64,000 nucleotides of DNA, taken from NCBI GenBank assembly GCA_025923075.1, contig JAICGN010000007.1, forward strand, positions 1-64,000. Direction: 5' to 3'. The position numbers and the translations under genes were made by a program. The notes beneath the pieces are model-generated. The model made no database searches, was not told the origin of the DNA, and saw nothing but the letters and a program-made list of their open reading frames with translations. Positions 1-64,000 of the stretch are shown piece after piece (within the stretch, counting starts at the first letter, position 1; the number at the start of each line of letters is the position of its first letter). This stretch comes from Chitinophagaceae bacterium. GTDB lineage: Bacteria > Bacteroidota > Bacteroidia > Chitinophagales > Chitinophagaceae.

Positions 1-1
1 A

Positions 2-331
2 GTTTGTTTGACGATAAAAACACAGCGTGGATGCGAAACAAGAATTTGCAAACCGCTGCATGTACCGGGCAATACCCAACCTGCGTTGCAAATAACACCC
101 AACCCGGTTATTAATAATATGCATGTGTTGTTTTATTCAACACACAACGAACAGGTAGTTATTAAAGTGGTAAACAACAATGGTGTAGTGGTAAGAACCT
201 GGACACGCAATGTGATACAAGGCGTTAACAACTGGGACTTTGATGTATCGACACTTCCCGCCGGCGCATACACATTGTATGTGCAATCACCTAACCAATT
301 ATCCAGTCAACTATTTATTAAGGCGAATTAG
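2..331 (+). CDS. C-terminal part of a T9SS-secreted protein (5' end outside window)
   Basis: The reading frame is open from the window edge, so only the last ~110 residues are seen. They contain a typical type A sorting domain: an NPVINN start, a beta-rich stretch with a V-x-N-N-N-G turn, then LPAGAYTLYV and a short basic end. In Bacteroidota this domain sends proteins through the type IX secretion system to the cell surface. The functional part of the protein lies upstream of the window, so its role cannot be given. A strong terminator follows 23 bp after the stop. Confidence 0.8.
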   Translation, partial: VCLTIKTQRGCETRICKPLHVPGNTQPALQITPNPVINNMHVLFYSTHNEQVVIKVVNNNGVVVRTWTRNVIQGVNNWDFDVSTLPAGAYTLYVQSPNQLSSQLFIKAN

Positions 332-354
332 AATAGTCAGGGCTACTACAGCCG

Positions 355-389
355 GGCCGCATTATCCGAAAGGGTGTGCGGCCTTTTTT
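355..389 (+). terminator. Rho-independent terminator after the T9SS protein
   Basis: Perfect 7-bp stem GGCCGCA / TGCGGCC (355-361 with 377-383) followed by six T. It ends the transcript of the preceding gene. Confidence 0.85.
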
Positions 390-422
390 CTTGCGAGTCT
401 CGCCTCAGCCGAGACGAAGCAA
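390..422 (+). repeat. Hairpin repeat, TTGC-GA...GAA-GCAA family, copy 1
   Basis: CTTGCGAGTCTCG (390-402) faces CGAGACGAAGCAA (410-422). The two arms pair as TTGC and GTCTCG with an internal GA/GAA loop. Related copies lie at 48232-48285, 48683-48735 and, inverted, 52104-52134. It directly abuts the T-run of the terminator before it. Confidence 0.65.
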
Positions 423-604
423 ACTCCTCAACTTGCGTGGCTGTTTATTTTTGATTAGAAATTATGAAGTTGGCACTCGCGCCATTATAAACTTTCGTTG
501 CACAATTCACCCAAGGCACAAATGAGTATACGCGAAGGATAGTTGAAACTTGGGGACGCAATCATTCTTATACTTTCAACAACTTAACAATAGTGAAACA
601 GCAT
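423..604. other. Intergenic stretch without recognised gene
   Basis: Rest of the gap between the T9SS protein and the next gene. No convincing ORF, tRNA or repeat was seen apart from the elements listed on either side. Confidence 0.5.
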
Positions 605-634
605 AAAAACAAAAAGTCCCGCCGAAGCAGGACT
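605..634 (-). terminator. Terminator of the Cys-rich lipoprotein gene
   Basis: On the minus strand AGTCCTGC-TTCG-GCGGGACT (627-634 with 615-622) forms a stable UUCG-capped hairpin followed by a T-rich run. It lies about 30 bp after the stop of the minus-strand gene 666-1580. Confidence 0.85.
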
Positions 635-665
635 CTTGAATTATAATAAGGATGAAAAACCAATT

Positions 666-1580
666 TTAATCAGTACAAGTTAATCCAGGAACAGCAAGAG
701 CAAGTTCAACTCCATTACCATCTTTCACTGACCAGCTTCCAGTAACGACACCGCCTGAATTAGTCGAGTTCCATCTTATCCTGATAAGGATTGTTTCGCA
801 GGCATCTACACTCCCTTCCACTTTAATAACACGGTTTGAGCTTCCGCCTGTTGTCCATTGTGATATTGTCATGCCTGTAGCGTCGGTAACGATCACCCCA
901 GCATCTGCACCAGTAAAGTTTGTCAAACCACCTTGAATCTTGATATAACTCTGTGCGTCTTTTGATGTGAATGTATATACTGCTTCGCGTTCGGTACCGC
1001 AGGCAATCGCCTCGCCTGTGAATGAAGTTTCACATCCATCCACAGCCTCAATTACAAAACAGTAAAGCTCGTTTCCGCTGAATGAACATTCTCCGGTTTT
1101 ATCCTGACCCCCGCGCCTGTCGCAATTGCCATCGGCAGCATTGTGTTTGGTCCGGAAAATATAATCACCAGGTTCTGCAAATGAACCACTCCAATTTGCA
1201 TCGTAATCATAACATTCAAAGCCCGTAAGAGGCTCCCATTCCAGGTCAGCCGTTGCGCATGACAGATCTTTATAAATCTTTGTTATGTCGTCTCCGGCTA
1301 AAATATAACCACGTTCAATTGAAACTCGTCCACACTCAATTGAAGCAGTTATATCAAATGATTCATTGACGTTAACCTGTGTTGGCGTTGTTAATGTTAC
1401 TCCACCACATAAAAGGGAACCATTTTCTAAACGCATTCCTTGCGTATAGACACTGGTAACTTCAGTGTTTTCAGGTTGCCTGGAAGCCGATAAATCCAGG
1501 TCTTGCGATTTTTTGCAGGAAACAATAACAATGGCGGAAACCAGCCCTATTAAAAGGGCAAGAGTAAATCTAGTTTTCAT
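666..1580 (-). CDS. Cysteine-rich lipoprotein of unknown function
   Basis: 304 residues. The N-terminus has a basic start, a hydrophobic core and the lipobox IVSC (Cys22), so the mature protein should be a lipoprotein in the cell envelope. The mature part holds many cysteines (at least ten), which suggests disulphides and an exported fold. I do not recognise a family; the beta-rich look of the C-terminal half (TNFTGADAG, SWSVKDGNG) would fit a surface adhesin-like or binding module, but this is inference. It is monocistronic, with its own terminator and a 330-bp gap upstream. Confidence 0.7.
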   Translation of the reverse strand: MKTRFTLALLIGLVSAIVIVSCKKSQDLDLSASRQPENTEVTSVYTQGMRLENGSLLCGGVTLTTPTQVNVNESFDITASIECGRVSIERGYILAGDDITKIYKDLSCATADLEWEPLTGFECYDYDANWSGSFAEPGDYIFRTKHNAADGNCDRRGGQDKTGECSFSGNELYCFVIEAVDGCETSFTGEAIACGTEREAVYTFTSKDAQSYIKIQGGLTNFTGADAGVIVTDATGMTISQWTTGGSSNRVIKVEGSVDACETILIRIRWNSTNSGGVVTGSWSVKDGNGVELALAVPGLTCTD

Positions 1581-1912
1581 TAATACAGGGTTTAGAAATT
1601 ATTAAAACGGATTGTTTGGTGGTTGTTCGGAGGAGACCGGAATTTAAGTGGAACAATTACTATTGTTTACTACTACAGTAATTGAGTACAAAAATAATAC
1701 ACGAATCCATTTTTCCTATAGTGCTTTTACGACCTGGAAAAGCTGTCAGGCTCAAAAATTGAATCTAGAAAGATTTCATAAAAATAAAAAGCCGCCCTGG
1801 TGATCCATGACGGCTTAATCCAACTTGACTGCTTATATCAGCTCTTTTATTGCATATGCAAAGTTTATAGTTACAGTTAAATTACCTAAGTAAGCATTGT
1901 CGACGAGTCCAA
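1581..1912. other. Intergenic region upstream of the Cys-rich lipoprotein
   Basis: 332 bp. It should hold the promoter of the minus-strand lipoprotein gene and the terminator of the SusCDEE operon at 1786-1816. No good TAnnTTTG box was found on the minus strand. Confidence 0.5.
1786..1816 (-). terminator. Terminator of the first SusC-D-E-E operon
   Basis: On the minus strand AGCCG...CGGCT encloses a loop and is followed by TTTTTATTTTT. It lies about 100 bp after the last gene of the operon. Confidence 0.7.
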
Positions 1913-3055
1913 TTACAGTTTTGTAACCGTATAGGTTTCGGTCGCAAAGTTTACCTGTACTTTATAATCACCGGCCACTGTTGGTGTGGGAATGGCAGCG
2001 GGATCATTCCCTCCCCCATAGTTTGCTCCCAAAGCGCCACCGGTAGCCGAGTTACCCCCAAACTGAGGTTGCCAATTACCACTACTGGATAGGAATTTAT
2101 AATATTTACCAGGCGCCATTGACATTGTAATTTCATGTACGACTGAGTTTAACCTCGTCAATTTTTGATTAACAGGAGGCGTGTTTGTCCAACCACCTGC
2201 AGTAGCGTCGCCGGTTGTATAGAGTTCCTGCGGTAATGGATTGCTCACACTTGTAACGGTAAATTTTCCCGTCTGGAAATCTAAAATAATTTTGTACCAG
2301 CCCGCCGCAGGACTGGGAAAACTTGGATTGGCATCGCCATACTCAAACAATCCACCAGTAGCAGTGCCACCACTCGCCATGTGGTATTGGGTGCTCCAAT
2401 TACCCTGGGTTTGTAAAATTTTGTATCCCCCGCTACCGGTCATTTGAAAAATGCCGGCCCATGTTGTTTCATCCAACCTTGCAAATTCCCTTCCGGGAGG
2501 AAAAGCAGGGGGAGCAGGGTCATTGCTCCAACCAAATGTAGAAGCATCTCCTACAATGAACAATCTTCCCGAAGTTGGTAAAACAACTTTTGGAGGGATT
2601 TTGTAAGGAGTCATTCTTATTTTAATAACATTGGAAAGTTTCAACTCATTGTTATTCCCATATGATGACTTCAGACGCACGTCCATGTCAACCGGTACAT
2701 TAAATGCATAACCCCGGGCTAACAATAAGCTATTCAATTCTTTTGCAATGAAGCTTGCGGTTAATTGGCCGGTCACTGTTTTACTATCTGGATTCGCAAA
2801 ATTTTTTCCTGTTGAGTCCATTTCAACAACAAACTTATAAGTAGAACTATCGGTAGCATAGTTCGGATTTGTCCAGCTTAATGTTAATGCAGTATTATTT
2901 GAATCTGCAGGAGCCGGCGCCAAGGTTGTCGAAGAGGCGGTAAGAACAGGAGCAGTTCCTTCTCCATAAAAAGGTAAGCTGTCTGCCTTTTCGCAGGCAG
3001 TGAAAAATAAAACTCCGGCAGTTATCAGAAAAGTGCTATTTATTATTGATTTCAT
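1913..3055 (-). CDS. SusE/SusF-like outer-membrane glycan-binding lipoprotein
   Basis: 380 residues. Lipobox FFTAC (Cys21). Residues ~25-150 form a SusE-type N-terminal domain with the typical APVLTASSTTLAPA and LSWTNPNYATDS motifs. Two related modules follow, starting RLFIVGD (~164) and ELYTTGD (~277), each with a GW or GGW aromatic motif and ending YKI-FTVT. Such modules in SusE and SusF bind alpha-glucans at the cell surface. It is the last gene of the operon, 19 bp after the other SusE-like gene, and a terminator follows. Ligand is not provable from sequence; alpha-glucan is the likely one. Confidence 0.85.
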   Translation of the reverse strand: MKSIINSTFLITAGVLFFTACEKADSLPFYGEGTAPVLTASSTTLAPAPADSNNTALTLSWTNPNYATDSSTYKFVVEMDSTGKNFANPDSKTVTGQLTASFIAKELNSLLLARGYAFNVPVDMDVRLKSSYGNNNELKLSNVIKIRMTPYKIPPKVVLPTSGRLFIVGDASTFGWSNDPAPPAFPPGREFARLDETTWAGIFQMTGSGGYKILQTQGNWSTQYHMASGGTATGGLFEYGDANPSFPSPAAGWYKIILDFQTGKFTVTSVSNPLPQELYTTGDATAGGWTNTPPVNQKLTRLNSVVHEITMSMAPGKYYKFLSSSGNWQPQFGGNSATGGALGANYGGGNDPAAIPTPTVAGDYKVQVNFATETYTVTKL

Positions 3056-3074
3056 AAAAAAAAATTAGTGATGG

Positions 3075-3914
3075 TTACAGTTTTGTTACGGTGAATTTTC
3101 CTCTCTGAAAATCAACTTCTATCTTATAGTTTCCGCTTACAGCCGGAGCTTTCATATCACCTCCGGCGGCTTTAAAATCGTCTCCATTCACATTGTTCGT
3201 ATTATTAGCGCCGATGGCACCGTACTTAACAGTCCAGCTACCATTTTCGGGCAAAAACAAATACGATTTGTCTCCGATCAGCGGAATAGTTATTTCATAA
3301 AGAGTAGTACTTATCTTGGTAAATTGCTGGCTGGGTACAGGAACAGGATTATTCCAGCCGGTAGCATCACCGCCGGGAGTCGCATTTCCCACAATATATA
3401 ATTGTCCTGTTGACGGGGGCGTCACTTTTGGGGGAATAACATATGGAGTTACATTAAACTTCAGGATATTGGAATATAAGGGAACCGCTGTACCAATCGT
3501 CGAGGTTACTCGCATTTCAATATTATGAGACACCCCTGCTGTCAGCTGTAATTGATTTAGCAAATAATCATTGAGGTCATTTTGCGAAATACTAAGGCTT
3601 AAATCCTGACTGATAGAAATTATTTTCCTCTTAGGATTCGTAAAATTGGCGCCGGTAGTATCTATTTCTATCTGGTAAGCCACGTTTTGTGAACTAAGAC
3701 CTGTTGTAAACCTGTAGTCAGGATTTGTCCACGCAATTTTTACAGCTTCCTGATCTTTGTTAGCAAAAGAAAGTGGAATGGTGCCGGTACGTGAGGAAGT
3801 CAGAACAGGGTTTGTTCCTCCCTCATAGAAAATTCTATTTTCTTCCTTCTCGCAAGACCATAAAAGAAGTAAAAAGGAAACTGAGATGCATAATTTCAGA
3901 AAATTATTTTTCAT
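3075..3914 (-). CDS. SusE-like outer-membrane lipoprotein
   Basis: 279 residues, lipobox LLWSC (Cys21). The N-terminal SusE domain (NPVLTSSRTG, AWTNPDYRF) matches the downstream paralogue, but there is only one C-terminal binding module, starting QLYIVGN (~171) and ending YKIEVDFQRGKFTVTKL. It is thus the shorter of two tandem SusE-type proteins that probably sit next to the SusC/SusD pair and capture glycan. Spacing of 22 bp to susD and 19 bp to the next gene supports one transcript. Confidence 0.85.
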   Translation of the reverse strand: MKNNFLKLCISVSFLLLLWSCEKEENRIFYEGGTNPVLTSSRTGTIPLSFANKDQEAVKIAWTNPDYRFTTGLSSQNVAYQIEIDTTGANFTNPKRKIISISQDLSLSISQNDLNDYLLNQLQLTAGVSHNIEMRVTSTIGTAVPLYSNILKFNVTPYVIPPKVTPPSTGQLYIVGNATPGGDATGWNNPVPVPSQQFTKISTTLYEITIPLIGDKSYLFLPENGSWTVKYGAIGANNTNNVNGDDFKAAGGDMKAPAVSGNYKIEVDFQRGKFTVTKL

Positions 3915-3936
3915 ATACCATTTAATTTATGCGTGA

Positions 3937-5517
3937 TTAATATCCGGGGTTTTGAATAAGGTTAGGATTCGTATTTATTTCTGCTGAAGGAATCGGGTAT
4001 AAGTTTCTTGTAGAAGCAACAGCAGTCCCATCCTTTACACCCCCTTTCCATGGCCACAGATAATCGGACGTTGTAAAAAGATTATAACGGATAAGGTCTG
4101 TTCTTCTTTTACCTTCCCATACTAATTCCCTCGCTCTTTCATCCAGAATAAACTCAAGTGTCAATTGGCTCTGACTAATATTCCCTGATGTATTTCCGTA
4201 AGCCCTTGTACGAATATTATTGATATACGTTAATGCCTGGTCGGTAGTACCACCGGTACCTCCTCTTTTAACAGCTTCCGCAAAAATCAAATAAGCTTCA
4301 GCAAGCCGGAATATGGGGAAATCAGTATCTACCCACGTAAGGTTAGAGCCGTTAGCTCCTGTTGAAGTTTTATTTTTCCATTTCCTGATACTATACCCGT
4401 TTCTGAATTCGCTAATATCATTAATCTCTAAAGTTTGTCCTGCTGTCTGGAACATCGCTCTTTTATCTGTTGCGCCTGAAATGTCAGTAAATTTCTGTAC
4501 AAATGCTTTTGTTGTTCTTAATCCGCCCCAACCAAAATCAATTCCAAAATCATTTACGTTCATATCGCCGCCTACCGGAGCATGTACAAGAAAAGTGGTG
4601 CCTCCCCAAGAACGGGTTTTGGTTCCATCAAAGGCAACAGTAAAGATCATTTCATTCGATTTATGATTGTCAGCCACGAAAAGATTGGCATAGATTGGAT
4701 CCAGTGCATAATTGGCTGCAATCACTTTGGCACTATAGGTAACTGCCTCGGTGTATTTTGGAGTACCCGTATAGATTCCTGCATTAAGATAAAGATTTGC
4801 AAGCACCATCCATAGTGCAGCTTTGTCCGCACGGGCATATTCATTTTGTTTTGGATCTGGCAGCAGGCTTTCGATGGCCTTCAATTCCGATTCAACATAG
4901 GCAAATAATTCAGCTCTTGTTTTTCTTGGAGGTAAATAGGCTCCAATGCCATCGGCCTCAGTAACAAAAGTTGTATTCCCATATAAATCCAGCGCATGCC
5001 AGTAACTTAATGCTCTCAGAAATCTTGCTTCGGCCTGGTAGCCGGCTATTTTTGAAGCGTCGGCCCCGGATATGCCCCTTTCAGAGACTTTATCCTCGGC
5101 TGATTCACGGATAAAATCGTTAGCCAACGTGATCTGGTAAAAAATACGGCTGTACAATGCCCGGTTAAAAACCTCGGTAGGCGACCAATCCATTTCATGA
5201 AGGTCTTTAATGGTTTGGTCGTTCCATCCAATCACAGCTTCATCCGTTGGAAATTCCTGCAGATACCAATAGGAGCGCAGGTAAGATGAAAAACCTTCAT
5301 CTATTCCACCAAGATCACCGTTACCGTCCGGCCCGTTATTCCCGGTTAATGCAAGACCCCCGTATAATTTAGCAAGAGAGCTCCTGTAACCAGCTTCATT
5401 TTGATACAATGCATCCGCTGTCAGCGCATTTGGAGAAGTTCTTTCCAGGTCTTTTGTACATGAAAACAACAGGATGCATCCGAAGCACGCCAACAGTTTT
5501 ATTTGTTTAAGTTTCAT
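3937..5517 (-). CDS. RagB/SusD family nutrient uptake lipoprotein
   Basis: 526 residues. Lipobox LLFSC (Cys20) followed by the SusD-type N-terminus with TPR-like helices (NEAGYRSSLAKLYGGLA, ARFLRALSYWHALDLYGN) and the C-terminal signature FILDERARELVWEGKRRTDL and LYPIPSAEINTNPNL-QNPGY. SusD is the lid over the SusC barrel and binds the glycan. The segment LQEFPTDEAVIGWND resembles starch-type SusD proteins, which agrees with the alpha-glucosidase context. 24 bp after susC. Confidence 0.93.
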   Translation of the reverse strand: MKLKQIKLLACFGCILLFSCTKDLERTSPNALTADALYQNEAGYRSSLAKLYGGLALTGNNGPDGNGDLGGIDEGFSSYLRSYWYLQEFPTDEAVIGWNDQTIKDLHEMDWSPTEVFNRALYSRIFYQITLANDFIRESAEDKVSERGISGADASKIAGYQAEARFLRALSYWHALDLYGNTTFVTEADGIGAYLPPRKTRAELFAYVESELKAIESLLPDPKQNEYARADKAALWMVLANLYLNAGIYTGTPKYTEAVTYSAKVIAANYALDPIYANLFVADNHKSNEMIFTVAFDGTKTRSWGGTTFLVHAPVGGDMNVNDFGIDFGWGGLRTTKAFVQKFTDISGATDKRAMFQTAGQTLEINDISEFRNGYSIRKWKNKTSTGANGSNLTWVDTDFPIFRLAEAYLIFAEAVKRGGTGGTTDQALTYINNIRTRAYGNTSGNISQSQLTLEFILDERARELVWEGKRRTDLIRYNLFTTSDYLWPWKGGVKDGTAVASTRNLYPIPSAEINTNPNLIQNPGY

Positions 5518-5541
5518 AAAACAAATTTTATATTGAATAAT

Positions 5542-8526
5542 TTAAAAATCAAGATTAAAACCCAATGAATAAAATCTCGGTTTAGGATATATAGTTCCGT
5601 CAATTCCACCACTCAACTCCGGATCAATACCTTCATAATTGGTGATCACAAATACATTCTGAACGCTTGCACTAATCCGAAGGTTGTTTTGCCCTTTCTT
5701 AAGAAAATTCAACTTTCCGAAATTGTAATTCAGATAAAGATTATCCATCCTCACGAACGAAGCATTTTCGAGATACCAGTCTGACCAGGTCTGCCTGTTT
5801 TTAAACCCGGATTCCAATACATCGCTATGCGCGTTATTAAGATAATTCTGACCGGTTAAAACATTTACCAATATGCCTGAGCCTGCTTTAACATTATTGT
5901 ACATGTAATTGTCAAGACTTGCCCGCATGGTGAAGCCGGCATTGAATTTTTTGTATGTAGCATTGGCTGAGAAGCCCATATAAACTTTGGCCTCGGAATT
6001 ATGAACCCAATATTTATCAAGGTCATCAATTTTTCCATCCCTGTTCTTGTCCTCATATAATCCTTCTATCGGGAGGCCACTTTCATCATATATTTGCTTA
6101 TACAGGAAAAACGTATTGGGGCGATAACCTACGGTGTTTCTTTGAACATACCCGTTAATACCGATTGAACCAACTTCTGCTCCAAGATATTTTGGATCAT
6201 TCACCAATTGAAGCTTGGTAATTTCATATTGAATTACATAAGTGAGATTATACTGCAAATCCAAAGTGAAATCCTTATTGCTTACGGGAGTTGCATTAAG
6301 TGAAAATTCCAATCCTTCGCTTTCTGTATTACCTACATTAGTCACTATTTCATTACTGAAATTAGTTCCTGCAGGCGCGGGTACCAGGGCTAAAAGATTT
6401 TTTGTTTTCCGGTTGTAATAGTCAACAGTAAACCCTAACCTGTTTTTGAAAAAGCTCATATCCAAACCAATATTACTTGAATTTGTTTCTTCCCATTTTA
6501 AATCCTCATCATAGCGCTGAGGACGAACTACCGTATAATAATTATTGCCAAACTGGTACTGGGCTGCAGCGTTACCATAAAAGAAAACAGGTTGATAACC
6601 ATAGTCGGCTATTCCATCCTGTTGTCCCGTTATTCCCCAACCTAAGCGAAACTTCAGCGCTGATATGACCTCATTGTTCTTCAGGAATGATTCTTCTTTT
6701 GCATTCCATGCCAGCCCTACAGAAGGAAAATTACCCCAGCGATTCGCTTCGCTAAATCTCGAGGAGCCGTCACGACGCATGGTGAAAGTGAGCAGGTAGC
6801 GATTCATATACCCATAATTCAACCTGCCATAAAAGGAAACAAGTGTGTTTTGTGTAAACCCGGGAGGATTCGCTCTTGCCACAGTATCTTTTCCATTGGC
6901 GGCCAGGTCAGGAAATGTAGGTGTTTCTGTTTTCCAATCCTGCCATGAGTAACCGGCTACTACATCTATCCTGCTTTTTATATCAGTTAAATCTTTTGCA
7001 TAACTAAAATAAAATTCCAGCAATTTATTTGTCTTGGTTTGCTCATAATGATTCATTCTTCCGGGCGCGGGAGCCCCTGTTAATGAAGTGCGGTTGAAAT
7101 CTGATGCTGCCGTGGCGGGCACGAAAACATCACCTTCACCATCGCTTCTATCCATGCCGAGATTTAGGTTGGCATGAAGGTCAGGCAGGAAATGCATTTT
7201 GTAATCTATTATTACGTTCCCGATAAAGCGGTCCACATCACTCTGATCATCACGTTGATTAATTAAACCAACAGGGTTCTTTTGGGATAAACCATTCAGG
7301 GTAGTTCCACTACTCAGCCATTCAAAATAACCGCCATATTCCGGTTTACCGGAATAGATCGGTTTCGTCGGATCAAAATAGACTGCCGAACTGATAGCAC
7401 CCTGGTTAGCAAACGTGTTGCTTGCAGAAGAATATTTCGAGTTAAGATTTACGCTTAAATGATTCTTGAGGAATTTTGGAGACAGGTTCAATCCTATTGT
7501 AGTCCGTTTCAAATTGCTGGTCTTTAAAATACCATCCTGGTTAAGATAACCTAATGAAAACCGATAAGGTAGTTTGGCAATGCCACCACTCACTGAAATG
7601 TTATTATCCGTGCTAAAAGCAGATTGATAGATTTCGTCCTGCCAGCGAGTACTTGTATTGCCAAGCAAAGCCTTATCCGAGGCACTTCCTTTTTGATTTA
7701 CCAGGGTTGTGAATTGTTCGGTAGATAATACATCTATCTGTTCTGTTATTTCAGAAATTGAATTAAGCGTACTGAAATTTACTTTCAATCTACCAGCAGA
7801 TCCTTTTTTGGTTGTAATGAGTATAACCCCATTTGCAGCCCTGTTACCATAAATGGCAGCTGCCGAGGCATCCTTCAAGATGTTCATGCTCTCAATGTCA
7901 TTCGGGTTTATCATAGAAAGAGGGCTCGGAGCACCCGAAATGTTATTATTGTCAAGAGGTACTCCATCAATGACAATAAGTGGGTCATTGCTCGCATTTA
8001 GCGATGTACCGGCGCGAATCCGGATCCGGCTGCCGGAGCCTGGCAGTCCATTGTTGGGTGTAATTTGTACCCCCGCCACTTTACCGGCGATCAATTGTTC
8101 AGGTGAGACGATAGGGCCCTTTACAAAATCTTTTGACGTTACTGTCGCGATCGAGCCTGTAAGATCTTTTCTTTTGGCTGTTCCATAACCGGTTACTACC
8201 ACTTCATTTAGTGTGGCATTTGTTATAACAAGCGCAACATCTACAGTAGTTTTTCCTTCTATATCCATTTCCTGAGATGCAAAACCAACAGAAGAAAAAA
8301 CAAGCGTCTTTACAGATGGAGAAATGGAAATGCTAAATAATCCCTCTGCATTTGTTTGGGTTGCGATACGAGTCCCTTTTCCCGTTACGGTGACACCCTG
8401 TACAGGCGTTCCATCATTTGAAGAAGTTACTTTACCGGTGATAACTTTTTCCTGTGTAAAACCTGTCGCTGCAAGAAAAAGAAGGCATGGCAACGCGATA
8501 CCTTTAAGTAGTCTTTCGCAGTACAT
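5542..8526 (-). CDS. SusC/RagA family TonB-linked outer-membrane transporter
   Basis: 994 residues. Signal peptide (to about residue 25), carboxypeptidase-like regulatory domain (VITGKVTSSNDGTPVQGVTV, ~28-105), plug domain with the SusC hallmark VVVTGYGTAKRKDLTG, PLIVIDGVPL and DASAAAIYGNRAANGVILITTKKG, then a beta-barrel ending in an aromatic residue (GFNLDF). It imports glycan through the outer membrane using TonB energy. First gene of the SusC-D-E-E operon; a 17-bp inverted motif shared with the second susC lies 43 bp upstream. Confidence 0.95.
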   Translation of the reverse strand: MYCERLLKGIALPCLLFLAATGFTQEKVITGKVTSSNDGTPVQGVTVTGKGTRIATQTNAEGLFSISISPSVKTLVFSSVGFASQEMDIEGKTTVDVALVITNATLNEVVVTGYGTAKRKDLTGSIATVTSKDFVKGPIVSPEQLIAGKVAGVQITPNNGLPGSGSRIRIRAGTSLNASNDPLIVIDGVPLDNNNISGAPSPLSMINPNDIESMNILKDASAAAIYGNRAANGVILITTKKGSAGRLKVNFSTLNSISEITEQIDVLSTEQFTTLVNQKGSASDKALLGNTSTRWQDEIYQSAFSTDNNISVSGGIAKLPYRFSLGYLNQDGILKTSNLKRTTIGLNLSPKFLKNHLSVNLNSKYSSASNTFANQGAISSAVYFDPTKPIYSGKPEYGGYFEWLSSGTTLNGLSQKNPVGLINQRDDQSDVDRFIGNVIIDYKMHFLPDLHANLNLGMDRSDGEGDVFVPATAASDFNRTSLTGAPAPGRMNHYEQTKTNKLLEFYFSYAKDLTDIKSRIDVVAGYSWQDWKTETPTFPDLAANGKDTVARANPPGFTQNTLVSFYGRLNYGYMNRYLLTFTMRRDGSSRFSEANRWGNFPSVGLAWNAKEESFLKNNEVISALKFRLGWGITGQQDGIADYGYQPVFFYGNAAAQYQFGNNYYTVVRPQRYDEDLKWEETNSSNIGLDMSFFKNRLGFTVDYYNRKTKNLLALVPAPAGTNFSNEIVTNVGNTESEGLEFSLNATPVSNKDFTLDLQYNLTYVIQYEITKLQLVNDPKYLGAEVGSIGINGYVQRNTVGYRPNTFFLYKQIYDESGLPIEGLYEDKNRDGKIDDLDKYWVHNSEAKVYMGFSANATYKKFNAGFTMRASLDNYMYNNVKAGSGILVNVLTGQNYLNNAHSDVLESGFKNRQTWSDWYLENASFVRMDNLYLNYNFGKLNFLKKGQNNLRISASVQNVFVITNYEGIDPELSGGIDGTIYPKPRFYSLGFNLDF

Positions 8527-8568
8527 AAGCAGTAATTGTTGTTAGTTCTAAAATAGTGTAATATGGAA

Positions 8569-8585
8569 TGTGTATCCGAGACACA
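8569..8585 (-). promoter_or_regulatory. Inverted motif upstream of susC, shared by both PULs
   Basis: TGTGTATCCGAGACACA on the plus strand: TGTGT / ACACA arms around a 7-bp centre. The second susC gene has TGTGTAATTTAGACACA at nearly the same distance (36257-36273). Identical flanks with different centres are typical for an operator bound by a dimeric regulator. Confidence 0.6.
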
Positions 8586-8670
8586 AAGTTGTGTTTTTTT
8601 TTATTTCTGCAAAATTTAGTTTTTGGCTTATTGGACTTTTGTCATTGGGTCAGATCAACCGGCGGGCACG

Positions 8671-8680
8671 TAAACGTTTA
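8671..8680. promoter_or_regulatory. LacI-type operator candidate (TAAACGTTTA)
   Basis: Perfect 10-bp palindrome with the central CG step usual for LacI-family operators. It lies in the gap between susC and the LacI gene, so it could place the SusCDEE operon under LacI control. Confidence 0.45.
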
Positions 8681-8705
8681 ATAAACTCTGTAAACTGGCA
8701 TCGGA

Positions 8706-8719
8706 TGTAATCGTTTACA
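8706..8719. promoter_or_regulatory. LacI-type operator candidate (TGTAATCGTTTACA)
   Basis: TGTAA and TTACA arms with a central CG. It differs by one base from the site just upstream of the lacI-type gene (9768-9781), so both are likely bound by the regulator encoded between them. Confidence 0.6.
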
Positions 8720-8741
8720 TAAATGTCAAAATAAAACTGAC

Positions 8742-9764
8742 TTACCTGTCATTTCTCAAGGAGGATTGCCTGACTATCAGTAAAGGATCAAGCACGATCT
8801 TTTGATTTATATGCTTTTCCTTTTTTTCGATAATGTCAACCAATAGAGTTAGTGCCGACTTTCCCATCCTGATTGTTTGTTGATCAACAGTTGAAAGGGA
8901 AGGCGTGATATGTTCGCCAAACAATTCATTCGCAAAACCAATAATACCCATTTCGCGAGGTATAATAATGTGCCTCTCTTTTAATTTGCTGATTGCTCCA
9001 AGGGCCGTAAAATCCTCCGCAGCAAAAATTGCATCCGGAGGGTTTGAAAGTGATAAAAAATATTCTGTTCCGGTCTTTCCAGTTTCTATTGAAATATTTC
9101 CGGGAAAAATAAGCTTGGGATCAATGCGAATTCCATTGGCCTTGAGTGCATCCCGATACCCTTCTATACGATCATTAAAGTTTTTCAGGTGCTGAGGACC
9201 CGATATATGCGCAATATTTTTATACCCCTGCTTAATAAGGTGCTGAGTGGCGTTAAAGGCACCTTTATAATCATCTATTACTACTGAATCAACTCCCAAT
9301 TCATCGTTTACCCGATCGAAAAAAACAAGAGGTATGCCGCGTTTCTTAATTTCAACAAAGTGAGAATAATCGATCGTATCTTTTGCAAGGGACACCAGAA
9401 TACCATCCACCCTTGCCGTTAAAAAAGTTTCCAAACCCTTTTCTTCAAACTCCCTGCTTTCATTTGACTGAAACAACAAAACATTATATCCATTTGAGTT
9501 GGCTATACTTTCTATTCCATGCACAACAGATCCGAAAAAATTTATTTCTGCGCTTGGAATGATCACTCCGATGAGATGTGTTTTACCGGATCTAAGGGAA
9601 GATGCAATTCGGTTTCTCTTATAATTAAGCTTTGACGCTGTAAACTGAACGGATTGTTTGGTTTTTTCACTAATTCCCGGATGATTGCTTAAAGCTCTTG
9701 ATACTGTCGCTGGTGTAGTATTTAATTCCTTAGCGATATCGATTATCGTAGTCTTGTAAGACAT
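8742..9764 (-). CDS. LacI family transcriptional regulator
   Basis: 340 residues. N-terminal helix-turn-helix (TIIDIAKELNTTPATVSRAL, residues 6-25) and hinge helix (KLNYKRNRIASSLRSG), followed by a periplasmic-binding-protein-like ligand domain (LIGVIIPSAEINFFGSVVHGIE, GYKNIAHISG, PDAIFAAEDFTALGA, MGIIGFANE). Such proteins repress sugar genes until a sugar effector binds. It lies between the SusCDEE operon and the divergent GH65 gene. A matching operator sits only 4 bp before its start codon, which points to autoregulation and probable control of the neighbours. Confidence 0.93.
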   Translation of the reverse strand: MSYKTTIIDIAKELNTTPATVSRALSNHPGISEKTKQSVQFTASKLNYKRNRIASSLRSGKTHLIGVIIPSAEINFFGSVVHGIESIANSNGYNVLLFQSNESREFEEKGLETFLTARVDGILVSLAKDTIDYSHFVEIKKRGIPLVFFDRVNDELGVDSVVIDDYKGAFNATQHLIKQGYKNIAHISGPQHLKNFNDRIEGYRDALKANGIRIDPKLIFPGNISIETGKTGTEYFLSLSNPPDAIFAAEDFTALGAISKLKERHIIIPREMGIIGFANELFGEHITPSLSTVDQQTIRMGKSALTLLVDIIEKKEKHINQKIVLDPLLIVRQSSLRNDR

Positions 9765-9767
9765 TTA

Positions 9768-9781
9768 TGCAATCGTTTACA
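9768..9781. promoter_or_regulatory. LacI-type operator between lacI and GH65
   Basis: TGCAATCGTTTACA, nearly the same as 8706-8719. Placed directly before the lacI-type start codon in the divergent region, it can act on both the regulator and the GH65 gene. Confidence 0.6.
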
Positions 9782-9935
9782 CAATTTTAAAATTTTCCCT
9801 CCTTCTAAACAAAATAATCTTTTGCAAACCCTGCCGGTTGGGCCGCTTTCCTCAAACTGCCGATAGCATAGAAACAAATCAATGGGGCCTGAACATTTTG
9901 TTATTCAATACATTTGCCTGAATAATTCTTCTCGT

Positions 9936-11963
9936 ATGATTCGAAAGTATCTTTTGGTCTCCATAGTATTTTTTTCAGGCTTCTGCTCTGCCCAGGATCC
10001 CTGGAGGATCACAGCGGAAAAAATTGATCCGAATAATTATTATGGTGTAACCGCCGCAAACGGAATGATTGGAATTGTTTCTTCACCAGAGCCATTTAAG
10101 GTGAAAGATGTTGTACTCGCCGGAGCTTATGATCTGTATGGCCGTGGCCGGGTGAGTAACTTTTTAAAAAGTTTCAACTTGCTGAACATGTACCTTGAAG
10201 TGGATGGAAAAAGAATTGATGGGAAAGCTGCTTCCAATATGCAGCAGGAATTAGATATGAAGAAAGCTTCTTTTACAACAACATTTGATTACGGTGATAA
10301 GGCTGCAGTTTCCTACACCTATTATTCACTTCGTCATTTGCCCTACACCGTATTGATGGATGTTGCTGTAACAGCAAAAAAAGACATTGGGATTACAGGT
10401 GCAAGTGTTATGGAATCACCGGATGCCTTGAAAGATGTCCAGAATTATTATAACGAAATTGACAGGCCGCATGTTGTTATCAGCTTACTGACCTCTTCTG
10501 CAAAAAGCCCGACAGGAAAATTATTAATGTGTGCAAGTAATACTTTTTTATTTGGTGAGGCACATGGCAGCGAACCAAGAGTGATCCATGAAATGTGGGA
10601 TAATAATATGCACCTGATGAAGTTTACCAAAAGACTTAAAGCTGGTGAAACTTATCGTTTCTCTATTGCTGGTTCATCTATTACATCCGCTCATCATGAT
10701 GATCCCTTAAATGAGGCAGAACGGGCAACGATCTTTGCAAAATTGGAGGGCCGGGACCGGCTTTTAAATTTCCATCATAAAGCATGGGAAGAACTATGGA
10801 AAAGCGATATTACGATTGAAGGCGACCCGCAAAGTCAGCAAGATATTCATAGCATGCTCTATCATCTTTATTCTTTTTCAAGAGAAGGTACGGCACTGTC
10901 TCCTTCGCCAATGGGATTAAGCGGGCTTGGTTATAATGGCCATGTTTTTTGGGATACAGAACTATGGATGTATCCTGCAATACTTGTTCTTCATCCCGAA
11001 ATTGCTAAAAGTCTTGTTGAATATCGCTACCAACGTCTCGACGCCGCAAAAAGAAATGCATTCAGTAAAGGATATAAAGGGGCAATGTATCCGTGGGAAA
11101 GTGCAGAAACCGGTGTTGAAGAAACACCGGTATGGGCCTTGAGTGGGCCATTCGAACATCACATCACCGCATGTGTGGGGATTGCCGCATGGAATTATTA
11201 TTGTGTAACCCAGGATAAACAATGGCTGCGGGATAAAGGGTATCCGATATTATCTGCCACCGCGGATTTTTGGGCAAGTCGTGTAGAAAGAAATGGTCCC
11301 GGTCATTATGATATCAAAAATGTAGTTGCTGCAGATGAATGGGCCGAAAATGTAGACAATAACGCATTTACTAATGCAGCCGCGAAATCTAATCTTCAGT
11401 TTGCAACAGAAGCAGCGAAAGTCTTAGGCATGACGGCCGATCAGGATTGGATGCATGTGGCAAGCAATATTCCTATCTTAAAGATGGATAACGGGGTAAC
11501 GAGAGAACATGCCACTTATAGTGGTGAAGGAATAAAACAGGCTGATGTTAATTTGTTGTCATATCCTTTGAAGCAAATTACTGACGTCGCTCAAATCAAA
11601 AAAGATCTCGAATACTATGAAACAAGAGTGCCCAATGAAGGCACTCCTGCCATGACACAAGCTGTATTTACAACATTATATGCACGGTTGGGTAATGCTG
11701 ACAAAGCCTATCGCTGGTTTAAAGAATCCTATATACCAAATCTCAATCCGCCATTCCGGGTAATTGCTGAAACCAAAGGAGGCACTAATCCATATTTCGC
11801 CACCGGCGCCGGTGGAATCATACAATCATTATTAATGGGTTTTGGCGGTCTGGATATTACTTCCACCGGGATTGTTCAATTAAAAACTTCATTGCCAAAA
11901 CAATGGAAAAGCCTGACACTAACAGGTGTTGGCCCGCAGAAAAAAACATTCAGTATTAAATAA
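9936..11963 (+). CDS. Periplasmic glycoside hydrolase family 65 protein
   Basis: 675 residues from the chosen ATG, which opens a signal peptide (IRKYLLVSIVFFSGFCSAQ); an earlier in-frame ATG at 9882 would bury it. The (alpha/alpha)6 region carries GH65 motifs: YKGAMYPWESAETGVE, and AADEWAENVDNNAFTN whose Glu468 corresponds to the general acid. GH65 includes phosphorylases of maltose, trehalose and kojibiose and also inverting hydrolases (acid trehalase, kojibiose hydrolase). Because this one is exported, where free phosphate-dependent use is less likely, a hydrolase of an alpha-linked disaccharide is the better guess. Its substrate is open. It is divergent from the LacI gene. Confidence 0.85.
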   Translation: MIRKYLLVSIVFFSGFCSAQDPWRITAEKIDPNNYYGVTAANGMIGIVSSPEPFKVKDVVLAGAYDLYGRGRVSNFLKSFNLLNMYLEVDGKRIDGKAASNMQQELDMKKASFTTTFDYGDKAAVSYTYYSLRHLPYTVLMDVAVTAKKDIGITGASVMESPDALKDVQNYYNEIDRPHVVISLLTSSAKSPTGKLLMCASNTFLFGEAHGSEPRVIHEMWDNNMHLMKFTKRLKAGETYRFSIAGSSITSAHHDDPLNEAERATIFAKLEGRDRLLNFHHKAWEELWKSDITIEGDPQSQQDIHSMLYHLYSFSREGTALSPSPMGLSGLGYNGHVFWDTELWMYPAILVLHPEIAKSLVEYRYQRLDAAKRNAFSKGYKGAMYPWESAETGVEETPVWALSGPFEHHITACVGIAAWNYYCVTQDKQWLRDKGYPILSATADFWASRVERNGPGHYDIKNVVAADEWAENVDNNAFTNAAAKSNLQFATEAAKVLGMTADQDWMHVASNIPILKMDNGVTREHATYSGEGIKQADVNLLSYPLKQITDVAQIKKDLEYYETRVPNEGTPAMTQAVFTTLYARLGNADKAYRWFKESYIPNLNPPFRVIAETKGGTNPYFATGAGGIIQSLLMGFGGLDITSTGIVQLKTSLPKQWKSLTLTGVGPQKKTFSIK

Positions 11964-11986
11964 CGAGGATTTGTATCTTTAACAAC

Positions 11987-12532
11987 TTGAAACGAATTGC
12001 TGCCATATTACTGCTTTCCTTGATGGTATTTAATCTCGCAGGTTATCGCTGGTTGTTTTCCGCAATTGAAAAAAAGGTCACTGCGAATCTCGAGCAAAGA
12101 ATTTCTTCCGGCAAATACAGCGATGAGCAATTAGTTGAGATCCGCATTCCCCTAAACATGCCGTATTATACGGATAAGGATTACGAAAATGTGTATGGCG
12201 AAACAGATTTTAACGGTGAACACTATCGATATGTAAAAAGAAAAGTTAGTGGCAATACGCTGTATTTGTTGTGTCTTCCCAATAAAGAAAAGACAAGCAT
12301 TGCTAATGCGAAGAATGAGTTTACAAAAGCCGTAAATGATATTCCCGGAAACAAACCAGGTTCCCAGCAAAAAAACAATTTTATAAAATTGCTTACTTCC
12401 GAATTCCAGGTAAATGAAATTCCTGTTCATGAAAATGGTTTTTTAATGGCCAGTTTATCCTATTTTACCAGAAATACAGAAGCTAAAGATTTATTTAACC
12501 CTCTTACTGAAGCACAGCCTCCCGAAGCTTGA
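11987..12532 (+). CDS. Small exported or membrane-anchored protein, unknown function
   Basis: 181 residues if translation starts at the TTG at 11987, which gives MKRIAAILLLSLMVFNLAGY, a good signal or anchor. A -7-like box TATCTTTA (11974-11981) lies so near that the mRNA would be almost leaderless. The rest is polar (YTDKDYENVYGETDFNGEHYRYVKRKV) with a HENGFL motif near the end. I do not recognise a family. It starts 23 bp after the GH65 stop and 60 bp before the first haloperoxidase gene, so it could belong to either group. The start is uncertain. Confidence 0.6.
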   Translation: MKRIAAILLLSLMVFNLAGYRWLFSAIEKKVTANLEQRISSGKYSDEQLVEIRIPLNMPYYTDKDYENVYGETDFNGEHYRYVKRKVSGNTLYLLCLPNKEKTSIANAKNEFTKAVNDIPGNKPGSQQKNNFIKLLTSEFQVNEIPVHENGFLMASLSYFTRNTEAKDLFNPLTEAQPPEA

Positions 12533-12592
12533 GGACTTTCTGAATCGAAGCCAACGCGGAAAATATTTTATCCCTAATTTCTCAAATAGAAC

Positions 12593-13921
12593 ATGAAAGC
12601 ATTAAAAATTTTAATGCCCTTATTATTGCTGGCAGCAGTAAGTTGTACAGAAAAGGGGGCACAAACCGATCTGAAGTTTTTTGACGACCAGATTCTTTAT
12701 TGCAAAACGGTGAAGAAGCTTAATGACGTAGTGTTGGAAAATAATTTTCCTCCCATGATCGCCACCCGTAATTATGTGTATGCAAGCATCGCAGCTTTTG
12801 AATGTGTAGCAGCCGGTGATGACAATTATATTTCACTGGCAGGACAGATAAAACATATGCCTGCCATGCCAAAACCGGTAACGAAGGATATTGATTTTTC
12901 CTTAGCTGCATTACTGGCTTTTACAAAAGTTGGAAATGCTGTTACTTTTCCCGAAGGAAGCATGATGGGTTATTATAACGATCTGACAAAACAAGCCGAA
13001 AAGGCTGGCATATCAGCTCTTGTTGTAAAAAACACCATTGCCTTTTCAGATAGTGTAGTTGCTGCAATTATGCGCTGGAGTAAGAAAGATAATTATGCGC
13101 AAACAAGGACAGCAGAAAGATACACTGTTTTGTATAATGTGCCAGGTCGGTGGATACCAACACCGCCAATGTATGGTACAGCAGTAGAACCACATTGGAG
13201 AGAAATAAGAACAATGGTGATCGATTCAGCTTCACAGTTCAGACCAGTTGCTCCGCCGGCATGTGATCCGAAAGACAAAAACGGGGATTTCTGCAAAGCA
13301 ATGATAGAAGTAAAAACAATTGGTGAAAATCTTACTGAAGAGCAAAAGCATATTGCCGATTTCTGGGATGACAATCCTTTTAAGATGAATGTAACGGGAC
13401 ACGTGATGTTTGTTACCAAAAAATTTTCTCCTCCTGGTCACTGGATGAATATCGTTGGCATTGGCGCAAAAGCTGCAAAAGCTGATTTCAAGACAACGGT
13501 GGCTGCCTATGCTCAAACAGCCATTGCTTTATATGATGCATTTATAAGCTGCTGGGATGAAAAATTCAGGAGCAATTATGTTCGCCCTGAAACAGAAATA
13601 AATAAAATTGATGAGAACTGGCGTCCCTATATACAGACACCGCCTTTCCCATCTTATACAAGCGGTCATGCTACAAACAGTGCAGCCGCCGCTGAAGTAA
13701 TGACGCATTGGTTTGGTGATAATTTATCATTTACTGATACTTCATTGCTTGAGTTTGGAATCAAAAACCGCGAAATAAAATCTTTCCGTGGAGCTGCAGA
13801 GGAAGCTGCTATGTCAAGACTATATGGTGGTATACATTATCGTTTTGATAATGAAAATGGAACGATAGCCGGAAAAAAACTGGGAGAGTTTATTGTATCC
13901 CGGCTGAAACTTAAAAAATAA
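12593..13921 (+). CDS. Vanadium-dependent haloperoxidase / PAP2-type lipoprotein (first)
   Basis: 442 residues, lipobox AAVSC (Cys18). The three vanadate/phosphate-binding motifs of the family are present: K324-x6-RP (KFRSNYVRP), P353-SYTSGH, and S408-R-x5-H415 (SRLYGGIH). PPGHWMNIV (~290) is also typical of the bacterial haloperoxidase branch. The family holds vanadium haloperoxidases, which oxidise halides with hydrogen peroxide, and acid phosphatases of the same fold; sequence alone does not separate them. It starts a run of four genes that ends with a second such enzyme. Confidence 0.85.
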   Translation: MKALKILMPLLLLAAVSCTEKGAQTDLKFFDDQILYCKTVKKLNDVVLENNFPPMIATRNYVYASIAAFECVAAGDDNYISLAGQIKHMPAMPKPVTKDIDFSLAALLAFTKVGNAVTFPEGSMMGYYNDLTKQAEKAGISALVVKNTIAFSDSVVAAIMRWSKKDNYAQTRTAERYTVLYNVPGRWIPTPPMYGTAVEPHWREIRTMVIDSASQFRPVAPPACDPKDKNGDFCKAMIEVKTIGENLTEEQKHIADFWDDNPFKMNVTGHVMFVTKKFSPPGHWMNIVGIGAKAAKADFKTTVAAYAQTAIALYDAFISCWDEKFRSNYVRPETEINKIDENWRPYIQTPPFPSYTSGHATNSAAAAEVMTHWFGDNLSFTDTSLLEFGIKNREIKSFRGAAEEAAMSRLYGGIHYRFDNENGTIAGKKLGEFIVSRLKLKK

Positions 13922-13951
13922 TTTAATTCAAACGAAAACTGCTTAAACATT

Positions 13952-15019
13952 ATGAACCGCATTTATTTAATTATCGCAATTTTAGTTGTATCCACATACC
14001 AGCAAACAAACGCACAAGGCTGTGTTGCTATTAAAGGTACTGCTGGTATTTGTGGCCGTCCTTCTGATGCAAGAGGTTGGGAATTGAATCTCAACAACCG
14101 CTATTTCAAATCGTACAAGCATTTTGTAGGTACCGAAGAACAACACCATAGAGAGGAAGAAGGTAGTAATGTGATCAATCATTCTTACGAACTGGATATA
14201 ACGGCTATCAGAACTATTAATTCAAGGTGGTCAATTGCAATGACTGTACCCATTATGTACTTTGCCCGTTCTTCTTTGTATGAACATGATGGTAGAACAA
14301 GACACAGTACACACTCCTTTGGTATAGGAGATGCAAGAGTTTCCGGGTATCGCTGGATGTTTGATCCCAAAACCTCACACAAAGGAAATGTTCAGCTTGG
14401 GTTAGGAATAAAATTGCCAACCGGTAATTATACCTATATGGATTATTTCTATAAAAAGGCAGACTCCAGTGTTCTGGGGCCTGTTGATCAATCCATTCAG
14501 CCCGGTGATGGCGGCACAGGGATCACTTTTGAATTAAACAGCTTCTATAATTTCAGTCATAAACTTGGCGTATATGGCGGCTTCTTTTATCTGATCAACC
14601 CGAGAGAAGTTAACGGTACATCTACAGCAAGAGGCGGTACCCCAAATGCAACAGCAAAAAAATACAATACAGATGTAATGAGCGTACCTGATCTTTTTAT
14701 GGTCCGCGGTGGTCTGAGTTATATGGTTAAAAATTTAAATGTTGCCGGTGGTATTCGTGTTGAAGGGCTTCCTTCAAGTGATCTGATCGGTGGTGATCGT
14801 GGTTTCAGAAGACCAGGTTATATTGTTTCTGCTGAACCTTCAATAACATACGTAGCAAAAAAAGCCAGTTTCAATGTTGCAGTTCCGTTTGCGTTGAAAA
14901 GAAACCGTACACAAAGTGATTCGGACAAGCGTCGCTCTGCCGATTTAGGAAGACACGTGCAGGGTGATGCAGCATTTGCTGATTACCTGGTCAGTGCTGG
15001 TATAACTATTCGCCTTTAA
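13952..15019 (+). CDS. Outer-membrane beta-barrel protein (porin-like)
   Basis: 355 residues. Signal peptide ending about TNAQ, then alternating hydrophobic beta strands with Gly/Asn/Asp turns (IRTINSRWSIAMTVPIMYF, LGLGIKLPTGNYTYMD, LYHFSHKLG-type strands) and a C-terminal strand ending ...ITIRL. The pattern resembles the transporter or MetA-like barrel proteins that sit beside catabolic genes in many Gram-negatives. It is 30 bp after the first haloperoxidase and 33 to 90 bp before another barrel gene, so it likely forms part of the same operon. Substrate unknown. Confidence 0.7.
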   Translation: MNRIYLIIAILVVSTYQQTNAQGCVAIKGTAGICGRPSDARGWELNLNNRYFKSYKHFVGTEEQHHREEEGSNVINHSYELDITAIRTINSRWSIAMTVPIMYFARSSLYEHDGRTRHSTHSFGIGDARVSGYRWMFDPKTSHKGNVQLGLGIKLPTGNYTYMDYFYKKADSSVLGPVDQSIQPGDGGTGITFELNSFYNFSHKLGVYGGFFYLINPREVNGTSTARGGTPNATAKKYNTDVMSVPDLFMVRGGLSYMVKNLNVAGGIRVEGLPSSDLIGGDRGFRRPGYIVSAEPSITYVAKKASFNVAVPFALKRNRTQSDSDKRRSADLGRHVQGDAAFADYLVSAGITIRL

Positions 15020-15108
15020 GCGGGACCATTAACTATTATCGGAGAAGAGAGATGAAATATTTTTCACTCTCTTCTCCCTCTTCTGTTAAAATCATTTTAA
15101 TACTTTAT

Positions 15109-16047
15109 ATGAAAAAAATATTTTTAATAGTATTATTTACTACTTCTCTTTCTTGCGCATGCTTGTCGCAAACAGATATTGATGCGATTATGATGGAGAA
15201 AAATGCCTTTTGTGTGGGACCTATGTTCGGATACAGTAGCTGGAAAAATTATTGGGAAGGAACACTGAAAAGAGAAAATCTGAACCTTGGAACCGTTTCT
15301 ACCAAAGTGTTTAGTGTTATGGGCAACTATGGAATCAATAACAAATTGAATGTATTGTTTGGTTTGCCTTATGTAGTAACAAAAGCTTCTGCAGGTCAAC
15401 TGAACGGACAAGAAGGGGTGCAGGATCTTTCTCTCTGGATAAAATGGAAGGCCTATAGTAAGAAAGTCACCTCTGGTCGTTTATCATTGTTTGCAATTGG
15501 CGGTTACGGGTTTCCCGCATCAGACTACACAGGAGATTTTCTACCTATGTCGATCGGGTTGGAAAGTAAAAATCTTTCATTGCGTGGAATGGCCGATTAT
15601 CAAAGAGGCCCATGGTTTGGAACAGTATCCGGTACGTATGTAATAAGAAGTAATATCGAGTTAGATCGTGATGCCTATTATACAACTGAAATGCATTATA
15701 GTAATGAAGTTGATATGCCCGATGCGGCATCATTTAATATAAGAGCCGGCTATCGTGATAAAGGATTAATTGCAGAAGCGGTATTTGACCACTGGAATAC
15801 ACTTGGTGGGTTTGATATTACCAGAAACAACATGCCTTTCCCCAGTAATGAAATGGATATGTCAAGGATCGGTTTCAATTTCAAATATGATATGCCTTTT
15901 CATCCGCCGCTTTCTCTAACAGGAAATGTGATGACAACAATTGCGGGAAGAAATGTTGGACAGGCAACCGGATTCAATGCCGGGATATTTTATGTAATTG
16001 ATTTTACTAAGAAGAAGAAAACCGATTCTGATGATTCAAAAAAATAA
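15109..16047 (+). CDS. Outer-membrane beta-barrel protein
   Basis: 312 residues from the ATG at 15109, chosen because it begins a clean signal peptide (KKIFLIVLFTTSLSCACLSQ); an upstream ATG at 15052 would add 19 residues. The mature protein has repeated amphipathic strands (NKLNVLFGLPYVVTKA, RLSLFAIGGYGFPASDYTG, LSLTGNVMTTIAGRNVG) and a basic end KKKKTDSDDSKK. A cysteine in the signal (SCAC) could make it a lipoprotein, but the SQ cut is more likely. It pairs with the barrel gene before it and overlaps the upstream region of the second haloperoxidase by a few bases. Confidence 0.65.
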   Translation: MKKIFLIVLFTTSLSCACLSQTDIDAIMMEKNAFCVGPMFGYSSWKNYWEGTLKRENLNLGTVSTKVFSVMGNYGINNKLNVLFGLPYVVTKASAGQLNGQEGVQDLSLWIKWKAYSKKVTSGRLSLFAIGGYGFPASDYTGDFLPMSIGLESKNLSLRGMADYQRGPWFGTVSGTYVIRSNIELDRDAYYTTEMHYSNEVDMPDAASFNIRAGYRDKGLIAEAVFDHWNTLGGFDITRNNMPFPSNEMDMSRIGFNFKYDMPFHPPLSLTGNVMTTIAGRNVGQATGFNAGIFYVIDFTKKKKTDSDDSKK

Positions 16048-16051
16048 ACAA

Positions 16052-17593
16052 ATGAAAAAGCTATTTATACCAATAATATTTTTTGCTGTTTTAATAAATT
16101 CCTGTTCAAAAGATATCGTTGAAAATAATCTTGAATTTCCTGCATTACAACCGGCATCAACAGACATTAATGCAGGGATATGGAAACCGATATTATTAAC
16201 AGGTCCAACTGAATTTCCGGTTGCGGTTCCTATTGCCGTTACCACTCCGGATTACATTGCCCAAATAAATGAGATCAAAACATGGCAGGCTGACCTTAGC
16301 AAAGATGAAAAAGCGATTGTAAAATACTGGAGTGCCGGCGCTGTGTTACGTTGGAATGAAATTATGAGAGAGCTGGTCGCTAAACATAATTTACCTCCTT
16401 ATCAAAATCCGGATGGAACTTATCCGGCACCAAACGCAAACAATCCATTAGCATATCCACAATTCCCTTTTGCCAATCCTCCCTATGCATCCAGAGCTTA
16501 TGCTTATTTAGCAGCCGCGCAATATGATGCATTGGTAGCGGCATGGCATTATAAGAAATTATACAACCGCGCCGCACCTTACGTTACAGATCCAACAGTA
16601 AATGCGTTGATACCAAAATCAGATCTTCCATCTTATCCTTCAGAAGATGCGGTTGTTGCAGGCGTTGCCAGCGAAATGATGAAACTTTTATTTCCAGGCG
16701 ATCAGGATTTTATTCAACAAAAAATTGAAGAACATAAAAAAGCAAGATTGATCTCCGGGGCTAATGTTCGCAGTGATCTGGACGCAGGCGAAGCATTAGG
16801 AAAAGCAGTTGCACAAAAATTTGTAACAAGAGCAAGAGGTGACAGAGCCGGCACTGCAGGCGGAAGCCTTGCTATCCAGTCCCAAATGGAACAAGATTGT
16901 ATCGCAAGAGGTGAAACACCATGGATCAGCCAGGAAGTTCCAAAAAGACCAGGCATGCTCATGCTATTCGGAAGAGTAAGAACATGGCTGTTCGATTCAT
17001 TAACAATGGTAACAACAATTCGTCCACCAGCTCCTCCTTCGACTTCGTCACAAAAATTCAAAGAAGAGTTGGATGAGGTGCATAGTTACAGCACAAGTAT
17101 TACACCAGAGACAAGGGCTATTGCTCATTATTGGGCAGATGGGATCAGCACTCAAACACCTCCTGGCCACTGGAACCAGATAGCTGCTGAAGATTTTGTA
17201 GCACAAAATTTCAGTGAAGTAAGATGGGCGAGGAATATGGCATTATTAAATATGGCGATGATGGATGCGGCGATTGTGTGCTGGGATGCTAAATATTTTT
17301 ATTTCAATCCACGGCCGTCACAAATGGATAACAGAGTAAAAACGGTTACGGGTTTACCAAACTTTCCATCTTACCCGTCCGGCCACTCAACATTTAGTGG
17401 TGCAGCCGCGACAATACTGGCACATATTATTCCTTCAAAGGCAACTAAATATACTGATATGGCCACAGAGGCATCTCTCTCACGAATGTATGCATCGATT
17501 CATTATCGCAGCGATTGTGAAAAAGGGTTAGAATCCGGAAATAAGATCGGTGAACATGCAAAAACAAGAGCAAGAACTGATGGAGCAGAATAA
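16052..17593 (+). CDS. Vanadium-dependent haloperoxidase / PAP2-type lipoprotein (second)
   Basis: 514 residues from the ATG at 16052, which begins the signal KKLFIPIIFFAVLINSC (lipobox INSC); it starts 5 bp after the barrel gene's stop. The family motifs are K414-x6-RP (KYFYFNPRP), P439-SYPSGH and S477-R-x5-H484 (SRMYASIH), with TPPGHWNQI upstream. It is only distantly like the first copy in the cluster: longer, with an added N-terminal half (NPPYASRAYAYLAAAQYDAL). Both being lipoproteins means the reactions take place in the periplasm or at the outer membrane, next to the two barrels. Confidence 0.85.
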   Translation: MKKLFIPIIFFAVLINSCSKDIVENNLEFPALQPASTDINAGIWKPILLTGPTEFPVAVPIAVTTPDYIAQINEIKTWQADLSKDEKAIVKYWSAGAVLRWNEIMRELVAKHNLPPYQNPDGTYPAPNANNPLAYPQFPFANPPYASRAYAYLAAAQYDALVAAWHYKKLYNRAAPYVTDPTVNALIPKSDLPSYPSEDAVVAGVASEMMKLLFPGDQDFIQQKIEEHKKARLISGANVRSDLDAGEALGKAVAQKFVTRARGDRAGTAGGSLAIQSQMEQDCIARGETPWISQEVPKRPGMLMLFGRVRTWLFDSLTMVTTIRPPAPPSTSSQKFKEELDEVHSYSTSITPETRAIAHYWADGISTQTPPGHWNQIAAEDFVAQNFSEVRWARNMALLNMAMMDAAIVCWDAKYFYFNPRPSQMDNRVKTVTGLPNFPSYPSGHSTFSGAAATILAHIIPSKATKYTDMATEASLSRMYASIHYRSDCEKGLESGNKIGEHAKTRARTDGAE

Positions 17594-17636
17594 TCTTAGT
17601 ACGTTTTTTAATAGGACATAATATAAGCATATAAAA

Positions 17637-17658
17637 CCCCTCCGTTTCTACGGAGGGG
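17637..17658. terminator. Strong hairpin after the haloperoxidase cluster
   Basis: Perfect 8-bp stem CCCCTCCG / CGGAGGGG with a 6-nt loop. The plus-strand tail is only AATATTT, while the minus-strand side has TTTTAT, so termination on the plus strand is plausible but not certain. Confidence 0.55.
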
Positions 17659-17845
17659 AATATTTAATCCTTATGTAACTGATAAAAATTATTTTATATA
17701 CACGATACAAATCGCTGAATCAACGGATAGATCATTAAAGTTTTTTGAATTTTTTTAAATTGGAATAAGCATTACGGCGTTGTAATTCATTACCGACGCC
17801 TCTTCTTTTTAAATTAAAATAATAATTAAAACATCTCAATAAGAA

Positions 17846-18415
17846 ATGCCTTATATACCGTTAGAAGAACACCTGCCCGGTGTTACAGGATTATTGGAAT
17901 ATAGAAAAGATACCGCTGCTCCAATTCGGGAATTAACTCAAATCTTGCTGCGTGGACCTTCCACTCTAACTGAAGGCGAAAGAGAATTGATTGCAACAAT
18001 TGTGTCGCATCGTAATCAATGCACGTTCTGTGTAACTGCGCACACAGCGGTGGCAAATATTTTCCTGGAAGAAGAAAAAACATCAACCAGGATAAAGGAA
18101 GATATAGGTACTGCACCTGTAAGCGATAAAATGAAAGCATTATTAACTATCGCGTCACAGGTACAGGAAAGCGGTAAAAATGTAACGACAGAATCAATTC
18201 AAAAAGCGAAGGATGCTGGCGCCACAGATATGGAAATTCATGATACAGTTTTAATAGCGGCCTTGTTTTGTTTATACAATCGTTATGTAGATGGTCTTTC
18301 CACGGTTACTCCCACAGATCCCGAATTTTATAAAGGGCTTGGCCAACGATTAAAAGACCATGGCTACCATCGTTTACCGCAGGGATATGATCATTTAAAG
18401 AAGAGTAATCAATGA
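17846..18415 (+). CDS. AhpD-like peroxidase-related / carboxymuconolactone decarboxylase family protein
   Basis: 189 residues, cytoplasmic (no signal). The core motif C59-TFC62-VTAH66 is the redox CxxCxxxH of AhpD-type proteins, which accept electrons and reduce peroxides or act on related substrates. Helical segments around it (ELIATIVSHRNQ, KMKALLTIASQVQESG) fit the all-alpha AhpD fold. It follows the haloperoxidase cluster after a 250-bp gap with a hairpin, so it is probably transcribed separately, although a link to peroxide use is attractive. Confidence 0.85.
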   Translation: MPYIPLEEHLPGVTGLLEYRKDTAAPIRELTQILLRGPSTLTEGERELIATIVSHRNQCTFCVTAHTAVANIFLEEEKTSTRIKEDIGTAPVSDKMKALLTIASQVQESGKNVTTESIQKAKDAGATDMEIHDTVLIAALFCLYNRYVDGLSTVTPTDPEFYKGLGQRLKDHGYHRLPQGYDHLKKSNQ

Positions 18416-18482
18416 AAAGAGGGGTATAACGATTCGAACGAACTATTTAGAGTCGGATCTATGTAAATGAAAACATAAATAA

Positions 18483-19619
18483 ATGAAAAAAATATTTTGG
18501 TTTGGTTTGATTGGCTTACTACTATTCGAAATAGCCAATGTTTATTTCATCATGCCAATGCCCGGCAGTCAGCAAATGAATAGTATCGATCTTGCTTACA
18601 TCCTGTATAAATGGCGTTGGATATTCAGAGGCCTATTTGCTGCGATGATCTTCGTCGGCCTGTTCAAATCGCAATGGAAAAGAAAATGGCTATTGTTTTT
18701 TCCAATTGCTATTGCTGCTGCCGTTGTGTACATGACAAATTTTGTGATGGCTGCGGATCACATGTTTTATCAACCAAAACAAGTTTTGATGGTAAGTACC
18801 AAAGAAAATAAAATTGATTCAAACAGGTTAGTGATCGGTGTGACAAATAATGGCGAAGCAAAGGCATACCCAATACAATTTTTAGGTTACCATCACCAGG
18901 TGCATGACACGGTTGGAGGTAAACCCATGATCATTACTTATTGCACCGTATGCAGAACAGGCAGAGTTTACGAACCACTTGTAAATGGCAGGCCAGAAAA
19001 GTTTCGGCTAGTTGGAATGGATCATTTCAATGCGATGTTTGAAGATGCTACAACAAAAAGCTGGTGGCGGCAGGTTAGCGGCGAAGCCGTAACAGGTAAA
19101 TTAAAAGGACACCAATTACCCGAAGTATTCAGCACACAGACTTCCTTATCAGATTGGTTGCAATTGAATCCAAACTCACTTATCATGCAAGCGGATCCAA
19201 ATTTTATAAAATCTTATGACAGCACGTTTAAATTCGAAAGCGGTGCCAGCAAGAGTAAATTAACGGGGACCGATAGTCTTTCATGGAACGATAAATCGTG
19301 GGTGATAGGCGTAAAAGCTGGAAAAGAAACAAAAGCCTATGACTGGAACCGGCTGAAAAAAGAAAAAATAATACAGGATAAAATTGGTACGACTCCTGTT
19401 TTGATCGTGTTGTCAAAAAATGATAAAAGTTTTTTTGCATTTCAAAGACCAGATGAGAATTCAATTTTCAACTTGAAGGGCGACACGCTGTTAATTGAAA
19501 ACCATAAATACAGAATTGATGGCAAAGGAATTGATACAATATTTTCATTGAAACCATTACCGGCCTCCCAGGAATTCTGGCATAGCTGGCGAACTTTTAA
19601 TCCAGGCACACTGCATTAG
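18483..19619 (+). CDS. DUF3179 domain-containing membrane protein
   Basis: 378 residues. Three N-terminal hydrophobic segments (about 5-23, 48-63 and 72-92) precede a large soluble domain with DUF3179 landmarks: AYPIQFLGYHHQVHDTVGG, ITYCTVCRTGRVYEP, FRLVGMDHFNAMFED and WWRQVSGEAVTG-KGHQL. The domain is widespread and its biochemical role is not settled. It probably faces the periplasm. It follows the AhpD-like gene by 67 bp. Confidence 0.85.
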   Translation: MKKIFWFGLIGLLLFEIANVYFIMPMPGSQQMNSIDLAYILYKWRWIFRGLFAAMIFVGLFKSQWKRKWLLFFPIAIAAAVVYMTNFVMAADHMFYQPKQVLMVSTKENKIDSNRLVIGVTNNGEAKAYPIQFLGYHHQVHDTVGGKPMIITYCTVCRTGRVYEPLVNGRPEKFRLVGMDHFNAMFEDATTKSWWRQVSGEAVTGKLKGHQLPEVFSTQTSLSDWLQLNPNSLIMQADPNFIKSYDSTFKFESGASKSKLTGTDSLSWNDKSWVIGVKAGKETKAYDWNRLKKEKIIQDKIGTTPVLIVLSKNDKSFFAFQRPDENSIFNLKGDTLLIENHKYRIDGKGIDTIFSLKPLPASQEFWHSWRTFNPGTLH

Positions 19620-19661
19620 TCTTTGCTACGGTCGTTTTTCTATTGTCCGGTATGGTTCATG

Positions 19662-19669
19662 TATCTTTA
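19662..19669 (+). promoter_or_regulatory. -7 box (TATCTTTA) of the trehalase gene
   Basis: Close to the Bacteroidota consensus TAnnTTTG, with TTG at 19643-19645. The spacer of 16 is shorter than the usual 19-22, so this is a moderate call. Confidence 0.4.
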
Positions 19670-19686
19670 AAGTGAATTTTACCATC

Positions 19687-21273
19687 ATGAAAAAGACTAC
19701 ACTTATCCTCACTACCATTTTTTCTTTTGTATCACTCGTTGCACAAACAAAGGTGCAAACGCCCGACCAGGTCTATGGCGAATTGTTTAAAGATGTACAG
19801 ATGTCACGCATTTTTCCCGATGGAAAAACTTTTGTGGATTGTGTACCTAAAAGAGATCCGAAGGACATTGTAAAAGATTATCTGGCTATTAAAAAACATC
19901 CGGCAATAAAATTCTCACTGGAGCTTTTTGTAAAAGAAAATTTTGATATGCCGCCAGCTCCTCCTGCCGTCAATTATGTCCAGCAGGAGAAAGATGTGAT
20001 AATGCATATCAAAAACCTTTGGGGGGCCTTAAGACGGGAGCCTGACAAAAAGATCGAGGGAAGTTCATTGTTGCCTTTGCCGCATCCTTATATAGTACCC
20101 GGCGGGCGCTTCAGAGAAATTTATTATTGGGATTCCTATTTCACTATGCTTGGATTAAAAGAAAGCGGCGAAATGGAGATGATTGAAAACATGATCAAAA
20201 ACTTTGCTTATCTCATAGAAACGTATGGACATATTCCCAATGGCAACAGGAGTTATTATATCGGTCGTTCACAGCCGCCGTTTTTTGCTGCAATGGTGCA
20301 ATTGCTTGCTACCATTAAAGGAGATAATGTGTATGTTAACTTTCTTCCTGCGTTAGAAAAGGAATACAGGTTTTGGATGGACGGTGCTTCTAAATTAAAA
20401 GTTGGGCAAGCTTTTCGCCGTGTGGTGAAATTAAAAGATGGAAGCATTTTAAATCGCTATTGGGATGATAGCAATGTACCGAGACAGGAAAGCTGGCGTG
20501 AAGATTTTGAAACTGCTAAAAAATCGGGGCGGAATACAATCGAAATGTATAAACACCTTCGTGCCGGCGCAGAAAGTGGAATTGATTTCAGCAATCGTTG
20601 GTTTGCTGATGGGAAAAATATCACTTCAATTCAAACGACAAATTATATTGCCGTTGATTTGAATGCTCTTTTGACAAACCTGGAGTATGCAATTTCAAAA
20701 GGATACCAGGCTGGAGGAAAAGATAGTGTCGCAAATGACTACAGAAAAAAAGCAGAGAGAAGAAGGGTTGCTATAGATAAATATTGCTGGAACTCTAAAC
20801 TAAATTACTATTGTGATTTTAATTTCAAAACACAACGGATATTAGGCGAAGTTACTCCTGCAGGTATGTATCCATTTTGTTTTTTTGAAAGCAAACCTGA
20901 TTATTTGAGTTTGCAAGCCAAGAAGGCATCTGAAGAAATTAAAGCAAAATTGTTACAACCGGGTGGCGTAACGACAACAGCAAAGAATACAAATCAACAA
21001 TGGGATTCGCCAAATGGATGGGCACCTTTACAATGGATGACCATTTGGGGGCTTGATCGTTGCGGTCAAAAAGAATTGGCAAAAGAGATTGCAATGCGCT
21101 GGATGAAATTGAATATGGACGTTTACGCTCGAACTGGCAAACTCATGGAAAAATATAATGTAGTTGACACCCATCTTGAAGCCGGTGGGGGAGAATATCC
21201 GGGGCAGGATGGTTTTGGTTGGACAAACGGAGTGTTGATGGCATTGATTGCGAAATATGGGAAGCCAGAATAA
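19687..21273 (+). CDS. treA: Periplasmic trehalase, glycoside hydrolase family 37
   Basis: 528 residues from the ATG at 19687, which opens a clean signal peptide (MKKTTLILTTIFSFVSLVAQ). Both GH37 signatures are present: PGGRFREIYYWDSYF at ~138 and QWDSPNGWAPLQ at ~438. The family hydrolyses trehalose to two glucose molecules. PNGNRSYYIGRSQPP and the Gly-rich end EAGGGEYPGQDGFGWTNG are also typical. Secretion puts it in the periplasm, so the glucose can be taken up by the MFS porter encoded nearby on the other strand. Confidence 0.95.
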   Translation: MKKTTLILTTIFSFVSLVAQTKVQTPDQVYGELFKDVQMSRIFPDGKTFVDCVPKRDPKDIVKDYLAIKKHPAIKFSLELFVKENFDMPPAPPAVNYVQQEKDVIMHIKNLWGALRREPDKKIEGSSLLPLPHPYIVPGGRFREIYYWDSYFTMLGLKESGEMEMIENMIKNFAYLIETYGHIPNGNRSYYIGRSQPPFFAAMVQLLATIKGDNVYVNFLPALEKEYRFWMDGASKLKVGQAFRRVVKLKDGSILNRYWDDSNVPRQESWREDFETAKKSGRNTIEMYKHLRAGAESGIDFSNRWFADGKNITSIQTTNYIAVDLNALLTNLEYAISKGYQAGGKDSVANDYRKKAERRRVAIDKYCWNSKLNYYCDFNFKTQRILGEVTPAGMYPFCFFESKPDYLSLQAKKASEEIKAKLLQPGGVTTTAKNTNQQWDSPNGWAPLQWMTIWGLDRCGQKELAKEIAMRWMKLNMDVYARTGKLMEKYNVVDTHLEAGGGEYPGQDGFGWTNGVLMALIAKYGKPE

Positions 21274-21281
21274 TTTTTTAA

Positions 21282-21359
21282 CTAAGAGTTCAAAGGAGAA
21301 AAAGAGATAAGGAGTTTCTTGACTATCTCTTTTTCTCCTTTTCTCCTTTATTCTCTTAG
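21282..21359. terminator. Long inverted repeat between convergent genes
   Basis: CTAAGAG / CTCTTAG outer arms (21282-21288, 21353-21359) and a perfect 17-bp inner stem (21293-21309 with 21324-21340, AAGGAGAAAAAGAGATA). It lies exactly between the trehalase and the convergent sugar kinase, fitting a bidirectional terminator. Confidence 0.65.
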
Positions 21360-21364
21360 CCAAA

Positions 21365-22318
21365 TCATTTAAATATATCGTTGCTCAGATGCTTAAATGC
21401 CTCCATGGCGCCCATGTACTCGCAGGTTCTTGCGCCGGCTTTGTTACCGTTAAGTACAATTTTTTCCCAATCCGGTAGGGTCATTGTTTTTATTTCAGCT
21501 AATGATTTTCCTTCCAACTGGTATAGAATGGCACCAACAAATGCGTCACCCGCACCGGTGGTATCAACCGGTTTTATTTTTATGGTGGGAACAATTTTCG
21601 TTTTACCATTTATTCCGAGCAGTGTTCCATCCTTACCTAATGTAATCGCAAATACAGACTTGGTTCTCAAAAGAAAATCGTTGACAGCATCTGTCACAGT
21701 TGCCCTTCCTGTAAGCATCACGGCTTCTTCATCACTTACTTTGAAAAAGTGACAGGCATCCAAAAAATTCCAGCTCTGATCAATGAACGATTGCTTATCA
21801 TGCTGAAATAATAAGCTTCGGTAATTCGGATCGAAGCTGATAAAAATGTTTTGCAATAAAGATTTTTGCAGCAGGCTTTGATAAGCAACTTGCAAAGGCC
21901 CCGGCAAAAAAGCCGTGGCCGAGCCAAAATGAACGATAGAAAATTCTTCAAGACCAATAGCATCCACTTCGTCACGATTCAATTGCCCATCAGCACCACG
22001 ATTAAAATAAAAATCACGTTCACCATTTTCCATTAACGATACAAAAGCGAACGTGGTAAAATAATTCTCATCCTTCAGCATCCATTTTGTGCTTACGCCA
22101 AATGAGTCCATCACATCAACCAGATGCTGACCAAATGGATCACTACCAACTTTAGCGGCCAGTTCTACATCACCACCCAATGCAGCAATGGCAGCAGCCA
22201 CATTTGTCGGTGCGCCGCCTGGTTTCTTGAGAAAATTCTCTCCTTCTGATAAAGGTTTGCCTTTGTCAGTGCAGATCATATCGATCAACGCTTCGCCAAT
22301 ACAGAGAATTTTTTTCAT
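21365..22318 (-). CDS. PfkB family carbohydrate kinase, fructokinase-like
   Basis: 317 residues. N-terminal GEALIDMICTDKG and KKPGGAPTNVAAAIAALGG are the first PfkB signature; PVDTTGAGDAFVGAILYQL near the C-terminus is the second, with the catalytic Asp and the anion hole. SVFAITLGKDGTLLG fits the same family. The nearest named type is bacterial fructokinase; ribokinase-like enzymes for other sugars are possible. It follows the MFS sugar porter by about 60 bp on the same strand, so the two likely import and phosphorylate one sugar. Confidence 0.88.
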   Translation of the reverse strand: MKKILCIGEALIDMICTDKGKPLSEGENFLKKPGGAPTNVAAAIAALGGDVELAAKVGSDPFGQHLVDVMDSFGVSTKWMLKDENYFTTFAFVSLMENGERDFYFNRGADGQLNRDEVDAIGLEEFSIVHFGSATAFLPGPLQVAYQSLLQKSLLQNIFISFDPNYRSLLFQHDKQSFIDQSWNFLDACHFFKVSDEEAVMLTGRATVTDAVNDFLLRTKSVFAITLGKDGTLLGINGKTKIVPTIKIKPVDTTGAGDAFVGAILYQLEGKSLAEIKTMTLPDWEKIVLNGNKAGARTCEYMGAMEAFKHLSNDIFK

Positions 22319-22325
22319 ACCCCTA

Positions 22326-22344
22326 TCTCCGCCTTAGGCGGAGA
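22326..22344. repeat. 8-bp-stem hairpin between porter and kinase
   Basis: TCTCCGCC-TTA-GGCGGAGA, a perfect palindrome in the 63-bp gap of the porter-kinase operon, 8 bp from the kinase start. It could stabilise or divide the mRNA, or be a dispersed repeat; no T-run follows. Confidence 0.5.
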
Positions 22345-22381
22345 AATTTTATAGTAACAATAGCTAACTCTTTCATCTGTT

Positions 22382-23692
22382 TTAATGGCCTATTCTTGTA
22401 TTCATATCTTCTAATGCAATGCCCTTGGTTTCCGGCATTAGTTTCCAAACAAATAATAATTGAAACACCATCATTAGGGCAAAGAATGCAAATATTATTG
22501 TCGGGCCTATTGATGGCGACTCGGCAAAAAACGTAAATGTTTGTGAGATCAGCGCGGCAAAAAGCCAATGTGTCAAACTCCCTAATGACATGCCTGCTGC
22601 GCGAACCGAATTGGGGAAAACTTCAGAAATAAACACCCAGATAACGGCGCCTTGCCCAACAGCATGTGCAGCAATAAAAAGAAATACAAACCAAGTAATG
22701 CCTGCATGCGTATCACCCGAAAAAGAAAATGCGATCAATGATAAAGAAACAATATACCCGATGGAACCAATATACATTAATGTTCTTCGTCCAAGGCGGT
22801 CGATAAGATACCAGCCCACCAGCGTGAAAATAAAATTGACAACACCAATACCTACACTTGAAAGAAATGCACTGCTCTTTTCCAACCCGGCCATCTTAAA
22901 TACCCGTGGAGCAAAATAGATAATGGCGTTGATGCCAGATAACTGGTTAAAAAAGGCGATGAGGAAAGCAAGCAGGATATACCGGTTAAACTTTCCTGAG
23001 AAAAGCGATTCCTTTTTTTGCTGTACAGAATTTTTTATTTCATGAACCAATTCGTCGGCATTTGCCCCGCTCATTGCAAAGATCTTCCTTGCTTGCTCTT
23101 CATTGTTTCTATATAGTATCAGCCAGCGCGGGCTTTCGGGGGTAAACAACATGAAAACTGAAAATAATAATGAAGGAATGGCAACTACACCCAACATATA
23201 CCGCCAGTCATTTTCACCACCTACCCCTTGCAATAAATAATTGGATAAATAAGCAACCAGAATTCCTGCAACAATATTCAGTTGAAAAGCGATACCCATT
23301 CGGCCCCGGTATTTGGGCGGCGCAATCTCAGAAATATAAATGGGTGCCACGACGGAAGAAGCGCCAATAGCAAAACCTCCTAAAAAGCGAAAGACCATAA
23401 ACGTATACACATCGTTAGCTACCGCTGCACCAATTGATGAAACAAGAAAAATAATTCCGATCCATAGCAAGGTTTTTTTTCTTCCAAATTTATTTGCAGG
23501 AAAACTTCCAATAATGGCGCCAACAACAGTACCGTACAAAGCAATTGCAATCGCGGTCCCGTGCATCAGGCCACTAAGGTTCCATAATTTTTGTATCACT
23601 TGCTCGGCACCGGAGATCACCGCCACATCCATTCCAAACAAAAAGCCACCGAGTGCCACAGTGATAGACCAAAGAATCAGGTTGCGGTTCAT
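22382..23692 (-). CDS. MFS sugar porter (sugar:proton symporter)
   Basis: 436 residues with about 12 membrane helices. Sugar-porter motifs in order: GGFLFGMDVAVISGAE, GRKKTLLW, RFLGGFAIGASSVVAPIYISEIAPPKYRGRM, PESPRWLI, DRLGRRTLM and PETKG (C-terminal), the full PESPR/PETKG set of the family. It should import a hexose or disaccharide across the inner membrane. Together with the kinase downstream and the trehalase opposite it, it gives a path for glucose or a related sugar. Confidence 0.92.
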   Translation of the reverse strand: MNRNLILWSITVALGGFLFGMDVAVISGAEQVIQKLWNLSGLMHGTAIAIALYGTVVGAIIGSFPANKFGRKKTLLWIGIIFLVSSIGAAVANDVYTFMVFRFLGGFAIGASSVVAPIYISEIAPPKYRGRMGIAFQLNIVAGILVAYLSNYLLQGVGGENDWRYMLGVVAIPSLLFSVFMLFTPESPRWLILYRNNEEQARKIFAMSGANADELVHEIKNSVQQKKESLFSGKFNRYILLAFLIAFFNQLSGINAIIYFAPRVFKMAGLEKSSAFLSSVGIGVVNFIFTLVGWYLIDRLGRRTLMYIGSIGYIVSLSLIAFSFSGDTHAGITWFVFLFIAAHAVGQGAVIWVFISEVFPNSVRAAGMSLGSLTHWLFAALISQTFTFFAESPSIGPTIIFAFFALMMVFQLLFVWKLMPETKGIALEDMNTRIGH

Positions 23693-23776
23693 AAGCGTTT
23701 GTTGATTTGGTATTGAAACTGGAAAATAACAATGAAATTCCAGATTTTAGATATTTCTTTCTCACTTATAAAACTA

Positions 23777-23808
23777 TTGAGCTAATTACACTCCCCTACT
23801 TATTTTTG
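23777..23808 (+). promoter_or_regulatory. Bacteroidota-type promoter for the SRPBCC-like gene
   Basis: TTG (23777-23779), 21-bp spacer, then TATTTTTG (23801-23808), an exact TAnnTTTG -7 box 17 bp before the chosen start codon. Confidence 0.65.
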
Positions 23809-23824
23809 CCAATCCTTGCATAAT

Positions 23825-24745
23825 ATGAAAAAAATATTAATTGGGCTGATTTTGTCAATAACATTCCTCTTAGCTGCAGTTTACTTATTTATTCCGCATC
23901 AAATAAAAATAGAAGCTGCTGTTTCGTTGAATGCAGCAGTGCCTGGTGTGTTCCGTACGCTGGCAAAGGATACTAACTGGAAAAAATGGTGGCCCGGGGA
24001 AATGCCTTTTGCTTATAATGAAGAATCATACTTCATTAGGGGAAATATCTTCAATGCGTTTGATATTGGCATCTACACTAATAAGGATACAATTAACAGC
24101 CGGATGGAACTTGTATTTGTAAAGGCGGATACAATGACGATCTTGTGGAATGCAGAACAAGTAACCAGCAACAATCCTTTTAAAAGGTTTATCCGATATC
24201 GTCATGCGAAGGAAACGGCAAAAAATATGAATACTATTCTTCAAAGCATGAAAGCATTTCTTCAAAAAAAGGAAAATATTTATGGGTTTGATATAAAAGA
24301 AACATTGGTTAAAGATTCGGTGTTAATATCCACGCGCCGGACATTTGATCATTATCCGAATGCGCAGGAAGTGGATGCCATGATACAAAGCCTTAAAAGA
24401 TATATTGTTCAGAATAATGGGATTGAAAACAATTTACCAATGCTGAATGTCCTGAAAGTTGACAGCTTTCATTATGAAGCAATGACCGCAATTCCTGTTG
24501 ATAAAGAATTGCCAAAAACCAGTGAGTTTGCTCCTAAGTATTTATTAAAAGGAGGATATATTTTAGAAGCACAAATACAAGGCGGACCATATACAATTGA
24601 GAACAGCTTAAAAGAATTTGAAAACTATCGTTCAGATTATAAGCTGGCGTCGCCGGCTATACCTTATCAATTGCTTGTTACCGACAGAGTGAAGGAAGCC
24701 GATACAACAAAATGGATCACGCGCTTGTATTACCCCGTATTTTGA
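23825..24745 (+). CDS. Membrane-anchored SRPBCC/GyrI-like protein
   Basis: 306 residues from the ATG at 23825; a TTG three codons upstream is in frame but less likely. One N-terminal hydrophobic segment (KKILIGLILSITFLLAAVYLFIP) is an anchor or signal. The rest has the look of a START/SRPBCC domain (AAVPGVFRTLAKDTNWKKWWPG) followed by an AraC-effector-like half (SFHYEAMTAIPVDKELP, ...KGGYILEAQIQGGPYT). Ligand-binding or lipid-binding role is an inference. Its stop codon is directly next to the stop of the convergent FG-GAP gene, with no gap. Confidence 0.6.
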   Translation: MKKILIGLILSITFLLAAVYLFIPHQIKIEAAVSLNAAVPGVFRTLAKDTNWKKWWPGEMPFAYNEESYFIRGNIFNAFDIGIYTNKDTINSRMELVFVKADTMTILWNAEQVTSNNPFKRFIRYRHAKETAKNMNTILQSMKAFLQKKENIYGFDIKETLVKDSVLISTRRTFDHYPNAQEVDAMIQSLKRYIVQNNGIENNLPMLNVLKVDSFHYEAMTAIPVDKELPKTSEFAPKYLLKGGYILEAQIQGGPYTIENSLKEFENYRSDYKLASPAIPYQLLVTDRVKEADTTKWITRLYYPVF

Positions 24746-27700
24746 TCAATGAAGCCTTATAACTTTTAAACTATCATTATTTCTTGCAACAAGAAGTGCT
24801 TCCTTTCTGTCAATAGTGATCTTTCTGATATGCCTTACCTCTCCTTTTATCATATAACCATTTAATGATTCGCAACTAAACTTGCCTTCTCCTTTATTCA
24901 TCAGTACAGTTCCGTAATCGCCATCATATTCACCCATTTGGATACTGTTATGATAAAAGTTGCCGGCTAACAAGATATCCGGTCTGCTATCATTATTCAG
25001 ATCTGCTATTGTAGCGTCACGATATGGAGTAAGTTGTGCCTCCCATGGTAATTCCTTCAGGCTAAAATTCCAATTACCATTGTTGATCAACATAATATTA
25101 GAAAAATAATTTGCAGAAAGCAGACTGGCCGAATTCAGTTTTTCTGTTTTGAAAATATCATTCAATGTCGCTTTCGCAAAATCCTCTGCATATAAATATT
25201 TTTTCTTTAGCTCAGGTATTTGCCTTACTAATTCGTCTTTTGTGGCAAACGGGATTTCCTTCCCACCCAGATAATAAGTAAGTACTTGCTCTTTTTTACC
25301 ATTATCGTCATAATCGTTGTAATATAAACGAACAGGATGTTGGCCAGATGCTTGTAGCCTGTTGTTCAATCCCAGGTTGCCGCCAATAAGATCAAGGTCC
25401 CCATCACCGTCAACATCTACTGGCAATGTAAAATTCCACCAGCCCTTTTTATCGGTTAAATATTTCTTTTCAAGCCTGTTTTTCTGATTTATAAAGGCAG
25501 CTATTCCATCCCATTCTAATGAAAGCACCAGGTCACTATCACCATCTTTATCGAGATCACTCCAAAATGAATGTTTTACAAATCCTGCCATTGATAATTC
25601 TTTACTGTATTGATCGGTTACATCATTAAACTTTCCTTTGCCGTCATTTTTTAATAAATAAGATCGTGGTATTGTGCCATATTCATTTGGCACTGCCCGA
25701 CCCGCAATAAACAGATCGACATAACCATCACCCGAAAAATCATATGCCGCAACGCAAGATGCAGTTAACATTATACGCTTATCAAAAGCATCAGTCAACT
25801 TCTGAAGATTTTCTTTACCATCATTTAAATAAACTCTTGGCAATAAAAATTCACTGTTGCCATAATATTCATTTCCCCCGCTTGCGATAACAAGATCATT
25901 AAAAGAGTCATTATTTACATCCACAAAAACTGCATCAACATCTTCATACGTACTATCCGAATCCAAGGCAGGTTGATCTGATCTTAAAAATTTACCACTG
26001 CTTTGCTGGATAAACAGACCTGGTTTTTTGAATTTACTTGATCCAACAAATACATCTTCCAGGCCATCGTTATTGATATCTCCAACAGCCAATGCAGGCC
26101 CCTCTCTTGAAGTCATAAAAGGAATTAATGGCTCGCGGTCAAACTCATTAAAAGAATTTTCTTCATGCAGGTATGATAAGCCTGTCTGGCTTGTGATATC
26201 TTCTGCAGGTACCAAAGCGTTAGAGATATTTTGTTGAAATACTTTATAATCAAACTTGGCCAGTCCACTTTTATATGCCACAGTTACGATTGAATCCTTA
26301 ACCGGCGCTAATTTTTCATAAGTATTATCCGGCCAGACAATAAGAATTGAATCAACATTTGTTTTATGAAGTCCTATATGCAACGGCACCTCCATGCTTC
26401 CCTGGAAACCCCGCACGGGGAATTTTTCATAAGTACGCATTTCTCCGAAAGGAGTCCTTTGGACATTTTTTGTAAATACAATTGCTTTTGTTCCAATACC
26501 ATTTATATTAAGTGGGGGCCCTTGCAATTTAAATTCAAGGAAAGATCTTTTTTCAGTGCCATCATTCGAAAGATTTTTATAGATCAATGCCGGCTCATCC
26601 ACATTGTTCACTACCATATCCATATCGCCATCATTATCAAAATCAGCATAAGCAGCGCCGTTCGAGTATGTTCTGGGGTTATTCCTTATCATGGAGTCTG
26701 CATCAACAAATTTTGCTTCGCCTTTATTCAAATAGAATTTATTGGTCAGCTTTATCTGCGGAAATTTTTGTATCAGCGCCATATCATTTTCATCAACACG
26801 ATTTGTCCTTATTTTTTCCTGCAGTTCAACGTTGCTCACAAAGTTTATATAATCCATGTCATTCAGCCGTTTGGGAATACCATTACTGATAAACAGATCC
26901 TTCCAGCCATCATTATCAAAATCCGTCCACAACGCTGCCCAACTCCAGTCTGTTGCATACACGCCACTGTAAAAACCAATTTCAGTGAACAAGCCATTTC
27001 TCCTGTTTAGCTGTAGCGTGTTCCTTGCAAACTGAGGATGATAACCATGCCTGATCTTAAAATGGAAAAGGTTATACTCGTTTTCGCCCAATGATCTTTT
27101 TAAAATGTAGGGATCCTCAGGCATCATATCAATTGAAATAATTTCAGGAAATCCATCATTTGTAATATCGGCTACATCAGTACCCATGCTGAACTGGCTT
27201 GTGTGCATTATGGTGCCTTCCAACGTATCCAGGAAAGTCCCATTCTTCTGATTAATGTAGAGATAATCGTTTTCATGAAAATCATTGCCGATATACAGGT
27301 CAGGATAACCATCGAGATTTATATCGGCAACAGAAAGCCCCAAACCATATCCGATTATTGACCTGTTAATTCCGGCTGTCGCAGATACATCAACAAATTT
27401 AACCTCCCCCTTACGCCCTCCAGCGGGGGATTCATTTCTGAAAAGATAATCTGCCGCGAGTGTATCAAATGTATTCAGGTAAGATGACCGTTCATTAAAG
27501 GTTCCGTCAAAGCGAAGTGAATGATTCATTAAGAAAAAATCCAGATCTCCATCAAGGTCATAATCGAAAAAAGCCGCCTGGGTACCAAAACCGCTGAAGT
27601 CAAGACCCAACTTCCCGGCTTCATCTTCATAATAAGGCACCCCATTCGCGTCTTTTCCTTGACAAATCAAAAATTGATTCTTGCTTTTCAATGTTTCATA

Positions 27701-28228
27701 ATTACCAACACGACATACATAAATATCAAGCAGCCCATCATTATTTATGTCAACAACAGAAACTCCAGTGCTCCATCCGCCATCCTGCGGTATCCTTGCC
27801 TCCTTTGTCACATCTTTGAATTTCAATCCGCTTTCATTCAAGTAGATTTTATTCTCTCCCTGGTTCGATGAAAAGAAAATATCACTTAGTCCATCATTAT
27901 TAAAATCTCCGACACCAACTCCTGCACCATTGTAGAAATACATGTACTTAAACATATTGAATTGCGCTGTGGGAGTAAGCTTGTTTACGAAATCAATTCC
28001 TGTTGCTTTGCTATCCAGGGCTTCAAATATGGCCGGCGGCTCATTCTTCTTATCATTGCATGATAAAAGAGTAATGAACGGCATAATGTTCATAACAATA
28101 AGGACTATGTACCAAACATGGGCCCTACTATTAAGCTTATGTTGCGACGCCCCTTTCAAAGTTTTTTTCAACTTTGAGCAATTGCGCCGCAGTTTACGCT
28201 GAGCTTGTCGAAGTGTCGCACTGTTCAT
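24746..28228 (-). CDS. FG-GAP/VCBS and ASPIC-UnbV repeat lipoprotein (CRTAC1 type), second of two
   Basis: Up to 1160 residues. Many D-x-D-x-D-G calcium-type repeats of the FG-GAP/VCBS fold (GVGVGDFNNDGLSDIFFSSN, AFFDYDLDGDLDFFLMN) form beta-propellers, with an ASPIC/UnbV module around RGFQGSMEVPLHIGL-HKTNVDSILIVWPD. Lipobox LLSC lies at ~56, preceded by YIVLIVMNIMPFIT. The first 45 residues are encoded by a dispersed repeat (28121-28245), so the real start may instead be the ATG at 28093. A GC-rich palindrome inserts SPAGGRKGEV in frame (27402-27432). Such proteins often stand beside SusCD pairs; function unknown. Confidence 0.8.
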   Translation of the reverse strand: MNSATLRQAQRKLRRNCSKLKKTLKGASQHKLNSRAHVWYIVLIVMNIMPFITLLSCNDKKNEPPAIFEALDSKATGIDFVNKLTPTAQFNMFKYMYFYNGAGVGVGDFNNDGLSDIFFSSNQGENKIYLNESGLKFKDVTKEARIPQDGGWSTGVSVVDINNDGLLDIYVCRVGNYETLKSKNQFLICQGKDANGVPYYEDEAGKLGLDFSGFGTQAAFFDYDLDGDLDFFLMNHSLRFDGTFNERSSYLNTFDTLAADYLFRNESPAGGRKGEVKFVDVSATAGINRSIIGYGLGLSVADINLDGYPDLYIGNDFHENDYLYINQKNGTFLDTLEGTIMHTSQFSMGTDVADITNDGFPEIISIDMMPEDPYILKRSLGENEYNLFHFKIRHGYHPQFARNTLQLNRRNGLFTEIGFYSGVYATDWSWAALWTDFDNDGWKDLFISNGIPKRLNDMDYINFVSNVELQEKIRTNRVDENDMALIQKFPQIKLTNKFYLNKGEAKFVDADSMIRNNPRTYSNGAAYADFDNDGDMDMVVNNVDEPALIYKNLSNDGTEKRSFLEFKLQGPPLNINGIGTKAIVFTKNVQRTPFGEMRTYEKFPVRGFQGSMEVPLHIGLHKTNVDSILIVWPDNTYEKLAPVKDSIVTVAYKSGLAKFDYKVFQQNISNALVPAEDITSQTGLSYLHEENSFNEFDREPLIPFMTSREGPALAVGDINNDGLEDVFVGSSKFKKPGLFIQQSSGKFLRSDQPALDSDSTYEDVDAVFVDVNNDSFNDLVIASGGNEYYGNSEFLLPRVYLNDGKENLQKLTDAFDKRIMLTASCVAAYDFSGDGYVDLFIAGRAVPNEYGTIPRSYLLKNDGKGKFNDVTDQYSKELSMAGFVKHSFWSDLDKDGDSDLVLSLEWDGIAAFINQKNRLEKKYLTDKKGWWNFTLPVDVDGDGDLDLIGGNLGLNNRLQASGQHPVRLYYNDYDDNGKKEQVLTYYLGGKEIPFATKDELVRQIPELKKKYLYAEDFAKATLNDIFKTEKLNSASLLSANYFSNIMLINNGNWNFSLKELPWEAQLTPYRDATIADLNNDSRPDILLAGNFYHNSIQMGEYDGDYGTVLMNKGEGKFSCESLNGYMIKGEVRHIRKITIDRKEALLVARNNDSLKVIRLH
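27402..27432 (-). repeat. GC-rich palindromic element inside an FG-GAP gene
   Basis: CCTCCCCC...GGGGG with partial inverted symmetry, read in frame as ESPAGGRKGEV on the minus strand. The matching place in the paralogue next door has only DGGYFND-type residues. Related to the elements in paaB and paaC. Confidence 0.55.
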
Positions 28229-28245
28229 CTTTCTGTAATTCTATT
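28121..28245 (-). repeat. Dispersed ~130-bp element, copy A
   Basis: On the minus strand it runs from AATAGAATT through CGACACTTCGACAAGCT, CGCAATTGCTCAA and GGCGTCGCAAC to AAGCTTAATAGTAG. The same order of blocks occurs at 51935-52066 on the plus strand. It lies between the two FG-GAP genes, includes the stop of the first, and reads openly into the second. Confidence 0.7.
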
Positions 28246-31200
28246 GTGCTATGTCGTGGGTTGACAGTTTGTACATTATCAGATCATCATTATTTCTCAA
28301 AAACAAAATATAATTTTCTTTTATCCCATTGATCCATGCAATGTCTCTAACCATTCCCGTCACTGAAAGTCCTGTGTGTGCAGCAGGCATTACTGCAAAC
28401 TGTTTATTTCCTTTATTCTCCAATACGATACCATAGTTAGCATCCAATCTCCCGAATTGCGGAAGACATTCAGTAATATTTCCGCCAACTACAATATCCA
28501 GTTTTCCATCTTTAGTAATGTCTTTACAAAGTATGGCGTTTACACTCGATAATTGCACTTCGAGAGGCAACTGTTGTATGGTAAATTTTCCACCCCCCTC
28601 GTTCCATGCTATTACGCTGCTGCTATAATTAAATGTTTTTACCGTCGCCGATTGTATTAATTCCGGTTTAAAAAGAGTCTGTATTGTTTTTTTTGCATAG
28701 TCGCGATGACGCAGGTTTTCCTTTTTCAATGATGGCATCGCGTCCGTAAATTCTCTTTTCAGGAATACCGGCACGTCCTTTCCATCTATAGTTCTTGAAA
28801 AAATCTTATCCGGTAATGTGTTCATATCAAAATCATTCATCCAAAGTTTAACCGGATGCTGTTCATCAGGGTGGAGATAAAAATTATTCCCATAATTACC
28901 CAATACAAGATCATTATCACCATCACCATCAAGATCAGCGGCTTTTGCCGTTTGCCACCAGCCAAACAGATTACTCATGTTGGTGGTCAGTTCATTCAGC
29001 TTTCCATTACTAAATGAAAATATTCTCGGGGTCATCCACTCGCCAACTATTACCAGTTCATTTTTTTTATCTCCTGTTATATCAGTCCATATAGCACTTG
29101 TTACCATTCCAATAGTACCAAGTGCAGAATTTAGTTGTTTTGTTACATCCTTGAAATGGCCCTTACCATCATTTTCATAAATATAACTGTCAGGGTCAAC
29201 GCCGTAATTGTAGGATAAACTTCTGCCACCAACAAAAAGATCAAGATCACCGTCCCCATCAAAATCGTCTGCAGCTGCCACTGCTATATTTGAATTCGTT
29301 GCGCCAAAGCCAGCCTCATCCTTTTTATAGTTTCCACGGCCGTCATTTTTATAAAGCCTGTGTTTCAAATAGGGATTTCGCGGCGGCAGATTATTTCCTC
29401 CTGATCCTACAAACAGATCTTCATCGCCATCTTTATCACAATCAAAAAATAAAACAGCGATGTCTTCAAATTCTTTGTCAGCTTCAAAAGTTTTTTGATT
29501 GCTTTTTATAAATCCATTTTTAGTTTGAAAATATAATTGTCCGGCCTGTCCTTTGGCGCCACCAATAAAAATATCCTGCCAACCATCTTTGTTTACGTCA
29601 CCAGGGACAGCTTTAGGTCCTTCTCTTGACAACATCACAGGAACATTTCTCTCATTATAATAATCCACAAATGATGTATCCTCAATATGTTTCTCAAACT
29701 GATGGTTTACTGGTTCTGTCAGAAAAGGAAGAATTGATGTTGGTCCTACCGTTGGCATCGAACTATCCGGTTGTCGTATAAAATGATGCTTATCCACCGC
29801 GGGATCTTTCAGATAAGATTCTGATCTATCAGGCCAAATAATTTTTACGAAAGTTGGGTTTTTATTTCCCAGACCGATCACAATTCTATAATCCGTGCTT
29901 GATTGGAATCCGCGACTCGGAATGAGTTCTCTTGTTAAAGTTGCTGAATCGATTTGCACTTCTATCTTGGCACCGATCGCAAACTTATTGGGTGCTTTGC
30001 CTTCCAATTGGAATGAGATAAAGTGATTGCCATTGATCTCCCGACTATTATTCTTATATACAAAACATGGCATGTTCACGTTATTCACTATTAAATCAAG
30101 ATCACCATCATTATCAAGATCACCATAAGCAGCGCCATTGGAAAATGAAGGCTGGGTAAATCCCCAATTGATGCCTTCATCAGAAAATTTAAGATGGCCA
30201 TTATTTCGAAATGCTTTATTCAATATCGGAACAGAAGGCATACTGTCAACGATCTGCTGCACTTCTTTTTTCTCACCTGTCATTACCATTTCCTGGATTA
30301 TATCGTTGGCAAAAAAGTCAATAAAATCCTGGTCAATAAGGTCTTTATAAATGCCATTACAAACATAGATATCATTCATCCCATCATTGTCAGCGTCAAA
30401 CATTAAGGCGCCCCAACTCCAATCGCTGGCGGCAACACCGCTGAAATAGGCGGTTTCAAGGAATTTTCCATTCCCATTATTTACCTGCAAAGTATTTTGC
30501 TGGAACTGATGATAGAATCCCGCCAATTCTTTTCGGCGATAAATGTCATACCCATCAAAGGAAGATGTTGATTTCAGCCGGTAATCGTCTGGAGGCAACA
30601 TATCCGTAGTAAAAATATCAGGATAACCATCATTGTTTATATCGGCAACATCGGCGCCCATGGAAGCAAGGCTTGTGTGCTCCATCCATTTCGGAAGTTC
30701 TTCTTTGAATGTTCCGTTTTGCTGATTGATATATAAATAATCTCTTTCAAAAAAATCGTTTGCGATATAGATATCAGGATAATGATCGCCATTGACATCT
30801 CCCACGGTTACGCCTAGCCCGAACCCAATCAAACTGCCATAAATATTTGCCTCTCTACTAATATCATTGAAGTATCCGCCATCATTTCGCAATAATTTAT
30901 CGCCGCCGCCTTTTACAAAATCTTCTACCGGCCAGTCTTCGGCGCGAAGCTCTCTTTTGTTTTCATAATTCAGTGTACTTACGGGGATAAAACTATTGTT
31001 CAGGATATAACAATCAAGATCACCATCAAGATCGTAATCAAAAAAAGCGGCGTGTGTGGTATAACCCTTTTCATCCAATCCGTATTCTTTTGCTTTTTCT
31101 GTAAATGTGAGGTCATGATTATTAATAAAAAGCTTGTTGCCATCCCGTTTCTTCCATTTATCTATACCCGCATTGCAAACATAAACATCAAGCCAGCCAT

Positions 31201-31570
31201 CGCCATTAATATCCACCATCACTACACCGGTATTCCATTTTCCTTTTTCTTCAATCCCCGCTTTTATTGAAACATCTTCAAACTTAAGATTTCCTTTGTT
31301 CAAATAAAGCTTATTCGCACCCATATTGGAAGTCATAAACACATCCGGTAAACTGTCGTTATTAATATCCCCGATGGCGACGCCACCACCATTATAAAAA
31401 TTCCGGTAAATGAAAATATTGAAGTCTTTAGTGTTTTCAACTTTATTAATAAAATCGATGCCCGTGGTTTCTTCAAGGGTAAAAAGACTTGGCTGTTTTT
31501 TTTCTTCGTTACAAGAAAAAAAATTAGTTACCGCAATAAAAAAACAAAAGATAACAACACATCTTTTCAT
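28241..31570 (-). CDS. FG-GAP/VCBS and ASPIC-UnbV repeat lipoprotein (CRTAC1 type), first of two
   Basis: 1109 residues. Lipobox FFSC (about Cys20). Series of VCBS/FG-GAP repeats (GGVAIGDINNDSLPDVFMTSN, AFFDYDLDGDLDCYILNN, AYGDLDNDGDLDLIVNN) and the ASPIC/UnbV block RELIPSRGFQSSTDYRIVIGLG-KIIWPD. It is a clear paralogue of the following gene, 12 bp away. A terminator separates it from susD, so the pair seems to have its own transcript. Calcium-binding propellers at the cell surface suggest binding of a large ligand; the substrate is unknown. Confidence 0.85.
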   Translation of the reverse strand: MKRCVVIFCFFIAVTNFFSCNEEKKQPSLFTLEETTGIDFINKVENTKDFNIFIYRNFYNGGGVAIGDINNDSLPDVFMTSNMGANKLYLNKGNLKFEDVSIKAGIEEKGKWNTGVVMVDINGDGWLDVYVCNAGIDKWKKRDGNKLFINNHDLTFTEKAKEYGLDEKGYTTHAAFFDYDLDGDLDCYILNNSFIPVSTLNYENKRELRAEDWPVEDFVKGGGDKLLRNDGGYFNDISREANIYGSLIGFGLGVTVGDVNGDHYPDIYIANDFFERDYLYINQQNGTFKEELPKWMEHTSLASMGADVADINNDGYPDIFTTDMLPPDDYRLKSTSSFDGYDIYRRKELAGFYHQFQQNTLQVNNGNGKFLETAYFSGVAASDWSWGALMFDADNDGMNDIYVCNGIYKDLIDQDFIDFFANDIIQEMVMTGEKKEVQQIVDSMPSVPILNKAFRNNGHLKFSDEGINWGFTQPSFSNGAAYGDLDNDGDLDLIVNNVNMPCFVYKNNSREINGNHFISFQLEGKAPNKFAIGAKIEVQIDSATLTRELIPSRGFQSSTDYRIVIGLGNKNPTFVKIIWPDRSESYLKDPAVDKHHFIRQPDSSMPTVGPTSILPFLTEPVNHQFEKHIEDTSFVDYYNERNVPVMLSREGPKAVPGDVNKDGWQDIFIGGAKGQAGQLYFQTKNGFIKSNQKTFEADKEFEDIAVLFFDCDKDGDEDLFVGSGGNNLPPRNPYLKHRLYKNDGRGNYKKDEAGFGATNSNIAVAAADDFDGDGDLDLFVGGRSLSYNYGVDPDSYIYENDGKGHFKDVTKQLNSALGTIGMVTSAIWTDITGDKKNELVIVGEWMTPRIFSFSNGKLNELTTNMSNLFGWWQTAKAADLDGDGDNDLVLGNYGNNFYLHPDEQHPVKLWMNDFDMNTLPDKIFSRTIDGKDVPVFLKREFTDAMPSLKKENLRHRDYAKKTIQTLFKPELIQSATVKTFNYSSSVIAWNEGGGKFTIQQLPLEVQLSSVNAILCKDITKDGKLDIVVGGNITECLPQFGRLDANYGIVLENKGNKQFAVMPAAHTGLSVTGMVRDIAWINGIKENYILFLRNNDDLIMYKLSTHDIAQ

Positions 31571-31615
31571 ACTTATGAGAACATGTTCTGCAAGCTAACG
31601 GTATAACGGAAAACT

Positions 31616-31645
31616 AAAAAGGCCATCTTTTCAAATGACCTTTTT
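31616..31645 (-). terminator. Terminator after the second susD
   Basis: On the minus strand AAAAGGTCAT / ATGGCCTTTT (one G-U pair) with an 8-nt loop, followed by TTTTTAG. It lies between susD and the FG-GAP pair; near-symmetric A/T flanks would let it work in both directions. Confidence 0.75.
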
Positions 31646-31671
31646 GAGTACTGCTTGTATACTACGATTTA

Positions 31672-33228
31672 TTAATTATAGCCTGGGTTTTGTGTAAGAT
31701 TAGGATTAACAGCCAACTGACTGCTCGGGATTGGGAATAAAAGATTCCTGGTACCGGCATCCGCTGGTTTTTCCTGCCAGGCCAGTAAATATTTTCCAAA
31801 CCGTATAAGATCCTGTCTTCTCCAGCTCTCCCAATACAGTTCTCTTCCTCTTTCATCAAGCAGGGCATTCAGATCAACCGAAGCTAACGCAGTTGCACCT
31901 CGTTTTGCACGTATGGAATTTACAATAGGTAAGGCACCTGCAGTATTACCTGATCTTGCCATTGCCTCTGCTTTCATCAATAAAACATCAGCATATCTGA
32001 ACATAATATAATCGTTCTTTTTAAAATCTCCGCTGGTTCCATAATCGAAAGCATATTTAACAGCTCTAACTCCTGCCAACTCCAGGGTATTTGGATCAGT
32101 CTCCCGGATTTTCACCGCTTTAGTAAATACCAACGGAGCAGAGGCTGGGTTCCTTGCATTCAAAGGATCACCTGTGGTCAGATTATATTGTTGTCCTTCA
32201 AGAAATCCAACATTAACTCTGTTTCCGGGATTTGGAAGTGAGCCAGGATAGGAATAAGCAACCCCCCTTCTCGTGTCGGTTGCTTCGAATTTATCATAAA
32301 AATCAGAAAGTGTTGACCAGCCATTCCATCCGCCTGGGTTCATGTTGTAGTGATTTACCATGTATTGAAATCCACGCATTGCATCTGACCCTCTTGCGGA
32401 AGTACCGGTATTTAATAACGAAAAGATGCTTTCTTTTGATTTTACATCATTATCAGGAGCAAAGGCATCAAAGAAATTGTCATTCAATGCATATTTATTG
32501 CTGCCAATTATTTGGTCAGCCAGCGTAATTACCTGGGTCATATCCGCAGCGGCAAAAGTGGGTGCAGCTCTGTTTGCAAATACTCCTTTATTTAAATACA
32601 TCTTCATTAATAAAACCCGTGCCGCATCTTTACTTGCCACGTATGCAGATGTGGGCGAGCCATCAGGAAGCGTATTCATGATGGCATTTAATTCGCTTAT
32701 GATAAAATCTGCAGCCTCTGTTCCTTTTAGGGTTTTTGGAGCCAGCTTATAATCAACCAGATCCTCCCGATATGGTACCTGGTCCCAGCCGTCTAAGACC
32801 CAAAACATAGATAATGCCCTGATAAACCTGGCTTCTGCAGCTTGCTGAGGGGAAGGGCTAAACTGCAATACATTGGAAGCTGCAAACTGTGCTCCCAATA
32901 AACTACTAAAAGCACCGCTCAAAAAACTATGATCTGCGTTCCAGGTATGAAGAAACAAAGATCTCCACAGCCCATTATCATCCCAGTCACCTGCACGGGT
33001 AGGAACGATTGTTTCGTCCGACGTAACCTGCGCAGCAGAAATTAGATTACCATTTCCCTGAAATGTACCTTGTATGGATGAGTATGCACTTACCAGTAAT
33101 TCAGCGGGAGTAATGCTAGCTGTGTTGCCTTGCGCCAATTCACTCCTGTACCTTTCGTTCAGTTTTGTACAGGAAATAAAGACAAGTGCAACTACCAAGA
33201 AACTCAATAAAATTTTATTATGTTTCAT
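31672..33228 (-). CDS. RagB/SusD family nutrient uptake lipoprotein
   Basis: 518 residues. Lipobox VFISC (Cys20), SusD N-terminal helices (AAEARFIRALSMFWVLDGWDQVPY) and the C-terminal signature ALLDERGRELYWESWRRQDLIRFGKY, LFPIPSSQLAVNPNLTQNPGYN. Together with the SusC 17 bp upstream it forms the second uptake pair of the window. No glycoside hydrolase gene lies directly in this operon; the nearest are the GH13 gene at 37-40 kb and, after the terminator, the two FG-GAP genes. The imported substrate is therefore unknown. Confidence 0.93.
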   Translation of the reverse strand: MKHNKILLSFLVVALVFISCTKLNERYRSELAQGNTASITPAELLVSAYSSIQGTFQGNGNLISAAQVTSDETIVPTRAGDWDDNGLWRSLFLHTWNADHSFLSGAFSSLLGAQFAASNVLQFSPSPQQAAEARFIRALSMFWVLDGWDQVPYREDLVDYKLAPKTLKGTEAADFIISELNAIMNTLPDGSPTSAYVASKDAARVLLMKMYLNKGVFANRAAPTFAAADMTQVITLADQIIGSNKYALNDNFFDAFAPDNDVKSKESIFSLLNTGTSARGSDAMRGFQYMVNHYNMNPGGWNGWSTLSDFYDKFEATDTRRGVAYSYPGSLPNPGNRVNVGFLEGQQYNLTTGDPLNARNPASAPLVFTKAVKIRETDPNTLELAGVRAVKYAFDYGTSGDFKKNDYIMFRYADVLLMKAEAMARSGNTAGALPIVNSIRAKRGATALASVDLNALLDERGRELYWESWRRQDLIRFGKYLLAWQEKPADAGTRNLLFPIPSSQLAVNPNLTQNPGYN

Positions 33229-33245
33229 ATAAAAAACGTTTTAAA

Positions 33246-36215
33246 CTACAATGAAAAATTAATTCCCAAAGAAATAGTCCTGGCAGAAGGATATGGTATA
33301 TACTCAATACCAAGCGACGGTATTCCACCCACGCCCCCATCTGTATTAACTTCCGGATCAAAACCTGTATAGTTAGTAATCACAAACAGATTTTGACCAG
33401 TAAGTGAAATATTCAGGTTCCTAATGCTTTTTCCTACGTTACCTACCCTGTAGCTAAGGCTGGCATTCGTTAATTTAACATAATTTCCATTTTCCAGGTT
33501 ACGGGTAGATGGAGCCGGAGCATTGGAAAGGGCTTCTTTAACTTCACCGCCAATCAGGTCTTTCGCTATATTCCTGGTTCCTAAATTACCTATTCCTAAT
33601 ACCGAAGCTGCCGTGTTATTGAATACATAATGACCAAACGTACCATTCAGATTAATGGTTGCCGTAAATTGTTTATAACTAAAATCTGTTGATACGCCTA
33701 ACAGCACATCAGGATTAGGGCTATCAGAGTAAAAGAGTGTATTTCCGCCATCCGTATAGACACTTTGCCCCGTAGATTTATCAAGTCCCTCAAACTGTCT
33801 CAGGTACCAAACATTTAATGGCTGACCAGCTATCACTCTTTGAGCCGTTACATTAGAAAAACCTTGTCCTCTAAGCGCACCCGTTTCATAAAAACCGGTT
33901 AGCCCTTCTACGATGTTATCGAGGAATGAAACATTTGTACTGAGATTCCAATTAACATCCTTGCTTCTTTTCAAAGCAGCTGTTAGCATTATTTCAACGC
34001 CCTTATTTAAAACATAGCCATCTAAATTCACCCAGATCTTTCCACTTGGTGCGGGTTGAGCAATCGTCTGTTCAAACAACACATCAGTGGTCTTTTTATA
34101 AAAATAATCAATCGATCCAGTCAGCTTATCCTTAAAAACGCTGAAATCAATTCCCACATTTGTGGTTGTGGATGTTTCCCATTTTAAGTCGGGGTTACCA
34201 TAATTGGACTGGACAAACCCTCCTCCTCCTGGTCTCACTACAAACCTGTTTAAAGAAGCGCCTGAAGGAAATTCCTGGTTACCGGTTTGACCCCATCCCA
34301 GGCGTAATTTCAAATTGCTCACAACATCATTATTTGCCAAAAAATCTTCACGTGATACATTCCATGCAACGCCAACAGAAGGGAAATACCCATACTTATT
34401 GTTCTCACCAAACTTGGTAGAACCATCCGCTCTGAATGTTCCGGTTACCAAAAACCTATCCTTATAATTTACAATAGCCCGGGCAAAGAAAGATTGCAGT
34501 TCGGTTGTAGGATTGGCAAAAGAAAAAGTCTCCCTGCTGGATTGAGTAGAATAGTGCATGATGTCATAATAACGTAACCCGACATTTGCAAAATCCAGAG
34601 CTCTTGTTCCGTTTCCTCTTGACTCAAAAGTCAACCACTCATGACCTGCCACGGCATTTAAATTGAAATTCGCGCCCAGTTGTTTGTTGAAGTTAAGGGT
34701 GTTTGTGAGCTGTGTATTTGTTTGTTCCTGGTTTGTTATGAATGCAGCACCCCTGCCTTCGATGCCGGCAACATTCAGGAGTCTGTTCACTTCTCCTCTT
34801 CTAACTCCCACCTGGCGATTAATACTGTATAAAAATTTATATTCCAGGTCATTGGTTATTTTGTAAGAGGGAGATATGCTGGCAATAATGGTATTGACCT
34901 TTGCCTTGTCATCATAATACCGCAACTGAGCAAGCGGGTTAATCGTAGTGGCGCCTACTGCGGGATCGATCCATGCCGAGTCGGTTCCAGGTTTCACTAA
35001 CGGGTGCGTAGGATTCCATTGAAGTGCCTGGGATATTAAATTACCAGTAAATCCAACAAAAGCTGAAATAGGTGCTATTTTCTCACTGGCTTGCGTAACA
35101 AGCAAATTCATTTCAAGCCCTAATTTCTTACTTTCTAAAAATCTGAAATTGCTCGTTATGCTGGTTGATAATTTATTAAGCCTGGATTCTTCTATTACGC
35201 CTTGCTGATTAAGATAACCCGCGGAAATGCGATAACGCGCATTTTCGTTTCCGCCTCCAACTGCGACATTATAGTTTTGTGTTATCGCCGTGCGGGTAAT
35301 GGCATCAAATGCGTCAACGTCTCCACCGAAATCACCACCCGTAATTGAATAATCTTTTAACGCTTGCCGATATTCACCAGCATCTAAAACTTCTAATTTT
35401 TTCATCACGTTGGAAAAACCTACCGAAGCACTCACATCTACTACCGGAGTACCTGATTTGCCTTTTTTAGTAGTAACTAAAATCACCCCATTTGCACCCC
35501 TTGAACCGTAAATGGCTGTAGCTGATGCATCCTTTAAGATTTCAATACTGGCAATATCAGTAGGATTGATGAAGTTGAGAGGATTGCCCCCATCATTTCC
35601 ATAATCAGCTCCGTTGCCACCAGGTCGGGCAGAACCACCAGACAGAGGAACTCCGTCGACAACAAATAAAGGCTGATTGCCCGAACGGATAGAAGAACTA
35701 CCCCTGATCCTGACTGTTGTTGAGCCTCCTGGTTGTCCGGTGTTATTAATTACTAAAACACCGGCCGCTTTACCCTGAATTAATTGATCAGGGGAAGTGT
35801 AAGTTCCCTTATTAAAATCTTTCTCTCTCACAGTGGCTGTGGCACCGGTAAGGTCTTTCCTTCGTGCAGTTCCATAACCGGTTACTACTACTTCGTTCAG
35901 GTTGGTACCAGTCGCAACAAGTGAAACCTCCACAGAAGTTTTTCCTTCGAGAGAAACCTCCTGGGTCGCGAAACCAACAGAACTGATAACAAGCGTAGTA
36001 ACGTTTGATCCAACAGTAAGTGAGAATGTACCATCATTTGATGTGGCCGTTCCCGTCCGGGCGCCTTTTGGCTGAACCGATGCACCAACAACAGGAGTAC
36101 CATCTTTAGAGTCAGTTACCCTTCCGGATATGACTTTGTCTTGGGCCATTACTAACTGCGATACACTGAGCAGTATAATAGTGGCCACTGATTTAAGCAG
36201 ATTTTTGCAGGACAT
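33246..36215 (-). CDS. SusC/RagA family TonB-linked outer-membrane transporter
   Basis: 989 residues from the ATG at 36215, chosen over the one at 36221 because both susC genes then begin at the same point of a shared leader (CTTATGTnCTGC). Signal peptide ending VMAQ, carboxypeptidase-like domain (VISGRVTDSKDGTPVVGASV), SusC plug marks (VVVTGYGTARRKDLTGATATV, PLFVVDGVPLSGG, DASATAIYGSRGANGVILVTTKKG) and a barrel ending LGINFSL. It imports a glycan-type substrate. A 17-bp inverted motif shared with the first susC lies about 40 bp upstream. Confidence 0.95.
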   Translation of the reverse strand: MSCKNLLKSVATIILLSVSQLVMAQDKVISGRVTDSKDGTPVVGASVQPKGARTGTATSNDGTFSLTVGSNVTTLVISSVGFATQEVSLEGKTSVEVSLVATGTNLNEVVVTGYGTARRKDLTGATATVREKDFNKGTYTSPDQLIQGKAAGVLVINNTGQPGGSTTVRIRGSSSIRSGNQPLFVVDGVPLSGGSARPGGNGADYGNDGGNPLNFINPTDIASIEILKDASATAIYGSRGANGVILVTTKKGKSGTPVVDVSASVGFSNVMKKLEVLDAGEYRQALKDYSITGGDFGGDVDAFDAITRTAITQNYNVAVGGGNENARYRISAGYLNQQGVIEESRLNKLSTSITSNFRFLESKKLGLEMNLLVTQASEKIAPISAFVGFTGNLISQALQWNPTHPLVKPGTDSAWIDPAVGATTINPLAQLRYYDDKAKVNTIIASISPSYKITNDLEYKFLYSINRQVGVRRGEVNRLLNVAGIEGRGAAFITNQEQTNTQLTNTLNFNKQLGANFNLNAVAGHEWLTFESRGNGTRALDFANVGLRYYDIMHYSTQSSRETFSFANPTTELQSFFARAIVNYKDRFLVTGTFRADGSTKFGENNKYGYFPSVGVAWNVSREDFLANNDVVSNLKLRLGWGQTGNQEFPSGASLNRFVVRPGGGGFVQSNYGNPDLKWETSTTTNVGIDFSVFKDKLTGSIDYFYKKTTDVLFEQTIAQPAPSGKIWVNLDGYVLNKGVEIMLTAALKRSKDVNWNLSTNVSFLDNIVEGLTGFYETGALRGQGFSNVTAQRVIAGQPLNVWYLRQFEGLDKSTGQSVYTDGGNTLFYSDSPNPDVLLGVSTDFSYKQFTATINLNGTFGHYVFNNTAASVLGIGNLGTRNIAKDLIGGEVKEALSNAPAPSTRNLENGNYVKLTNASLSYRVGNVGKSIRNLNISLTGQNLFVITNYTGFDPEVNTDGGVGGIPSLGIEYIPYPSARTISLGINFSL

Positions 36216-36256
36216 AAGCATTAGTAGTTATCGTGAATAAAAAAATACGCTTCGGG

Positions 36257-36273
36257 TGTGTAATTTAGACACA
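36257..36273 (-). promoter_or_regulatory. Inverted motif upstream of second susC
   Basis: TGTGTAATTTAGACACA: the same TGTGTA----AGACACA frame as at 8569-8585. Only the four central bases differ, so a common regulator is likely. Confidence 0.6.
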
Positions 36274-36484
36274 TTTTACAATTCAACCACAATTCTAAGC
36301 AATTTTTTTTATTTAATCTTTAACGCCTCAACGGATTATAAAACTTCTCAACACAAACAATCATTAGTAAAAAGGTTGAATACAATAAGAGTTCTTTTTT
36401 CTTTTAATCGCTGCTCCAATGTTTGCGAGTATTTGTTGAAAGGAAAAGTTGCTACCGAATTATTTTAAAGGCTCTGTTTGAACT

Positions 36485-37213
36485 TCATTTGGTCTTACCC
36501 GCTATTTCCACAAGAGCATTTTTCTTTAATCCCGTTTTCACTTTATAAAGTTTGCCCGGGCGGTGTGGTACATCATCTTCCATTTCATCAAGTTCATCCA
36601 GCCATTTTTTCAATGCGATTTTTTTTCTGAAATTTCTCCGGTCCAATTTTATTCCTAAAATAGCCTGGTACAGATCCTGCAATTCCCTCAAAGAGAACTT
36701 TTCCGGCAATAAATTAAAAATAACCGGCTCGTCCATAATTTGTATTCTAAGTCGTTGCAGACAAACTTCAATAATTTGTTTATGATCGAATGCCAGGTCC
36801 TTTAAATTCTTCAATGAATGCCAGTGGACTTCGTTATCGGTAATTTTTAATTTATGATTACGAATATTAATGAGTGAATAATATGCGGTAGTGATCACCC
36901 GGCCGGAAGGGTGCCGGTTGATCGCTCCAAAACTTCCTACCTGTTGCAGAAAGACATCCTCCAGGCCGGTTCTTTGCCTTAAGACGCGATAAGGGGCGCT
37001 ATCAAGATCTTCATCTATCTTAACAAGATCTCCAAGCAAAGACCATTTGTCGGCAAATTCTTCAAGATCGGATTTGATCAATAAAACTCTTAGTTCTTTT
37101 TTTTCAAAGCCAAAAATGACGCAGTCTACAGATATGGCAATATTGAAATAATCAATATGACTGATCTTCTCCGATTCGGCTGTCTTCAGTTTTTTCAATG
37201 CTTCAGCAGTCAT
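36485..37213 (-). CDS. Nudix-domain transcriptional regulator (NrtR/AraR-like)
   Basis: 242 residues from the ATG at 37213; an in-frame TTG at 37231 would follow the amylase stop immediately. N-terminal half is a Nudix fold (ISVDCVIFGFEKKELRVLLIK, YRVLRQRTGLEDVFLQQVGSFG), but the catalytic box is broken: GDLVKIDEDLDSAPYRVLRQRTGL lacks the RE and EE pairs. C-terminal half (FSLRELQDLYQAILGIKLDRRNFRKKIALKKWL) is the winged helix of such regulators. The fold therefore senses a small ligand and does not hydrolyse it. In Bacteroides a related protein controls sugar genes, so it may control the neighbouring amylase or a susC operon. Confidence 0.85.
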   Translation of the reverse strand: MTAEALKKLKTAESEKISHIDYFNIAISVDCVIFGFEKKELRVLLIKSDLEEFADKWSLLGDLVKIDEDLDSAPYRVLRQRTGLEDVFLQQVGSFGAINRHPSGRVITTAYYSLINIRNHKLKITDNEVHWHSLKNLKDLAFDHKQIIEVCLQRLRIQIMDEPVIFNLLPEKFSLRELQDLYQAILGIKLDRRNFRKKIALKKWLDELDEMEDDVPHRPGKLYKVKTGLKKNALVEIAGKTK

Positions 37214-37231
37214 AACAAGTATTGATAGCAA

Positions 37232-40114
37232 TTAGTACAACAAGATTTTTTTTGCCTGTATACTGTTCTTTACAGAAACACGAAGTAAATAAATTCCCGG
37301 CGAAAAACTGTGTCTTTCACTTTTATCAAGTGAAATTTTATGTAGGCCTCTGGTAAGCATCCCCAGCTTTTTTTCAAAAACTTTTTGACCAGATCCATTG
37401 TATAGCTGCAAAGACGCCGCACCTAATTCTTCATTTTCAATTTCCAAAACCCCATTTTCAATTAAAGGATTTGGATAAACATTTATTTTGAATGTCACTG
37501 GTTGGTTATTGATATTACTTACCGGTGTGGTCACTACATTCGTAACATTACGGTTAAGGTAAAGATGAAACTCTCCGGGTTGTAAGGTTATCGTTTGAGG
37601 AGTTCCGGTTGCAGTAAATGTATTTCCATTTAAATAATCGTACCATGTACCTGAATTTTGAAATGTTACGGTACTTGTCGCTGCATTCACGTCAAAATTT
37701 CCAACAATGCAAACATTCGATGTGTCTGTGGTTATTTGAAGCCATTTGAATCCGCCACCGAGACTATGAGTTACCCTATCGGTTAAAAAACCATTTTTGT
37801 ATAAAGGATGAAACCGGAGCTTTAATAAAGCAGCATAAATGTCAAACAGTCGTTGACGACTGATATTTTGCAGGTAATCCCATCGTATTGGCTTTGGATC
37901 AAGACGACAGCTGTTGTTTACGGTTCCATTTGTACAGTGATTAATGCTGTAATCGTAACCTAGTTCACCAAATTCCCAGATCATCTTGGGACCGGGTATC
38001 ATCGTGAAAAATGAAGCACACATTTCCATTCTCTTCAATGCAGTAGAAAGATCTTTTGTGTTGTAGCTGCCCGACGAATTTCCAAACAAAAGATTTTTAT
38101 ACATCATTCTTTCTTCATCGTGGCTTTCCATATAAGTAACCAAATGCGGCTGTGTCCAGTTTCTGACTTTAAAAATGCCGTATTCGAAATTGGATGTAGG
38201 GACCCAGCCCATTGCTGCTTCCTGGAAATTATAATTGGAATTTCCCCAAAGCATCATACCATAATTTGAAAGTTCGATCTCTTCTGTATTATCGCAAAAA
38301 TGCTCCAGTATACAATAGCTGCCGGGCGATTTCAATTGCATTGTATCATAATATCTTTTCCAGATAGCTACCCTGTCTGCATGGTAAGCAGCTATACAGG
38401 CTTCATTGGTAGTACTACCCCCACACTGTGCGTTTTGGGTAAATCCTTTTGAAAGATCCCAGCGGAAACCATCCAGTTTATATTCCGTAAGCCAATGCTC
38501 CACTACACGGCTTGTGAAATAACGGGTAGCCAAACTCTCATGGTTAAAATCATTAAACACATTATAAGGATGTGTTGCCGTTACATTGAACCACGGATTA
38601 TTTGCAGCCGGTTGATTTGTTACGTTATTCCAATACAATGCTGCTAATGGGCAAAGCCCTGTTGCATGATTCAATGCAAGATCCATAATGACTGCTATTC
38701 CTTTTGAATGGCATGAATCGATAAATTCTTTCAGGCTATTTTTTGTTCCATAATATTTATCAGGTGCAAGAAAAAAATCAGGATTATACCCCCAGCTATT
38801 GTTTCCTTCAAATTCATTGAAAGGCATTATCTCAATTGCATTTATTCCCATTCTTTTAAAGTAACTCAATGTATCCCGCAACGTTTTCCAATCATGAGCG
38901 GCAAGAAAATCTCTTAATAATAACTCATAGATGATCAGGCCACGTTTGTCTGGCCTTGTAAAATTTGAAACCTGCCAATTATAAGCCGGTGCATTTGTTT
39001 GCATCACACTTACTATACCGGAAGTTTGAGATGGATAAGGCAGAAGATTAGGATATGTGCTCCCGGGTATTGAGCTATCGTTCCAGGGATCAAGAATTTT
39101 TTCTGAATAAGGATCGGCAACCTTTAATTGTCCATCCACTAAATATTGAAAAGCATATTCAGTTCCGGGTGTAAGGCCTGTAATACGGATCCACCAATAA
39201 TCACTGTCCGGCGTTTTATTCATTTGATTCGTTGTCTGCTCAATCCAGCTGCCGCCAGGGAAAGAACCAATAACTGAAACCCTGTTCTTACCCGGTGCAT
39301 ACAAAACCAAAACAACAGAAGTGTTTCCTGCTTCATAATTAATCCCATCTCTTACCCCGGCTGGCAATGCGGCAATTGTGGGGGCACCCGCGACAAAGAA
39401 ATTTATGGTTTCTGTTTTTGTGACGGCGCCACTCACGGCTTCAACAACCAGCGTTTGATTCCCTGCAGTAGTTAACGTTGGATTAGCACTGATCGATGTA
39501 ACGTTATTTGCAGTTTGGATCACATTCCCATTCAATGATAATTTCATATCAGAAGGGCCGCTTGCGACGACTGCAACGCTTATATTTTCTCCAACCATTT
39601 TATTGATCGGCTCAGGAATGGGAGTATATAAAGGCTGCATTAGCGGAAGACTGTAACGAACCGCAAGATCATTGTTGTATACCGGCACATACATGTCACT
39701 TTGATCTGCATTTCGCTGTGCAAGGCAATCTGTGCAATTGCCGGCACGAAACAGGATAGCAATTTTTTGTACCGTTTCGCCGGCCGGAACTCCAAAGAAT
39801 GTGCGGATATTATTAATTGTATATGACCATTTATTTGTACCGGCGGGAGTGGCAAGTGCTGCTGCTTCGGTGGATCCCCACGTAAATTTTGAATAGCGCC
39901 AATTAGATGGACCGGTGCTTAAATTTGTAATGAGTCCAATATGAACATACACATTGCCGGCAAAACCTAATAATCCCTGGTTGCCTTTAGTTGCATCAAC
40001 GGTGATGGTTACATTATCATTGTCTTTGGGAAAATCAGGAGTCCAGATCAACAATTGTGAACGGCAAAAATTCGCAAACAAGAAAACACAAAGCAGTACT
40101 AAGATCCTTTTCAT
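37232..40114 (-). CDS. Secreted GH13 alpha-amylase family protein with T9SS tail
   Basis: 960 residues from the ATG at 40114, which opens a signal peptide (KRILVLLCVFLFANFCRSQ). N-terminal Ig-like and CBM48-like beta domains come first (to about 370). The TIM barrel carries the GH13 regions: DLALNH, GFRWD (nucleophile Asp553), ILEH (acid Glu604) and ESHDEER (Asp666). The last ~90 residues are a T9SS sorting domain (NVYPNPLIENG, SPGIYLLRVSVKN), so the enzyme should be released or surface-bound. It acts on alpha-1,4 or alpha-1,6 glucans. It is followed directly by the Nudix regulator. Confidence 0.9.
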   Translation of the reverse strand: MKRILVLLCVFLFANFCRSQLLIWTPDFPKDNDNVTITVDATKGNQGLLGFAGNVYVHIGLITNLSTGPSNWRYSKFTWGSTEAAALATPAGTNKWSYTINNIRTFFGVPAGETVQKIAILFRAGNCTDCLAQRNADQSDMYVPVYNNDLAVRYSLPLMQPLYTPIPEPINKMVGENISVAVVASGPSDMKLSLNGNVIQTANNVTSISANPTLTTAGNQTLVVEAVSGAVTKTETINFFVAGAPTIAALPAGVRDGINYEAGNTSVVLVLYAPGKNRVSVIGSFPGGSWIEQTTNQMNKTPDSDYWWIRITGLTPGTEYAFQYLVDGQLKVADPYSEKILDPWNDSSIPGSTYPNLLPYPSQTSGIVSVMQTNAPAYNWQVSNFTRPDKRGLIIYELLLRDFLAAHDWKTLRDTLSYFKRMGINAIEIMPFNEFEGNNSWGYNPDFFLAPDKYYGTKNSLKEFIDSCHSKGIAVIMDLALNHATGLCPLAALYWNNVTNQPAANNPWFNVTATHPYNVFNDFNHESLATRYFTSRVVEHWLTEYKLDGFRWDLSKGFTQNAQCGGSTTNEACIAAYHADRVAIWKRYYDTMQLKSPGSYCILEHFCDNTEEIELSNYGMMLWGNSNYNFQEAAMGWVPTSNFEYGIFKVRNWTQPHLVTYMESHDEERMMYKNLLFGNSSGSYNTKDLSTALKRMEMCASFFTMIPGPKMIWEFGELGYDYSINHCTNGTVNNSCRLDPKPIRWDYLQNISRQRLFDIYAALLKLRFHPLYKNGFLTDRVTHSLGGGFKWLQITTDTSNVCIVGNFDVNAATSTVTFQNSGTWYDYLNGNTFTATGTPQTITLQPGEFHLYLNRNVTNVVTTPVSNINNQPVTFKINVYPNPLIENGVLEIENEELGAASLQLYNGSGQKVFEKKLGMLTRGLHKISLDKSERHSFSPGIYLLRVSVKNSIQAKKILLY

Positions 40115-40226
40115 TAGAAAGTTTTGGACTTTAAAGATAGGAATTGTGTACAAATTACACGACTGCGTTGCTTAAGTTCTTATGATCGAATTCGTATGGT
40201 CCAAAATTTTATTTTTACAATCTTAA

Positions 40227-42323
<2,097 letters not shown>

Positions 42324-42371
42324 CAAATTGGTGCTTATTGACTTCATCCATTAACCGCTTATCCCTTTCTT

Positions 42372-43352
42372 ATGAAAAAATATATATTACTTTTTCCTGT
42401 ATTTGCATTCCAATTTATACTTGCTCAATCTCCTGCGACGGTCAAAAACCTGGTATTTGAAGGCGCTGGTGTTAGAGGCATTGCCTATTGCGGTGCCATA
42501 CAGGAGATGGAGTCAAAAAAATTGATGGACAGTATCGAACGGGTGGGGGGAACTTCTTCCGGTGCTATAGTTGCATTGATGATATCACTTGGTTATTCAG
42601 GCAAAGAGATTGAAAACATCATTTCGAATACCAATTTTAAAAAATTCAATGATGGCAATCTTTTTTTTATTGGCGGTATACACCGGATGAAAAAATATTA
42701 CGGCTGGTATAAAGGAAGGAAAATAGAAAAGTGGCTTGAAAAGATCATAAAGGAAAAAACGGGAAATGAAAACATTACGTTTGAAGGCCTCCATCAGCAG
42801 GGTTTCAAGGATTTGTATATCACCGGCACTGCTCTGAATAAGCAAAAAACCGTTATCTTTTTTCATCAGACCTACCCCAAAATGAAGATCAAAGATGCGG
42901 TAAGGATCTCTATAAGCATACCGCTGTATTTTGAGCCCATCTATATCGACAGTGCTGGTACAATATTTAATCGCCCAAAACATAAACAGGGATTAGACAT
43001 GATGATGGATGGAGGACTTTTAGAAAATTTCCCGATTCATATTTTCGACAACACACAACCGGCCGGGAGTACACTCGGCTTCAGGATTGATCACGTAGCG
43101 CAAATAGAGAATGACAAAGGAGACAAAACATTGGCTGAAATGCCGATCGAAAATTTAAGCCAATACTTCAGGGCATTTTATACAATAATTATGGAGAACC
43201 TGAACCGGCAACGGTTAACCACTGCAGATTGGCAACGGACTGTCTCTATCAGTGATGGAGATGTGCTGCCGAAGGTGAGAAAATTATCAAAAGAAGAAGT
43301 TTCGACGCTACTTCAAAATGGTAAAAAAGCTGTGCAAGATCGTTTTAATTAA
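42372..43352 (+). CDS. Patatin-like phospholipase family protein
   Basis: 326 residues. Signal peptide ending ILAQ, then the patatin marks: oxyanion G-A-G-V-R-G-I (~31-37), nucleophile Ser62 in GGTSSGAIVAL, and DGG of the catalytic Asp in MMMDGGLLENFP. These proteins hydrolyse acyl lipids by a Ser-Asp dyad. Secretion suggests a role in the envelope or outside the cell. It stands 49 bp after ligA, but it need not share its transcript. Confidence 0.88.
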   Translation: MKKYILLFPVFAFQFILAQSPATVKNLVFEGAGVRGIAYCGAIQEMESKKLMDSIERVGGTSSGAIVALMISLGYSGKEIENIISNTNFKKFNDGNLFFIGGIHRMKKYYGWYKGRKIEKWLEKIIKEKTGNENITFEGLHQQGFKDLYITGTALNKQKTVIFFHQTYPKMKIKDAVRISISIPLYFEPIYIDSAGTIFNRPKHKQGLDMMMDGGLLENFPIHIFDNTQPAGSTLGFRIDHVAQIENDKGDKTLAEMPIENLSQYFRAFYTIIMENLNRQRLTTADWQRTVSISDGDVLPKVRKLSKEEVSTLLQNGKKAVQDRFN

Positions 43353-43460
43353 AAAAATAACTTTACTGAATGGAAATATTCTACCTTAGTAATGGTTCTT
43401 TTGTTTTATTCGTACCAATGTATTCCCTCATCCGCATCCCGTTTTATAAAATGATGCGTT

Positions 43461-44018
43461 ATGATCAGCAAATTACCTGGTGAAGTTTGGAAGTCGTTAA
43501 GGTTTTCTGGATGGAAAGAACTTCGTTATAACTATGCTGTATCGAATCACGGTCGTATTGCCAGTTACAAAAAAGAAATCCTGGAAGGGAAACTTTTAAA
43601 CGGATCGTTGACTACCGGATACCGGACTCTAAACCTTCATCGTCCCGGAAATAAAGGAACGCTCTACATTCATCGAGAGATAGCGAAGATTTTCTTAAAA
43701 AAACCTTCCCCCAAACATCGTTATGTTGTTCATGTTAACCACGATAAACTTGACAATAATGTAAAAAACCTGCGATGGTCTACATTGGAACAAATGATAA
43801 TTCACCAGCAAAAAAGCCCTGCAAAAATTGCATATAAAAATATCCAGGCCAATCGCACTGTTGGTTTGAAACTAAATCTGGACCATGTTAAAAAAATCAA
43901 AACCATTTTAAAGGATCCTCAACGCAGCATTACTATAAAACGTCTCGCAAAAAAATACAAAGTCAGTGAAATGACTATTTACCGGATCAAAAGCGGAGAG
44001 AATTGGGCAAGAGTTTAG
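43461..44018 (+). CDS. NUMOD4/HNH endonuclease-like protein with C-terminal HTH
   Basis: 185 residues. N-terminus EVWKSLRFSGWKEL-YAVSNHGRIASYKK is a NUMOD4 DNA-binding motif; the middle HVNHDKLDNNVKNLRWST is an HNH nuclease core; the end SITIKRLAKKYKVSEMTIYRIKSGENW is a helix-turn-helix. Such proteins are related to homing endonucleases. No intron or intein lies around it, so it is free-standing and its target is unknown. A perfect palindromic repeat (44026-44043) follows the stop within 10 bp. Confidence 0.82.
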   Translation: MISKLPGEVWKSLRFSGWKELRYNYAVSNHGRIASYKKEILEGKLLNGSLTTGYRTLNLHRPGNKGTLYIHREIAKIFLKKPSPKHRYVVHVNHDKLDNNVKNLRWSTLEQMIIHQQKSPAKIAYKNIQANRTVGLKLNLDHVKKIKTILKDPQRSITIKRLAKKYKVSEMTIYRIKSGENWARV

Positions 44019-44025
44019 AACCACG

Positions 44026-44043
44026 TCCCGATAGCTATCGGGA
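44026..44043. repeat. Perfect palindrome TCCCGATAGCTATCGGGA
   Basis: 18-bp palindrome just after the HNH gene. Near-copies occur at 62118-62134 and, with mismatches, 51978-51994, so it is a dispersed repeat that could also work as a terminator-like hairpin. Confidence 0.7.
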
Positions 44044-44124
44044 AATGAGATTTCGAAGGATTATGAAGAAAAGCTTCGCTAAATTTATTCCCTCAAAATT
44101 ATTTCTCAATTTAATGATGGTTCT

Positions 44125-44793
44125 ATGCTTCAGTCTTCCACATTGAAATTCCTGAAAGAATTAAAAAAAAATAATAACAAACCCTGGTTTGATGCAAATC
44201 GCAAACGCTACGAAGAAGCAAAAGCCGATTTTGCAAATTTTATTCAGCAGGTAATCGACTTGCATGCAAAAAAAGATAAAACGATCTCCTCCTTAAAAGC
44301 TAAAGATTGCCTGTTCCGAATCAATCGTGACATCCGTTTTAGCAAAGACAAGTCACCTTATAAAACCAATTTTGGAGCCAGTATTAATAGAGGTGGGAAA
44401 AAAGCTTTTGCAACGGCCGGTTATTATTTTCATCTTGAACCAGGTCAATCTTTTGTTGGTGGTGGTATTTACCAGCCCGGACCAGAAGAATTGAAAAAAG
44501 TAAGACAGGAGATCGATTATAACTTCAATGATTTTAGAAACATCATTGGTTCAAAAAAATTCAAGTCGCTGTATAAAGACCTGGATAAAAGTGATGAATT
44601 CATTTTAAGTCGTGTGCCAAAAGGATATGAGTCCGATAATCCTGCTGCGGAATATTTAAAACTTAAAAGTTATATCGCATTTGTAAACCTCAGCGACGCT
44701 GATCTTACTTCAAAAACATTGCTGAAAAAAACAACCGATGCTTTTGCAACATTGCAACCGCTGCTTGATTTTGTAAATGAATCGCTCAACTAA
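44125..44793 (+). CDS. DUF2461 domain-containing protein
   Basis: 222 residues, soluble. Family marks: LKFLKELKKNNNKPWFDANRKRYEEAKADF at the start, FRINRDIRFSKDKSPYKTNFGASI, and GGGIYQPGPEELKKVRQEID. Full length matches the family. Its molecular role is not known to me. The esterase-like gene begins 11 bp after its stop, so the two may share a transcript. Confidence 0.88.
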   Translation: MLQSSTLKFLKELKKNNNKPWFDANRKRYEEAKADFANFIQQVIDLHAKKDKTISSLKAKDCLFRINRDIRFSKDKSPYKTNFGASINRGGKKAFATAGYYFHLEPGQSFVGGGIYQPGPEELKKVRQEIDYNFNDFRNIIGSKKFKSLYKDLDKSDEFILSRVPKGYESDNPAAEYLKLKSYIAFVNLSDADLTSKTLLKKTTDAFATLQPLLDFVNESLN

Positions 44794-44803
44794 ACACTTA
44801 ATA

Positions 44804-46516
44804 ATGAAGAAGACCACATCTTTTATCTTTTCATTCCTTTTTGCGTTGATTTCCGTTGCGCAAGGCATTGCGATCAAACTGCCAGATTCATTAAGTAAAA
44901 AACCACTTGATGGAAGATTGCTATTTATCTTCTCTAAAAATTCATTTGGTGAGCCGCGTTCGCAAATTAATGATGCCCCAACTACACAACAAATTTTTGG
45001 TACGGATATAGAAGCGTGGCAACCGAACACCACAAAAATGATCTCACTAAATGCATTTGGTTATCCAATAGAAAAAATTTCTGATATCCCGGCCGGCGAA
45101 TACAGTGTGCAGGCGGTATTTCATATATATGAAACATTCCATCGTAAGGATGGTCATATAGTCAAATTGCCAATGGACCGTGGTGAAGGACAGCACTGGA
45201 ACCAGGCGCCAGGAAATTTTTATTCTGTACCGGTGAAAATTAAGTTCAATCCTAAAGCAAAAATCTTACACAATATTGTTCTCACTAAAATAATTCCTCC
45301 TATTAAAGAACCTGAGGACACAAAATATATCAGGCATATTAAGATCCAAAGCAAGCGGCTAACAGAATTTTGGGGAAGACCCATGTTTCTTGGCGCACAT
45401 ATTTTATTACCGGAGGGTTGGGATACCCATCCCAATGTAAAATACCCGTTAGCAATTTTTCATGGACACTTCCCAAGTGATTTCGGCGGTTGGAGAACAA
45501 CTCCGCCTGATGAAAACTTGAAACCCGATACAAGTGCAAGATTTAATAATCTGATCGGATATAATAAAATTGTGCAACAGGAAGCATATAATTTTTATAA
45601 ACTCTGGACGGGCGCAAATTTTCCACGAGTCATTGCAATAGAAATACAACATGCCAATCCTTATTATGATGACTCGTATGCTGTGAATTCTGCAAACCTT
45701 GGTCCTTATGGCGATGCGATCACTTATGAACTGATCCCTGAAATTGAAAAACGTTTTCGTGGCATAGGGCAGGGTTGGGCGAGATTTATGTATGGCGGAA
45801 GCACAGGCGGATGGGAAGTATTGGCGGCACAGGTTTTTTATCCTGACGAATACAATGGTTGCTTTGCTGCCTGTCCTGATCCTATCGATTTCCGGCACTA
45901 TACTTCGTTCAATATTTATGAAGACAAAAATGCTTACTACCGGGAAGGCCCCTTCAGAAAAGTTTTCCGACCCGGTCACCGGAATTATTTGGGACATGTA
46001 AGTACTACAGTAAAAGATATGAACTACCGTGAACTTGCACTAGGTACTAAAAGCCGCAGCGGGGATCAATGGGATATTTGGGAAGCCGTGTATTCACCGG
46101 TTGGAAAAGATGGTTACCCTCAAAGAATTTTTGATAAATACACCGGTGAGATAAATAAACAGGTAGCTGCCTATTGGAAAGAAAACTACGACCTGGTACA
46201 TATAATAAATCGTGACTGGCCAAAAATTGGTAATAAACTCGCCGGTAAGATCCATATTTATGTTGGCGACATGGATAATTATTATTTGAATAACGCGGTA
46301 TATACTGCAGAAGACATGATAAAAAAATTAGAAAATCCAAAATGTAATTGCGAAGTGGATTATGGCGACAGGGCTGAGCATTGCTGGAATGGCGATCATA
46401 ATAACCCGATATGGATTAGCCGGCTGCGTTATCACCAGCTATTCATTCCCAAATGGGCGGAAGAAGTAAAAAGCAGGGCGCCACAAGGTGCCGATCTTAC
46501 AAGCTGGAGATATTGA
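44804..46516 (+). CDS. Secreted alpha/beta-hydrolase, putative esterase
   Basis: 570 residues from the ATG at 44804, which starts a signal peptide (KKTTSFIFSFLFALISVAQG); an ATG at 44777 overlaps the preceding gene. N-terminal beta domain (~25-200), then an alpha/beta-hydrolase core with the nucleophile in YGGSTGGWEVLA and an acid and His further on (GDMDNYYLNN; GDRAEHCWNGD). The core resembles the putative esterase (EstD/feruloyl esterase-like) family. Substrate is unknown; a carbohydrate ester is likely given the neighbouring GH16 gene 42 bp downstream. Confidence 0.75.
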   Translation: MKKTTSFIFSFLFALISVAQGIAIKLPDSLSKKPLDGRLLFIFSKNSFGEPRSQINDAPTTQQIFGTDIEAWQPNTTKMISLNAFGYPIEKISDIPAGEYSVQAVFHIYETFHRKDGHIVKLPMDRGEGQHWNQAPGNFYSVPVKIKFNPKAKILHNIVLTKIIPPIKEPEDTKYIRHIKIQSKRLTEFWGRPMFLGAHILLPEGWDTHPNVKYPLAIFHGHFPSDFGGWRTTPPDENLKPDTSARFNNLIGYNKIVQQEAYNFYKLWTGANFPRVIAIEIQHANPYYDDSYAVNSANLGPYGDAITYELIPEIEKRFRGIGQGWARFMYGGSTGGWEVLAAQVFYPDEYNGCFAACPDPIDFRHYTSFNIYEDKNAYYREGPFRKVFRPGHRNYLGHVSTTVKDMNYRELALGTKSRSGDQWDIWEAVYSPVGKDGYPQRIFDKYTGEINKQVAAYWKENYDLVHIINRDWPKIGNKLAGKIHIYVGDMDNYYLNNAVYTAEDMIKKLENPKCNCEVDYGDRAEHCWNGDHNNPIWISRLRYHQLFIPKWAEEVKSRAPQGADLTSWRY

Positions 46517-46558
46517 CCAAACGTTCTTTCAACGGGTCTTGTTAAGTAAATTCGACAA

Positions 46559-47413
46559 ATGATTAGATTGATGATTATAAAAAGTTTTTATTTGTTGCTT
46601 GCCTGTACTTTATTTTCATGCGGCAATAAAAACAGTTCCGGTAACAACCCGCCTCCGCCACCACCGCCACCAACTACCTATGAATGGAATTTTGAAAGCA
46701 CTCCTGTTTGGGTTGATGAATTTAATACTGATGGAGCTCCCGATGCAACTAAATGGGGATATGATGTTGGTGGAAATGGATGGGGAAATAATGAACTTCA
46801 ATACTACACTGACGGTTTAAATGCCGCGATAAATTCAGGTATACTAAAGATCACAGCAAAAAAAGAAAGTTATTCGGGCAAAGACTATACATCAGCAAGA
46901 ATGATAACAAAAAGCAAAGGTGATTGGTTATATGGAAGATTTGAAATAAAAGCAAAGCTACCGAGAGGCCGCGGCACATGGCCGGCAATATGGATGCTAC
47001 CGACAGATTGGGTTTACGGCAATTGGCCCAATAGTGGTGAAATAGATATTATGGAGCACGTGGGTTATGATCAAAATCGTGTTCATATTACAGTTCATAC
47101 AAAAGCTTTCAATCATTTGCTGGGTACACAAAAAGGAGCGAACAAAATAATAAGTACCGCTTCAGATGAGTTTCATCGTTATCGTGTTGATTGGACTTCT
47201 TATGGTATCCGGGGTTATATTGATGATGAAAAAATTTTCGAATTTATGAACCAGGGTGCCGGTGCTGACTATTGGCCGTTTGACAAACATTTTCATCTCT
47301 TAATCAATATCGCAGTCGGCGGATCATGGGGTGGTGCTATGGGTATTGATGATACCGTGTTCCCTGCGGTTTTGGAAGTTGATTATGTAAGGGTATATAA
47401 GTTTGTCAGGTAA
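46559..47413 (+). CDS. GH16 family lipoprotein (laminarinase-like)
   Basis: 284 residues. Lipobox LFSC (about Cys21) is followed by a proline-rich linker (PPPPPPPP) and the GH16 jelly roll. Catalytic motif EIDIMEH gives nucleophile and acid Glu residues; GTWPAIWMLPTDWVYGNWPNSG precedes it, and YIDDEKIF and VGGSWGGAMGIDDTVFPAVLEVDYVRVYK end it. This is the beta-1,3-glucanase (laminarinase) type of GH16. The protein should be surface-exposed. An esterase-like gene lies just before it. Confidence 0.93.
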   Translation: MIRLMIIKSFYLLLACTLFSCGNKNSSGNNPPPPPPPPTTYEWNFESTPVWVDEFNTDGAPDATKWGYDVGGNGWGNNELQYYTDGLNAAINSGILKITAKKESYSGKDYTSARMITKSKGDWLYGRFEIKAKLPRGRGTWPAIWMLPTDWVYGNWPNSGEIDIMEHVGYDQNRVHITVHTKAFNHLLGTQKGANKIISTASDEFHRYRVDWTSYGIRGYIDDEKIFEFMNQGAGADYWPFDKHFHLLINIAVGGSWGGAMGIDDTVFPAVLEVDYVRVYKFVR

Positions 47414-47529
47414 TTCTACTTCGTGTTTCTTCTCATTAACTTTTAATCAACAAACAGAAAAGTTAAACGGGTACTATACTACCCATATAGGCATTATCGT
47501 TGTTATATAGTATCTAAACCCGACCCTTT

Positions 47530-48228
47530 ATGAAAAAAAATCTACTCTATGCGTGCATTGCTTCGTTCGTTATCTTCCTATTTGCCTGCAGCAATAAGTA
47601 TTACACAGCAGGTAATTTTTCAGAAAAAACAGAAGACCACAAAGTGGTGGCTATTTTACCAGCAGAAATTGTTTTCTCAGGTAAACAACCGAAAAACTTA
47701 TCGCCTGAAAACATTGCCAAAGCCGAAGAGACCGAAAGCGTAAATTTTCAGTATGCTTTAATGAACAGCATATTGAGACACGCCAATACAAGGAAGTACA
47801 TCACCACTGTAAACTTCCAGGATATAAACACAACACAGAAGATCCTTGACCAAAATAATATTTCAGTTCGTGATAGCTGGAAAAAAGATGATAACGAATT
47901 AGCGAAATTATTGGGCGTTGATGCCGTCATCAGGATGAACATAAGAAAACAACGCTATATGAGTGATGAAGCTTCTTATGGCGTGGGTGTGGCAAAACAG
48001 GTGATCTATAAAACAGGAATTGGTTCAAAAGTCCCGGTTCCGGGTTCTGTTGGTAAAACGTATGATGTATATGCGACCTGCAATCTCTTAAGTGATAACC
48101 AAACTTTATGGAACGACAATTACAAAAGAGCAGCAGACTGGGACACGCAACCTAATGTGATCATCGAATGGATCACTGATAGTTTTGGAGAAAATTTTCC
48201 GTATAAGAAAAAAAGAAAAAAGAGATAA
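47530..48228 (+). CDS. Lipoprotein of unknown function
   Basis: 232 residues. Lipobox LFAC (about Cys20). The mature part begins SNKYYTAGNF and has HKVVAILPAEIVFSGKQP and LAKLLGVDAVIRMNIRKQRY, which resemble the fold of GNA1162-like envelope lipoproteins, but the match is weak and only from visual likeness. The end is very basic (KKKRKKR). It is a single gene, followed by a hairpin repeat at 48232-48285. Confidence 0.7.
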   Translation: MKKNLLYACIASFVIFLFACSNKYYTAGNFSEKTEDHKVVAILPAEIVFSGKQPKNLSPENIAKAEETESVNFQYALMNSILRHANTRKYITTVNFQDINTTQKILDQNNISVRDSWKKDDNELAKLLGVDAVIRMNIRKQRYMSDEASYGVGVAKQVIYKTGIGSKVPVPGSVGKTYDVYATCNLLSDNQTLWNDNYKRAADWDTQPNVIIEWITDSFGENFPYKKKRKKR

Positions 48229-48231
48229 TTT

Positions 48232-48285
48232 CTTGCAAGTCCCGGAAGATATTGTCAATTCACGGTGTCTTCCGGGGCGAAGCAA
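48232..48285 (+). repeat. Hairpin repeat, TTGC...GCAA family, copy 2
   Basis: CTTGCAAGTCCCGGAAGA (48232-48249) faces TCTTCCGGGGCGAAGCAA (48268-48285). A perfect 9-bp core stem plus a G-U and G-C step, an AA/GAA internal loop, then TTGC/GCAA. It ends 8 bp from the stop of the GIY-YIG gene. Confidence 0.7.
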
Positions 48286-48292
48286 TCCCCTC

Positions 48293-48631
48293 TTATTTCA
48301 AAAGCTTTTTTATTCGAATTAATTCTTCCGCCTGATTTGGTTTAAGCAGTTCTGATAAATCTTTCCAATCAGGATTCATGCTAATAATCAAATCCATTTT
48401 CTTTTTTCTCGAACCAGCCTTTACTTGTTTCTCCCTTTCAAAAGCATCACCTGCAATAGTAAACGATTCGAAGTAAACTAGTTTATTAATATAATATTTT
48501 AATGAAAAGCTATTTCTGAAAACGCTGTTGTTGTGTTCCTGAACCCGTTTATACAAATCGGTGGTTGCGCCACAATACAAAACAGTATTGTAAACATTCG
48601 TCATTATATAAAAATAACCTCGTTGATGCAT
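48293..48631 (-). CDS. GIY-YIG nuclease family protein
   Basis: 112 residues. YFYIMTN and YCGATTDLYKRVQEHNN are the GIY and YIG motifs with the conserved Arg; KLVYFESFTIAGDAFEREKQVKAGSRKKK carries the Glu that binds metal. It is a single-domain UvrC-type small nuclease, common in Bacteroidota; its targets are not known. It lies between two directly oriented copies of the TTGC...GCAA hairpin family, one on each side. Confidence 0.9.
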   Translation of the reverse strand: MHQRGYFYIMTNVYNTVLYCGATTDLYKRVQEHNNSVFRNSFSLKYYINKLVYFESFTIAGDAFEREKQVKAGSRKKKMDLIISMNPDWKDLSELLKPNQAEELIRIKKLLK

Positions 48632-48662
48632 TGGTTATAAAATTGGCAAACTGCTATGCGGG

Positions 48663-48767
48663 GCTTGCTTCAAAATTACTTTCTTGCGAGGCCCTATTGA
48701 AATCATGAATTATAGTCTTTACAAGGGCGAAGCAAACTTGTCATTTTGTGGAGCTTGCTTCAAAATT
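48663..48767. repeat. Direct repeat GCTTGCTTCAAAATT around copy 3
   Basis: 15 bases at 48663-48677 recur at 48753-48767. Their TTGCTTC part is the inverse of the GAAGCAA end of the hairpin element, so this looks like a cluster of partial copies. Confidence 0.55.
48683..48735 (+). repeat. Hairpin repeat, TTGC...GCAA family, copy 3
   Basis: CTTGCGAG (48683-48690) and GGGCGAAGCAA (48725-48735) at the two ends; the GGCCCT / AGGGC stem has one bulge and a long, unpaired centre. Together with 48232-48285 it brackets the GIY-YIG gene. Confidence 0.6.
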
Positions 48768-48801
48768 TATTGGGATGAACTTATTTCGAAAATTCACTCA
48801 A

Positions 48802-49812
48802 TTAGTCCAATAAATTTTTCGCAAGTAAGTATTCTGCGATTTGAACCGCGTTAGTTGCGGCCCCTTTGCGAAGATTATCGGAAACCACCCACATGTTCAA
48901 AGTATTTGGCTGTGTTTCATCCCTCCTCAGTCTTCCAACAAACACTTCGTCTTTTTCATGTGCGTCCATTGGCATCGGATACTGCTGTGTGGAAGGATCG
49001 TCAACTACAACCACACCCGGTGCAGATTGTAATAAAGATTTTACTTCATCAAGATCATAATCATTTTCAAACTCCACGTTTACTGCTTCGCTATGTCCCC
49101 CCATTACAGGTATACGAACTGTGGTTGCCGTAACAAGGATTGAATCATCCCGCATGATCTTCTTTGTTTCATTTACCATTTTCATTTCCTCTTTTGTATA
49201 CCCGTTCTCAAGAAACACATCGATCTGTGGGATCACATTCAGGTCAATCGGATATTTGTACGCCATAGCGTATTCGCCGTTCACCCCTTTTACCGCTTTA
49301 TCCCTTTCCGCCATCATTTGATCGACGGCTTTCTTACCCGTGCCGGTTACACTTTGGTAAGTACTTACCACGATCCGGTTTGCCTTGTATTTTTTATGCA
49401 AGGGATTTAACGCCACTACCATTTGAATGGTGGAACAGTTGGGATTTGCGATGATCTTGTCCTTCTTTGTAAGGATATCAGCATTGATCTCGGGAACAAC
49501 AAGCGGTTTTGTCGGGTCCATTCTCCATGCACTCGAATTATCGATAACTGTAATACCTGCTTCGGCAAATTTTGGCGCCCATTCCAATGAAGTGGTTCCG
49601 CCAGCAGAAAAAATTGCTACTGCTGGTTTAGCCAAAATGCCGTCTGTCATGCTAACAACTTTATATTTCTTTCCTTTAAATTCCACTTCTTTACCAACAC
49701 TTCTTTCTGACGCAACGGGTATCAATTCCGTCACGGGAAAATTTCGCTCTGCAAGAACTTGTAACATTTTAGTGCCAACCAATCCTGTGGCGCCGACTAC
49801 TGCAACTTTCAT
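48802..49812 (-). CDS. asd: Aspartate-semialdehyde dehydrogenase
   Basis: 336 residues, the usual length. NADP-binding GATGLVGTKML at the start, catalytic Cys126 in IANPNCSTIQ, and the second catalytic region VRIPVMGGHSEAVNVEFE. It reduces beta-aspartyl phosphate to aspartate semialdehyde, the shared precursor of lysine, threonine and methionine. The 5' leader on the minus strand (49813 to about 50005) has its own promoter, a short peptide and a terminator, which together look like an attenuator. It is a single gene with a long leader. Confidence 0.96.
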   Translation of the reverse strand: MKVAVVGATGLVGTKMLQVLAERNFPVTELIPVASERSVGKEVEFKGKKYKVVSMTDGILAKPAVAIFSAGGTTSLEWAPKFAEAGITVIDNSSAWRMDPTKPLVVPEINADILTKKDKIIANPNCSTIQMVVALNPLHKKYKANRIVVSTYQSVTGTGKKAVDQMMAERDKAVKGVNGEYAMAYKYPIDLNVIPQIDVFLENGYTKEEMKMVNETKKIMRDDSILVTATTVRIPVMGGHSEAVNVEFENDYDLDEVKSLLQSAPGVVVVDDPSTQQYPMPMDAHEKDEVFVGRLRRDETQPNTLNMWVVSDNLRKGAATNAVQIAEYLLAKNLLD

Positions 49813-49855
49813 TTTGACTTTTTTAAATTAATAATAAACTCAATCCATACTACCC

Positions 49856-49878
49856 ACACCCCTTTAGGGAATGGGTGT
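49856..49878 (-). repeat. ACACCC/GGGTGT hairpin in the asd leader
   Basis: ACACCC (49856-49861) and GGGTGT (49873-49878) enclose CTTTAGGGAAT. It is one of the CCCCTTT-GGG type elements, here between the terminator and the asd start. Confidence 0.5.
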
Positions 49879-49882
49879 CAAT

Positions 49883-49910
49883 AAAAAAGGCCTTCCATTT
49901 TGGAAGGCCT
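49883..49910 (-). terminator. Terminator inside the asd leader (attenuator candidate)
   Basis: On the minus strand AGGCCTTCC / GGAAGGCCT: a perfect 9-bp stem with a 5-nt loop followed by TTTTTT. No gene ends before it apart from the 14-codon leader, so it lies in the untranslated leader about 70 bp before asd. Confidence 0.85.
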
Positions 49911-49948
49911 GTCAAGCTTTTATATAATTACATACATAACGCTGCAAA

Positions 49949-49955
49949 CCTCCCC
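49949..49955 (-). promoter_or_regulatory. Antiterminator half next to the leader stop
   Basis: On the minus strand GGGGAGG directly after the TGA stop of the leader. GGGAGG can pair with CCTTCC, the left arm of the terminator (one G-U). A ribosome on the stop codon would hide it and leave the terminator free. Confidence 0.55.
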
Positions 49956-50000
49956 TCAGGAATGTTTTTCTGTGCGTTTTGTATGTTTCTTATTTGTCAT
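49956..50000 (-). CDS. asd leader peptide, 14 codons, Lys/Thr-rich
   Basis: Read on the minus strand: MTNKKHTKRTEKHS and TGA. Four Lys and three Thr codons in 14, matching two of the amino acids made from aspartate semialdehyde. It sits 10 bp after a consensus -7 box, before the GGGGAGG sequence and the terminator. No Shine-Dalgarno is needed in this group. A leader peptide of this kind measures charged tRNA by ribosome stalling. Expression is inferred from arrangement only. Confidence 0.6.
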   Translation of the reverse strand: MTNKKHTKRTEKHS

Positions 50001-50009
50001 AGTGAATGG

Positions 50010-50041
50010 CAAAGATAAGTCCGCAGATTTCTTATCCCAAA
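50010..50041 (-). promoter_or_regulatory. Promoter of the asd leader transcript
   Basis: On the minus strand TTTG (50038-50041), 20-bp spacer, then TATCTTTG (50010-50017). Both boxes agree with the Bacteroidota consensus, and the leader starts a few bases on. Confidence 0.75.
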
Positions 50042-50101
50042 TATTAGAGGATTTTAATTAGCTACTAACGTTTATTTGAGAGGGATTCATTAATTTGAAA
50101 A

Positions 50102-51811
50102 ATGCTTTTGAGAAAGGTATTCCTTATCCTGCTTCTAACTCCATTGTACTCATTGACACAGAACAGGTATGATGTTGTGATAGATGAAATAATGGCTGAC
50201 CCTGCACCGCAAATAAGCCTGCCATCAAATGAATGGATCGAATTAAAAAATGTTTCTCCCAACCCTGTCAACCTTCAAAACTGGAGGATCGGTGATGCAG
50301 CGGGCCAAAGCGGGCCAATGCCCAATTTTATTTTACAACCGGATAGTTTCGTAATTGTCTGTACCGGCAGCGCTCTTACTGCCATGCAGGTTTATGGAAG
50401 AGTGATTTCAGTAACGAGTTTTCCGTCGCTTGATAATGATGGTGACCAACTGTTCTTAAAAAGCAATACCGGCCTGACCATCCATGCAGTAACTTATTCT
50501 TTGTCATGGTATCAAAATGCAGTAAAGAGCGATGGCGGATGGACGTTGGAAATGATCGATACAAAAAGTCCCTGTGCTGGTATCAGCAATTGGAAAGCCA
50601 GTACAGATACCAGGGGTGGAACACCGGGAATAAAGAATTCTGTTGATGCAGTTAATAATGATCAGTCAAAGCCATCTGTAAGAAATGCTTATGCACTTGA
50701 TACCCTTAACCTCATCATCATTTTTGATGAACCAATGGATAGTTTAAAAGGGGCAACGTTCGCTAATTATGTCATTGATGGCGGAATAGACATTCAATCT
50801 GCTGCTTCAGTTTCTCCCCTGTTTGATAAAGTACAGCTGAGACTGACAACAGCGATGCAGGTTAATACAGTTTATACTATTACGGTGAACAATCTTACAG
50901 ATTGCAAGAACAATTCTATCAGTGCAAAAAACAAGGCAAAGATTGGCTTGCCTGTTGAAGCAGCAACAACTGAAATGGTGATCAATGAGATCTTATTTAA
51001 CCCGAAAAGCGGCCGTAGCGATTATGTGGAATTTTATAACCGAAGCAATAGAATTTTTGACGCCAATAAATTGTATATCGCCAACCGCAACAGCAGCGGA
51101 GTTGTCAGCTCAGCAAAGCTGCTGTCAACCAGTCCCTATTATATATTCCCGGGTGATTATGTTGTCGTAACAGAAGACGCAATTAATCTTTCATTGGACT
51201 ATTTGGTTCAGAACCCCGATGCCGTTTTTGAGCTTTCCTCATTGCCCTCTTTTCCCGATGATGAGGGACATGTTGTCATTTTAAACTTCCAGGGAGCCGT
51301 AGTTGATGAAGTACAATACCAAGATGACTGGCAATTTGGGCTACTTGCTAATCCTGATGGCGTAGCGTTAGAAAGAATTGATCCTGATGGACCTTCACAG
51401 GAAGCAGGTAACTGGCACTCTGCAGCATCAACTGCAGGATATGGAACCCCAACTTATAAAAATTCCCAGTATAAATCATTACAGACAATCAGTGCAACTG
51501 TCGAAGTCATTCCAAAAGTTTTTTCCCCTGACAATGATGGCCGTGATGATGTGGCGACTATTCAATACAAAACCACTGAGCCGGGCTATATTGCCAATAT
51601 TACTGTTTATGATGCCAATGGAAGACCGGTTCGTAACCTGGTAAAAAATGGAACGCTTGGATTACAGGGATATTGGACCTGGGATGGCCTGGATGACAAA
51701 CGGCTGAAATTGGCCGTAGGTACATATATTTTATTTACAGAGATTTTTAACCTCGACGGTAAAAAAGAAATATTTAAGAATGTTGTCGTGCTTGCAAGGC
51801 CTCTTCAATAG
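50102..51811 (+). CDS. Secreted lamin-tail-domain protein with FlgD-like end
   Basis: 569 residues. Signal peptide ending SLTQ. First lamin tail domain (VIDEIMADPAPQISLPSNEWIELKNVS, ~25-150), an Ig-like SbsA-type domain (~190-285), second lamin tail domain (MVINEILFNPKSGRSDYVEFYNRSN, ~290-415), and a C-terminal FlgD-like Ig fold (VFSPDNDGRDDVATIQY, VYDANGRPVRNLVKNGTLGLQGYWTWDGLDD, ~470-565). Such proteins are extracellular scaffolds in Bacteroidota; the ligand is unknown. The gene is divergent from asd's leader. Confidence 0.88.
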   Translation: MLLRKVFLILLLTPLYSLTQNRYDVVIDEIMADPAPQISLPSNEWIELKNVSPNPVNLQNWRIGDAAGQSGPMPNFILQPDSFVIVCTGSALTAMQVYGRVISVTSFPSLDNDGDQLFLKSNTGLTIHAVTYSLSWYQNAVKSDGGWTLEMIDTKSPCAGISNWKASTDTRGGTPGIKNSVDAVNNDQSKPSVRNAYALDTLNLIIIFDEPMDSLKGATFANYVIDGGIDIQSAASVSPLFDKVQLRLTTAMQVNTVYTITVNNLTDCKNNSISAKNKAKIGLPVEAATTEMVINEILFNPKSGRSDYVEFYNRSNRIFDANKLYIANRNSSGVVSSAKLLSTSPYYIFPGDYVVVTEDAINLSLDYLVQNPDAVFELSSLPSFPDDEGHVVILNFQGAVVDEVQYQDDWQFGLLANPDGVALERIDPDGPSQEAGNWHSAASTAGYGTPTYKNSQYKSLQTISATVEVIPKVFSPDNDGRDDVATIQYKTTEPGYIANITVYDANGRPVRNLVKNGTLGLQGYWTWDGLDDKRLKLAVGTYILFTEIFNLDGKKEIFKNVVVLARPLQ

Positions 51812-51934
51812 TTGGAATTAGCATTTAATGAATTAGGACTTGAAAGTAATTAAGGAATATGCAAATAGACTTTATTTTAAGTGAAAGGGACGAGCGATTG
51901 TACTTCTTCAGGCTAAGCTACTGCGGCGATGTTG

Positions 51935-52066
51935 AATAGAATTGGCGTAGTAGTGGAGTGTGACCTTTCGACAAGCTTCCCGGTTTAATCGGGACGACGC
52001 AATAGCTCAATGGTGAAAAGAACGATAAACGGAGCGTCGCAACTGAAGCTTAATAGCAGTACTGCC
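51935..52066 (+). repeat. Dispersed ~130-bp element, copy B
   Basis: Blocks AATAGAATT, GTGTGACC, TTTCGACAAGCTTCCCGG, CGACGCAATAGCTCAA, GGAGCGTCGCAACTGAAGCT and TTAATAGCAGTACTGCC run in the same order as in 28121-28245 (minus strand). The inner TCCCG...CGGGA makes a hairpin (51978-51994). No ORF of note. Confidence 0.7.
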
Positions 52067-52103
52067 GATTGGCAGATACTTATGATTATTAAAAGGGGAG
52101 ATA

Positions 52104-52134
52104 GCTTCGTCTCGCCAAGGGCGAGACTCGCAAG
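52104..52134 (-). repeat. Hairpin repeat, TTGC-GA...GAA-GC family, copy 4
   Basis: On the minus strand CTTGCGAGTCTCGCC (52134-52120) faces GGCGAGACGAAGC; perfect 8-bp stem GTCTCGCC/GGCGAGAC. Only 2 bp after the stop of the minus-strand kinase gene and followed by CCCCTTTTAA, so it may terminate it. Confidence 0.65.
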
Positions 52135-52136
52135 TA

Positions 52137-53060
52137 CTATCCCAGCTCAATATCAAACTTTGTCAACTCTTTGAATGCATGGATCCGGTTATCAATATCT
52201 TCCCTTTTTAATTCTCTCAGTCTAGTGGTCCCGAATTTTTCAACACAAAAACTTGCCATAGCACTGCCAACAATAATTGCAGATTTCATGTTTTCAAAAC
52301 TGATATCTTTTGTTTTGGCAATATGGCCAATGAAGCCCCCGGCAAATGTATCTCCTGCACCCGTTGGATCAAACACTACCTCCAGCGGAAGAGCCGGCGC
52401 AAAGAAAACTTTATCCTCATTGAACAACAAAGCACCGTGTTCTCCTTTTTTTATGATCAAATATTTTGGTCCCATTTCCATAATCGCTTTTGCGGCGCTT
52501 ACCAACGAATAGTGGCTACTGAGTTGTCTTGCTTCTGCATCGTTCACAAGTAACACGTCTATTTTTTTCAGGACCTTTTCTAGATCAGCCATGGCCGTAT
52601 CCATCCAAAAATTCATCGTATCCAATATCACCAGCTTTGGTTTGTTTTTTAACTGGCTTATCACTGATAATTGAACCGATGGAAGAAGGTTGCCAAGCAT
52701 AAGAAATTCACAATCCTGGTAGCTGTCCGGCACTACCGGTTTGAAATTCCCCAATACATTAAGCTGTGTTTCCAATGTATCCCTCGTATTCATATCAAGA
52801 TGATAGCGTCCACTCCAGAAAAATGATTTTTCGTTTTCTTTCACCTGCACGCCTTCCATAGAAACACCACGGGCTTCGAGTATTTTCATTTCTTCCCTTG
52901 GAAAGTCACCTCCGACAACAGATATCTGTTTTACAGGACGGGTAAAATTGGAAGCACTCCAGGCTATATAGGTCGCCGCTCCGCCAACGATCTTATCACT
53001 TTTACCAAATGGAGTTTCTATTGCATCAAAGGCCATTGAGCCTACTACTATAAGGGACAT
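52137..53060 (-). CDS. PfkB family sugar kinase
   Basis: 307 residues. IVVGSMAFDAIETPFG and DKIVGGAATYIAWSASNF near the start, and DPTGAGDTFAGGFIGHIA with the catalytic Asp near the end, are the PfkB/ribokinase marks. YLIIKKGEHGALLF and LVNDAEARQLS are also typical. Substrate (sugar or nucleoside) cannot be told from the sequence. It stands alone, divergent from the TetR gene, with a repeat at each end. Confidence 0.88.
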   Translation of the reverse strand: MSLIVVGSMAFDAIETPFGKSDKIVGGAATYIAWSASNFTRPVKQISVVGGDFPREEMKILEARGVSMEGVQVKENEKSFFWSGRYHLDMNTRDTLETQLNVLGNFKPVVPDSYQDCEFLMLGNLLPSVQLSVISQLKNKPKLVILDTMNFWMDTAMADLEKVLKKIDVLLVNDAEARQLSSHYSLVSAAKAIMEMGPKYLIIKKGEHGALLFNEDKVFFAPALPLEVVFDPTGAGDTFAGGFIGHIAKTKDISFENMKSAIIVGSAMASFCVEKFGTTRLRELKREDIDNRIHAFKELTKFDIELG

Positions 53061-53105
53061 TCTGTTTTAGATTTACGATGTTAGATTTCGGATTCATAGT
53101 CATAT

Positions 53106-53179
53106 AAGTCATATCAGTCATATAGGGCAAATTTCACGATGCAGCCTGGTTCATGTGACTTATTTGACTGATATGACTT
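53106..53179. repeat. 15-bp inverted repeat between kinase and TetR genes
   Basis: AAGTCATATCAGTCA (53106-53120) and its exact complement TGACTGATATGACTT (53165-53179). The flanks are further GTCATA-type units, so it looks like a dispersed short repeat array and not an operator. Confidence 0.7.
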
Positions 53180-53260
53180 CATTTGACTGTTTTGACAACT
53201 GACTTTAACGGCCGCAAACCTACAGGATTTTGAATAGTTATAATTAATTCTGGTTGATAT

Positions 53261-53294
53261 TTTGAACTTACATTTGTAATTGAACTTATCTTTG
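53261..53294 (+). promoter_or_regulatory. Promoter of the TetR-paa genes
   Basis: TTTG (53261-53264), 22-bp spacer and TATCTTTG (53287-53294). The ATG at 53302 lies only 7 bp on, so the mRNA may be leaderless. Confidence 0.7.
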
Positions 53295-53301
53295 ATTTAT
53301 T

Positions 53302-53886
53302 ATGAAAGCAACCAGGAAAAAAGCTTCCAAAAAGGAATTTATTCTGAAAAAGGCGGCACAGATGTTCCGCGAAAAAGGGTTTGCCGCCACTTCCATGCGG
53401 GACCTCGCTGAAACAGTTGGCATCGAAGCCGCTAGTTTGTACAATCACATTCGTTCTAAAAACGAAATGCTGGAAAGTATTTGCTTTGATGTTGCCAATC
53501 GTTTTACCATGTATATGGATGAGATCGAATCGACCAACCATGGTTCAATCAAAAAAATTGAAACGCTTCTTCGTTTTCATATAAAGCAAATGATCGAGAA
53601 TTTTGAAGAAGTGATTGTTTGCGATCGTGAATGGAAACATCTTGATGAGCCTTACCTTTCTAATTTCCACAACCAGCGCCGCACTTACCGTAAGCGCTTT
53701 GCCGCCATCATTGAAGAAGGTATCGCAAAAAGCGACATCAAAAAAATTGATGCCCCTACCGTTGTACTCATAATGTTGCATTCTGTAAATGGTATTGAAA
53801 GCTGGCACCGCTCCACGGCAAAAATTACTGCGAAAGAACTGGAGGATAACATGGTTTTAATAATGATTGATGGATTGAGGAAATAA
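53302..53886 (+). CDS. TetR/AcrR family transcriptional regulator
   Basis: 194 residues. N-terminal helix-turn-helix (KEFILKKAAQMFREKGFAATSMRDLAETVGIEAASLYNHIRSK, shown here in part only by its ends) is the TetR signature; the C-terminal all-helical domain binds an effector (KAAQMF..., IEEGIAKSDIKKIDAPTVVLIMLHSVNG). It starts the phenylacetate cluster, 1 bp before paaE, so it should be the local repressor; phenylacetyl-CoA is the usual effector in such systems. A short promoter directly precedes it. Confidence 0.9.
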   Translation: MKATRKKASKKEFILKKAAQMFREKGFAATSMRDLAETVGIEAASLYNHIRSKNEMLESICFDVANRFTMYMDEIESTNHGSIKKIETLLRFHIKQMIENFEEVIVCDREWKHLDEPYLSNFHNQRRTYRKRFAAIIEEGIAKSDIKKIDAPTVVLIMLHSVNGIESWHRSTAKITAKELEDNMVLIMIDGLRK

Positions 53887-53887
53887 T

Positions 53888-54967
53888 ATGTCCATTCATT
53901 TTCATCCGTTACGAATAAAAGGAATAAATAAGGAGACTGATCAGTGTGTCTCGGTTGAGTTTGAAGTTCCCCAGGAATTAACCAAAGCATTTGAATTCAA
54001 GCATGGCCAGAGCCTGACCATGCGAACCAATATAAATGGCGAAGAACTAAGAAGAACGTATTCACTTTGCAGTTCGCCGCTTGATAACAAATGGACAGTA
54101 GCCATTAAGAAAGTTGACGGCGGCTTGTTCTCCTCCTTTGCAAATGAAACATTGAAGCCGGGAGACGTCCTGGAAGTAATGGAGCCGGTAGGAAAATTTT
54201 ACACTGAACTAAATCCCGCTGATAAAAAAAACTACCTCGCATTTGCTGCAGGCAGCGGCATTACGCCTGTTATTTCAATTATTAAAACGACATTACGAAG
54301 TGAACCGAACAGTACGTTCACATTAGTATATGGCAACCGCAGCCGTAGCTCTATTATTTTCTTTGAAGAACTGGAAGGATTAAAAAATAAATTCATTGAC
54401 CGCTTCAATTTCATCAATATCCTTAGCCGGGAAAGGACAGATAGCCAACTGAATTTTGGCAGAATCGATATCGGCAAGCTTACTGAATTAGAAAAACTCA
54501 TCGATTATAAAAAAATGGATGAGATATTTATTTGCGGACCAGAAGAAATGATCTTTTGTGTAAAAAACTTTTTAGAGCAGAAAGATATCGACGAAAAGAA
54601 AATACATTTTGAATTATTTAATACCTCCGGTCAAAAAAAGTCAAAAGTCAAAAGTCAAAAGTCAAAAATTGACTCGGGTCCGCAAAGCAAGATCACGGTG
54701 AAAGTCGATGGCAGAAGTTTTGATTTTGATCTTTCTCTTAACAGTGATATCACAATTCTTGACGCTGCCTTAAAGCAGGGAGCTGATCTTCCATTTGCCT
54801 GTAAGGGCGGCATGTGTTGTACATGTAAGGCCAGGTTGCTGGAAGGCGAAGTGGAAATGGATGTACATTGGGGGTTGGAGCATGAAGAAGTAGAACGTGG
54901 CTATATCCTCACTTGTCAAAGCCATCCTAAAACTGAAAAAGTGGTCGTCGACTTCGATATAAAGTGA
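53888..54967 (+). CDS. paaE: Phenylacetyl-CoA epoxidase reductase subunit PaaE
   Basis: 359 residues. FAD/NADP oxidoreductase half (HGQSLTMRTNINGEELRRTYSLCSSP, AAGSGITPVISIIKT, about 1-245) joined to a 2Fe-2S ferredoxin domain (~262-359) with C305, C310, C313 and C343. It feeds electrons from NADPH to the PaaABC epoxidase. The linker holds a four-copy AGTCAAA repeat (54639-54666), read as KKSKVKSQKSK. First structural gene of the operon; the next, paaA, begins 59 bp later. Confidence 0.95.
   Translation: MSIHFHPLRIKGINKETDQCVSVEFEVPQELTKAFEFKHGQSLTMRTNINGEELRRTYSLCSSPLDNKWTVAIKKVDGGLFSSFANETLKPGDVLEVMEPVGKFYTELNPADKKNYLAFAAGSGITPVISIIKTTLRSEPNSTFTLVYGNRSRSSIIFFEELEGLKNKFIDRFNFINILSRERTDSQLNFGRIDIGKLTELEKLIDYKKMDEIFICGPEEMIFCVKNFLEQKDIDEKKIHFELFNTSGQKKSKVKSQKSKIDSGPQSKITVKVDGRSFDFDLSLNSDITILDAALKQGADLPFACKGGMCCTCKARLLEGEVEMDVHWGLEHEEVERGYILTCQSHPKTEKVVVDFDIK
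54639..54666 (+). repeat. Heptanucleotide tandem repeat AGTCAAA x4 in paaE
   Basis: Four exact 7-bp copies, with a run of A before them, inside the linker of paaE. As 7 is not a multiple of 3, gain or loss of one unit would shift the frame before the ferredoxin domain. Confidence 0.85.
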
Positions 54968-55001
54968 CAAGAATCATAAACTAACACCCGTTGGTTTTCG
55001 T

Positions 55002-55009
55002 TAGATTTG
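55002..55009 (+). promoter_or_regulatory. -7 box (TAGATTTG) before paaA
   Basis: Exact TAnnTTTG box 18 bp upstream of the paaA start. The -33 region at the right distance has no clear TTTG, so an internal promoter is only possible. Confidence 0.45.
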
Positions 55010-55026
55010 CAGTCTAAATTTATCCG

Positions 55027-55968
55027 ATGAATACCTTTGATTTAGAAAAAATTTTCCAGGAAAAAATTGATGGGGAAATAAAGATCGAGCCGAAAGATTG
55101 GATGCCCGATGCATATCGTAAAACGAATATTCGCCAGATAAGCCAGCATGCACACAGCGAAATTGTCGGCATGTTACCGGAAGGCAACTGGATATCAAGA
55201 GCTCCATCACTTAAAAGAAAAGCGATCCTTCTTGCAAAAGTCCAGGATGAAGCAGGTCATGGTTTGTATTTATATAGTGCATGCGAAACGCTAGGAATCA
55301 CAAGAGAAGAAACCATCAATGATCTTCACAGCGGTAAAGCAAAGTATTCTTCCATCTTTAATTACCCGACATTGACATGGGCTGACATGGGTGCGATCGG
55401 TTGGCTGGTTGATGGTGCCGCTATAATGAACCAGGTAATGTTGACAAGAACATCTTACGGTCCTTATGCAAGAGCCATGGTGCGGATTTGCAAAGAAGAA
55501 AGCTTCCATCAGCGGCAGGGTTTTGAGATCCTGTTAGTATTGAGCAGGGGCTCTGAAGAACAAAAAGCAATGTGCCAGGATGCGATCAATCGCTGGTGGT
55601 GGCCATCATTGATGATGTTTGGTCCCCATGATAGCGAGTCCACTAACAGCGAACAAAGCATGAAATGGAAGATCAAAAGAAAAACGAATGATGAGCTTCG
55701 GCAAAATTTTGTTGACATGTGTGCTGAACAGGTAAAAATATTAGGGATGAAATTGCCGGATGATAAGCTGAAGTGGAATGACAAAAAACAACATTATGAC
55801 TTTGGAGAAATTGATTGGAATGAATTCTGGAACGTAGTAAAAGGAAATGGACCATGCAATAAACAAAGATTGGATGCAAGAAGAAAAGCCTGGGAAGAAG
55901 GTGAGTGGGTGAGGGAAGCGGCAGCGGCATTTGCAGAGAAAAGAAAAGCCAGGCAGCAAGCGGCTTAA
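55027..55968 (+). CDS. paaA: Phenylacetyl-CoA epoxidase catalytic subunit PaaA
   Basis: 313 residues. Ferritin-like four-helix di-iron enzyme: [22 protein letters not shown] and [21 protein letters not shown] hold the ExxH ligands; [17 protein letters not shown] is also a family mark. With PaaC it forms the oxygenase that converts phenylacetyl-CoA to its 1,2-epoxide. The end [10 protein letters not shown] is basic. Followed after 27 bp by paaB. Confidence 0.97.
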
Positions 55969-55995
55969 TTAATAATTAAGAATTAAAAATTAATA

Positions 55996-56379
55996 ATGAA
56001 GAATTATCTAAGGAAATTCTATTATGGCGACATACCTGATGACAAGGTAGGTGGCAATAATAATGAAACTTCAAAGAACCCCCCTTTGGGGGGCAGGGGG
56101 GCTGATTGGCCTCTTTGGGAAGTTTTTATTCGTAGCAAACAGGGACTAGACCATAAACATGTAGGTAGCCTTCATGCAGCCGATGCACAAATGGCCATTG
56201 AGAATGCAAGAGATGTCTATACCCGCAGGATGGAAGGTGTAAGTATCTGGGTTGTCGAGTCAAAATATATTCATGCATCCAACCCGGAACAAGCGGGAGA
56301 ATTTTTTGAGCCTGCAGTTGATAAAATTTACCGTCATCCCACTTTTTATGATCTGCCTGATGAAGTGAACCAGATGTAA
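55996..56379 (+). CDS. paaB: Phenylacetyl-CoA epoxidase subunit PaaB, with inserted repeat
   Basis: 127 residues; the usual size is about 95. The family part is WPLWEVFIRSKQGLDHKHVG and SLHAADAQMAIENARDVYTRR, then SIWVVES and DEVNQM at the end, thus about 90 residues. The first 37 (MKNYLRKFYYGDIPDDKV...) are extra, and NPPLGGRGA in them comes from a GC-rich palindromic element (56079-56101). PaaB is a small bridging subunit of the epoxidase. No better in-frame start is visible before the conserved part. Confidence 0.92.
   Translation: MKNYLRKFYYGDIPDDKVGGNNNETSKNPPLGGRGADWPLWEVFIRSKQGLDHKHVGSLHAADAQMAIENARDVYTRRMEGVSIWVVESKYIHASNPEQAGEFFEPAVDKIYRHPTFYDLPDEVNQM
56079..56101 (+). repeat. GC-rich palindrome in paaB
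   Basis: CCCCCC-TTT-GGGGGG followed by CA and GGGGGG. Read in frame as PPLGGRGA right before the conserved WPLWEVF. Confidence 0.75.
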
Positions 56380-56380
56380 A

Positions 56381-56398
56381 CCCCCACCCCTAAAGGGG
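56381..56398 (+). repeat. CCCCCACCCCTAAAGGGG hairpin between paaB and paaC
   Basis: CCCC-TAAA-GGGG after the paaB stop, related to the coding-region elements. It lies about 10 bp before the paaC start and may affect its translation. Confidence 0.6.
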
Positions 56399-56407
56399 AG
56401 TAAGAAA

Positions 56408-57214
56408 ATGAATCAATTATTAATCGATTATACCTTACACCTGGCCGACAATTCTCTCATTCTCGGGCAACGCAACAGTGAATGGTGCGGCCATGGGCCT
56501 GTACTGGAACAGGACATTGCTATTACGAATATTTCACTTGACCTGATCGGCCAGGCCAGAAACTTTTATCAGTATGCTGCTCAACTAATAAATGCACAGG
56601 ATAAATCAGAGGGTCCGAAAGCCCCTGCTCCTTTAGAGAGGGGGTTTGGGGGTGAGGTCACAGAAGATTCGCTTGCTTATTTAAGAAAAGAAAGAGAGTT
56701 CAGCAACTGTTTGCTCGTAGAACAACCAAACAAGGATTGGGCGCAAACCATTCTGCGACAATTTTTCTTTAGCCAATACCAATATCTGTTATTTGAACAA
56801 CTTCAAAATACCAAGGACGAACAACTCGCAGCGATCGCAGAAAAATCGTTGAAAGAAATTACTTATCATCTTCGCTGGAGCGGCGAATGGGTAATAAGGT
56901 TGGGTGATGGAACGGAAGAAAGTCATCAGCGCATGATAAAAGCCATTGATGAATTATGGAGATACACCGGTGAAATGTTTACTCCTGCGGAGTATGAGAA
57001 AACATTTGGTATTGATTTTAACAAAATAAAAGAAGATTGGAGTCAAAAAGTAAAGATAATTTTTGACGAAGCCTCTTTGATCCCACCTTTGGGGGGTGGG
57101 GGTGCTGCATTTATGCAAACAGGTGGCAAAACAGGAAAACATACAGAGCACCTCGGATATATTCTTACTGAATTACAATACATGCAAAGAGCTTATCCCC
57201 GCTGTGAATGGTAA
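56408..57214 (+). CDS. paaC: Phenylacetyl-CoA epoxidase subunit PaaC, with two inserted repeats
   Basis: 268 residues, about 20 above the usual size. Conserved parts: QRNSEWCGHGPVLEQDIAITNISLDLIGQARNF (in part), LLVEQPNKDWAQTILRQFFF, TYHLRWSGEWVIRLGDGTEESH, TGKHTEHLGYILTELQYMQR. Between the YAAQLINAQDK and DSLAYLRKERE segments an element adds EGPKAPAPLERGFGGEV; near residue 225 another adds IPPLGGGGAA. Both keep the frame. PaaC is the ferritin-like partner of PaaA. It overlaps the longest paaD start by a few bases. Confidence 0.95.
   Translation: MNQLLIDYTLHLADNSLILGQRNSEWCGHGPVLEQDIAITNISLDLIGQARNFYQYAAQLINAQDKSEGPKAPAPLERGFGGEVTEDSLAYLRKEREFSNCLLVEQPNKDWAQTILRQFFFSQYQYLLFEQLQNTKDEQLAAIAEKSLKEITYHLRWSGEWVIRLGDGTEESHQRMIKAIDELWRYTGEMFTPAEYEKTFGIDFNKIKEDWSQKVKIIFDEASLIPPLGGGGAAFMQTGGKTGKHTEHLGYILTELQYMQRAYPRCEW
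56611..56661 (+). repeat. Palindromic element 1 in paaC
   Basis: GCCCCTGCTCCTTTAGAGAG and a following GGGG-rich part form an imperfect hairpin around CTCCTTTAGAG. Read as KAPAPLERGFGGEV. Confidence 0.65.
57082..57103 (+). repeat. Palindromic element 2 in paaC
   Basis: CCCACCTTTGGGGGGTGGGGG; CCCACC / GGTGGG pairing. Read as PPLGGGGA. Confidence 0.65.
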
Positions 57215-57723
57215 TCGTTATTATGACACTGCATACAATAGATAAAAAAACAATTTATTCTTACCTCGAGGAAATTAATGATCCCGAAGTTCCTGTATTG
57301 TCAATCATCGACCTTGGTATTGTAAGAGATGTAATAATGAAGAATGAAGAATTAGAAGTTATCATTACGCCAACTTACACTGGTTGTCCGGCCATGGATA
57401 TGATCACAGCTACTATAAAAATTCAATTGGCCACATTAGGATTCAAAAAAGTAAAAGTAACGCAGGTGCTTTCTCCTGCATGGACAACAGAATGGATGAG
57501 CGAAGAAGGAAAAAGAAAACTAAAAGAATACGGTATTGCTCCGCCAAATGCCAAACAACAGGTTTGTGATCAGAAATTATTTGCGGCTGCTGAAGCCGTT
57601 CCGTGTCCTCATTGTGATTCTTATCATACGCATCGTATCAGCGAATTTGGAAGTACTGCCTGTAAGGCACTATATCAATGCGATGACTGCAAAGAACCGT
57701 TTGATTATTTCAAGTGTCATTAA
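57208..57723 (+). CDS. paaD: Phenylacetate degradation protein PaaD (PaaJ; DUF59 and zinc-ribbon)
   Basis: 171 residues from the overlapping ATG at 57208 (7 bp overlap with paaC); 57223 is an equally possible start. N-terminal DUF59/MIP18-type domain (EINDPEVPVLSIIDLGIVRDV, PTYTGCPAMDMITATIK) and C-terminal zinc-ribbon with CPHC...C..CDDC (CPHCDSYHTHRISEFG, ALYQCDDCKEPFDYFKCH). It likely helps assemble the iron-sulphur or di-iron centres of the epoxidase. Last gene of the paaE-A-B-C-D run. Confidence 0.93.
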   Translation: MVIVIMTLHTIDKKTIYSYLEEINDPEVPVLSIIDLGIVRDVIMKNEELEVIITPTYTGCPAMDMITATIKIQLATLGFKKVKVTQVLSPAWTTEWMSEEGKRKLKEYGIAPPNAKQQVCDQKLFAAAEAVPCPHCDSYHTHRISEFGSTACKALYQCDDCKEPFDYFKCH

Positions 57724-57755
57724 AGCTTTCAGATTTACGAAGTACGATTTCGGAT

Positions 57756-58679
57756 CTATTTAAACGAATCCGCGTCTCTATACGCTTTTATTAATTCCAT
57801 TTCTCCATCTTTTCCCGGTTTAGCATTTCCATGTTCCATACCCAGTACTCCTTTATAACCTTTATTATAAATGTGTTTAAAAATATTCCGGTAATTCATC
57901 TCCCCGGTGCCGGGTTCTTTTCTTCCCGGGTTATCGCCAATTTGGAAATAAGGTGTTTCATCCCAAACCTTATCAATATTAGCTATAATATTCCCCTCGT
58001 TACGCTGCATATGATACATATCAAATAAAAATTTGCAGGCCGGGCTGTTAACGGCTTTACAGATCATATATGATTGATGCGTGCCTCTTAAAAACAGGTC
58101 GGGGTTGTCGCTTAATGCTTCCAATACCATTACGAGACCATGCGGCTGTAATATTTCTGCACCTTTTCGCAGCGCTGTGATCACATTCGTCGTTTGCATA
58201 TCATGTGACTGGGACCTGTCAAAATTTCCGGGAACAACCGTCATCCATTTTGCATTACATCTCTTAGCAACTTCTATCGCTTCTTTGCAATCTTTCATCA
58301 TCTTATCGATCCATTCCTGTTTGCCTGTAGCCAATGATGTTTTCCAGTGCCAGCTGTCAGAAGTGATCACAAATACTCCCATTCGCATGCCCAATTTTGC
58401 CAGTAGATCACCGATCTTTTTCTGTTGTTCAACAGGACGAGCCATCATTCCATTGTCCTCAATGCTGCGAAATCCCTGGTCATAGGCCCATTTGATTTGC
58501 TCCAAAAAATCTTCGCCCGCATTGTTCTTGAACATACCATCATGAAAAGCATAATCAAGATTAAACGGTTTACTTTCTGTTAAAGAATTTCCATTTTTAT
58601 TCCCTGCGAATGATTGACCAACAGTGAGGGTTGCGGCGCTCGCTAAAAAACTATTACGAATAAATTTTCTGCGTTCCAT
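57756..58679 (-). CDS. Secreted sugar-phosphate isomerase/epimerase-like protein
   Basis: 307 residues. Twin-arginine signal (MERRKFIRNSFLASAATLTV). TIM barrel of the xylose-isomerase-like type: AFHDGMFKNNAGEDFLEQIKW, QGFRSIEDNG, NAKWMTVVPGNFDRS, KFLFDMYHMQRNEGNII, PYFQIGDNPGRKEPGTGEMNY and VLGMEHGNAKPG. The last ones resemble hydroxypyruvate isomerase. Metal-dependent isomerase of an unknown sugar or small acid, in the periplasm. It lies between the two parts of the paa cluster and is convergent to paaD. Confidence 0.82.
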   Translation of the reverse strand: MERRKFIRNSFLASAATLTVGQSFAGNKNGNSLTESKPFNLDYAFHDGMFKNNAGEDFLEQIKWAYDQGFRSIEDNGMMARPVEQQKKIGDLLAKLGMRMGVFVITSDSWHWKTSLATGKQEWIDKMMKDCKEAIEVAKRCNAKWMTVVPGNFDRSQSHDMQTTNVITALRKGAEILQPHGLVMVLEALSDNPDLFLRGTHQSYMICKAVNSPACKFLFDMYHMQRNEGNIIANIDKVWDETPYFQIGDNPGRKEPGTGEMNYRNIFKHIYNKGYKGVLGMEHGNAKPGKDGEMELIKAYRDADSFK

Positions 58680-58720
58680 AAACTTTTATCTTGAGAACTT
58701 AAATGTAAGACATCCCGTTC

Positions 58721-59719
58721 ATGTTGCGATTGATTTTTCTTTTGTTGTTTCCATTCACCCTTTCAGCTCAACTGAAACGATTTGAATTTTCAGAAAATAA
58801 AATGGGCTCGCCTTTTGGTATCATTTTTTATCATAAGGATTCTGCAGAAGCTATGCAAATCGCCAAAGAATGCTTTTCAATTGTTGATTCGTTGAATACA
58901 ATTTTCAGCGATTACAATTCAGAAAGCGAAGTGGGTAAACTTGCGTTGCAAACCAATCAGACTGACATAAAAGTTTCCGGGGAATTATTTACAATGATCG
59001 TAAGGTCAAAGGACGCATGGTCAAGATCAGGTAAAACTTTTGACATCACAATTGGAACGTTAACCCGGTTGTGGAGAAAAGTAAAAAGAGAAAACAGGTT
59101 TCCCTCAGAAGCTGAAATAAAAGCAGCTAAAGATCTCACCGGTTTTAAAAATCTTATCATTAATGAAATGTCAAAAACAATTTCGTTTAAGAAACCAGGA
59201 ATTCGCCTCGATTTTGGTGGCATTGTACCAGGCTACGCTTCGCAAAGAGTAATTGATTTTTTAAAAACTAAAAACATCAATATAGCCCTGGTTGATGCAA
59301 GTGGCGATATCGTTACCGGTGATGCGCCGCCAGGAAAAGACGGCTGGACCATTGGCATCAATCTTCCTGAAAGTGCAAATGAGGTCTGGGATAAAAAACT
59401 GGAACTAAAGAATTTTGCGGTCTCTACCTCCGGAGATGTTTATCGTTATATAGTTCATGACGGAAAAAGATACTCGCACATCGTCGATCCAAGAACTGGC
59501 TACGGCGTTACTTCGCAACGAAATGTAACTGTAATCACAAGATTTGGCGCCGATGCGGATTGGCTCGCGACAGCGTGCAGCATTTTGCCCATCAAAAAAG
59601 CGCTGGCATTAGCAAAAAAAGAGCATGCGGCAGTGCTTATTGCAACATTGAACAACGATAAGATCGTTACTTATAAATCAAAAAGTTTCGATAAGTTTTT
59701 TCAAAAAAAACAACAATGA
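58721..59719 (+). CDS. apbE: FAD:protein FMN transferase, ApbE type
   Basis: 332 residues. Signal peptide ending LSAQ. Typical parts: MGSPFGIIFYHKDSAEAMQIA, IFSDYNSESEVGKL, DFGGIVPGYASQRV, ALVDASGDIVTGDAPPGKDGW, and the end YSHIVDPRTGYGVTSQRNVTV. ApbE attaches FMN covalently to Ser or Thr in flavoproteins of the envelope, such as NQR and RNF. No target gene lies in the window. The next gene overlaps its stop by 4 bp (ATGA), so they are co-transcribed. Confidence 0.9.
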   Translation: MLRLIFLLLFPFTLSAQLKRFEFSENKMGSPFGIIFYHKDSAEAMQIAKECFSIVDSLNTIFSDYNSESEVGKLALQTNQTDIKVSGELFTMIVRSKDAWSRSGKTFDITIGTLTRLWRKVKRENRFPSEAEIKAAKDLTGFKNLIINEMSKTISFKKPGIRLDFGGIVPGYASQRVIDFLKTKNINIALVDASGDIVTGDAPPGKDGWTIGINLPESANEVWDKKLELKNFAVSTSGDVYRYIVHDGKRYSHIVDPRTGYGVTSQRNVTVITRFGADADWLATACSILPIKKALALAKKEHAAVLIATLNNDKIVTYKSKSFDKFFQKKQQ

Positions 59720-60708
59720 AGTTTGTTACCTTGTCACCCCATATGAACAGGATACTCTTTATACTTTTTCTACTTTATATACTTACTCACCAAAAGGCAT
59801 TATCACAACAAGCAGATACTGTCTTCAAACAATATGAACAGTCCGTGCCAGGGTCAACTCTAAAGATCAAAATGATTCCCATTAAAGGAGGACATTTTAC
59901 AATGGGAAGCCCTGAAAATGAAAAAGGAAGAAATGCGGATGAAGGACCGCAAAAACCTTTCTATATATCCCCGTTCTGGATGGGAGCATTTGAAGTGACA
60001 CATGATGAGTTTGATGTTTTTTTTAAAGACGTAAACACAAGTCAGAATTCAGGAACAGATGCCCTAACAAGACCAAGTCCGCAATACGTGGATCTTAGCT
60101 GGGACATGGGTCGTGAAGGCGGCTTCCCGGTCAACAGTATGCAGCAAAGAACAGCACTCATGTTTTGTAAATGGCTTTATAATAAAACAGGAATTTTTTA
60201 CCGGCTACCAACTGAAGCCGAATGGGAATATGCATGCCGGGCCGGATCTTCGTCAGCTTATTTTTTTGGTGATAGTGAGAATGAATTAAGCAAATATGCC
60301 TGGTATAATAAAAACAGCAACGCAGCATATCATAAGGTGGGTCAGCTTAAGCCAAATGCGTTTGGTTTATATGATATGCTAGGCAATGTTGCTGAGTGGG
60401 TGATAGATCAGTATGATGAAAAGTATTTTACCAGGCTAAAAGATGTGAAAGCTGATCCGGAATTAAAACCAACAAGCCGTCATCCCCGGCTTTTGAAAGG
60501 TGGCTCCTATGCTGATGATGCCACTGAACTACGTTGCGCGAACAGAACAAGCTGGTTGCCTGAGTGGAATCGTCGTGATCCGCAAATACCAAAAAGCAAA
60601 TGGTGGCTTACCGATGCTCCTTTTGCCGGGTTCAGGTTGGTAAGACCATTAAAACAACCATCAGCTGAGGAAATAGAAAAATTCTTTACCTTATATCTCT
60701 CAAACTAA
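59716..60708 (+). CDS. Formylglycine-generating-enzyme-like (SUMF1/FGE) protein
   Basis: 330 residues; an ATG at 59743 gives a neater signal peptide (MNRILFILFLLYILTHQ) and may be the real start. The domain has MIPIKGGHFTMGSPENEKGRNADEGPQ, RLPTEAEWEYACRAGSSSAYF, GLYDMLGNVAEWVIDQYD, LKGGSYADD and FAGFRLVRPL. Only one of the two redox cysteines of true FGE appears (in ELRCANRTSW), so sulfatase activation is unlikely; many FGE-like proteins have other roles. Secreted. It stands after apbE and before a Gfo/Idh-type oxidoreductase. Confidence 0.82.
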   Translation: MKFVTLSPHMNRILFILFLLYILTHQKALSQQADTVFKQYEQSVPGSTLKIKMIPIKGGHFTMGSPENEKGRNADEGPQKPFYISPFWMGAFEVTHDEFDVFFKDVNTSQNSGTDALTRPSPQYVDLSWDMGREGGFPVNSMQQRTALMFCKWLYNKTGIFYRLPTEAEWEYACRAGSSSAYFFGDSENELSKYAWYNKNSNAAYHKVGQLKPNAFGLYDMLGNVAEWVIDQYDEKYFTRLKDVKADPELKPTSRHPRLLKGGSYADDATELRCANRTSWLPEWNRRDPQIPKSKWWLTDAPFAGFRLVRPLKQPSAEEIEKFFTLYLSN

Positions 60709-60720
60709 AAATCTTAGATC

Positions 60721-62055
60721 ATGAAACCAGAAAATAAAAACTCCCGCCGTGATTTTGTAAAAACTTCTGCACTGATTACGGGGGGTGTGATGGCAACGCC
60801 ATTACTTTCAAAAGCAAATTTTTTCAGCGGTGCTGAGGATACAATTAAAGTTGCGCTGATCGGTTGCGGTGGACGGGGTACCGGCGCGGCGATGCAGGCC
60901 TGCTTGACAAAACAAAATGTAAAGCTGGTTGCCATGGCGGATGCTTTTCGTGACAGGATAGATAGTTGTTTTAAAGAATTAACTGCCGATACTGTTGGTG
61001 ATGGCACAAGTAAAGTAAGTATTAAAAACCGGATTGATGTTCCTGAAGAAAGGAAGTACACCGGGTTCGATGCATATAAAAAAGCAATGGCGCATGCCGA
61101 TGTGGTCATCCTAACTACTCCACCGGGTTTTCGCCCCATTCATTTTGAGGAAGCGGTTAAGCAGGGCAAGCAAATTTTTATGGAAAAACCTGTTGCCACT
61201 GATCCGGCAGGAATCAAACGAGTGTTGGATGCATCAGAAATTGCAAAACAGAAAAAACTGAATGTAGTGGTTGGACTGCAACGTCACTACCAGAATTCCT
61301 ATCGTGAGTTGTTTGCAAAAAAAGATATGGTCGGTGATATTACTTCGGCGCAGGTATGGTGGAATAATGATGGCGTATGGGTAAATCCGAGAAAAGAGGG
61401 CCAGACAGAAATGGAATACCAGATGCGTAACTGGTATTATTTTAACTGGCTATGCGGCGATCACATTGTAGAGCAACACATTCATAATATAGATGTGATG
61501 AATTGGTTCAAAGGTGGCTATCCTGTAAAAGCACAGGGTATGGGTGGAAGGCAGGTAAGAAAAGGAAAAGATCATGGTGAAATTTTTGATCATCATTATG
61601 TAGAGTTTCAATATGCCGATGGTTCGGTCTTAAATAGTCAATGCAGGCATATTCCGGGCACAATGAGTAAAGTAGATGAATTGCTGATCGGGACGAAAGG
61701 AAAGATTTTCTGTGGCGCTGCACATATAAAAGATAATGCAGGCACGGTATTGTATCAATTTGATAGAAAGAAGGAAAACGATCCATATCAGACAGAACAC
61801 GATGAATTGTTTGCTGCTATTGGGAAAGGCGAATACAAATTTGCCGATGCTGAGAATGGGGCAAAGAGTACAATGACCGCTATCATGGGAAGGATGGCTA
61901 CTTACTCTGGGCAAATTTTATATTGGGATAAATTGCTGAATTCAGGAATAGATATCATGCCAAAGGAATTCGCATGGAATGCAATGCCACCAGCTATACC
62001 GGATGCTGAAGGAAATTATCCAATTGCGATACCTGGTAAAACAAAATATATCTAG
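60721..62055 (+). CDS. Gfo/Idh/MocA family oxidoreductase, Tat-exported
   Basis: 444 residues. Tat signal (NSRRDFVKTSALITGGVMATP). NAD-binding fold with IKVALIGCGGRGTGAAMQACL, then DVVILTTPPGFRPIHFEEAVKQGKQIFMEKPVATDPAG and the C-terminal half with HIVEQHIHNIDVMNWF, HYVEFQYADGSVLNSQCRHIPGT. It acts on sugars or sugar derivatives with a bound NAD(P), as is typical for exported members. It is 12 bp after the FGE-like gene, in the same operon. A TCCCGATA palindrome follows. Confidence 0.92.
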   Translation: MKPENKNSRRDFVKTSALITGGVMATPLLSKANFFSGAEDTIKVALIGCGGRGTGAAMQACLTKQNVKLVAMADAFRDRIDSCFKELTADTVGDGTSKVSIKNRIDVPEERKYTGFDAYKKAMAHADVVILTTPPGFRPIHFEEAVKQGKQIFMEKPVATDPAGIKRVLDASEIAKQKKLNVVVGLQRHYQNSYRELFAKKDMVGDITSAQVWWNNDGVWVNPRKEGQTEMEYQMRNWYYFNWLCGDHIVEQHIHNIDVMNWFKGGYPVKAQGMGGRQVRKGKDHGEIFDHHYVEFQYADGSVLNSQCRHIPGTMSKVDELLIGTKGKIFCGAAHIKDNAGTVLYQFDRKKENDPYQTEHDELFAAIGKGEYKFADAENGAKSTMTAIMGRMATYSGQILYWDKLLNSGIDIMPKEFAWNAMPPAIPDAEGNYPIAIPGKTKYI

Positions 62056-62117
62056 TTCTAAAATGTTATATGGTTAAATTGTTAAATGTCGGGAAATAGA
62101 CCTGATGACAATTTATC

Positions 62118-62134
62118 TCCCGATATTATCGGGA
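62118..62134. repeat. Palindrome TCCCGATATTATCGGGA
   Basis: Same family as 44026-44043; only the centre differs. In the 107-bp gap between the oxidoreductase and paaG. Confidence 0.65.
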
Positions 62135-62162
62135 TTACAACTTAGCCATTAAATATAAATAG

Positions 62163-62936
62163 ATGAGCTCTATATTATTTGAGATAAAAAATGCAGTTGG
62201 CATTATTACGTTGAATCGTCCCGATAAGCTAAATTCATTCAACCGGGAGATGGCCTTACTGATGCAGGAAAAGCTGGATGAATGTAAAAAGAACGAGGTG
62301 CGGTGTGTGTATATCACAGGTGCGGGCAAAGGCTTTTCCGCAGGACAGGATCTGGAGGAGGTAGTCGATCCAAATGGTCCTGGCATGGGAGCGATCCTTT
62401 CAGAGCATTATAATCCTATTATAGCAAGAATAAGAAGGTTGGAAAAACCAGTTATCGCTGCCGTGAATGGCGTCGCTGCAGGCGCCGGAGCGAACATTGC
62501 ATTATGTTGCGATATCGTTGTTGCTTCAATCTCTGCATCATTTATACAAGCTTTTTCTAAAATTGGTTTGATACCCGATAGCAGCGGCACATTTGTCTTA
62601 CCAAGATTGATTGGCTGGCAAAAAGCAAGTGCATTAATGATGCTGGGAGAAAAAGTTCCGGCAGAAGAAGCAGAACGCATTGGTATGATCTATAAGGTTT
62701 TTCCTGATGAAACATTTGCGGAAAATGCTATGAGCATTGCATCCTATCTATCGCAAATGCCAACAAAGGGGCTAGCATTTACCAAACAATTACTTGGCCA
62801 GTCTGTTAAATCCACATTAGAAGAACAATTGCAGGACGAAGATGTTTACCAGCAAAGAGCAGCGAAAACAAAAGATTTTCAGGAAGGAGTGAACGCATTC
62901 CTTGAAAAAAGAATTCCTAAGTTTACTGGGGAATAA
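62163..62936 (+). CDS. paaG: Enoyl-CoA hydratase-type isomerase PaaG
   Basis: 257 residues. Crotonase fold: VGIITLNRPDKLNSFNREMA, GAGKGFSAGQDLEEV, AAVNGVAAGAGANIALCCDIV and the PDSSGTFVLPRLIG region with the active Asp. PaaG turns the epoxyphenylacetyl-CoA into the oxepin. The GQDL motif and length match PaaG better than plain enoyl-CoA hydratase, and the place before paaI and paaY supports this. Confidence 0.9.
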   Translation: MSSILFEIKNAVGIITLNRPDKLNSFNREMALLMQEKLDECKKNEVRCVYITGAGKGFSAGQDLEEVVDPNGPGMGAILSEHYNPIIARIRRLEKPVIAAVNGVAAGAGANIALCCDIVVASISASFIQAFSKIGLIPDSSGTFVLPRLIGWQKASALMMLGEKVPAEEAERIGMIYKVFPDETFAENAMSIASYLSQMPTKGLAFTKQLLGQSVKSTLEEQLQDEDVYQQRAAKTKDFQEGVNAFLEKRIPKFTGE

Positions 62937-62949
62937 AATACTGATCGTT

Positions 62950-63378
62950 ATGCCTAAAATTCACCAGGAAGTTGTTGATCACATGATGGAAAACGATTTT
63001 TTCAGCCAATGGCTGGGGATCGAAGTACTTGAAATAAAAGAGGGTTATAGCCGGATAAAAATGACCGTAAGAAAAGAAATGGTAAATGGATTCGGCATCG
63101 TTCACGGCGGTATCCCGTTCTCTTTGGCTGACAGCGCATTTGCATTTGCATGCAACAACAGGAATAATCTCTCGGTTGCCCTGGACACATCGATCAATTT
63201 CATTAAACCAGTTCATGTTGGGGATATCTTAACTGCTGAAGCAATCGAAATTCATAATGGGAGATCAACCGGCCTTTATCATATAACAATTACAAATCAA
63301 GCTGAGCATAGTGTTGCTCTTTTTAAAGGACTTTGTTTTAGAACGGATAGAAAGTTGATTGGTAAAGATGGTTTATAA
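62950..63378 (+). CDS. paaI: Acyl-CoA thioesterase PaaI
   Basis: 142 residues from the ATG at 62950, 13 bp after paaG; an earlier in-frame ATG at 62902 lies inside paaG. Hot-dog fold with NGFGIVHGGIPFSLADSAFAFACN (HGG plus the catalytic Asp), SVALDTSINFIKPVHVGDILTAEA. It releases CoA from ring-hydroxylated phenylacetyl-CoA and rescues the CoA pool. Co-directional with paaG; an S23-type gene lies between it and paaY. Confidence 0.93.
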   Translation: MPKIHQEVVDHMMENDFFSQWLGIEVLEIKEGYSRIKMTVRKEMVNGFGIVHGGIPFSLADSAFAFACNNRNNLSVALDTSINFIKPVHVGDILTAEAIEIHNGRSTGLYHITITNQAEHSVALFKGLCFRTDRKLIGKDGL

Positions 63379-63404
63379 GATAAGTAAATAAGGTTTATAA
63401 AGTA

Positions 63405-63846
63405 TATAGGGTATTTACAAGTAATGCCGGCACAAATGGCTACAATAGAAATAAAATTCGGTTTTGAACAGCTTGAGCTTTGGAAAAAAGTTCGGGCGTT
63501 TAAAAAAGAAGTTATTGAGGAAGCAAAAAAGTGGCCTGCTGAAGAAAAATTCAAACTAATTGACCAGACCATTCGAAGCTCCAGATCAATTAATGCGCTT
63601 CTTGCCGAAGGCCATGGCAGGTTTACATTTGCTGATCAGCTTCATTTTTGCATACAAGCGAGAGGTTCTCTTTCGGAAACAATAAACCACCTGATTGACG
63701 CCATTGATGAAGAATATATAACTGCAGAACGTTTAAATTATTTTAAAGAAAAAGGGAAAGAGATTGAAAGGATGCTTAACGGTTATATTAAATTTCTACG
63801 AAATCAAAGGGATGGTGAAAACAAGTGATACTTTTTATACCCTATA
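63405..63846. repeat. TATAGGGTAT inverted repeats flanking the S23-type gene
   Basis: TATAGGGTAT (63405-63414) and its complement ATACCCTATA (63837-63846) lie on each side of the four-helix-bundle gene. The left side also has GGTTTATAA twice (63370, 63392). Confidence 0.6.
63424..63828 (+). CDS. Four helix bundle (S23/IVS-like) protein
   Basis: 134 residues, nearly all helical: QLELWKKVRAFKKEVIEEAKKWP, EEKFKLIDQTIRSSRSINALLAEGHGRFT and DQLHFCIQARGSLSETINHLIDAI. This is the family of proteins found in intervening sequences of 23S rRNA, which also occur free in Bacteroidota genomes. No rRNA is nearby. It interrupts the paaI-paaY order and has short inverted repeats around it. Its function is unknown; nucleic-acid or RNA binding is usual for this fold. 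Confidence 0.88.
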   Translation: MPAQMATIEIKFGFEQLELWKKVRAFKKEVIEEAKKWPAEEKFKLIDQTIRSSRSINALLAEGHGRFTFADQLHFCIQARGSLSETINHLIDAIDEEYITAERLNYFKEKGKEIERMLNGYIKFLRNQRDGENK

Positions 63847-63871
63847 AACTCTATATACAAATCCCCAAGAA

Positions 63872-64000
63872 ATGACCTACGAGTTCAATAACTACAAACC
63901 TGTTATCCACTCATCATCTTTTATTCATCCTTTAGCAGCTGTTACAGGCAATGTGATCATTGGTAAAAACTGTTATATTGGTCCGGGAGCCGCATTGCGT
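63872..64000 (+). CDS. paaY: PaaY-like hexapeptide-repeat protein (3' end outside window)
   Basis: 43 residues are seen, starting MTYEFNNYKPVIHSSS. FIHPLAAVTGNVIIGKNCYIGPGAALR is the start of the left-handed beta-helix of gamma-carbonic-anhydrase-like proteins. PaaY, a thioesterase-type protein of the phenylacetate cluster, begins this way, and the position right after paaG and paaI fits it. The rest of the gene lies beyond the window edge. Confidence 0.8.
   Translation, partial: MTYEFNNYKPVIHSSSFIHPLAAVTGNVIIGKNCYIGPGAALR

Follow-up and report, generated by a model that had tools for sequence, protein, structure and literature searches.

The window analysed here is a stretch of 64,000 nucleotides from a Chitinophagaceae bacterium, and its ORF coordinates place four adjoining genes, V1, B1, B2 and V2, on the forward strand. 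V1 (12593..13921, 442 aa) and V2 (16052..17593, ATG at 16052, 513 aa) encode lipoproteins of the vanadium-haloperoxidase (VHPO) type, the latter with a C-terminal PAP2/VHPO domain. B1 (13952..15019, 355 aa) is predicted to be an outer-membrane barrel with a signal peptide and B2 (15109..16047, ATG at 15109, 312 aa) a 12-strand outer-membrane barrel. The intergenic gaps measure 30 bp for V1-B1, 89 bp for B1-B2 and 4 bp for B2-V2, in agreement with the original prediction of four close genes on one strand (30, about 90 and 5 bp). On the same strand, a kojibiose hydrolase of GH65 (9882..11963; NF053734, 1224.6 bits, cut-off 800) and the conserved leader gene ORF181 (11987..12532, TTG start) precede the row. 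An AhpD-like peroxidase-related protein (CMD; 17846..18415; TIGR01926, 89.6 bits, cut-off 81.8) and a DUF3179 membrane protein (18483..19619; PF11376, 172.8 bits) follow it. Between V2 and the AhpD-like gene lies a G+C-rich hairpin with a 9-pair stem (17637..17658, forward strand, CCCCTCCGT/ACGGAGGGG), a possible end of the transcription unit. It is weak as a terminator, since such sites are on the whole about as frequent as in shuffled sequence. The hairpin and ORF181 were not part of the original prediction. The Bacteroidota-type promoter pattern matched the window five times against 4.57 expected, with no match near the locus.

Both enzymes retain the motifs first claimed for them (K-x6-RP, PSxxSGH and SR-x5-H) together with a lipobox, and all of these can be read in the translations. 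In V1, they are K324-x6-R331-P, P353-SYT-SGH359 and S408-R-x5-H415, with TSGH in place of PSGH, and the lipobox cysteine ends LLLAAVSC. The PAP2 Pfam model scores 32.8 bits (cut-off 27.2). V1 matches PDB 4cit over its whole length (phmmer, residues 5-440, 388.6 bits, E=3.4e-115), and the profile score is 489 bits; we take the entries 4cit and 4usz to be the vanadium iodoperoxidase ZgVIPO1 of Zobellia galactanivorans. The likeness extends to the surroundings of the vanadate site (CWDEK..RSN..RPE, PPFP.YTSGH, SR.YGGIHYR). Judged by alignment, V1 is related over its full length to a haloperoxidase of solved structure. Its setting sets it apart from ZgVIPO1, since the V1 gene shares its row with two barrel genes and another VHPO gene. 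The active-site columns are invariant in 28/28 close relatives. Ser357 is less constant across the wider V1 slot, where 34 of 58 sequences have S, 23 have C and one has A, and the relatives there fall into three active-site types.

V2 carries K414-x6-R421-P, P439-SYP-SGH445 and S477-R-x5-H484, a lipobox with its cysteine (AVLINSC) and a PAP2 Pfam score of 57.5 bits (cut-off 27.2). No clear acidic surface-export signal was seen after the lipobox cysteine, and the surface location first proposed for the system is thus not supported. Twelve positions are invariant in all 101 loci: W411, K414, R421, P422, F438, S443, G444, H445, S477, R478, H484 and D488. The profile comparison of V1 with V2 gave a probability of 99.9 over 204 columns. 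V2 aligns with 4cit over profile positions 309-510 only, that is, over the C-terminal domain, and its VCPO_2nd score of 26.5 bits is just short of the cut-off of 27. The acid phosphatases 7f17 and 2ipb come next after 4cit in the match list. This invites an unlikely alternative, in which V1 and V2 would be PAP2-fold acid phosphatases scavenging phosphate esters and B2, with its basic lumen, would be a porin for phosphate or phospho-esters. The PAP2 fold is common to both kinds of enzyme. Class A non-specific acid phosphatases bear the signature K-x6-RP ... PSGH ... SR-x5-H-x3-D, which V2 of the window fits literally, and 2ipb and 7f17 share its catalytic residues. They are, however, much shorter, and the residues around the site lean towards a haloperoxidase. 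Tryptophan at K-3 and phenylalanine at H-7, presumably the equivalents of VCPO W350 and F397, occur in 101/101 V2 and 58/58 V1 sequences, whereas 7f17 has M and G at these places in the alignment. Of the 23 V2 sequences parsed (24 aligned), 22 have I, V, M or T instead of the proline of PSGH. The second-sphere residues of V2 are therefore haloperoxidase-like as far as the alignment goes, and the full-length relationship of V1 to a solved haloperoxidase also speaks against a phosphatase pair.

The conservation of the row was surveyed in 244 genomes of the source family. The cluster counts cover the listed matches only, and matches below 50 bits for B1, 40 bits for B2 and 300 bits for V2 were dropped; one row dropped in this way was part of a V2 that is split in genome G059 (273 bits). 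Among the matches listed, the order V1-B1-B2-V2, which had been proposed as the thing to search for, occurs in at least 40 clusters, that of the window included, V1-B2-V2 in at least 20 and V1-B1 in at least 22. Recurrence in these clusters and in genomes outside the family excludes a layout unique to one strain. Scattered gene contexts, which had been named, together with a phosphatase-only role of both enzymes, as a second possible objection, were not found either. B2 is accompanied by V2 in 86 of 88 family B2 matches (among the matches listed) and lies directly upstream of it in 77/77 named loci, three of the 80 loci having been dropped for too little upstream DNA. The same holds outside the family in 20/20 genomes with a strong V2, where the pair is retained in distant genomes despite different other neighbours and occurs once as a tandem double pair (L248). 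V2 is also present in all 18 genomes with B2 matches of at least 119 bits. Three weak V2 matches (G339, G448 and G522; 112-135 bits) were excluded from the V2 count; in the two of these that were inspected, the V1 profile scores higher and B2 is lacking. Distances of B2 correlate with those of V2 (98 loci, r=0.914; 43-locus common set, r=0.628), and the values for V1 with V2 are r=0.27 (58 loci) and, in the common set, 0.372.

The core of the module is thus the B2-V2 pair, and its linkage is so strict that the enzyme and the channel probably work together. The suggestion of two dedicated barrels stands for B2 and holds only loosely for B1, which is beside V1 in at least 70 of 94 family matches (among the matches listed); at the majority of its distant loci, no VHPO, B2 or V2 is in view. 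Further VHPO genes of this genome were not seen to carry these barrels: neither B1 nor B2 appeared in eight stretches around them, some of which are cut by contig ends. No description of a VHPO-plus-barrel module was found in the open-licence PMC papers searched.

The barrel structures were predicted as had been proposed. The AlphaFold model of B1 (pLDDT 84.8) has as its top match 4rl8, a channel of the COG4313/Phenol_MetA_deg type (VIA Z 22.7, rmsd 2.6, 253 aligned), as does the 12-strand model of B2 (pLDDT 74.6; VIA Z 24.8, rmsd 2.4, 251 aligned). Both barrels are accordingly predicted to share the COG4313/FapF 12-strand channel fold. They differ from the COG4313 channels in being outside the Pfam model, in their basic lumen and in the attached haloperoxidase gene. 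PF13557 matches neither window barrel; it does match 5/30 B2 and 2/27 B1 relatives (E 0.01 or better, best 1.8e-8). B1 and B2 are not close paralogues by profile comparison (probability 1.5). Membership among SusC/SusD systems was rejected, as neither B1 nor B2 has a Plug or TonB match. The module resembles SusC/SusD pairs in combining an outer-membrane transporter with a dedicated lipoprotein in one gene row; unlike them, it has small 12-strand barrels free of a TonB plug, and V1 and V2 are enzymes.

B2 might instead serve the assembly or export of V2, placing or plugging it at the surface in the manner of FapF or an autotransporter, and handle no small substrate. The one-to-one tie and the co-variation of B2 with V2 would suit such a role, and the amyloid exporter FapF of Pseudomonas (5o65; Z 22.7 for B2, 20.9 for B1) and autotransporter barrels (Z about 20-22 for B2) are among the best structural matches. 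The COG4313 channel nevertheless ranks first for B2, and the NCBIfam FapF equivalog, with its cut-off of 700, gave no match for B2 and scored B1 at 16.6 bits, so that membership among FapF exporters was rejected. Lipoproteins of Bacteroidota are not known to need private barrels to reach the surface. We regard an assembly role as the least probable of the explanations considered.

Among the lumen residues conserved in at least 90% of sequences, as assigned from strand parity, seven are positive and two negative in B2, and six are positive and three negative in B1. A basic lumen in B2 would also serve the phosphate porin considered above. COG4313 channels, in the passages of PMC4493636 that concern them, are linked to the uptake of hydrophobic and aromatic molecules. 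A basic lumen is more in keeping with an anion channel than with hydrophobic uptake of this kind, and the probable substrate and the supposed purpose of the channel therefore pull apart.

Of the 52 named loci suited to the test, 51 have ORF181 upstream of V1 at a distance of no more than 800 bp; outside the family, 13 of 20 loci have it ahead of the module (at least 23 bits). Its product has an N-terminal membrane anchor or signal and an invariant C-terminal PP. A search for a known family gave one Pfam model, matching weakly and in only 2/34 members, and no structural match was obtained in the PDB. The genes that follow V2 in the window, which had been read as part of the system, are not regular followers, the AhpD-like gene being near V2 in only 5/42 loci and the DUF3179 gene in only 12/42. 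AhpD-like genes were read directly behind or beside the ORF181 homologue at L247, L308 and L312, and this was confirmed at L308. Besides ORF181 and the AhpD-like gene, that locus holds a TonB receptor and an MFS transporter whose best-matching type, albeit below the cut-off, is the aromatic acid symporter. The kojibiose hydrolase is upstream of V1 in 22/31 loci with enough flank, against 1/11 loci without V1, and a FecA/siderophore-type TonB receptor directly follows V2 in 22/80 loci. The recurrent neighbours (kojibiose hydrolase, trehalase and TonB receptor) indicate no single substrate. A non-systematic look beside the core recognised no H2O2-producing enzyme and, among the loci listed, no phosphate genes, the former a point against haloperoxidase chemistry and the latter a further point against phosphate scavenging.

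These surroundings also bear on a role in defence or stress, by which the haloperoxidases would clear H2O2 and either attack competitors with hypohalous acid or quench the signals of these competitors, the barrels only letting small ions in or out. In the passages of PMC9296495 that deal with Zobellia on brown alga, a vanadium iodoperoxidase is upregulated alongside oxidative and halogen stress responses, and the AhpD-like peroxidase-related gene close by in some loci is in keeping with this. A diffusible oxidant, however, needs no strict one-to-one tie between V2 and a barrel, and the nutrient-type neighbours suggest acquisition rather than defence. We consider this role improbable, about on a par with phosphate scavenging.

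The explanation favoured here, at a probability of roughly 0.5, is that the locus encodes a haloperoxidase module of the envelope, with B2 as an anion-friendly channel that belongs to V2 and works with it. V2, whose vanadate-type active site is complete, would be a lipoprotein of the outer membrane, and B2 is encoded directly before it. V1, iodoperoxidase-like, and B1, a channel of the same predicted fold, would form an add-on pair common in Chitinophagaceae, and ORF181, in front, would contribute a small and conserved protein of the envelope. At the outer membrane, V2, and V1 likewise, would most likely bind vanadate and use H2O2 to turn halide into hypohalous acid. The anions concerned would cross next to the enzyme through the basic lumen of B2, be it halide or vanadate on the way to the enzyme or small acidic or halogenated products on the way into the cell. 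The likeliest use would be an oxidative attack on extracellular phenolic or other organic matter, with uptake of the products.

A bolder version, put forward somewhat more tentatively, sees in the locus an undescribed, phylum-wide machine of Bacteroidota, in which the haloperoxidase is physically coupled to the channel as a V2-B2 complex. Its extensions would be the iodoperoxidase-channel pair, the leader protein, which has no known family, and in many cases a TonB receptor. In such a complex, the oxidant would be made, and anions or oxidised products would cross, at one site. The enzyme-barrel pairing is kept across classes, its carriers being many soil and water Bacteroidota, and strictness on this scale predicts a complex and names the partner.

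The role of many haloperoxidase-type genes in Bacteroidota is little explained; the source genome holds 22 PAP2-fold matches, phosphatases among them. The strict pairing of an enzyme with a channel offers a first handle on this role. Whether bacteria of soil and freshwater employ halogen chemistry at their outer membrane, be it against organic matter, in the handling of iodine or against competitors, can now be tested. If they do, halogen cycling on land would be tied to a widespread group of bacteria.

The core of the module is a pair of genes, the outer-membrane barrel B2 and the vanadium-haloperoxidase (VHPO)-type lipoprotein V2, and the upstream ORF181-V1-(B1) segment is its frequent extension in Chitinophagaceae. 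In the window, V1 (12593-13921), also a VHPO-type lipoprotein, is followed on the forward strand by the barrel B1 (13952-15019), B2 (15109-16047) and V2 (16052-17593), with intergenic spacing of 30, 89 and 4 bp. The four-gene row of the original prediction was borne out, with coordinates and gaps in agreement, as was its claim of lipoboxes and vanadate-site motifs: all motifs and the lipobox Cys are present in both enzymes. Two elements absent from that row are ORF181 (11987-12532), encoding a small conserved envelope protein 5' of V1, and a hairpin 3' of V2 (17637-17658). The 5' flank holds a SusC/D/E locus, a LacI regulator and a kojibiose hydrolase, and the 3' flank an AhpD-like gene, DUF3179 and a trehalase, so that kojibiose hydrolase and trehalase enclose the module (9882-21273); an FG-GAP/ASPIC protein lies further downstream (24746-28228). 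The enzymes and the barrel fold are of already known kinds. No description of the module was found in the open-licence literature searched, text of PMC9296495 and PMC13102585 included.

Each of the four proteins was searched against 244 same-family genomes, and the listed matches were clustered within 3.5 kb. Among these matches, V1-B1-B2-V2 formed 40 clusters (own included), V1-B1 22, V1-B2-V2 20, B2-V2 10, B1-B2-V2 7 and other arrangements 10; solitary matches numbered 58 for V1, 16 for B1 and one each for B2 and V2. V2 accompanied B2 in 86 of 88 listed cases and V1 accompanied B1 in 70 of 94. Among 80 named loci from GTDB genomes, mainly Chitinophagaceae (Ferruginibacter, Niastella, Flavisolibacter, Chitinophaga) and including Sphingobacterium and Daejeonella, B2 lay directly 5' of V2 in all 77 testable loci. 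The distances of B2 and V2 were correlated at 0.914 (98 loci) and those of V1 and V2 at 0.27 (58 loci), or 0.628 and 0.372 in a 43-locus common set; only the contrast is informative, because shared genome ancestry inflates all these values.

Beyond the family, the V2 profile at 1e-30 matched 27 genomes in a draw of 296 across the phylum. Twenty of the 23 outside the family scored at least 404 bits, and all 20 carried B2 directly upstream of V2. Six of them fall outside the class, with differing other neighbours as read from the sequence (e.g., ribosomal-protein genes at L249). In a 208-genome draw, all 18 genomes with a B2 match of at least 119 bits also carried V2, and seven further genomes had weak B2 relatives (<84 bits) and no recognised V2. 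B1, matched in 16 of the 208 genomes, is more loosely associated than B2, its distant loci mostly having no VHPO in view. The B2-V2 pair duplicates as a unit in one genome, where two tandem pairs stand behind a TonB receptor and B1 (L248). Distant B2 relatives of 94-107 bits at L355 and L357 are followed by an apparent non-VHPO lipoprotein of ~328 aa, perhaps another barrel-lipoprotein pair.

Similarity of V1 to PDB 4cit, which we take to be the Zobellia vanadium iodoperoxidase, extends over the full length of the protein (E=3.4e-115; profile search 9e-146). V2 aligns with 4cit over its C-terminal domain (4.3e-26), and acid phosphatases rank later (8.8e-13). All aligned V1 and V2 keep Trp three residues before the active-site Lys and Phe seven before the His of the GH motif, presumably corresponding to W350 and F397 of VCPO, whereas the acid phosphatase 7f17 has Met and Gly there, as read from an ungapped alignment. 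Phosphate scavenging as the role of the module is considered unlikely. Twelve V2 active-site positions are invariant in 101/101 loci, and three types of active site occur at the V1 position, namely TSGH/SRxYGGIHYR-D (the window's V1), TCGH/ARFYGGIHFH (Cys for Ser in 23/58 sequences) and the Niastella kind TSGH/SRFYGGIHYR-S; V2 is therefore the constrained partner, and V1 looks swappable. The TCGH variant (L132, L135, L136, L143, L144 and others) has an unusual active site, with the vanadate-contacting Ser replaced by Cys, SR by AR and HYR by HFH at the same operon position. The source genome has 22 PAP2-fold matches in all, and three haloperoxidase-like genes stand there in tandem (L261, G000:C36).

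AlphaFold models built from 30 (B2) and 27 (B1) sequences reached pLDDT 74.6, with 12 strands, and 84.8, respectively. The predicted barrels both find the COG4313 channel 4rl8 as the best solved match (B2: Z 24.8, rmsd 2.4, 251 aligned; B1: Z 22.7, rmsd 2.6, 253 aligned), followed by FapF (Z 22.7 and 20.9) and autotransporter barrels. PF13557 was matched by 5/30 B2 and 2/27 B1 relatives, and sequence comparison of the two barrels did not demonstrate paralogy. For COG4313 channels, PMC4493636 describes a proposed uptake of hydrophobic molecules, the sole solved case conducting ions poorly; B1 and B2 share the predicted fold, but their conserved lumen-facing charges would be mainly basic, judging by strand parity. 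A pure assembly role for the barrel is improbable, more so than the other alternatives.

ORF181 lies within 800 bp of V1 in 51/52 loci. In 13 of 20 non-family loci a homologue of at least 23 bits stands in front of the module, once before V1 (L244), once before B1 (L247) and otherwise before B2. Homologues also head B1 (L310, L311), TonB receptors (L307, L309, L315) and, at L313 and L314, V1-like enzymes; at L308 the homologue precedes a set of AhpD-like, TonB receptor and MFS genes. Envelope operons led by such genes comprise barrels, TonB receptors, haloperoxidases and AhpD-like genes. In the two genomes with L313 and L314, the V1-like enzyme and ORF181 appear amid large proteins and SusD/SusC-like genes. 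The C-terminal PP is invariant (window; L307-L315), and a mechanical rule gives an apparent TTG start in 38/60.

A FecA/siderophore-type TonB receptor is directly 3' of V2 in 22/80 loci. Kojibiose hydrolase is upstream in 22/31 loci with V1 versus 1/11 without it, and trehalase downstream in 30/42; this neighbourhood recurs in many Chitinophagaceae and one other-family genome (L244). The sequences themselves show the linkage of the genes, the active sites and the signals for lipidation, and the predicted models show the barrel folds; vanadate and halide use, complex formation, sidedness and purpose are what we infer for the module. V2, plus V1 where present, would oxidise halide using H2O2 at the outer membrane, and B2 would pass relevant anions or acidic products next to the enzyme. 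Defence is a doubtful purpose, about as much so as phosphate scavenging. Because the neighbours are of nutrient type, the likeliest purpose, though the weakest step of the proposal, is that the module would serve oxidative attack on external organic matter together with uptake.

Follow-up and report, generated by a model that had tools for sequence, protein, structure and literature searches.

The window analysed here, a stretch of 64,000 nucleotides from a Chitinophagaceae bacterium, carries two consecutive genes for FG-GAP/UnbV_ASPIC proteins and, further along, a gene with an LTD/CHU_C domain followed by a PfkB kinase gene, with one copy of a repeat at each of these two places (Table 1). 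The initial annotation had described a dispersed element of about 130 bp, based on blocks that follow one another in the same order on the minus strand at 28245-28121 and on the plus strand at 51935-52066; these blocks are present in both copies and are real, not a product of chance. With blastn, positions 28260-28100 of the minus strand matched, in the own genome (4.98 Mb in 274 contigs), themselves, the second window copy (75% identity, E=1.8e-11) and, among the matches listed, 13 additional places.

Table 1. Genes and repeat parts at the two sites of the window
Feature	Position	Strand	Remarks
FG-GAP/UnbV_ASPIC lipoprotein ORF, 1160 aa	24746..28228	-	Pfam FG-GAP_3 1.1e-62, UnbV_ASPIC 1.2e-10
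Full repeat unit, site 1	28099..28183	-	inner end 28183, outer end 28099; R2 E=1.8e-15
5' extension of site 1	28184..28245	-	half unit (AATAGAATTACAG...GTGCGAC) and insert
REP-like insert, site 1	28198-28213	-	CTTCGACAAGCTCAGC; motif search
Upstream FG-GAP/UnbV_ASPIC gene	28241..31570	-	Pfam FG-GAP_3 4.5e-75
LTD/CHU_C-domain gene, flank of site 2	50102-51811		Pfam
5' extension of site 2	51935..52000	+	half unit and CTTCGACAAGCT-type insert
Full repeat unit, site 2	52001..52086	+	between converging genes; R2 E=3.0e-18
PfkB kinase gene, flank of site 2	52137-53060		Pfam

Alignment of the copies in the window's genome with those of its relatives places the unit proper at about 85 bp (the full units of Table 1), with the consensus AATTGCTGAATAGnGAACAGAACGnTGAACGGAGCGTCGCAACAGAAGCTnAATAGTAGTACTnAAGCTGGnnACATAAAAAT. 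This unit makes up the 3' two thirds of the element as first delimited, and the length of about 130 bp has to be given up, as the extra 60 bp or so on the 5' side are half of a second unit with a REP-like insert. A profile of 89 positions built from 64 units (R2) was used to search for further copies. In the information profile across 128 copies, the inner edge is sharp, the outer end is rich in A and T and the core, GCG[A/T]CGCAAC, is nearly invariant, while the copies overall are old and diverged (mean column identity 73%). In one sub-family GAGTGCGACGCAAC replaces CGGAGCGTCGCAAC. Covariation of core column 5 with columns 9-12 was considered as base pairing and rejected, as it reflects two sub-families, GGAGCGTCGCAAC and GAGTGCGACGCAAC.

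The form of about 130 bp is a genus-level composite consisting of half a unit, the insert (CTTCGACAAGCTCAGG) and a full unit. A sequence-only profile of this composite built from eight copies (R1) matches site 1 at 28126-28243 (E=1.8e-27) and site 2 at 51937-52058 (E=8.4e-25), with at least 69 matches in the own genome. With up to one mismatch tolerated, the 16-mer CTTCGACAAGCTCAGG itself occurs 17 times in this genome among the matches listed; judged against the profile matches, about half of these occurrences belong to composites. Other short palindromes also interrupt the unit, namely CTGCCGGCAG-type ones at loci L022 and L042 and GTGCCGAAGGCACTCCTTCGGA at L048.

The unit is indeed dispersed, as had been claimed. 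In the own genome, R2 found at least 143 matches, at least 107 of them at E<=1e-3, and in the complete genome G010 (5.08 Mb) at least 150 copies, the best 150 candidates all having E<5e-8. Among 61 relatives, the family was found in 27 of the 37 sampled Chitinophagaceae genomes and in none of the 24 from other families of the order, and in an even, class-wide sample of 295 genomes only two outside Chitinophagaceae gave a match. One of these two matches is a doublet on a metagenome-assembled genome (MAG) and, because this MAG is 71% complete, may stem from transfer or mis-binning. An exact 21-base pattern searched against 84,980 species genomes matched Flavisolibacter, Paraflavisolibacter, Niastella, Lacibacter, Flavihumibacter, Puia, Segetibacter, Terrimonas, Pinibacter and Sediminibacterium, in addition to unnamed Chitinophagaceae/Bacteroidetes MAGs. 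Within the genus of the window, four species hold at least 72 copies and two species with small genomes hold none, so copy number changes fast.

The units are intergenic, their outer end lying near a gene boundary (median about 32-35 bp). Tandem, divergent and convergent gene arrangements around them (103/17/14) match the background (271/53/46), and relative to tandem genes orientation is neutral (46 units on the same strand, 57 on the opposite one), all of these figures being approximate because the gene calls are simple ORF calls. Of 192 units, 39 have their midpoint within an ORF of 100 aa or more, although many such ORFs may be spurious. A unit either stands alone or belongs to an inverted doublet, in which the two inner ends are turned towards each other with 37-200 bp between them. 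For the best 150 units of G010, all ten pairs closer than 200 bp are of this kind, against an expectation of 0.88 pairs in whatever orientation, and so are all 17 full doublets counted across the loci. Within a doublet, the two arms resemble each other no more than randomly chosen units do (similarity 0.638 versus 0.641), and there is thus no sign of recently copied doublets. Doublet spacers and unit borders (the spacer at L206, and L053) also hold another palindromic repeat (TTTGAACCACAGAGACACAGAG...CTCTGTGGTTCAAA).

Inner hairpins, which had been listed as a feature of the element and had led to the suggestion of a structured RNA, did not survive folding. Short inverted blocks do occur in both window copies, and copy 2 with its flanks folds at z -3.1, as a cis-acting riboswitch, leader or terminator might. 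Against such an RNA, however, copy 1 folds no better than its shuffles (z -1.2), neither do single units (n=60, mean z -0.10), the consensus fold of 64 units has 0 conserved pairs, an Rfam search of the repeat gave no match and orientation shows no preference with regard to genes. Only the inverted doublets form a long hairpin (n=14, mean z -4.7), as inverted arms drawn from a single family should. The structured-RNA reading is already contradicted by these data and we regard it as extremely improbable. Hardly less improbable is a family of very small genes in which the opposite strand would encode a hydrophobic peptide (..LLLLSFRCDAPFxVLFxIQQ..). The frame is open in many copies and the exchanges are hydrophobic, but the core does not vary at third codon positions, the information content is not periodic, and many copies have a stop just ahead of the peptide and no start codon; this candidate was rejected on the codon-position profile.

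At site 1, the repeat is predicted to take part in coding. As had been noted, the first FG-GAP gene has its stop codon (AATAG, 28241) within the first bases of the composite, and a frame is open from the element into the second gene. Translation of this copy into the N-terminus of the FG-GAP lipoprotein, where the in-frame part of the unit reads KGASQHKLNS, is supported, likewise in the related species G002 and G003. The unit is common to these three species of the genus and, because it occupies the same place and has the shared variant CAACATAAGCTTAAT, predates their split, while the 5' part of the composite is confined to the window's species, the orthologous sites of G002 and G003 lacking it. 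In these two species, the downstream lipoprotein has no usable start codon other than an ATG within the unit, giving the predicted N-termini MMNGASQHKLN...LTFFLLSC and MNGALQHKLN...WLFFIFSC, respectively. In the window's species, the reading frame runs uninterrupted across the unit (..KGASQHKLNSRAHVWYIVLIVMNIMPFITLLSC), and the ATG that follows the unit (28093) would yield an unusually short signal peptide devoid of positive charge.

Such N-terminal donation is predicted at four gene loci unrelated to one another, among which both orientations of the unit occur. Besides the FG-GAP lipoprotein, these are L069 in G010 (MNRTYKSATQQKFNSGNGAWFIKKFAVFVAVVFSISNISAQ), L150 in G002 with a reversed unit (MKHRCDAPFRF...ALLYVLFAIQQHAAAQ) and L201 in a Bacteroidetes MAG, also with a reversed unit (MSPAKVLLSSSVATLRSGFSALVIFFGVFFF...CLAQ); at these last three, in-frame starts exist upstream of the unit too. 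Comparison of sequences supports the view that some units lying just upstream of genes have been exapted, probably serving as start codon and N-terminal part of a signal peptide. There is a precedent in the translated RU repeats of enterobacteria (PMC2759123). More speculatively, and in our view rather doubtfully, the repeat could act as a mobile source of translation starts and of the n-regions of signal peptides, from which new exported proteins and lipoproteins are made repeatedly in Chitinophagaceae; since it is readable on both strands near its ends and adjoins genes, its spread might create new exported proteins. The lipoprotein genes would represent clear cases in which a dispersed repeat has come to supply a conserved lipoprotein with its start and signal-peptide region, and gene-start annotation in Chitinophagaceae should therefore be checked against the repeat.

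Site 2 allows a comparison with empty sites. The LTD/CHU_C and PfkB genes are adjacent in four congeners, and the intergenic space of 325 bp in the window compares with about 10-60 bp in G003, G004 and G005, where the inserted DNA is therefore absent. The exact ends of the insertion are unreadable owing to divergence of what is left of the intergenic DNA, and loss of the unit in these three species could also have produced the difference. In G002 (G002:C666, L274), an unrelated small gene of about 130 aa with a signal-peptide-like start replaces the unit, and tandem repeats (CTTGAATCTTGTTTCTTGAATC) lie nearby.

In one alternative, the unit does not copy itself. A selected chromosomal site, bound by a putative Chitinophagaceae-specific protein (nucleoid, gyrase or repair), would be kept by its function; the BIMEs of E. 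coli are an example of repeats with nucleoid, gyrase or repair function. A nearly invariant core (positions 0-8) within a far more variable unit would fit such a site, as would the neutral orientation to the gene strand and the persistence of units at orthologous sites, with identities of 88% for G000/G001, 78% for G000/G002 and 69% for G000/G018 that are biased because both members of a pair had to be detected. However, two congeners and other family members hold zero copies, a conserved length of 85 bp with sharp ends is long for a single protein site, and copies occur on phages. We consider this explanation unlikely.

The phage copies, found on IMG/VR viral contigs, are often inverted pairs around one small gene. 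Phages L248 and L255 are 99% identical over 112 bp of left flank and unit and share the right flank in part; the genes between their inverted units differ and one of them adjoins a tRNA-like stretch, which may represent gene replacement bounded by repeats. Integron attC sites were considered and rejected, the phage clusters being mostly inverted pairs, not cassette arrays in one orientation. Empty phage sites were sought and only distant relatives were found. A second putative vehicle is a segment that carries a unit together with an ssb-like gene and recurs across Flavihumibacter, Lacibacter and others with the unit 82-98% identical and similar flanks (L213, L240, L211, L225, L208, L220 and L228). 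The ssb-like reading frame and the identity across genera suggest that this segment is an integrative conjugative element.

These findings raise the alternative that horizontal DNA, i.e. phages and conjugative elements, together with homologous recombination or gene conversion, spread the repeat with no transposition enzyme involved. The phage units, nearly identical together with their immediate flanks beside different neighbouring genes, and the near-identical ssb-bearing segments speak for it. On the other hand, most copies are single and sit in unrelated gene neighbourhoods chromosome-wide, and the bias towards inverted doublets would need a separate cause, which makes this explanation quite unlikely. 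With moderate confidence, we instead read the family as a Chitinophagaceae-specific, high-copy, non-autonomous intergenic repeat, similar to REPINs and RU/ERIC repeats, that is mobilised in trans and has occasionally been exapted as a signal-peptide start.

In the literature on dispersed repeats of Chitinophagaceae and Bacteroidetes outside subscription journals, nothing describing the present family was found, and the present data provide a large family of environmental bacteria with an abundant family of dispersed repeats. The closest descriptions are those of RU-1 (127 bp), RU-2 and RU-3, group-restricted intergenic repeats of enterobacteria of about 100-170 bp with many copies, whose open frames become gene parts, including signal-peptide regions (PMC2759123). 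The present repeat resembles these in small size, intergenic location, high copy number, group restriction and signal-peptide contribution, and like RU/ERIC-type repeats of around 100 bp it varies in presence and absence between relatives; however, its single unit has neither MITE-like terminal inverted repeats nor structure, it resides in another host family, and the likeness drawn here is one of description. REPs and REPINs with their RAYT are likewise high-copy and intergenic, and occur as singles and inverted dimers with spacers of 20-100 bp, the dimers forming a large hairpin (PMC3116915, PMC3733652). With these the present family shares the dimer habit with a short spacer, and with other REP-type repeats the lack of a known transposase, but its unit is about 85 bp instead of 20-40 bp and non-palindromic, no GTAG/CGTC end tag was seen in it, and no RAYT is flanked by it. 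From MITEs it departs in that inverted repeats are found only in doublets, the arms of which are not homogenised, and in the absence of target-site duplications at single units. Rickettsia palindromic elements (RPE), handled together with CGTC-tagged repeats, are palindromic and lie within ORFs (PMC3733652); both families are dispersed and found in protein-coding genes, whereas here most copies lie between genes, and entry into a gene is at its N-terminus.

While the repeat family itself was observed directly, the mobilising mechanism is what we infer. The element had been proposed to be a small mobile one, and the many copies and the insertion polymorphism between congeners agree with this; mobility nevertheless stays at the level of interpretation because single units have no terminal inverted repeat, no target-site duplication (no signal at 178 single units) and no dedicated transposase that could be found. 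A lone 11-bp direct repeat surrounds a phage cassette (L245). A host or mobile-element enzyme would copy the unit in trans, slowly, and as no target duplications were seen, this enzyme would more likely be of the single-strand, HUH type than a cut-and-paste DDE transposase. Phages and the conjugative-element-like segment would then carry copies between genera, and some units upstream of genes would be taken over as start codon and signal-peptide N-terminus. A REPIN-like architecture with neither palindromic REP nor RAYT would make for a concrete search for a new mobilising enzyme.

RAYT/Y1 transposases were examined as mobilisers and rejected, since their own gene ends carry other REPs (GCGAAGTCTCCAGACTTCGC, GTTGGTCTCCAGACCAACG) and their presence does not track copy number. 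Some Y1/RAYT-like genes lie 0.8-2 kb from units, none being directly flanked by one; G010 has at least 150 copies yet only two IS200-like Y1 genes, and G009 and G020 have Y1 genes and zero units. As observations on these genes in their own right, Y1/RAYT-like genes of Bacteroidota (L100, L110, L113, L114 and L108) encode 180-190 aa with an NPVRAG motif and are flanked by genome-specific REPs. In the own genome, one Y1/RAYT-like gene (L103, 242-592) is disrupted close to a CTGCCGGCAGGC-type palindrome, and an IS200-like gene of the same genome (L011) is accompanied by other palindromes (GGGCTAAAGCCC, AGGCCTTTAGGCCT) at 1430-1470 and 1970-2000, which belong to another REP family.
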